Source: a virus. From it: DNA of 20,883 bases. The notes below the pieces were generated by a model. The model was not told the DNA's origin. It saw only the letters and a list, made by a program, of their open reading frames with translations, and did not search any database. Below are positions 1-20,883 of this stretch, in pieces. A program made the position numbers and the translations under genes. The DNA is taken from IMG/VR virus record IMGVR_UViG_3300017917_001258, positions 1 to 20,883 of that record; one strand, given 5' to 3'. Every line of letters starts with the position of its first letter. Positions within the stretch are counted from its first letter, which is position 1.

Positions 1-1
1 A

Positions 2-661
2 TTGTCAAACATTCTTTCTACAGAGATTCTTTCCGAAATCAACCGTGAAGTTATCCGTACAATCTACACAACTGCTGTTGCAGGTGCTCAGTATGGTGTT
101 ACAACAACTGGTACATTTGACTTAGACACAGACTCTAACGGTCGTTGGTCTGTTGAGCGTTTCAAAGGTTTGATTTTCCAAATCGAACGTGACGCCAACG
201 TTATTGCTAAGCAAACCCGTCGTGGTAAAGGTAACGTTCTGATCGTTTCTTCAGACGTTGCTTCTGCTATGGCTATGGCTGGTGTTCTTTCTTATACACC
301 TGCTCTGTCTGCTGACCTGCAAGTTGACGACACTGGCAACACCTTCGCTGGTATGTTGCACGGTCGTATCAAGGTTTACATTGACCCATACTTCGGTGGT
401 TACACAAGCAACCAAGAATTGGTAACAGTTGGTTATAAGGGTTCTTCTCCTTATGACGCTGGCCTGTTCTATTGCCCATACGTACCTCTGCAAATGGTTC
501 GTGCAGTTGACCAGTTCACATTCCAACCTAAGATTGGATTCAAGACACGTTACGGAATGGTTGCAAACCCATTCGCAACAGGTCTGACAACTGGCAATGG
601 TGCTCTGAATGCTCGTAGTAACGTTTACTACCGCATTTTCCAAGTTAAGAACCTGATGTAA
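2..661 (+). CDS. 23: Major capsid protein gp23, C-terminal part (5' end outside window)
   Basis: This is the C-terminal ~219 residues of a T4-like major capsid protein, which builds the hexameric lattice of the head and is normally cut at its N-terminus by the prohead protease. The frame is open from the window edge, so the true start lies upstream. Features matching the family include the stretch RRGKGNVLIVSSDVASAM near residue 75, the segment GRIKVYIDPYF near 120 and the C-terminal end PFATGLTTG...NVYYRIFQVKNLM. Codon use is richer in GC than in neighbouring genes, as expected for a very highly expressed protein. A strong terminator follows 30 bases after the stop codon. Assignment rests on recognised family sequence; only the N-terminal third cannot be judged. 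Confidence 0.93.
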   Translation: MSNILSTEILSEINREVIRTIYTTAVAGAQYGVTTTGTFDLDTDSNGRWSVERFKGLIFQIERDANVIAKQTRRGKGNVLIVSSDVASAMAMAGVLSYTPALSADLQVDDTGNTFAGMLHGRIKVYIDPYFGGYTSNQELVTVGYKGSSPYDAGLFYCPYVPLQMVRAVDQFTFQPKIGFKTRYGMVANPFATGLTTGNGALNARSNVYYRIFQVKNLM

Positions 662-690
662 TCAGAAGTCACCGTAGAGTGACAATTCAG

Positions 691-718
691 AGAGGGCACT
701 TCGGTGCCCTCTTTTTTT
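691..718 (+). terminator. Rho-independent terminator after gene 23
   Basis: A perfect 9-bp stem, AGAGGGCAC / GTGCCCTCT, closes a TTCG tetraloop and is followed by a run of seven T. It is a textbook intrinsic terminator for the capsid gene transcript. Confidence 0.95.
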
Positions 719-723
719 GTCTC

Positions 724-730
724 CTAAATA
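724..730 (+). promoter_or_regulatory. Variant T4-type late promoter (CTAAATA)
   Basis: CTAAATA sits 20 bases before the start codon of the next gene and directly after the gene 23 terminator, where a new transcript must begin. It matches the last six bases of the T4 late box TATAAATA, and the same variant occurs before two other genes here (16910 and 19009). A purine-rich Shine-Dalgarno (AAGGAGA, about 737-743) follows. The role is inferred from position and recurrence. Confidence 0.55.
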
Positions 731-749
731 GTGGATAAAGGAGATTTAG

Positions 750-1262
750 ATGACTGTATTAAACAGAAATCCACAAAACACAAGCCCATTACAACCAACA
801 AAATTCTTATTGAATTTTAGTCGCATCGCTACCGTACAATACTTTTGTCAAACGGTAAATTTACCTGGTGTAACACTAGGTGAAGTTGTTCGTGTTACAC
901 CTTTTCTTGATATGTATTCTCCTGGTACCAAATTAGCATATAACACTTTGGATGTATCTTTCGTTGTCGATTCAGAATTGGCCGGTTGGAAAAATCTGTA
1001 CAACTGGTTCACATCAATCGCAGATCCAGATGGATTTGAAAAACGTGATGGCAGCATAGAGTTGCAAACCAATAAACACTTTTCTGACGCCACACTTACA
1101 ATATTAAGTTCGTTAAACAATCCATTAATGCGCATCGAATTTACAAACTTATTTCCCGTATCGATGAGTGATATTCGTTTCGATACCACAGCATCGGCAG
1201 ATACCATTATTACCGTTGACGCAACTTTTAGGTATCAATCCTACAAATACTTGACAGCTTAA
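750..1262 (+). CDS. Tail-tube-like virion structural protein
   Basis: The 170-residue product resembles small structural proteins of marine T4-like phages that share the tail-tube (gp19-like) fold. Visible hallmarks are YFCQTVNLPGVTLGE near residues 30-45, a motif that recurs in these phages as YFCQ...(L/I)PG..LG, then TPF..MYSPGTKL, and a SFVVDSELAGWKNLYNWF segment near 70-85. It follows the capsid gene terminator and a late-promoter-like box, which suits a late virion protein. It may be a tail tube subunit, a tail completion protein or a baseplate-tube junction protein; sequence alone does not decide. Its last codons contain the -35 box of the uvsY promoter. Confidence 0.6.
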   Translation: MTVLNRNPQNTSPLQPTKFLLNFSRIATVQYFCQTVNLPGVTLGEVVRVTPFLDMYSPGTKLAYNTLDVSFVVDSELAGWKNLYNWFTSIADPDGFEKRDGSIELQTNKHFSDATLTILSSLNNPLMRIEFTNLFPVSMSDIRFDTTASADTIITVDATFRYQSYKYLTA

Positions 1263-1279
1263 TATTTTTATGTTATGAT
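1251..1279 (+). promoter_or_regulatory. Sigma70-type promoter for uvsY
   Basis: TTGACA (1251-1256) and TATGAT (1274-1279) are separated by exactly 17 bases. The -35 box lies inside the end of the preceding gene. The expected start near 1286 gives uvsY a leader of about 17 bases with no clear Shine-Dalgarno. The same TTGACA-N17-TATGAT pair occurs at 9799. Confidence 0.8.
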
Positions 1280-1302
1280 GTAGTTTTGTATTGGTTTATA
1301 TT

Positions 1303-1734
1303 ATGGAACTTGAAAAAATTCTTGAACAGTGGGAAAAAGATGCGGTCATAGACCAAACGGAACCGAGTAAAGAACTTATTCGTATTCCTTTATTACACAG
1401 TAAATATCTTAATTTCCTAACAAAACACAAAATGGCCTCGAAGAAGGTCAACTTTGATTATCTTCGTATGCGTAAGATCAAAGTGGAATATTATTCTGGA
1501 AAATTATCTCAAGAGGAACTTGAAGAGCGTGGATGGGAACCATTTCCCTTTACACTGAAATCCGAGATGAATACATATCTAGAGAGTGATGCGGACCTTA
1601 TAAAACTTCTGGAAAAAAAGGTCTATCATGATGAAACCATATCGGTCATTGAGGCCATTATGGGTGAATTGAAACAAAGAACATGGCAGTTGCGTGATTT
1701 TATTTCATGGGAGAAGTTTGTTGCAGGACAGTAA
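1303..1734 (+). CDS. uvsY: UvsY recombination mediator
   Basis: The 143-residue product matches T4 UvsY (137 residues), the mediator that loads UvsX recombinase onto ssDNA coated with gp32 during recombination-dependent replication. Shared features are the acidic N-terminus, VIDQTEPSKELIRIPLLHSKYLNFL near 15-45 corresponding to T4 VFIDST...LYSKWL, the conserved KVEYYSGKL near 65-75, the SEM(N/K)T segment near 90 and a C-terminus ending in a W/F-rich helix and FVAGQ (T4 FEAGK). I place the start at the ATG at 1303 rather than the upstream TTG because the protein then begins MELEKIL like T4 MRLEDLQ. uvsW lies two genes downstream, as in T4, with one ORF between them. Confidence 0.85.
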   Translation: MELEKILEQWEKDAVIDQTEPSKELIRIPLLHSKYLNFLTKHKMASKKVNFDYLRMRKIKVEYYSGKLSQEELEERGWEPFPFTLKSEMNTYLESDADLIKLLEKKVYHDETISVIEAIMGELKQRTWQLRDFISWEKFVAGQ

Positions 1735-1752
1735 CGGTCAAATACGTCTTTT

Positions 1753-1760
1753 TATAAATA
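1753..1760 (+). promoter_or_regulatory. T4-type late promoter TATAAATA
   Basis: An exact TATAAATA lies 19 bases before the next start codon, followed by a strong Shine-Dalgarno (AAAAGGAG). This is the consensus box recognised by gp55-bearing RNA polymerase with the clamp. T4 homing endonuclease genes commonly carry their own late promoter, in line with the gene that follows. Confidence 0.8.
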
Positions 1761-1778
1761 CTCCAAAAAGGAGTTATT

Positions 1779-2216
1779 ATGGAAGATTTTTTAGACAGTT
1801 TAAAAGAATCAAAATTTGTTTTGGATAAAGAATCTATAATAGAACAAAGAGATTTGTATATTATGGATGCATTGAAAAGAAATTCAACAATCGTTGAGTG
1901 CCCTCACTGTAAAGTTACTGGTAATGAACCAAATATGTTAAGATGGCATTTTCAAAATTGTGAAACAAAATTAAGGTCTTGTGAACAGTGTAACAAAACA
2001 ATACCTAGACAAGGAATAAAACCATTTTTATACGATGCCAAAAAATATTGTAACAGAAAATGTTACATGGAAAGTAAAAAAGGTAAACCACCTATTGTTA
2101 TGACGGATGAGGTTAAGCAAAAATTATCTAAAATTGCATTATCACAAAGTAAAGAGAGAAGTGAAAGAATGAAAAAAATTAGACCATGGAATATTAAATG
2201 GAAAAAGAACACATAG
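1779..2216 (+). CDS. Zinc-ribbon protein, probable homing-endonuclease relative
   Basis: The 145-residue product is not a known T4 core protein. It contains a finger-like CPHC...H...C cluster near residues 41-60 and a ribbon CEQC...KYCNRKC near 68-95. The second ribbon matches one in the HNH endonuclease encoded at 18450 (CLFC...KYCDVKC). The C-terminus (MTDEVKQKLSKIALSQSKERSE..) resembles NUMOD3-type DNA-binding motifs of homing endonucleases. No complete HNH or GIY-YIG catalytic domain is visible, so it may be a remnant or a DNA-binding part of a mobile gene. It has its own late promoter, sits between uvsY and uvsW, and overlaps the start of uvsW by 19 bases, consistent with later insertion. 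Confidence 0.5.
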   Translation: MEDFLDSLKESKFVLDKESIIEQRDLYIMDALKRNSTIVECPHCKVTGNEPNMLRWHFQNCETKLRSCEQCNKTIPRQGIKPFLYDAKKYCNRKCYMESKKGKPPIVMTDEVKQKLSKIALSQSKERSERMKKIRPWNIKWKKNT

Positions 2217-3697
2217 AATTTATAAAAGTGAATGAAGTGTTTTTAAAATTAAAAACAGAAAAACATATTTTACAAGAACTTTCAGAACATTTTACTTTTT
2301 TTGTTCCAGGTCATCAGTTTACACCAGCATTTAGAAATAAAATTTGGGACGGCCGCATAAGGTTGTTAAACCTACAAACGCAACAAATTTATATTGGCCT
2401 ATTAAATTATATTGTTGAGTTTTGTCAAGAACGTGATTATACATACACACATAATTTCGTAGAGGACGAATTTAGTATATACCATGCAACGAAATTCACA
2501 GAATTGTTGAATTTGCACTCACAGAATAGACCAATCGAAGTTCGTGAACACCAGATGAATGCGTTTGTTCACGCCATGCAGAGTCGCCGAGCATTACTTG
2601 TTTCACCCACGGCTTCTGGTAAATCCCTCATCATCTATCTATTGTTTCGGCAGTTGTTAGATTACCAAAATCTTAAAGGTTTAATTATCGTACCAACAAC
2701 TTCTCTGGTCGAACAACTATATTCAGATTTCAAAGATTACTCTTCACACAACGGTTTTGACGTTGAGAATACCGTACACAGAGTTTATCAGGGCAAAGAT
2801 AAACAATCAGACAAAAAACTTGTGATATCAACATGGCAATCTCTGTATCAGATGCCCAAAGAATACTTTGAACAGTACGATTATGTGATTGGTGATGAAG
2901 CCCATTTGTTTAAGGCACAATCATTGACAACGATTATGACTTCTGCCATCAATACCAAATACCGTATTGGATTGACTGGAACGTTGGATGGCACAAAAAC
3001 TCACAAATTAGTATTGGAGGGTCTATTTGGACCTGTCGAGAAAGTTGTAACAACAAAAGAACTGATTGACAAGAAACAATTAGCAGATTTTGAAATCAAA
3101 TGCCTGGTATTAAAACATGGTGAAGATATTGCAGATGAAATGAAAGACTGTACATATCAAGAAGAGATTGAATACCTTATTACATGTGAACAAAGAAACA
3201 AGTTTATCAAAAATCTTGCAGTAAGTTTAGGCACAAATACCTTAGTTTTATATCAAATGGTTGAAAAACATGGTCGGATATTGTATGATATGATACGTAA
3301 TACAGAGAAGATTGGCAATAGAAAAGTTTTCTTTGTACACGGAGGGGTAGAAACTGAGGATAGAGAGGCCATACGGAGCATAATGGAGAAAGAAAATGAT
3401 GCAATTGTTGTGGCTAGTTTTGGCACTTTTTCTACTGGAATTAACATTAGGAATCTGCATAACATTATTTTTGCGTCACCATCTAAATCAAGAGTGCGAA
3501 ATTTGCAATCGATTGGGCGAGGCTTACGACAGTCTGATAGTAAAGATAAAGCAACGCTTTATGATATAGCAGATGATTTACGTCACAAAAAACACATGAA
3601 CTTCACACTAAGACATTTCGTTGAACGAGTCAAGATATATACTGAAGAGAAGTTCCCTTTTAAAATTTACAACATAGGGATTAAAAATGGAAAATAA
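2198..3697 (+). CDS. uvsW: UvsW DNA/RNA helicase
   Basis: The 499-residue product matches T4 UvsW, the superfamily 2 helicase that unwinds R-loops and branched DNA and switches the phage from origin-dependent to recombination-dependent replication. The N-terminal domain contains the family motif FRNKIWDGRIRLL near 43-55. The helicase core shows SPTASGKS (residues 136-143, Walker A), VPTTSLVEQ (motif Ia), DEAH (233-236, Walker B), GLTGTL (motif III) and the C-terminal QSIGRGLRQ (motif VI). Length agrees with T4 (about 500). The start overlaps the previous ORF by 19 bases. The next gene overlaps its end by 11 bases, suggesting translational coupling. Confidence 0.95.
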   Translation: MEKEHIEFIKVNEVFLKLKTEKHILQELSEHFTFFVPGHQFTPAFRNKIWDGRIRLLNLQTQQIYIGLLNYIVEFCQERDYTYTHNFVEDEFSIYHATKFTELLNLHSQNRPIEVREHQMNAFVHAMQSRRALLVSPTASGKSLIIYLLFRQLLDYQNLKGLIIVPTTSLVEQLYSDFKDYSSHNGFDVENTVHRVYQGKDKQSDKKLVISTWQSLYQMPKEYFEQYDYVIGDEAHLFKAQSLTTIMTSAINTKYRIGLTGTLDGTKTHKLVLEGLFGPVEKVVTTKELIDKKQLADFEIKCLVLKHGEDIADEMKDCTYQEEIEYLITCEQRNKFIKNLAVSLGTNTLVLYQMVEKHGRILYDMIRNTEKIGNRKVFFVHGGVETEDREAIRSIMEKENDAIVVASFGTFSTGINIRNLHNIIFASPSKSRVRNLQSIGRGLRQSDSKDKATLYDIADDLRHKKHMNFTLRHFVERVKIYTEEKFPFKIYNIGIKNGK

Positions 3698-4058
3698 CAT
3701 CAGGATTGTACGATTCAAAGATGGCATAGATGTTATTTGTAAAATAACAGTAGAAGAAGAATTGGGTAGTATCGACATTGAAGACCCAATGGAATTCCAG
3801 GTGCGCAACGCAAATCTGATGATTCAACAGTGGTTACCTATTGCTGTCGCTAAAGAAAACAAAGTCAGAGTCAGAATTAACGATGTACTCTGCATCTATG
3901 AACCTAACAATTCTTTTCAAGAATACTACGAGGGTTTGATCTCTAATATAAACTCTATTGTCGAAAACAACGATGTGAAAAATGCTTCAGTGGAGAAAAT
4001 CAAAGAATTGATTGAAGCTCTGGAAGAATCATCGAACACTGGTACCTTGGTACACTAA
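3687..4058 (+). CDS. Conserved small phage protein, possible Sm-like fold
   Basis: The 123-residue product begins MENNIRIVRFKDGIDVICKI, with alternating beta-like stretches (IRIVRFKDG.DVICKI..., IEDPMEFQV, VRVRINDVLCIYEPN), followed by a helical C-terminal tail rich in Glu, Asn and Lys. Short proteins of this pattern (a 'vr..dG..vi......g.i.i.dP..' beta barrel) are common in marine T4-like phages and have been likened to Sm-like folds. Function is unknown. It overlaps the uvsW stop and is followed by gene 55, so it belongs to the recombination and late-transcription block. The fold call is a guess from pattern only. Confidence 0.6.
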   Translation: MENNIRIVRFKDGIDVICKITVEEELGSIDIEDPMEFQVRNANLMIQQWLPIAVAKENKVRVRINDVLCIYEPNNSFQEYYEGLISNINSIVENNDVKNASVEKIKELIEALEESSNTGTLVH

Positions 4059-4108
4059 TATTAATATTCTCGGGGCTACATGCCGCACTCTACAGATTGT
4101 CAAGCCCT

Positions 4109-4134
4109 TTGTCAACAACTTTTTATGGTATACT
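4109..4134 (+). promoter_or_regulatory. Possible extended -10 promoter at gene 55
   Basis: TGGTATACT (4126-4134) reads as an extended -10 (TGnTATACT) with a poor -35 candidate (TTGTCA at 4109, spacer only 14). It lies just 3 bases before the gene 55 start codon, so any transcript from it would be leaderless or begin inside the gene. It may be cryptic; an upstream transcript may supply gene 55. Confidence 0.35.
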
Positions 4135-4137
4135 TGA

Positions 4138-4677
4138 ATGAACAAACCTAGACACTACATTAATAATGAAGATTTCCTTAAGGCGCTCGTAGAGTACAAA
4201 GAGAAGAAAGCCAAAGCTAGAGAAGAAGGAAGGCCTGATCCTTCTATACCAAATTATATCGGTGAGTGCTTCATGAAGATTGCTGAAGGTTTGTCACACA
4301 AGCCAAACTTCATTAACTACCCTCACCGAGAAGACATGATTGGAGACGGTATTGAAAACTGTCTGATGTACTTCGAAAACTTCGATGCCACCAAATCTAA
4401 AAATCCATTTGCATATTTTACACAGGTAATCTACTTCGCATTTCTCCGCAGGATTCAAAAAGAAAAGAAACAACTATATGTCAAGTATAAATCTACCGAA
4501 ATGATTGGTGTACTTGATGAGTTTGAGATGATGGAATTTGAAGATGGGACTAGTAAACAGTTTGAACTTTATGATAACATTGCAGAGTTCATTGAGAACT
4601 ATGAAGAAAGTCGAAAAAACAAAAAGGCAGAAAAGGTAGTTCCAAAAAAAGGTGTTGAAAAATTTATGGAAGAATGA
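4138..4677 (+). CDS. 55: gp55 late-promoter sigma factor
   Basis: The 179-residue product matches T4 gp55 (185 residues), the minimal sigma factor that directs host RNA polymerase to TATAAATA late promoters together with gp33 and the sliding clamp. Conserved features are YINNEDFLKALVEYK near the N-terminus (T4 YVNNKELLQAIIDWK), FMKIAEGLS...NF..Y..REDMIGDGIENCLM near 45-85 (T4 IAEGLS...NF..Y...EMIADGIEA) and NFDATKSKNPFAYFTQVIYFAFLRRIQKEKK near 90-120. The T4 alignment supports the ATG at 4138, although no Shine-Dalgarno is visible. A tail rich in Lys and Glu ends the protein. It acts on the late boxes listed elsewhere in this window. Confidence 0.95.
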   Translation: MNKPRHYINNEDFLKALVEYKEKKAKAREEGRPDPSIPNYIGECFMKIAEGLSHKPNFINYPHREDMIGDGIENCLMYFENFDATKSKNPFAYFTQVIYFAFLRRIQKEKKQLYVKYKSTEMIGVLDEFEMMEFEDGTSKQFELYDNIAEFIENYEESRKNKKAEKVVPKKGVEKFMEE

Positions 4678-4678
4678 T

Positions 4679-5140
4679 ATGATTATTTTAGAAGGTGTGA
4701 AAGTAATTGATCGTGTACAGTACAAAGATAACCGAGGTTATTTTTCCGAAACATGGAAATCTTTTAATTGGTTAATTGAAGATGGATTGAGAGGAGGCTT
4801 TAGGCAGTTAAACACCGCAGAATCGAAACAAAATGTTTTGCGTGGTATGCATAGGCAGGATCAAACAAAATTAGTTATGCCAATCTATGGTGAAATTTAT
4901 GATGTTGTTTTGAATCCAGAAACTCGCGAATGGTTCGGTATTAAATTAGACAATACGAAGTCGTTGCTTGTTCCTCCGCAATATGCACATGGTTATTTGG
5001 TATTGTCTGAGACCTCTATAGTTCAATATATCGTTGATAAACCTTACAATAAACAATTAGAAGAAAACTTCAAATGGAATGAATACGGTATTGATTGGCC
5101 AATAAAACAAAATATAATTTTATCGGAAAAAGATAGTTGA
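4679..5140 (+). CDS. RmlC-like dTDP-sugar 3,5-epimerase
   Basis: The 153-residue product is a cupin of the dTDP-4-dehydrorhamnose 3,5-epimerase family, which inverts C3 and C5 of 4-keto-6-deoxy sugar nucleotides. Visible family motifs are DNRGYFSETW (residues 17-26, substrate-binding Arg), LRGMHRQ (54-60, with the catalytic-type His), GEIYDVVLN (71-79) and PPQYAHGYLVLSE (99-111). It is shorter than typical RmlC (about 180). I use the ATG at 4679, one base after the gene 55 stop, because the protein then starts MIILEGVKVID like the family. It is an accessory sugar gene placed between gene 55 and gene 47. The phage may use it to alter host surface sugars or to supply a virion or DNA glycan; this is inference. 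Confidence 0.85.
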   Translation: MIILEGVKVIDRVQYKDNRGYFSETWKSFNWLIEDGLRGGFRQLNTAESKQNVLRGMHRQDQTKLVMPIYGEIYDVVLNPETREWFGIKLDNTKSLLVPPQYAHGYLVLSETSIVQYIVDKPYNKQLEENFKWNEYGIDWPIKQNIILSEKDS

Positions 5141-5145
5141 TAAAC

Positions 5146-6216
5146 ATGAAAGTTGCTATTATTACTGACCAGCACTTTGGTGCTCGGAATGATTCGGTTC
5201 ATTTTTTGGATTTTTACGAGAAGTTTTACCGTGATACCTTTTTTCCAAAACTACGAGAAGAAGGTATCAAAGAAGTATTGATTCTTGGGGACACATTCGA
5301 TAGACGTAAGTACGTCAATTTCTATTCATTGAAACGTACCAAAGAAATGTTCTTTGATGTACTTCAAGAAGAAGGCTTCGTTGTACATATGTTGGCCGGA
5401 AATCACGATACATATTTTAAAAATACCAACGATGTCAATTCTATCGACTTGTTGTTGAGTGAATATGGTAACGTGCATGTAATTGATTCACCACAAGAAA
5501 TTTATGTTGGACCGCATAAGATTTGCATGATGCCCTGGATTTGTCCGGAGAATTATGATGAATCTATGGAGATGATAAACAATACAGATGCGGCCTATTG
5601 TATGGGTCATTTTGAAATTGCTGGTTTTGCCATGTATCGTGGCATGCCATCGGAAGAAGGACTTGATCGTGGAATTTTTAGGAAGTTTAATCGCACTTTT
5701 AGTGGCCACTATCACCATAAATCTAGTGCTGATGGTATTCATTATCTTGGGAATCCATACGAGCTTACTTGGCAGGATTACAATGATCCTCGCGGTTTCC
5801 ATATTTTTAATATGGATGACGATGAGCTCACTTTCGTCCGAAACCCTAACTCCATGTTTCACCGGATCATGTACGATGATAGAGAAGAATCCATCACCGA
5901 CATTACGAACAAAGATTTAAGCTCTTACACAAATACATATGTTAAAGTGGTTGTAATCAATAAAACAAACCCATATTTGTTTGACAAGTTCATGAATAAT
6001 CTGTATAATGTCAATCCAATTGATATTACCATTGCAGAAGACTTTACCGACTTGACAGAAGGTGTAGATGATGATATGGTGGATCAAGCCGAAGACACCT
6101 TGACGATACTCAACAAATACATCGACAATATCAATGAAGAGAGTATCAACAACGATAAATTGAAAACACTAATGAAAGAACTCTACGTAGAGGCATTAAA
6201 TTCTGAACAAGCATGA
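5146..6216 (+). CDS. 47: gp47 recombination nuclease subunit (Mre11/SbcD-like)
   Basis: The 356-residue product is the calcineurin-like phosphoesterase subunit of the gp46/gp47 complex that resects DNA ends for recombination and helps degrade host DNA. The metal-binding motifs are all present: TDQHFGARND near 7-16, LGDTFDRR near 45-52, AGNHDTYF near 82-89, MGHFE near 150 and SGHYHHKS near 180-187. Length fits T4 gp47 (339). The ATG at 5146 gives the canonical MKVAIITDQHFG; an upstream in-frame TTG is less likely. Its TGA overlaps the ATG of gene 46 by four bases, indicating coupled translation of the two subunits. Confidence 0.95.
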   Translation: MKVAIITDQHFGARNDSVHFLDFYEKFYRDTFFPKLREEGIKEVLILGDTFDRRKYVNFYSLKRTKEMFFDVLQEEGFVVHMLAGNHDTYFKNTNDVNSIDLLLSEYGNVHVIDSPQEIYVGPHKICMMPWICPENYDESMEMINNTDAAYCMGHFEIAGFAMYRGMPSEEGLDRGIFRKFNRTFSGHYHHKSSADGIHYLGNPYELTWQDYNDPRGFHIFNMDDDELTFVRNPNSMFHRIMYDDREESITDITNKDLSSYTNTYVKVVVINKTNPYLFDKFMNNLYNVNPIDITIAEDFTDLTEGVDDDMVDQAEDTLTILNKYIDNINEESINNDKLKTLMKELYVEALNSEQA

Positions 6217-7928
6217 TTTTATTCCAAAAAGTTAAATGGAAAAACTTTCTCAGTACAGGCGCCCACCTCACTGAGATTAAATTTACCAAATCTCCAAACA
6301 CACTCATCATTGGCCAAAATGGTGCGGGAAAATCCACCATTCTTGATGCGTTGTGCTTTGGGCTTTTTGGAAAACCATTTCGTAAAATAAATAAACCACA
6401 ACTGGTAAACTCAATCAATCAGAGAGAGTCGTTAGTCGAGGTTGAATTTACCATTGGTAAAAAGAATTATAAAGTTGTGCGCGGTATTAAACCAAACGTG
6501 TTTGAAATTTACTGCAACGATATTTTGCTGAACCAAGATGCAGCTGCAAAAGACTACCAAGACGTATTGGAGAACTCGATTCTCAAATTAAATTTTAAGT
6601 CTTTCACGCAAGTTGTCATTCTTGGTTCAGCGTCCTTCACTCCGTTCATGCAACTCTCTGCGGCCGACCGTCGTGCGTTGATTGAAGACCTGTTAGATAT
6701 CCAAATATTTTCCTCAATGAATACTCTACTGAAAAGTAAAGTATCAGATGTCAAAGATAAATCTACCACAAACAATTATAATATTAGTTTGACGGAAGAA
6801 AAAATTAACCTGCAAAAGCAGAACATCGAAGACAATAAAAAACACAACGAGGAGGAAATAAAAAAGAAACAGGAAGAAATCGAACAATCCAATTCACAAG
6901 TGGAAAAACTTCAAACTGATATTGGATTGATACAGAAACACATTGATGTTCTGATGAAAAAAATTGCAGACGAGTCTATGGTAAGTACCAAGTTGAAAAA
7001 ACTATTTCAACTGGAAGCCAAGATTGAAACGAACATCAAAAAGAATGAGAAGGATATACAGTTCTATGAGCAAAACGACAACTGCCCAACTTGCCGACAA
7101 CACATCGAAGAACACCACCGAGAAGAGCAAGTACGAGAACGTAAACAAAAAGTCCTTAATCAACAAACGGGCCTTAAAGAAATTGAGACGGAAGTTAATA
7201 AACTCAACGAACGAGTAACACAGATTGAGGCAATCAATAAACATATAACTGAACACAACAACGAAATAGTTAGCCAGAATTCCACTATCGTTGCATTGAA
7301 CAAGTATATTACTAAATTGAACAAAGAAATCAAAGAGCTTTCCACAAAGAAAAATAATTTGGAAGAAGTCAATGAAAAGTTGAAGAAATTAAAACTTGAA
7401 CTTGAAGAGTTCATGAAGATTAAAGAAGAATTGATTATCGAAAAACACTATTATGAATTTGCTTCAACTTTACTAAAAGATACGGGTATTAAAACTAAAA
7501 TCATCAAACAGTATTTGCCCATCATGAACAAGTTGATTAACAAATACCTGTCTGCAATGGATTTCTTTGTTAACTTTAATATCAATGAAAATTTTGAAGA
7601 AACAATCAAGAGTCGGCACAGAGATGAATTCTCTTATGCAAACTTTTCAGAAGGTGAAAAGATGCGCATCGACCTGGCCTTATTGTTTACGTGGAGACAG
7701 ATTGCCAAGTTGAAGAATTCAACTAATACCAATCTATTGATTCTGGATGAAGTGTTCGATAGTAGTCTAGATACAGTAGGCACAGAAGAGTTCTTGAAAC
7801 TCATTCACGAAATGGGAACAGATACGAATGTGTTTGTTATTTCACATAAGGGCGACCAATTGTTTGACAAATTTAGGTCGGTGATAAAATTTGAAAAGAA
7901 GGGTAACTTCTCAAGGATTGCAAAATGA
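6213..7928 (+). CDS. 46: gp46 recombination nuclease subunit (Rad50/SbcC-like ATPase)
   Basis: The 571-residue product is the SMC-like ATPase partner of gp47. The N-terminal ATPase lobe has Walker A GQNGAGKST (residues 34-42). A long coiled coil of Lys, Glu and Asn-rich heptads (about 170-420) is interrupted by a CPTC zinc hook (291-294). The C-terminal lobe carries the ABC signature FSEGEKMR (near 480), Walker B NLLILDEVFDSSLD (near 506-519) and an H-loop VISHKGD (near 545). Length matches T4 gp46 (560). Overlap with gene 47 is ATGA; its own stop overlaps the deformylase start the same way. Confidence 0.95.
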   Translation: MILFQKVKWKNFLSTGAHLTEIKFTKSPNTLIIGQNGAGKSTILDALCFGLFGKPFRKINKPQLVNSINQRESLVEVEFTIGKKNYKVVRGIKPNVFEIYCNDILLNQDAAAKDYQDVLENSILKLNFKSFTQVVILGSASFTPFMQLSAADRRALIEDLLDIQIFSSMNTLLKSKVSDVKDKSTTNNYNISLTEEKINLQKQNIEDNKKHNEEEIKKKQEEIEQSNSQVEKLQTDIGLIQKHIDVLMKKIADESMVSTKLKKLFQLEAKIETNIKKNEKDIQFYEQNDNCPTCRQHIEEHHREEQVRERKQKVLNQQTGLKEIETEVNKLNERVTQIEAINKHITEHNNEIVSQNSTIVALNKYITKLNKEIKELSTKKNNLEEVNEKLKKLKLELEEFMKIKEELIIEKHYYEFASTLLKDTGIKTKIIKQYLPIMNKLINKYLSAMDFFVNFNINENFEETIKSRHRDEFSYANFSEGEKMRIDLALLFTWRQIAKLKNSTNTNLLILDEVFDSSLDTVGTEEFLKLIHEMGTDTNVFVISHKGDQLFDKFRSVIKFEKKGNFSRIAK

Positions 7929-8533
7929 TTAATGAAAAAGATGATTTGATTGTATTCGATACTAGTGCATCATTAAATATCGAAAACAAAACCGATAAAG
8001 CTCTTAAGTTGGTTCACGAATCGGATCCAATTCTCAGAGAAGTTATGCCAGAATTTGATTTCAACGACAAATCGATTGATCCTGTACAATTAGCTAACGC
8101 ACTTATCGGATTATGTAAAGAGAATCGTGGTTATGGATTGTCCGCAAATCAATGTGGTATTCGTACAAGAGTATTTGTTATGGGTGCCGCAGAAGAGTAT
8201 GTGGCATTTTTCAATCCAAAACTGTTGAATGCAACAGGTGAAGTTCATATGGCAGAAGGTTGCCTTTCTTTCCCTTTGTTGGGATTGAATATTACCAGAC
8301 CTAAAATGATTGAAGTGGAATACCAAGATTACACAGGTATCACTCGGTACATGAAATTGGATGGCATAAGTGCAAGATGTTTTCTCCATGAGCTTGACCA
8401 TATGAACGGAATAGTATATACTGATCGGGCAAAACCAATGGCACTTGCCTCTGGTCAGAAAAAACGTGATAAAATTATGAAGAGCATTTTAAAGCATGGC
8501 AACAAAGTCAAAGAAGCGTATACTTACCGTTGA
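7925..8533 (+). CDS. Peptide deformylase
   Basis: The 202-residue product is a polypeptide deformylase, which removes the formyl group from nascent N-terminal methionine. All three metal-site motifs are present: GLSANQCG (residues 71-78, the GxGLAAxQ motif with Ser for Ala), EGCLS (111-115, with the Cys ligand) and HELDHMNG (155-162, with both His ligands and catalytic Glu). An extra ~30-residue N-terminus precedes the usual start region. Phage deformylases are known in aquatic T4-like phages and are thought to speed protein maturation when host enzyme is limiting. It overlaps gene 46 by four bases and the next gene by 38 bases. Confidence 0.95.
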   Translation: MINEKDDLIVFDTSASLNIENKTDKALKLVHESDPILREVMPEFDFNDKSIDPVQLANALIGLCKENRGYGLSANQCGIRTRVFVMGAAEEYVAFFNPKLLNATGEVHMAEGCLSFPLLGLNITRPKMIEVEYQDYTGITRYMKLDGISARCFLHELDHMNGIVYTDRAKPMALASGQKKRDKIMKSILKHGNKVKEAYTYR

Positions 8534-9776
8534 TGAACAATGGGATCAGTGGCAAATTTTAAATGAATCTCAAAAATCAATTCACATTGATACAGATACA
8601 CTTAAAGAAACACTCATCAAGGATTTAACTTACGCATCTCAAATGGATGTGCGAGAGTATACTTTGTACCAAAAATGGTGCGAAGTGCACGAAAAATATC
8701 CCACAATCTCCCGTACAACCGTTTATGGATGCGAAGAGACTCAACTCGTTGATATTTCTCAAAAGGAAGATATTGCGAGAGTTAAAAATAATTTTTGGAT
8801 GCCTAAAAATCCAGACGATTATGAAAATCTAAAACCAAGATTGATTCTTTCTAACGAAAAACAAACCGATATTTGGAATACTATTCGTACATTCTCTTCG
8901 ACGATGAAGAACAATTCGAATATTGGACGTAATCTGTATTACACAGTAATTGATGAAGTCACAGGCAATTATCTTGGTGTTATTTGTATTTCATCTGACT
9001 TCCTGGATTTAACTCCGCGTGACCAGGCTATCGGATGGGCAAGAGATGTTAAGACACAACAGAACATGATTAATCACACCGCAATCGGTTCTACTATTGT
9101 TCCTTTACAACCTTTGGGATTTAATTATATGGGCGGCAAATTGCTTGCTCTGTTGTGTCTTGCAGATACCGTACAGAAAGATTGGAAAAACAAATATGGT
9201 GATGTGTTGGCCGGCGTTACGACCACATCGTTGTATGGCAATACCAAGTCGAATGGTCTTTCTCAGTATGATGGGCTTGAACATTGGAACAAAATGGGAT
9301 TCTCATCTGGTTCTGTTGCATTCGAACCCACACGAAAGACCATGAAAATGGTATTTGATTGGATCAAAGAAAAACATCCAAGAAAATATTTTGAGTGGTG
9401 GGAAGCCAAAAATCCTCAAGGTCTTCCTTTGAAACGAGACCATAAAAACCGTTCACTCAATTTTGCATATTCTAAACTTGAGATTCCTAAAAATCTCATT
9501 CGCACTGAGCACCAGAGAGGCATCTATTTTTCACCTCTCTATAACAACACCAATGAATTTCTAAGGAAAGAAATTGGTGAAGATCAACTGGTTAAATCAT
9601 TTGATACCAGTGAAGATACTTTGGCTGACATTTGGAAAACCAAATATGCCAAAGGTAGAATTTCAATGTTGAAAAAGAAAAACAATGTTTCATATGAAAC
9701 ACTGTTCTATGATGACTTGATTTTCCTGTCTTGGGAACAAACCAAGGAAAAATATTTGCCGCAAGTTGGCAGATAA
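8496..9776 (+). CDS. DruA-like (DUF4338-like) protein of unknown role
   Basis: The 426-residue product has a central region (about 150-270) matching the pattern I associate with DUF4338, the family that includes DruA of the Druantia defence system: LGVICISSDF (160-169), PRDQAIGW (174-181), a following basic and Asn-rich helix, STIVPLQPLG (199-208), DWKNKYG (229-235), TTTSLYG (242-248) and a W..MGF.SG segment (264-272). The flanks (1-140 and 290-426) are phage-specific and rich in charged and aromatic residues. It overlaps the deformylase end by 38 bases; the next in-frame Met is far inside, so I keep the ATG at 8496. It closes the block that began with gene 47. Its job is unknown; DNA modification or interference with defence are possibilities. 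Confidence 0.6.
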   Translation: MATKSKKRILTVDEQWDQWQILNESQKSIHIDTDTLKETLIKDLTYASQMDVREYTLYQKWCEVHEKYPTISRTTVYGCEETQLVDISQKEDIARVKNNFWMPKNPDDYENLKPRLILSNEKQTDIWNTIRTFSSTMKNNSNIGRNLYYTVIDEVTGNYLGVICISSDFLDLTPRDQAIGWARDVKTQQNMINHTAIGSTIVPLQPLGFNYMGGKLLALLCLADTVQKDWKNKYGDVLAGVTTTSLYGNTKSNGLSQYDGLEHWNKMGFSSGSVAFEPTRKTMKMVFDWIKEKHPRKYFEWWEAKNPQGLPLKRDHKNRSLNFAYSKLEIPKNLIRTEHQRGIYFSPLYNNTNEFLRKEIGEDQLVKSFDTSEDTLADIWKTKYAKGRISMLKKKNNVSYETLFYDDLIFLSWEQTKEKYLPQVGR

Positions 9777-9798
9777 TTTAAATGTACCGCAAAAAGTG

Positions 9799-9827
9799 TT
9801 GACAAGTGCACTACATAATAGTATGAT
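9799..9827 (+). promoter_or_regulatory. Sigma70-type promoter for the winged-helix gene
   Basis: TTGACA (9799-9804), 17 bases, TATGAT (9822-9827). It is identical in both boxes and spacer length to the uvsY promoter at 1251. The expected start (about 9834) falls at the base of the hairpin at 9833-9850. Confidence 0.85.
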
Positions 9828-9832
9828 GTGAT

Positions 9833-9855
9833 ATCTTGTAACAACAAGATTTTTT
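9833..9855 (+). promoter_or_regulatory. 5'-terminal leader hairpin with T-run
   Basis: ATCTTGT (9833-9839) pairs with ACAAGAT (9844-9850) around an AACA loop, followed by five more T. It lies at the predicted 5' end of the transcript. It could stabilise the mRNA or act as a weak attenuator; its low GC content makes a strong terminator unlikely. Confidence 0.5.
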
Positions 9856-9881
9856 AACTTTATCATTTAGGAGTGATTATT

Positions 9882-10145
9882 ATGACTAAACTTTCCGCAA
9901 AGCAAAAGATCCTCAACTACCTGAGCAAGAGCGAAGGTTACAACACGTTGAGCGTTGCTCAAGCCCGTGCTCGTTTTGGAATTCAAAACGTTTCCGCACG
10001 TATTGAAGAACTGCGCCAAGAAGGCAACGTTATCTACACGAACACCAAGCGCCGTGCAGATGGTAGCAAGGTTTCTGTGTATCGTCTGGGAACCCCAACC
10101 AAGGCTATGGTTCGCGCCGCTATGCGAGCTGGTTTCACCTACTAA
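9882..10145 (+). CDS. Small winged-helix/HTH-like DNA-binding protein
   Basis: The 87-residue product starts MTKLSAKQKILNYLSKSEG, continues with a recognition-helix-like segment LSVAQARARFGIQNVSARIEELRQEG (about 22-48) and ends in a beta-hairpin-like part with VYRLG and a basic tail. The pattern is that of a small winged helix, found in aquatic T4-like phages without known role. I use the ATG at 9882, which follows a good AGGAG Shine-Dalgarno at about 9869-9873. It is a monocistronic unit with its own strong promoter and terminator. Codon use is richer in GC than that of its neighbours, which suggests high expression. It could be an early or middle regulator or a nucleoid-type protein. Confidence 0.75.
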   Translation: MTKLSAKQKILNYLSKSEGYNTLSVAQARARFGIQNVSARIEELRQEGNVIYTNTKRRADGSKVSVYRLGTPTKAMVRAAMRAGFTY

Positions 10146-10158
10146 TTTAGCCTTATCG

Positions 10159-10190
10159 AGGGAAGGCCTTAAGTGGTCTTCCCTTTTTTT
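10159..10190 (+). terminator. Rho-independent terminator after the winged-helix gene
   Basis: AGGGAAGGCC (10159-10168) pairs with GGTCTTCCCT (10175-10184) with one G-T wobble and a six-base loop, followed by a run of seven T. It closes the single-gene transcript. Confidence 0.92.
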
Positions 10191-10205
10191 ACTTTTGGAG
10201 TACAA

Positions 10206-11003
10206 ATGGAAATTTCCGTAAAAAAAGAAGACTTACAAAAGAAGAGTATTTTTGTCGCTACGCCAATGTATGGCGGCATGAATCATGGTCTATACGCCAA
10301 GGCATGTCTTGACCTACAATCTATTTGTATGCAATATGGCATCAACGTAAAATTCTCTTTCCTGTTTAACGAATCATTGATTACCCGCGCCAGAAATTAT
10401 CTTGTTGATGAATTCTTGCATCGTTCAGATTGCACTCATCTTCTCTTCTTGGATTCTGATATCCATTTTGATCCTAAAGATGTGATTGCAATGTTGGCAC
10501 TTGATAAAGATGTTATCGGTGGTCCTTATCCTAAGAAAGCTATTAAGTGGCGTTCTGTTAAGAAAGCGATTGAAAAGAATCCTGATATCGAACCACAAAT
10601 GCTCGAACGAGTAACTGGTGATTATGTTTTTAATCCTGTTAAAGGTACTGCACAATTTTCTGTGACTGAACCACTCGAAGTTCTAGAAATTGGAACCGGT
10701 TTCATGATGGTTAAACGTGAAGTGTTTCCTAAGTTTGCTGAACAGTATCCTCAACTGAAGTATCGTCCCGATCACGTTGGTCAAGCAAACTTCGATGGCA
10801 CTCGTTACATTCATGCATTCTTTGATACCGTAATCGATAAGGAATCTGAACGTTATTTGTCAGAAGATTATATGTTCTGTCAATGGTGGCGTAATATGGG
10901 CGGCACAATTTACCTGTGCCCATGGATGCGTACTGATCATATTGGTACCTATCACTTCAAGGGAGATATGCCAGCAGTGGCCAATTTCGTTGGAGAAATG
11001 TAA
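10206..11003 (+). CDS. GT-A type glycosyltransferase
   Basis: The 265-residue product looks like a nucleotide-sugar glycosyltransferase with a GT-A fold. It opens with SIFVATPMYGGMNHG near residues 14-28, then FLFNESLITRARNYLVDEFL near 52-71 and LFLDSDIHFDP near 80-90, where DSD is the metal-binding DxD motif. A C-terminal SEDYMFCQWWRNMGG near 223-237 corresponds to the acidic ED segment of such enzymes. This protein type recurs in cyanophages and related marine T4-like phages. The ATG at 10206 follows a TTGGAG Shine-Dalgarno; an upstream in-frame extension runs through the terminator and is not used. The substrate is unknown: host surface glycan, virion or DNA base. Confidence 0.8.
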   Translation: MEISVKKEDLQKKSIFVATPMYGGMNHGLYAKACLDLQSICMQYGINVKFSFLFNESLITRARNYLVDEFLHRSDCTHLLFLDSDIHFDPKDVIAMLALDKDVIGGPYPKKAIKWRSVKKAIEKNPDIEPQMLERVTGDYVFNPVKGTAQFSVTEPLEVLEIGTGFMMVKREVFPKFAEQYPQLKYRPDHVGQANFDGTRYIHAFFDTVIDKESERYLSEDYMFCQWWRNMGGTIYLCPWMRTDHIGTYHFKGDMPAVANFVGEM

Positions 11004-11686
11004 TGATTGTCGGTGTTCTCGGATTCATCGGTTCCGGTAAAGGTACTGTTGGAGACATCCTACATGATGCATTAGGTTTTCATAAAGCCAGTTTTGCTGG
11101 CCATGTTAAAGATGTTGCATCTGTTATGTTTGGATGGCCAAGAAATTTATTAGAAGGTGATACAAAAGAATCGCGTGAATTCCGAGAACAAACCGACAAG
11201 TTCTGGTCCGAAAAATTTAATAAAAATTTTACTCCTCGTCTAGCGATGCAGTTGTTAGGCACAGAAGTGGGTAGAGATTTTTTTGGTGAAAATTTTTGGA
11301 TTGATTGTCTCGAAAAACAAATTAGAAATACCGAAGGTGATTATGTAATTACCGATGTTCGTTTTAAAAACGAAATACAATGGGTTACTAATCAAGGTGG
11401 TATTTTGATTGAAGTGACAAGAGGTGTTAAACCTCATTGGTATGATATTGCATCGAAAGCCAATAGAGGTTCCGATGCAGCTGAAAAGTATATGTTTGAA
11501 ACCGGCATACATCAATCTGAATGGAGATGGATCGGTAGAGACATTGATTATACGATTGATAATACTGGTACTTTGGAACAATTGAAAGAAAATGTTTTTA
11601 GGTGCTTGAAAAATTCTTTCGGATCGAATACAATCCAAGAATTAGTTGTGAATAACCATAAGGAGTTTTGTAATGAAGTTGTCTAA
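11003..11686 (+). CDS. 1: Deoxynucleoside monophosphate kinase (gp1-like)
   Basis: The 227-residue product has an N-terminal P-loop GFIGSGKGT (residues 7-15) and a layout like T4 gp1, the dNMP kinase that feeds phage DNA synthesis. Further shared parts are the SFAGHVKDVASVMFGWPR segment (T4 QLAGPIKDALAYAWG), RLAMQLLGTEVGRD..GENFWI near 80-98 (T4 RRLMQALGTDL) and YVITDVRFKNEI near 112-123 (T4 YIVPDTRQDHEM), then a C-terminal DNTGTLEQLKENV. Length is close to T4 gp1 (241). It begins at the stop codon of the glycosyltransferase (TAATG) and overlaps gene 45 by 14 bases. Confidence 0.82.
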   Translation: MIVGVLGFIGSGKGTVGDILHDALGFHKASFAGHVKDVASVMFGWPRNLLEGDTKESREFREQTDKFWSEKFNKNFTPRLAMQLLGTEVGRDFFGENFWIDCLEKQIRNTEGDYVITDVRFKNEIQWVTNQGGILIEVTRGVKPHWYDIASKANRGSDAAEKYMFETGIHQSEWRWIGRDIDYTIDNTGTLEQLKENVFRCLKNSFGSNTIQELVVNNHKEFCNEVV

Positions 11687-12344
11687 TGACACATTGAATA
11701 TTTTGAAGAACTTTGCCAATATCAATCCTGGTTTGGAATTCAAACAAGGTAATAAGTTGGCAACCATGTCGCCAACTAAAACTGTGTTGGCCAAAGCCTT
11801 GCTCAATGATACGTTTCCTCAGGACTTTTGTATCTATGACTTGAATCAGTTTTTGTCTGTACATTCTTTGTACAAGGATGCTGATTTGGATTTTGATGAT
11901 GCGAATGTAATTTTCAAGAGCGGTCGTAACAAGACCAAGTATCGTAAAACTTCAAAGACAAATATCGTTACTGTACCAGAGAAAGAAGTAAATCTTCCTA
12001 CAGTTGAAGTTTCTTTCACACTGAAAGAAGAAGACTTCTCATCTGTCATGAAGTCTGCAAGTGTGCTTCAATCACCTAACGTTGCTATTGAATCTGATGG
12101 TGAAAAGATTTTCGTCACCTGTTTTGATGCATCTGATGATTCTGCTCACACCAATTCAACAGAAATTACAGATGGTAATGGTAATAAGTTTAAGGCTGTA
12201 TTCGTGACAGAAAATCTCAAGATGATTCCCGGAACATATAATGTTGAAATCTCGTCGAAGGGATTGGCTCTCTTCAAAAGAGAAAATAACACGTTGCAAT
12301 ATTGGATTGCTATCGAAGCAAAGCATTCTAAATTTGGAGGTTAA
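11673..12344 (+). CDS. 45: gp45 sliding clamp
   Basis: The 223-residue product matches T4 gp45 (228), the trimeric clamp that tethers the DNA polymerase and, loaded on DNA, activates late transcription through gp55 and gp33. The N-terminus MKLSNDTLNILKNFANINPGL is nearly that of T4 (MKLSKDTTALLKNFATINSGI). DFCIYDLNQFLSVHSLY near 50-67, the mid-region pattern SFTLKEEDFSSVMKSASVLQSPNVAIES, and NLKMIPGTYNVEISSKGLALF near the end also agree. It starts inside the end of the dNMP kinase gene after an AAGGAG site. Confidence 0.95.
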   Translation: MKLSNDTLNILKNFANINPGLEFKQGNKLATMSPTKTVLAKALLNDTFPQDFCIYDLNQFLSVHSLYKDADLDFDDANVIFKSGRNKTKYRKTSKTNIVTVPEKEVNLPTVEVSFTLKEEDFSSVMKSASVLQSPNVAIESDGEKIFVTCFDASDDSAHTNSTEITDGNGNKFKAVFVTENLKMIPGTYNVEISSKGLALFKRENNTLQYWIAIEAKHSKFGG

Positions 12345-12346
12345 TT

Positions 12347-12619
12347 ATGAAAGTTGATACGATTTTTGGTTCATTCGACGAAAAGCAACTTGAAAAGTTG
12401 AAAGACTATATCAACGAAACGGTTCGTGTGTTAGAGAGCATGAACGTTAAAAAAGTGGAACTCAGAGATGTTATTGCTGCAGCGCACGATGACCTGAAAA
12501 TTCCAAAAAAAATTATTCGTCGTATGGCGAAAGTGCAAATGAACCAATCTTTTCAGGAAGAAGTGGCTGAATATAAAGAGTTTGAAGCTCTGTTTGAAGG
12601 TATGACCGAGGTCAAATAA
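12347..12619 (+). CDS. dsbA: DsbA-like late-transcription dsDNA-binding protein
   Basis: The 90-residue product resembles T4 DsbA (89 residues), a small helical protein that binds dsDNA near late promoters. The alignable part is VELRDVIAAAHDDLKIPKKIIRRMAKVQMNQSFQEEVAEYKEFEALFEGM, against T4 ELIKDIRIRAKDELGVDGKMFNRLLALYHKDN followed by an acidic helix. The first third is also helical and charged. It starts two bases after gene 45. Its place by the clamp fits a role in late transcription. The similarity is a pattern match by eye, so the name is provisional. Confidence 0.55.
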   Translation: MKVDTIFGSFDEKQLEKLKDYINETVRVLESMNVKKVELRDVIAAAHDDLKIPKKIIRRMAKVQMNQSFQEEVAEYKEFEALFEGMTEVK

Positions 12620-12652
12620 TTTGCGACCTTTTATGTTTTTGTGTTTCAACTC

Positions 12653-13228
12653 ATGAATAATAATTTGTACATTAATGAATTGTTTCCTACTGTAGTACTC
12701 TACAAGGATTTTCCTGAGTTGATAAACAAACAGTTGCAAAAAGAAGCACGAGCAATAACCATTAAACATGGCACTAAAGCTTTTCTTTGCCCATGCCTCA
12801 GCACTGTTCGTACTATGACAAATGTTTTAGAAATGCCTGTATTCGCAGGCATCAAACAGGCTATCATAGATACAGTTTCAGTTTACACTGATGTGTTAAA
12901 AATTAATAAAGAAAAATTAATTTTTTTAGACAGTTGGTTAAATTTATATGAACAACACCAATATCAAGACTTACACAATCATCACGATTCCATGATCTCT
13001 GGCGTTTTTTATATAAAAAGTTCAGGCGTTAAAGATTTTATACTTCAGGCTCCTTGGCATTTTCAACAACCAAAAATTCCAGAGTATGAAGAAAATAATC
13101 TTACCAATTGTCATAATGCTGAATATAACAGTGTTGAGGGGCGTGTCATACTCTTCATGAGTCACGCACTACATCGAACACTTCCTGCCACCGAAGAACG
13201 GATTAGTCTGTCTTTTAACATTGGATAA
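12653..13228 (+). CDS. 2OG-Fe(II) oxygenase family protein
   Basis: The 191-residue product matches the phage 2-oxoglutarate/Fe(II) oxygenase family typified by short double-stranded beta-helix proteins. Key parts are LDSWLNLYEQHQYQDLHNHHDSMISGVFYIKSS near residues 92-124, where the HNHHD cluster supplies the metal-binding H-x-D/H, and GRVILFMSHALHRTLPATEERISLSFNIG at the C-terminus, with the distal His and the Arg that binds 2-oxoglutarate. An upstream GTG would add four residues; the ATG at 12653 is preferred. These enzymes are abundant in aquatic T4-like phages; substrates are unknown (protein, nucleic acid or small molecule). Confidence 0.8.
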   Translation: MNNNLYINELFPTVVLYKDFPELINKQLQKEARAITIKHGTKAFLCPCLSTVRTMTNVLEMPVFAGIKQAIIDTVSVYTDVLKINKEKLIFLDSWLNLYEQHQYQDLHNHHDSMISGVFYIKSSGVKDFILQAPWHFQQPKIPEYEENNLTNCHNAEYNSVEGRVILFMSHALHRTLPATEERISLSFNIG

Positions 13229-13232
13229 AATT

Positions 13233-13616
13233 ATGAGTGATCGCAGAAAATTTCTTCGTGGTGTAGGACTTTTCGGTGCCCTGGCGGCCGGCGCAGCCGC
13301 ATCTCGTGCAAACGCTGCACCACCTGTTGTTATCAATAATCATTACACTACTGTTACTAGTGATGAAATTCCAAATGAATATTTGGAAAAACAAATTGAA
13401 TCACAATCTGTGCTGGCTTTAAGGGCAACGTACGGCGAAGAAATGCCGCCCACAAAAATACATGGAACAAAAATACATGGAACAAATGACATGTATGTTA
13501 TAGGTATTACTCCCACTTATAAACCTGGTACAGAAAAACAGGTTGAAGTGAGAATTGTGCCTGGTCCTGACGGTAAACTTTACGTCAAAGAGAATGGCGC
13601 CTGGCGTAAATTGTGA
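13233..13616 (+). CDS. Tat-signal secreted small protein, function unknown
   Basis: The 127-residue product opens with a clear twin-arginine export signal: DRRKFLR (residues 3-9), a hydrophobic Gly/Ala core (10-23) and an ANA cleavage site near 26-28. This predicts folded export across the inner membrane of the infected cell. The mature part is short, with a tandem KIHGT-KIHGT near 77-86 that reflects a 15-bp direct repeat in the DNA, a Pro/Gly region and a C-terminus PDGKLYVKENGAWRKL. It overlaps no recognised family. It lies between the oxygenase and gene 44. The signal-coding bases are GC-rich compared with the rest of the gene, perhaps a trace of host origin. Confidence 0.72.
   Translation: MSDRRKFLRGVGLFGALAAGAAASRANAAPPVVINNHYTTVTSDEIPNEYLEKQIESQSVLALRATYGEEMPPTKIHGTKIHGTNDMYVIGITPTYKPGTEKQVEVRIVPGPDGKLYVKENGAWRKL
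13452..13486 (+). repeat. 15-bp tandem repeat inside the Tat-signal gene
   Basis: ACAAAAATACATGGA occurs twice in a row (13452-13466 and 13467-13481), followed by a partial third copy (ACAAA). It encodes KIHGT twice and keeps the frame. Confidence 0.9.
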
Positions 13617-13648
13617 TATGATTATATTTTATATTATGGAGATTTTGA

Positions 13649-14587
13649 ATGAACGAACAACACATGCTGTGGGTGGAGAAGTATCGCCCTAAAACAGTCG
13701 AAGAATGTATTCTGCCTGATAATATCAAGGCAACTTTTCAAGAATATGTGAATCGCAAGGAGATTCCCAATCTCCTTCTTTCTGGCACCGCTGGTGTCGG
13801 TAAAACTACAATCGCCAAGGCACTATGTAACGAAGTTGGTTGTGATTACATCATCATCAACGGTTCTGATGAGTCTGGTATCGATGTTCTTCGCAACAAG
13901 ATTAAACACTATGCATCATCAGTCAGTTTGTCTGGTGGACGCAAAGTTGTTATCATAGACGAAGCGGACTATCTAAATCCTAATTCCACGCAACCTGCGC
14001 TTCGTGGTGCAATCGAGGAGTTCGCTTCCAATTGCTCTTTCATCTTCACCTGTAACTTCAAGAATCGAATTATTGATCCAATTCATTCTCGTTGCACGGT
14101 TGTTGATTTCAAAGTAAATGGCAACAAAGCCAAACTTGCATCTCAATTCTTTAAACGTGTTGAATGGATTCTAGACCAAGAAAACATCCGATATGAAAAA
14201 GAAGTGGTTGCGGCCATCATCACAAAACACTTTCCAGATAATCGTCGTATTCTGAATGAACTGCAACGGTATTCTGTAAGTGGAGTTATCGACAAGGGCA
14301 TTTTGTCTAATGTCACTGATGTGCAGGTCACTGAGTTAATTAACTCACTAAAGGTCAAAGATTTCGCATCTTGCCGTAAGTGGGTTACAAACAATCTCGA
14401 CAATGATCCATCCAGAATCTTTCGTAAACTTTACGATTCATTGTATGAGAATCTAAAACCTAATTCTGTTCCTCAACTTGTGTTGATTCTTGCGAAGTAT
14501 CAATATCAAGCAGCATTCGTGGCCGACCACGAAATCAATCTTGTGGCTTGTTTGACCGAAATTATGGTGGATTGTGAGTTCAAATAA
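13649..14587 (+). CDS. 44: gp44 clamp loader ATPase subunit
   Basis: The 312-residue product matches T4 gp44 (319), the AAA+ subunit that with gp62 opens and loads the gp45 clamp. It has WVEKYRP (residues 8-14), Walker A GTAGVGKTT (46-54), Walker B VVIIDEADYL (100-109) and the SRC arginine-finger motif (147-149). The end of the ORF overlaps the gene 62 start by one base (TAATG). The start at 13649 follows a GGAG site. In T4 gene 45 directly precedes 44; here three extra genes lie between them. Confidence 0.96.
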   Translation: MNEQHMLWVEKYRPKTVEECILPDNIKATFQEYVNRKEIPNLLLSGTAGVGKTTIAKALCNEVGCDYIIINGSDESGIDVLRNKIKHYASSVSLSGGRKVVIIDEADYLNPNSTQPALRGAIEEFASNCSFIFTCNFKNRIIDPIHSRCTVVDFKVNGNKAKLASQFFKRVEWILDQENIRYEKEVVAAIITKHFPDNRRILNELQRYSVSGVIDKGILSNVTDVQVTELINSLKVKDFASCRKWVTNNLDNDPSRIFRKLYDSLYENLKPNSVPQLVLILAKYQYQAAFVADHEINLVACLTEIMVDCEFK

Positions 14588-14967
14588 TGCCAGACCTATT
14601 CAAAGAAATAATTCCATCAATATTACAGACGAAGAAATGTGTCATCAATGATGATATTGATGCAAAAGATTATGTACCTTTCGTAGTTAATCGTGCTCTT
14701 TCTTATCATTTAGATTGTGTACCATATATCAATGAATTGAATATGTACCCTGGTATCGATAAAGATATGCAATACCAGTATTTTCTAAATAGTATAAGAC
14801 AAATGAAACGGAAATTTCAACCGTGGCAGAAGTCTGAAAAAGATAAGAATATAGAATGTGTTAAGGAGTTTTTTGGTTATTCAAATAACAAGGCCAAAGA
14901 GGCCTTAAGCATTTTATCGGATGAACAAATCGCTGAAATAAAAAGAATAACAGATAAAGGCGGGTGA
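14587..14967 (+). CDS. 62: gp62 clamp loader small subunit (short form)
   Basis: The 126-residue product is the short gp62 typical of aquatic T4-like phages (T4 gp62 has 187 residues). Characteristic segments are LFKEIIPSILQTKK at the N-terminus, DYVPFVVNRALSYHLDCVPYINELNM near 28-53 (T4 [26 protein letters not shown]), YQYFLNSIRQMKRKFQPWQK near 63-82, and FFGYSNNKAKEALSILSDEQI near the end. It sits between genes 44 and regA, as in T4. Confidence 0.92.
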   Translation: MPDLFKEIIPSILQTKKCVINDDIDAKDYVPFVVNRALSYHLDCVPYINELNMYPGIDKDMQYQYFLNSIRQMKRKFQPWQKSEKDKNIECVKEFFGYSNNKAKEALSILSDEQIAEIKRITDKGG

Positions 14968-14968
14968 C

Positions 14969-15376
14969 ATGATTAATGTAGAAGATTTAGTTGAAGTGAC
15001 GTTAAATGAGAAAGATGATTTCCTTAAAGTACGTGAAACATTGACACGTATTGGTGTCGCTTCCAAAAAAGATAAAATTTTATACCAATCTTGCCACATC
15101 CTCCACAAAAGAGGGCAATACTATGTGGTGCATTTCAAAGAGTTATTTGCTCTAGATGGTAAACCAACAGATATTACTGAAAGCGATCTATCTCGCCGGA
15201 ACGCTATTGTAAATCTTTTGGAAGACTGGGGTTTGGTCACAATCGTCAAAAAAGAAAAGACTGAGACACCTCCACCAATTTTTCTTTCCCAAATCAAGAT
15301 TATTTCCCACAAAGAAAAGAAAGACTGGCAACTGGTACCCAAATATAGTATTGGTAAAAAACCACAAAAAGATTGA
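14969..15376 (+). CDS. regA: RegA translational repressor
   Basis: The 135-residue product is clearly RegA, which binds translation-start regions of many early phage mRNAs and blocks ribosome entry. Very strong matches to T4 RegA (122 residues) are KVRETLTRIGVASKKDKILYQSCHILHKRGQYYVVHFKELFALDGK near 20-65, LLEDWGLV near 85-92, and WQLVPKYSIG at the C-terminus. A few extra N-terminal residues and a Pro-rich insertion (about 100-105) account for the greater length. One base separates it from the gene 62 stop. A sigma70 promoter for hsp20 overlaps its last codons. Confidence 0.97.
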   Translation: MINVEDLVEVTLNEKDDFLKVRETLTRIGVASKKDKILYQSCHILHKRGQYYVVHFKELFALDGKPTDITESDLSRRNAIVNLLEDWGLVTIVKKEKTETPPPIFLSQIKIISHKEKKDWQLVPKYSIGKKPQKD

Positions 15377-15402
15377 CAAAGTAGTATAAATACTGATATA
15401 AT
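15373..15402 (+). promoter_or_regulatory. Overlapping sigma70 and late promoters for hsp20
   Basis: TTGACA (15373-15378), an 18-base spacer and TATAAT (15397-15402) form a near-consensus host promoter. An exact late box TATAAATA (15385-15392) lies within the spacer. The two starts would be about 10 bases apart. The arrangement allows expression in both the early and the late phase. Confidence 0.8.
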
Positions 15403-15407
15403 CATGG

Positions 15408-15430
15408 TGCCGCGCCAATCCTGGGCGGCA
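15408..15430 (+). promoter_or_regulatory. GC-rich leader hairpin of hsp20
   Basis: TGCCGC (15408-15413) pairs with GCGGCA (15425-15430), with a possible inner CC/GG. It stands out in an AT-rich genome and lies at the expected 5' end of the sigma70 transcript. It does not include the Shine-Dalgarno (AGGAG, 15451-15455), so stabilisation of the 5' end is more likely than direct translation control. Confidence 0.5.
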
Positions 15431-15461
15431 GTTTTAACCTCGCTTTAATTAGGAGTTTTAT

Positions 15462-15899
15462 ATGACATCACTACCAAGTCTTTTTGACTTCCATAAACTC
15501 GACCCTTTCCATGTAGGTTTCAACAAAATGTTTGATGATCTACAGAAAGCGGCCAAGACTTCTCTTTCCTACCCTCCATACAATATCAAACAAGTAAAAG
15601 AAAACAAGTACGTCATCGAGATGGCCGTTGCTGGTTTTGCAAAGTCTGATATTGAAATCACACTTGAGGGTGATACTCTAGTGGTCAAGGGTGCAGCCCA
15701 AGACGAACAACCAACGGAAGACGAATCCTTCATCTGGAAGGGTATTGCCAACCGTAACTTCAACCGTACCTTCAAACTGGCAGACAAGATTGAAATCAAA
15801 GATGCCGAGTTAGTTAACGGTATGTTGAAAATTTGGTTGGAAAATATCGTCAAGACACAAGACGCAATCAAGAAAATTTCTATCAAAGAAACCAAATAA
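15462..15899 (+). CDS. hsp20: Hsp20-family small heat-shock protein
   Basis: The 145-residue product is a small heat-shock chaperone of the kind common in T4-like cyanophages and related phages, where it may aid virion assembly or protein homeostasis. The N-terminus SLFDFHKLDPFHVGFNKMFDDL is typical of IbpA-like proteins. The alpha-crystallin domain spans about 38-140, with YNIKQVKENKYVIEMAVAGFAKSDIEITLEGDTLVVKG and the region NRTFKLADKIEIKDAELVNGMLKIWLEN, which carries the conserved A-x-x-x-N/D-G-x-L signature. The gene stands alone with its own promoter pair and leader. Confidence 0.95.
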   Translation: MTSLPSLFDFHKLDPFHVGFNKMFDDLQKAAKTSLSYPPYNIKQVKENKYVIEMAVAGFAKSDIEITLEGDTLVVKGAAQDEQPTEDESFIWKGIANRNFNRTFKLADKIEIKDAELVNGMLKIWLENIVKTQDAIKKISIKETK

Positions 15900-15924
15900 T
15901 TTCACATTGTGAAAATTACAAGGC

Positions 15925-15953
15925 TTGACAGGGCGCATTTTTTGACGTATAAT
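15925..15953 (+). promoter_or_regulatory. Perfect-consensus sigma70 promoter
   Basis: TTGACA (15925-15930), 17 bases and TATAAT (15948-15953) match the consensus exactly. The next ATG is only nine bases beyond the -10 box, so the mRNA from this promoter would have a leader of about 3 bases or none. It may also feed the tRNA and the genes behind it. Confidence 0.88.
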
Positions 15954-15962
15954 CCTTATACT

Positions 15963-16160
15963 ATGAAAAACACTAAGCCAAAATTTACTATTAAAAAGGT
16001 TCGTTCAAAAGCGAATCAAGATGTGTATTACACTTCACCTCAATGGGAAACCAAAGAGATTGAGGGTATTGTGTTTATGCCTGTTGTCAAAACGCCTTCA
16101 ATAGATTTAAAACAAACAATTCATTGGATGCGTAAAGACAGCATGGAATACGTCAAATAA
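15963..16160 (+). CDS. Small phage protein, unknown
   Basis: The 65-residue product begins MKNTKPKFTIKKVRSKANQDVYYTSPQWETKEIEGIVFMPVVK. It is basic at the N-terminus and has a mainly beta-like centre. I do not recognise a family. I use the ATG at 15963; a longer reading upstream would run through the promoter. Its stop codon is directly followed by a tRNA gene at 16161, so both may share the strong promoter at 15925. Confidence 0.65.
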   Translation: MKNTKPKFTIKKVRSKANQDVYYTSPQWETKEIEGIVFMPVVKTPSIDLKQTIHWMRKDSMEYVK

Positions 16161-16236
<76 letters not shown>

Positions 16237-16252
16237 ATTAAGGAGTAAAAAA

Positions 16253-16390
16253 ATGGAATATATTTGTGAGGTCTGCGGTCACATTCACGATGAAAAGGTT
16301 AATGATAAAATAGAAGATTTACCAAAATATGCTAATTGTCCAGAATGTGGTTCCGATGCAAGAGAGGTATATAAGCCTTTAGAATTGTGA
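16253..16390 (+). CDS. Mini rubredoxin-like protein (45 residues)
   Basis: This short ORF begins after an AAGGAG site, 17 bases past the tRNA. The 45-residue product reads YICEVCGHIHD at residues 3-13, then EDLPKYANCPECGSDAREV near 21-39. Four cysteines (5, 8, 29, 32) in two CxxC knuckles, with the G-x-I-x-D turn and LP before the second knuckle, are the layout of rubredoxin, an iron-binding electron carrier. It is shorter than classic rubredoxins (about 53) because the loop between the knuckles is reduced. A simple zinc ribbon is the main alternative. Its TGA overlaps the GTG start of the dCMP deaminase. Confidence 0.72.
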   Translation: MEYICEVCGHIHDEKVNDKIEDLPKYANCPECGSDAREVYKPLEL

Positions 16391-16872
16391 AGAAAAAATT
16401 TCGTGATGCGTTTATGAAGACGGCCGAGGTGTTCTCTGAACTATCCTCGGCCAAAAGACTTCATGTTGGTGCAATCGTTGTAAAAGATGACCGCATCATT
16501 TCCATTGGTTATAATGGAATGCCCTCAGGTTGGGATAATAATTGTGAAGATAAAATTTATTGTGATGATGGCGATTGGTCTGAATGGTCTGAACAAAAAG
16601 ATCCAAAAGATTTAAACTTACCATGTAAGAAATTTAAACTTGTAACAAAACCTGAGGTACTACATGCTGAAACGAATGCGATTGCTAAATTGGCAAAATC
16701 TACTGAATCTGGGAATGGTGCAACTATGTTTATTACTCATTCTCCTTGTCTGGACTGCGCCAAACTTATCTTTCAATCTGGCATCAATAGTGTTTATTAT
16801 CGTAATGAGTACCGTGATAGTGGTGGGATTGATTTCTTACGTAATTGTAAGATTGATGTTGAAAAGATTTGA
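16387..16872 (+). CDS. cd: dCMP deaminase
   Basis: The 161-residue product converts dCMP to dUMP for dTMP synthesis. The zinc site is HAETNAIAK (residues 93-101; His ligand and catalytic Glu) with SPCLDCAKLI (119-128; two Cys ligands). GAIVVKDDRIISIGYNGMPSGWDNNCED (28-55) is the typical N-terminal part, in which a Cys near 53 may belong to the second, structural zinc site as in T4. The start is a GTG at 16387 that overlaps the stop of the rubredoxin-like gene, so translation is coupled. The host-type thymidylate pathway is supported in the same way by the dNMP kinase at 11003. Confidence 0.95.
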   Translation: MKKKFRDAFMKTAEVFSELSSAKRLHVGAIVVKDDRIISIGYNGMPSGWDNNCEDKIYCDDGDWSEWSEQKDPKDLNLPCKKFKLVTKPEVLHAETNAIAKLAKSTESGNGATMFITHSPCLDCAKLIFQSGINSVYYRNEYRDSGGIDFLRNCKIDVEKI

Positions 16873-16909
16873 AAAAGAACTTGAAGCATATAAGCAAATA
16901 TTGTAAAAT

Positions 16910-16917
16910 CTAAATAA
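16910..16917 (+). promoter_or_regulatory. Variant late promoter CTAAATAA
   Basis: CTAAATAA lies about 43 bases before the start of the metallopeptidase gene in a short intergenic gap. It is the second of three CTAAATA copies placed in front of genes in this window. Role inferred. Confidence 0.45.
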
Positions 16918-16959
16918 ACCGGGAGTGATGTAGACTTATCCAACTTACTGGGAGATTAC

Positions 16960-17466
16960 ATGATTGTAAAGGTACTCAACTGTCCCGATAAGAATTTCAA
17001 ACCTTATGTTGAGAGGGCCGTATCTTTTTTTGCAAAAGAATTAATACCTAATACCAAAATTCGTAATAATTGTCAGACTATTGTAAGATTCAACTCACAA
17101 CTCAAAGACTTTGGATCCGCAGAGATTCAAGGAAGAAATACCAGAAAACAACCAAGAAAATTCTTAATTGAAATTCATCCTGGTATCAATACAAGAAATA
17201 TAATTTCAACTATCGCGCATGAGATGGTACATATCAAACAGTACATTCATGGCGAAACGAATGACCAACTCTCTGTGTGGAGAGGCAAGAAAATAAATTC
17301 AGAACAAGTGGAATACTGGGTTCATCCGTGGGAATTGGATGCATATGGTAGAGAAATAGGCCTATTCACGAAGTTTGCTGTTAAAGAAAAACTTTGGGAA
17401 GTTTTTGATGGTTTTAAGAATCCAGATTTACCCATCGTGTCTGAACCCATAAGATGGAAAAAATAA
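16960..17466 (+). CDS. HExxH metallopeptidase-like protein
   Basis: The 168-residue product contains an HEMVHIKQY zinc-binding helix (residues 87-95, HExxH) and a downstream WELDAYGRE (124-132) whose Glu would be the third metal ligand, the layout of small gluzincin-like or SprT-like proteins. The N-terminus has a basic region RNTRKQPRKFLIEIHPGI just before the helix. Similar proteins occur in marine T4-like phages without known function. The start follows a GGGAG site. The last bases overlap the next gene by 13. Confidence 0.78.
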   Translation: MIVKVLNCPDKNFKPYVERAVSFFAKELIPNTKIRNNCQTIVRFNSQLKDFGSAEIQGRNTRKQPRKFLIEIHPGINTRNIISTIAHEMVHIKQYIHGETNDQLSVWRGKKINSEQVEYWVHPWELDAYGREIGLFTKFAVKEKLWEVFDGFKNPDLPIVSEPIRWKK

Positions 17467-17978
17467 TAGGCGAACACACATATGGTACCGAACACATTTC
17501 ATTTTTTCAATGGGGTGAAGGTGCAAATTTAAGAATGGGTAAATTCTGTTCTGTGGCCGAAAACGTTAAAATGTTTTTGGGTGGCACACATAGAACTGAT
17601 TGGATTTCCACATATCCTTTTCATTCAAAACTTGGGTGTGAAGTAGATAAAAACAATATAACAAATGGTGATATAGTAATTGGTAATGATGTTTATATTT
17701 GCCATGGGGCCACAATCATGTCTGGAGTGACCATTGGTGATGGTGCAATCATTGCAGCTAATTCTCATGTTGTAAAAAATGTAGAACCTTATTCGATTGT
17801 TGGCGGCAATCCTGCGCAATTTATTAAGTATAGATTCGACCAAAACATCATTTCGTTGTTGATGGAACTCAAATGGTGGGATCTTCCGTTAAATATTATT
17901 AAAGATAATGCAAAATTATTTTGCTCGGCGCCTATATATGAGGAAGTGCAATCATTAATTAATCAACACAGAAAATAG
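17454..17978 (+). CDS. Hexapeptide-repeat acetyltransferase (CatB-like)
   Basis: The 174-residue product belongs to the left-handed beta-helix acyltransferases. The clearest signature is GGTHRTDWISTYPF near 42-55, the active-site region of CatB/xenobiotic-type acetyltransferases with its catalytic His. Hexapeptide rungs follow: IVIGNDVYICHGATIMSGVTIGDGAIIAANSHVVKNVEPYSIVGGNPAQFIKYRF near 75-130. The likely acetyl acceptor is a sugar hydroxyl or amine. With the epimerase at 4679 and the glycosyltransferase at 10206 it makes a scattered set of sugar-modifying genes. It is the last protein gene before the RNA-rich region. Confidence 0.9.
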   Translation: MEKIIGEHTYGTEHISFFQWGEGANLRMGKFCSVAENVKMFLGGTHRTDWISTYPFHSKLGCEVDKNNITNGDIVIGNDVYICHGATIMSGVTIGDGAIIAANSHVVKNVEPYSIVGGNPAQFIKYRFDQNIISLLMELKWWDLPLNIIKDNAKLFCSAPIYEEVQSLINQHRK

Positions 17979-18010
17979 AAATGTTATCCATACGCAAACC
18001 GTTTATTACA

Positions 18011-18055
18011 GAGCCATCATATCACACAAGCAATTGTGGTGATCAGTCCTGGCTC
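18011..18055 (+). ncRNA. Two-tier stem-loop with GNRA tetraloop
   Basis: Outer stem GAGCCA (18011-18016) / TGGCTC (18050-18055) encloses an inner stem ATCACACAA (18021-18029) / TTGTGGTGAT (18034-18043, one bulged G) capped by a GCAA tetraloop. The asymmetric internal loop is TCAT / CAGTCC. It lies between the acetyltransferase and the tRNA-Gln promoter and is followed by competing hairpins. No known RNA family is recognised. Confidence 0.6.
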
Positions 18056-18059
18056 ATCT

Positions 18060-18135
18060 TAGGGGTTTGTGTATAGAAAAGTAACCAAAAGAATATAACC
18101 ACAAACCCCTACACCGAAAGGTCTAGGGGTTTTTT
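18060..18135 (+). terminator. Intrinsic terminator with a competing upstream hairpin
   Basis: AAACCCCTA (18103-18111) pairs with TAGGGGTTT (18124-18132); one mismatch then ACC/GGT closes a GAAA tetraloop, and six T (18130-18135) follow: a good intrinsic terminator. The same left strand, as CACAAACCCCTA (18100-18111), also pairs perfectly over 12 bp with TAGGGGTTTGTG (18060-18071). The two hairpins exclude each other, as in a transcription attenuator. Confidence 0.75.
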
Positions 18136-18222
18136 GTTGTGTTTTTACAACACACGGCTTGACATAGATGTGGAATCTTGTATAATTCGTGTTTCGCTCT
18201 TAAAAAATTTAAAGTAGTTTGT
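18135..18222 (+). promoter_or_regulatory. tRNA promoter module 1: hairpin, sigma70 promoter, boxA-like leader
   Basis: A small hairpin TGTTGT/ACAACA (18135-18152) precedes TTGACA (18159-18164), a 16-base spacer and TATAAT (18181-18186). The leader contains CGCTCTTAAAAAATTT (about 18195-18210), which resembles the boxA antitermination element of bacterial rRNA leaders, then AAAGTAGTTT just before tRNA-Gln. The same module occurs at 19733-19816. Confidence 0.82.
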
Positions 18223-18298
18223 TGGGGATTCGCCAAGTTGGTAAGGCATCGGATTTTGATTCCGACATTCACAGGTTCGAGTCCTGTATCCCCTGCCA
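18223..18298 (+). tRNA. tRNA-Gln (TTG)
   Basis: A full cloverleaf: acceptor TGGGGAT/ATCCCCT with an unpaired 1-72 position (a weak first pair is normal for tRNA-Gln), D arm GCC...GGC, anticodon stem TCGGA/TCCGA with loop TTTTGAT, T arm ACAGG TTCGAGT CCTGT, discriminator G and encoded CCA. The CCA is also the beginning of the left arm of the following 18-bp stem. Confidence 0.95.
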
Positions 18299-18395
18299 TA
18301 ATGAAGCGCATTGTAGCGACACATAAGCAAGTCGTTAACTACCGTTGGTTACGTATAGAATCGTAAGTGGGTGTAGGCAGTGTGTTTCATTATGG
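18296..18395 (+). repeat. Hairpin unit U0 (isolated copy of the array hairpin)
   Basis: CCATAATGAAGCGCATTG (18296-18313) pairs with CAGTGTGTTTCATTATGG (18378-18395) over all 18 positions, including a few G-T wobbles, around a 64-base loop. Compared with the array near 20000, the sixth pair has swapped T-A to A-T on both arms, a compensatory change. The left arm overlaps the tRNA-Gln CCA end. Confidence 0.88.
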
Positions 18396-18423
18396 TAATA
18401 GCGTCTGTATAAATTACTATCGG

Positions 18424-18431
18424 TATAAATA
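18424..18431 (+). promoter_or_regulatory. T4-type late promoter TATAAATA
   Basis: Exact TATAAATA, 18 bases before the HNH endonuclease start, followed by an AAGGAGA Shine-Dalgarno. A weaker TATAAATT lies just upstream. Confidence 0.8.
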
Positions 18432-18449
18432 ATATTGAAGGAGATTTAT

Positions 18450-18863
18450 ATGGAAACTTATAACTGTTTATTTTGCGATAAGGAATTTCATGCTTATCCA
18501 TCACAAAATAAAAAATACTGTGATGTTAAATGTCAGAATGATTATCAATATAAAGAATTTATTGAAACATGGAAATTAGGCAATCATAATGGAATGCGAG
18601 GTAAAACTGCAACATCGCATCATATACGGCGTTATATTTTTGAAAAATATGAAAATAAATGTTGCGAATGTGGTTGGTCTAAAACAAACTTATTCACAAA
18701 CAAAATACCATTAGAATTGGAACATGTTGATGGTGATTATTCCAACAACAAAGAAGATAATTTAAAACTTTTATGTCCTAACTGTCATTCTTTAACTGCA
18801 ACTTGGAAAGGTGCAAATAAGAAACAAGGAAGGCCAAGATCAAAATATTATCGCGGAATATAA
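18450..18863 (+). CDS. HNH homing endonuclease
   Basis: The 137-residue product has an N-terminal zinc ribbon CLFC...KYCDVKC (about residues 5-28), then CCECGW near 70, and an HNH nuclease core LELEHVDGDYSNNKEDNLKLLCPNCHSL near 90-117 with the catalytic EH.DG, the central Asn and the CxxC/H zinc pair. Such stand-alone HNH genes are mobile elements of phage genomes that cut a target site and spread by repair. I place the start at the ATG at 18450 after AAGGAGA. It has a late promoter and stands between tRNA-Gln with its hairpin and tRNA-Ser, a common landing place for homing genes. Confidence 0.9.
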   Translation: METYNCLFCDKEFHAYPSQNKKYCDVKCQNDYQYKEFIETWKLGNHNGMRGKTATSHHIRRYIFEKYENKCCECGWSKTNLFTNKIPLELEHVDGDYSNNKEDNLKLLCPNCHSLTATWKGANKKQGRPRSKYYRGI

Positions 18864-18870
18864 AATATAC

Positions 18871-18962
18871 GGAGAGTAATGCAGGCGCGTTGGTGTGCCG
18901 ACCAGCCTTGAAAACTGGGTTCTCAGAAATGGGATGGGGTTCGACTCCTCTGCTCTCCGCCA
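18871..18962 (+). tRNA. tRNA-Ser (TGA)
   Basis: A 92-base class II tRNA: acceptor GGAGAGT/GCTCTCC, anticodon stem CCAG/CTGG with loop around CTTGAAA (TGA), an extra-long variable arm, T arm with GTTCGACTC, discriminator G and encoded CCA. The innermost anticodon pair is a C/A mismatch. Confidence 0.9.
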
Positions 18963-19008
18963 AATAGAGAGATGCGAAAGTTGGTTTAATCGGACTCTCT
19001 GCCGAATT

Positions 19009-19015
19009 CTAAATA
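19009..19015 (+). promoter_or_regulatory. Variant late promoter CTAAATA
   Basis: CTAAATA lies 20 bases before the start codon of the internal head protein candidate, the same distance as the copy at 724. A CGGAGG Shine-Dalgarno follows. Role inferred. Confidence 0.5.
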
Positions 19016-19035
19016 TGGTATCATTCGGAGGTACT

Positions 19036-19455
19036 ATGATATCATTCAAAAATTTTATTTCAGAGGCCATGAAGCAAACTAAGATGCCGGAGCCAAAGCA
19101 CGATGCATCAGGTAAGCCTAAGGTTATGAGTGGTAAAGACATAATGCAACACTTTAGTCGCCACACAATGGACGCTGTAATGAGACATCCTCTTTATCGC
19201 CGTCATATTGCAGGAGCAGAACATAAAGGGTTTGCACATTCTGTAAATAAATCTGGCACTGGTGATAGTAAGTATGATACGCATATTGTACATGCTGTAA
19301 CAGGTGGTTCAGGTATTCGCCACAGGATTGATTTTCACATAGGCCTGAGTGGTCGCAAGGTAACTCATGCTGAACATTTCACAAATAAAGATAATGAAAA
19401 GTATCCGCATGGTCATCCAGCAGCTGGCCAAGTGAAGTGGAAGAATATAACATAA
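19036..19455 (+). CDS. Candidate internal head protein with capsid-targeting N-terminus
   Basis: The 139-residue product opens MISFKNFISEAM. T4 internal proteins IPI, IPII and IPIII open MKTYQEFIAEA, a capsid-targeting sequence cut by the prohead protease after (L/I)xE; here ISE-A would be the cut site at residue 10. The remainder is basic and rich in His, Lys and Gly (KHDASGKPK, RHTMDAVMRHPLYRRHIAGAEHKG, HFTNKDNEKYPHGHP), as expected for a small protein packed with DNA and ejected into the host. The ATG at 19036 follows CGGAGG and a late-promoter-like box. It lies between two tRNA-Ser genes. No family domain is recognised in the mature part. Confidence 0.6.
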   Translation: MISFKNFISEAMKQTKMPEPKHDASGKPKVMSGKDIMQHFSRHTMDAVMRHPLYRRHIAGAEHKGFAHSVNKSGTGDSKYDTHIVHAVTGGSGIRHRIDFHIGLSGRKVTHAEHFTNKDNEKYPHGHPAAGQVKWKNIT

Positions 19456-19464
19456 ACAAATTAT

Positions 19465-19553
19465 GGAGAGTTGGCAGAGCGGTAATGCACCGGATTGCTA
19501 ATCCGCCGTTTATGAAAATAGACGCACAGGTTCGATCCCTGTACTCTCCGCCA
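19465..19553 (+). tRNA. tRNA-Ser (GCT)
   Basis: An 89-base class II tRNA: acceptor GGAGAGT/ACTCTCC, anticodon stem CGGAT/ATCCG region with GCT in the loop, a long variable arm, T arm ACAGG TTCGATC CCTGT, discriminator G and encoded CCA. Begins ten bases after the preceding stop codon. Confidence 0.93.
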
Positions 19554-19554
19554 G

Positions 19555-19651
19555 GCCTCTATAGTTTAATGGTAGAACACCTGTCTTATACACAGTTAAA
19601 TGGCTCCGCGACGGGGGCGTAGTGAAGGTTCGAATCCTTCTAGAGGTACCA
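19555..19651 (+). tRNA. Atypical tRNA, TAT anticodon (Ile, AUA), with an extra hairpin arm
   Basis: Acceptor GCCTCTA/TAGAGGT, D arm GTTT...GAAC, anticodon stem CTGT/ACAG with loop CTTATAC (TAT), T arm GAAGG TTCGAAT CCTTC, discriminator A and encoded CCA. Unusually for a tRNA-Ile, the variable region is about 27 bases and holds a GC-rich hairpin GCTCC/GGGGGC. Total 97 bases. Amino-acid identity is uncertain. Confidence 0.75.
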
Positions 19652-19656
19652 AACAT

Positions 19657-19732
19657 GTGGGTGTGACCCGAACGGCTAGGGAACGGATTGCAAATCCGCT
19701 TTATGCAGGTTCAAATCCTGTCACCCACTCCA
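19657..19732 (+). tRNA. tRNA-Cys (GCA)
   Basis: Acceptor GTGGGTG/CACCCAC, short D stem CCC/GGG, anticodon arm CGGATTGCAAATCCG (GCA), T arm CAGG TTCAAAT CCTG, discriminator T and encoded CCA; 76 bases. The hairpin of the second promoter module begins immediately after it. Confidence 0.93.
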
Positions 19733-19816
19733 AGTTGTATTTTTACAACACTGGTTGCCAAAACGGCCAGTTCGTGTACAATACATCTTTCGTTCTTAAA
19801 AAATTTAAAGTAGTTT
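19733..19816 (+). promoter_or_regulatory. tRNA promoter module 2: hairpin, sigma70 promoter, boxA-like leader
   Basis: Hairpin GTTGTA/TACAAC (19734-19749, TTTT loop), then TTGCCA (19755-19760), a 16-base spacer and TACAAT (19777-19782). The leader TTCGTTCTTAAAAAATTT (19789-19806) followed by AAAGTAGTTT is the same as in module 1 except for one base, while the promoter spacer differs, so the leader is under selection. It drives tRNA-Glu and, with no terminator seen, the RNA array behind it. Confidence 0.8.
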
Positions 19817-19892
19817 GCTCGGTTCGTCTATCGGTTTAGGACGCTAGCCTTTCACGCTGGAAAGACGGGTTCGACTCCCGTACCGAGTACCA
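19817..19892 (+). tRNA. tRNA-Glu (TTC)
   Basis: Acceptor GCTCGGT/ACCGAGT with a G-T first pair, anticodon stem CTAGC/GCTGG with loop CTTTCAC (TTC), T arm ACGGG TTCGACT CCCGT, discriminator A and encoded CCA; 76 bases. The CCA is the start of hairpin unit U1. Confidence 0.93.
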
Positions 19893-20003
19893 TATTGAAG
19901 CACATTTTAGGTTGGGCAACAATTGCAGAGTTGCTATTTGGGAGCAGTAGATTAGGATCGCAACCTGATTGAGTTCTAAGATACAAAGTGTGTTTCAATA
20001 TGG
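19890..20003 (+). repeat. Hairpin unit U1
   Basis: CCATATTGAAGCACATTT (19890-19907) pairs with AAGTGTGTTTCAATATGG (19986-20003) at every position, two as G-T wobbles. The loop contains further helices AGGTTG/CAACCT and GCAAC/GTTGC. Confidence 0.9.
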
Positions 20004-20105
20004 TAAGCCTTAATCCAACTGAGAAACAAAAGATCGTCAGGGTCGCTCCTGGTTAAGATTAAGTAGTTTCAATGAGGTGACTCAAGGCTGGTCTCCGGCG
20101 GGAGG
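20004..20105 (+). repeat. Structured body copy A
   Basis: A 102-base body, matched by copy B at 20390-20491 with 16 differences (about 84% identical). Helices: AGCCTT (20006) / AAGGCT (20084), GAAAC (20023) / GTTTC (20066), CAGG (20038) / CCTG (20048), and GGTCTCC (20090) / GGAGGCC (20101). Confidence 0.85.
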
Positions 20106-20204
20106 CCATATTGAAGCACATTGGGTCATGCCCTGTATAACATTGCGCTAAAACAAAAGACGCTCGGTGGTAAGGTACTCCACAAACAGTGTGTTGAAAT
20201 ATGG
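20106..20204 (+). repeat. Hairpin unit U2
   Basis: CCATATTGAAGCACATTG (20106-20123) pairs with CAGTGTGTTGAAATATGG (20187-20204) except for two adjacent G/A positions, a tandem G-A mismatch. Its right arm instead matches the left arm of U3 perfectly. Confidence 0.85.
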
Positions 20205-20299
20205 TGTGTATCCTAGGTACTGAGGAAGCCTCAGCGGATCTTGTGCATATCGTACAAAAGACATGATCTGGCTTGTTGATGCGATTTCAACCACACCAA
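20205..20299 (+). ncRNA. Structured body between U2 and U3
   Basis: TGGTGTG (20202-20208) pairs with CACACCA (20292-20298), closing the body; inside are CTGAGG/CCTCAG, TTGTG/TACAA and GTTGA/TCAAC hairpins. After the closing helix come A and CCA. Confidence 0.65.
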
Positions 20300-20389
20300 C
20301 CATATTTCAGCATATTCTACCCATCTGTGGCACGGAACGGAGTCGTCACAGAATGGCGAAAAGACCCGTTTGAGTGTGTTGAACTATGG
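20300..20389 (+). repeat. Hairpin unit U3
   Basis: CCATATTTCAGCATATTC (20300-20317) pairs with GAGTGTGTTGAACTATGG (20372-20389) with a single mismatch. The TTCA/TGAA pairs replace TGAA/TTCA of U1, so both arms changed together. Inside the loop TCTGTG/CACAGA forms a further stem. Confidence 0.88.
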
Positions 20390-20491
20390 TAAGCCTTATT
20401 CCAACTGAGGGACAAAAGATCGTCAGAGTCGCGTCTGGTAAAGATCAAGTAGTTCTAACAAGGTGACTCAAGGCTGGTTCCCGGCGGGGAG
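20390..20491 (+). repeat. Structured body copy B
   Basis: Near-duplicate of the body at 20004. The differences fall as compensatory pairs: CAGA (20424) / TCTG (20434) for CAGG/CCTG, GGTTCCC (20476) / GGGAGCC (20487) for GGTCTCC/GGAGGCC, and GGGAC (20409) / GTTCT (20452) for GAAAC/GTTTC. Confidence 0.85.
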
Positions 20492-20569
20492 CCATATTGA
20501 AGCATATTCTACTAGCTGACAATACCGTAACTGGGAGACTAAGGCGTGTTTGAGTGTGTTTCAATATGG
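20492..20569 (+). repeat. Hairpin unit U4
   Basis: CCATATTGAAGCATATTC (20492-20509) pairs with GAGTGTGTTTCAATATGG (20552-20569) at all 18 positions including wobbles; 42-base loop. Confidence 0.9.
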
Positions 20570-20659
20570 TGATGGCACATAATCAACTGCAATTGGTTGG
20601 GCCTAGATGCAGTATGCTCTTTGCAGAGAGTATGCTGTTAGCGCGGATCATGCCCGCCG
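20570..20659 (+). ncRNA. Structured body between U4 and U5
   Basis: The centre holds a long hairpin CAGTATGCTCT / AGAGTATGCTG (11 bp with wobbles). GGGC/GCCC closes around it and a short TGAT/ATCA hairpin precedes it. The sequence differs from bodies A and B. Confidence 0.6.
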
Positions 20660-20759
20660 CCATATTCTAGCGTATTCATGTAGCGAAGAGCATTTGACCA
20701 ATGTTCGTGCATCAGATTTGGTCACTGATGGCATAGTACATGAGTGCGTTAGAATATGG
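20660..20759 (+). repeat. Hairpin unit U5 with internal pseudoknot
   Basis: CCATATTCTAGCGTATTC (20660-20677) pairs with GAGTGCGTTAGAATATGG (20742-20759) at all positions; CTA/TAG replaces GAA/TTC of U1. The stem continues with ATGTA/TACAT to about 23 bp. In the loop, TGACCA/TGGTCA and CATCAG/CTGATG interlock as an H-type pseudoknot. Confidence 0.9.
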
Positions 20760-20859
20760 TTAGACTAGAGGGTTTTCAACAAGGAGAAGTTATTGCGCTC
20801 TGCATGATCACGCCGTAGTGATCCTCTGCATCGTCATCAAATTGTTGCGAATCTAGTCG
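20760..20859 (+). ncRNA. Structured body between U5 and U6
   Basis: GACTAGA (20763-20769) pairs with TCTAGTC (20852-20858), closing the body; inside are CAACAA/TTGTTG and the hairpin GATCAC/GTGATC. After the closing helix come G and CCA. Confidence 0.65.
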
Positions 20860-20883
20860 CCATATTTCATCATATTAAGAAAG
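20860..20883 (+). repeat. Left arm of hairpin unit U6 (cut by window end)
   Basis: CCATATTTCATCATATT (20860-20876) matches the left-arm pattern of units U1-U5. Its partner arm lies outside the window, so the array continues. Confidence 0.8.

Follow-up and report, generated by a model that had tools for sequence, protein, structure and literature searches.

What kind of RNA is encoded by the kilobase of repeated hairpins that follows a tRNA-Glu gene at the end of this phage contig, a single large molecule or a row of separate ones? The window, that is the whole stretch of 20,883 nt that was analysed, comes from a T4-type phage: its major head protein is 74% identical to a Synechococcus phage homologue, and its clamp loader has 63% identity to that of methylophage Melnitz, the nearest isolate by this protein. 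With a probability of about 0.72, the region forms the 3' portion of a phage tRNA operon that links its tRNAs and other small RNAs by excisable connectors, of the type that also makes up the intervening sequence (IVS) of permuted tmRNA.

Layout of the array in the window

The array (19890-20883) consisted of five complete hairpins and the left arm of a sixth, with left and right arms in strict alternation, just as the sequence-only reading had described (Table 1). Its claim that the array is non-coding agreed with the open reading frames, since only two were present, of 51 and 53 aa, both of chance length. Recounting the arm mismatches gave figures identical to its own, both within the units (0, 2, 1, 0, 0) and from each right arm to the next left arm (0, 0, 3, 2, 3). 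That reading had placed the RNA array beside tRNA genes, and in fact H1 starts within the CCA of tRNA-Glu, an overlap it had missed together with a further complete hairpin, H0, which stands directly on the CCA of tRNA-Gln. What follows H0 is a protein gene (HNH endonuclease) and no RNA, which counts against the connector reading.

Table 1. Positions of tRNAs, connector hairpins and X-RNAs in the window.
Feature	Coordinates	Strand	Remarks
tRNA-Gln(UUG)	18223..18298	+	ARAGORN; CCA = first three bases of H0
Connector hairpin H0	18296..18395	+	arms CCATAATGAAGCGCATTGT/GCAGTGTGTTTCATTATGG; fold z -7.2
tRNA-Glu(UUC)	19817..19892	+	ARAGORN; CCA = first three bases of H1
Connector hairpin H1	19890..20003	+	arm mismatches 0
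X-RNA 1	20002..20108	+	107 nt; GGT start; small hairpin and CCA at end
Connector hairpin H2	20106..20204	+	arm mismatches 2
X-RNA 2	20203..20302	+	near-identical homologue in phage L133
Connector hairpin H3	20300..20389	+	arm mismatches 1
X-RNA 3	20388..20494	+	X-RNA 1 paralogue
Connector hairpin H4	20492..20569	+	arm mismatches 0
X-RNA 4	20568..20662	+	basis: sequence, fold
Connector hairpin H5	20660..20759	+	23-bp stem; TTCTA/TAGAA arm variant; arm mismatches 0
X-RNA 5	20758..20862	+	basis: sequence, fold
Sixth connector, left arm only	20860..20877	+	rest lost at contig end (20,883)

The whole array of about 1 kb folded with a z of -8.4 against shuffles, which was reached by none of the 20 shuffles. 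H1, H3, H4 and H5 gave z of -4 to -7, and H2, with its two mismatches, -2.3. The hairpin bodies of the window alone folded no better than shuffles, and for its X-RNAs the gain was slight (z -1.2 to -2.4). The stability of the array is thus mostly located in the connector stems.

Between hairpins of this kind lie either tRNAs or unrelated structured RNAs, here called X-RNAs. The X-RNAs are found again in other phages, where they stand next to other modules. X1-X5 follow tRNA-Glu, a position which fits the placement of rnaC/rnaD (species 1 and 2 stable RNAs) in the tRNA cluster of T4, the sequences being compared by side-by-side reading only. As predicted, X1-X5 would be, like rnaC and rnaD, small non-tRNA RNAs in a T4-type tRNA operon; in T4, however, the RNAs abut directly, with gaps of 1-6 nt and without a connector hairpin.

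Three further observations were made in the window. The tRNA called Ile(UAU) (19555-19651) is 97 nt long with a long variable arm, which is unusual for isoleucine. Near the start of the ORF at 13221-13616, MSDRRKFLRGVGLFGALAAGAAASRANA appears to resemble a twin-arginine (Tat) export signal, which would be unexpected in a T4-type phage. GGTATAAATAATATTG is situated after H0 at about 18410-18425, ahead of the HNH endonuclease gene.

Arm pairing and anchoring on tRNA ends

About 150 phage contigs of IMG/VR contain the same element, which nearly always lies in a tRNA array and has the orientation of the tRNAs. Searching viral contigs with the arm pattern gave 41 stretches first and then at least 120, and the survey set comprised 151 loci (1.4 Mb) with 2099 tRNAs and 339 stems starting on CCA. 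The connector stem has a consensus of 17 bp (CCAUAUUGAARCACAUU / AGUGUGYUUCAAUAUGG), with U.G wobble favoured at pair 16, where it was found in 89 of 130 tRNA-anchored arm pairs. Over the 645 kb of four large contigs, all consensus hairpins but two were confined to tRNA arrays; of the two exceptions, one is a tmRNA spacer and the other a hairpin between a protein gene and tRNA-Gly.

Outside these contigs the element was not met with. Isolated phages showed no similarity to the whole region, to six modules or to the arms alone, the arm-body-arm pattern occurred in 0 of 84,980 bacterial and archaeal species, and no description of such connectors was found in the literature, which was covered in part. 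The cmscan of the window against Rfam, at the gathering threshold and at E<=10, returned only tRNAs and chance matches, so the array, put forward earlier as a candidate new RNA, corresponds to no Rfam family.

That the arms pair as RNA was indicated by compensatory changes. Among 181 unique arm pairs, a set itself found by pairing, there were 246 double-change cells; re-dealing the right arms gave 68 on average and 83 at most. The test was repeated with arms found by sequence alone: at the four free positions the mean number of mismatches was 0.34 within hairpins and 0.95 from right arm to next left arm, and non-consensus pairs were fully complementary in 26 of 58 cases within hairpins versus 8 of 50 between neighbours. 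Across related phages, pairing within the hairpin won over pairing with the neighbour in 54 comparisons, equalled it in 37 and lost in 4. The window alone, with mismatch totals of 3 and 8, offers a weak comparison, and there the right arm of H2 fits the left arm of H3 better than H2's own arms fit each other. The consensus left arm lay on the tRNA strand 100:1, and the right arm 186:5. Strand bias and compensatory changes together require a role at the RNA level, which bears out the earlier claim of an RNA structure rather than a DNA repeat. Concerted evolution of the arms within a genome was rejected, since arm similarity was 0.849 within contigs and 0.858 between them.

Next to a tRNA, the left arm is placed on its very end. 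In 169 cases a tRNA ended no more than 5 nt from the arm start, and in 164 of them its CCA and the arm start coincided. Circularity was avoided by a scan of every CCA-bearing tRNA with no arm sequence imposed, in which stems scoring at least 12 started on the CCA of 140 of 1702 tRNAs, against 4 with the downstream sequence reversed; the 8% is not a general frequency, as the loci had been fetched by the arm pattern. The stem stops exactly at C74, pairing beyond this base being at expectation, and a continuation of the pairing into the upstream tRNA's acceptor stem was therefore rejected. Where CCA was not required in the search, hairpins after tRNAs carried it in 116 of 118 cases and UGG in 115 of 118. 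In hairpins away from tRNAs, CCA has become CUA, UUA or UCA, all of them still able to pair with GG via G.U, and UGG was kept in 152 of 190. The next tRNA started at -1 in 45 cases, so that the terminal GG of the hairpin is its G1 and G2. In others the next tRNA lay at +3 to +16 downstream, with UGG off its 5' end, which counts against the connector reading. In L007/L034, the homologue of H1 joins tRNA-Thr directly to tRNA-Met.

Connectors were unevenly distributed among tRNA isotypes. Counting tRNA-anchored hairpins in the 151 loci, they followed Glu(UUC) in 35 of 87 cases, Lys(UUU) in 26 of 55, Leu in 29 of 150 and Gln(UUG) in 11 of 54, and none was found after Met (0/127), Asp, Ala, Cys, Pro or Trp. 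The dinucleotide at bases 72-73 was rejected as the cause of this bias, which may reflect shared ancestry. Glu, Lys and Gln have UU-N anticodons in common, which are targets of some anticodon nucleases.

Several loci held other elements. L072, L114, L087, L069 and L122 contain more connectors, of 150-210 nt, which start on CCA and have different arms (..TTGTTAGTGTTAT../..ATAACACTAACAA..); those of L114, L087 and L069 share the body start AAAATTCC.GTGATC...GGA.AGTG. A group I intron lies within the tRNA array at L004:13185-13378 (minus strand). At G003:40978-41130 (minus strand), a connector-like hairpin behind a protein gene is followed by TATAAATA, resembling a T4 late promoter, and then by tRNA-Gly, an arrangement that recalls GGTATAAATAATATTG behind H0. 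A late promoter behind hairpins as a general rule was rejected, with 4 of 305.

Relation to permuted tmRNA and proposed maturation

In L048, L106, L111, L127 and L177 the hairpin is the IVS of a permuted tmRNA (RF04321/RF01850). At G004:6263-6337, one of the two exceptions in the large contigs, and in L048, L106, L111 and L127 it was located between ...TTCGA.TCC...CTCCACCA (or GTCCACCA) and the 5' G-run of the coding piece (...GGTTTCGACAGG). The pattern for this permuted layout gave at least 120 viral stretches; 100 unique phage tmRNA IVSs were obtained, 82 of them with a good stem, and a permuted tmRNA was present in 7 of 7 large contigs tested (137-177 kb). No tmRNA was found within the window, which counts against the connector reading. 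At L048:~13700-14300, ARAGORN calls the permuted tmRNA region a tRNA-Asn with an intron of ~420 nt, a miscall that is likely to be an annotation trap in such phages.

IVS and array hairpins share the stem core RAAGCAYAUU/AGURUGCUUY, with U.G frequent at pair 16. Nine IVS bodies matched bodies of array hairpins on the plus strand and none on the minus strand, and six matched inter-hairpin RNAs, all on the plus strand. The body of H0 was 81.7% identical to the IVS of L303 over 60 nt (E 4e-12), and the IVS bodies of L199, L234 and L310 equal array hairpins in L020, L071 and L101; no homology to tmRNA IVS bodies was found for the bodies of H1-H5. Like an IVS, the connectors are hairpin spacers that separate a 3' CCA from a 5' G on one strand. 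The encoded CCA of tRNA-Gln is the start of H0 and that of tRNA-Glu the start of H1, and the right arms end in UGG, which would lie at the 5' ends of the X-RNAs. In contrast to an IVS, none of the window hairpins lies between the CCA of a tmRNA acceptor piece and the 5' G of its coding piece; they join complete tRNAs or X-RNAs instead of two halves of one molecule and are repeated in tandem. The stems are close in form and not identical, which again counts against the connector reading: those of the IVS have a GA bulge before UGG and lack the UAUU/AAUA pairs, four extra bp which replace this bulge in the connectors of the window.

A direct origin of the phage arms from betaproteobacterial tmRNAs was rejected: of 100 genomes of the order, no more than 3 had a clear permuted tmRNA of beta-type, and the bacterial spacers that were read lacked the phage arm consensus. 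The beta-type tmRNAs give a hint of betaproteobacterial hosts. Melnitz encodes a two-piece tmRNA, and two-piece tmRNAs of phages are mostly marine or aquatic (PMC9004378). Permuted tmRNA transcripts are cut by tRNA-processing enzymes, and the mature RNA lacks the spacer (PMC11915505). The IVS of tmRNA must be removed, because the CCA has to be free for aminoacylation and G is the first base of the coding piece. As the same spacer has to go in tmRNA, it is most simply an excisable connector when it stands between tRNAs and X-RNAs.

The hairpins probably mark the sites at which one long transcript is divided into its small RNAs. In such a transcript, produced as one unit, tRNAs and X-RNAs would be strung together by connectors, whose stems would run from C74 of the upstream RNA to the UGG that can be U(-1)G1G2 of the downstream RNA. 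The tRNA-processing enzymes of the host would excise the connector as in two-piece tmRNA, with RNase P cutting at the 5' side of the next RNA, and with the other side cut by RNase III or a similar double-strand cutter, trimmed up to CCA by exonucleases, or both, so that each tRNA or X-RNA would be freed with a mature end. U(-1)G1G2 is a good context for RNase P, which would explain that UGG was kept where CCA had drifted. Stems of 17-23 bp are compatible with RNase III, and because no RNase III gene was found in 15 phage contigs, a host enzyme must be assumed. RNase III stems of bacterial rRNA operons hold the mature RNA inside the loop. The connectors are like them in that a long stem flanks RNAs to be released, and unlike them in that the mature RNAs of the window appear to lie outside, with CCA as the base of the stem. 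The arm sequence is conserved beyond what a stem used only for processing would require, which counts against the connector reading.

Probable exchange of RNA modules and the alternative readings

X-RNAs and bodies occurred in changing surroundings. X1 and X3 are paralogues whose 3' hairpins (GTCTCC/GGAGGC and GTTCCC/GGGAGC) differ by compensated changes, and in another stem AGG/CCT is replaced by AGA/TCT, also compensated. X2 is almost unchanged in L133, where both flanking arms are spelled differently and each pair is self-complementary, which explains the mismatches of H2 and the fit of its right arm to H3. Nearly the same body (about 97-99% identical) has unrelated self-complementary stems in L016/L029 (CCATATTGAAGCACATT) and L020 (CCATTTGTTTTGCTGA, also L055). 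In 144 cross-contig pairs of homologous bodies, the flanks were non-homologous upstream in 112 and downstream in 120, and the module order varied between phages. From these comparisons the arms appear to be places at which small RNA modules are exchanged. Since near-uniform arms stand beside differing neighbours, the modules are probably shuffled between phages by recombination at the arms.

Two X-RNA families were observed in addition. One (L028:~4100-4300, L005 (minus strand, rc 361-485), L044, L064, L090 and L139), absent from Rfam, combines two domains. Its 5' domain is conserved (GAGTAATTAACC...GGAAGTCATGACTCC...GATCCGTGG), and the domain fused to it is tRNA-like, having a T-arm with TTCGA and an extended acceptor stem that contains an AAT bulge. 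The other (GGGTGGTATGTAG...GAGGACTGGGATTCCC...GCCAGCAACACTGGC; L003, L005, L020, L069) also occurs as the body of permuted tmRNA spacers in L202, L299, L306 and L312.

The arms might then be mainly recombination or mobility signals, by which small RNA cassettes of right arm, X-RNA and left arm move from phage to phage, with the stem as a by-product of uniform ends. X2 with its jointly changed arms, the bodies carried by unrelated stems and the equal likeness of arms within and between contigs would all suit this explanation. It is nevertheless unlikely in view of the 100:1 strand bias, the compensatory changes, the exact start at C74 and the restriction of consensus elements in the four large contigs to RNA arrays, where one of the two exceptions is itself a tmRNA IVS.

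It is likewise doubtful that the hairpin bodies are functional small regulatory or counter-defence RNAs on a processing stem of RNase III type, with the tRNAs as bystanders. Some bodies are conserved between phages with differing arms, and the same bodies occur in tmRNA spacers, as this would predict; against it, the 254 unique bodies fall mostly into tiny families, and those of the window lack folds better than shuffles.

The sequence-only reading had proposed a candidate large RNA and named GOLLD and ROOL as known ornate RNAs. In one giant ornate RNA of GOLLD/ROOL type, hairpins and X-RNAs would stay joined in a single architecture. GOLLD and ROOL are also phage RNAs found near tRNA islands (PMC12286853), and the whole 1 kb does fold far below its shuffles. 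They are, however, single large RNAs of fixed architecture, and their Rfam models, run by cmscan as had been proposed, gave no match in the window at the gathering threshold or at E<=10. As the hairpins also stand singly between tRNAs and as spacers in permuted tmRNA genes, the order of modules is not conserved, the RNAs between hairpins recur as units of their own, and flanks are non-homologous in most cross-contig module pairs, this interpretation has become very improbable. Transcription terminators or attenuators, which stem-loops directly 3' of tRNAs could suggest, can practically be dismissed, because the stems are A-T-rich, 17 bp long, with bodies of 40-100 nt and no U-tract, and another RNA gene on the same strand follows at once.

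Under the reading of excisable connectors in a tRNA operon, one element ties together the tRNA arrays of phages, their two-piece tmRNA and the unexplained small RNAs of tRNA operons. The arms provide a simple sequence handle with which phage genomes can be searched for dozens of unknown families of small RNA, and maturation is given a directly testable rule, with a cut after CCA and a cut before GG. The connectors may also explain the movement of permuted tmRNA genes and RNA modules between phages. Tentatively, it could be supposed that these phages run a modular system of RNA cassettes, in which unrelated small RNAs, among them tRNAs, tmRNA halves and X-RNAs, would be enclosed by one standard pair of arms, serving as both exchange point for recombination and signal for excision, the RNAs being matured by the tRNA-processing pathway of the host. 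If so, uncultured T4-type phages would possess a plug-in slot for new small RNAs, perhaps counter-defence RNAs.
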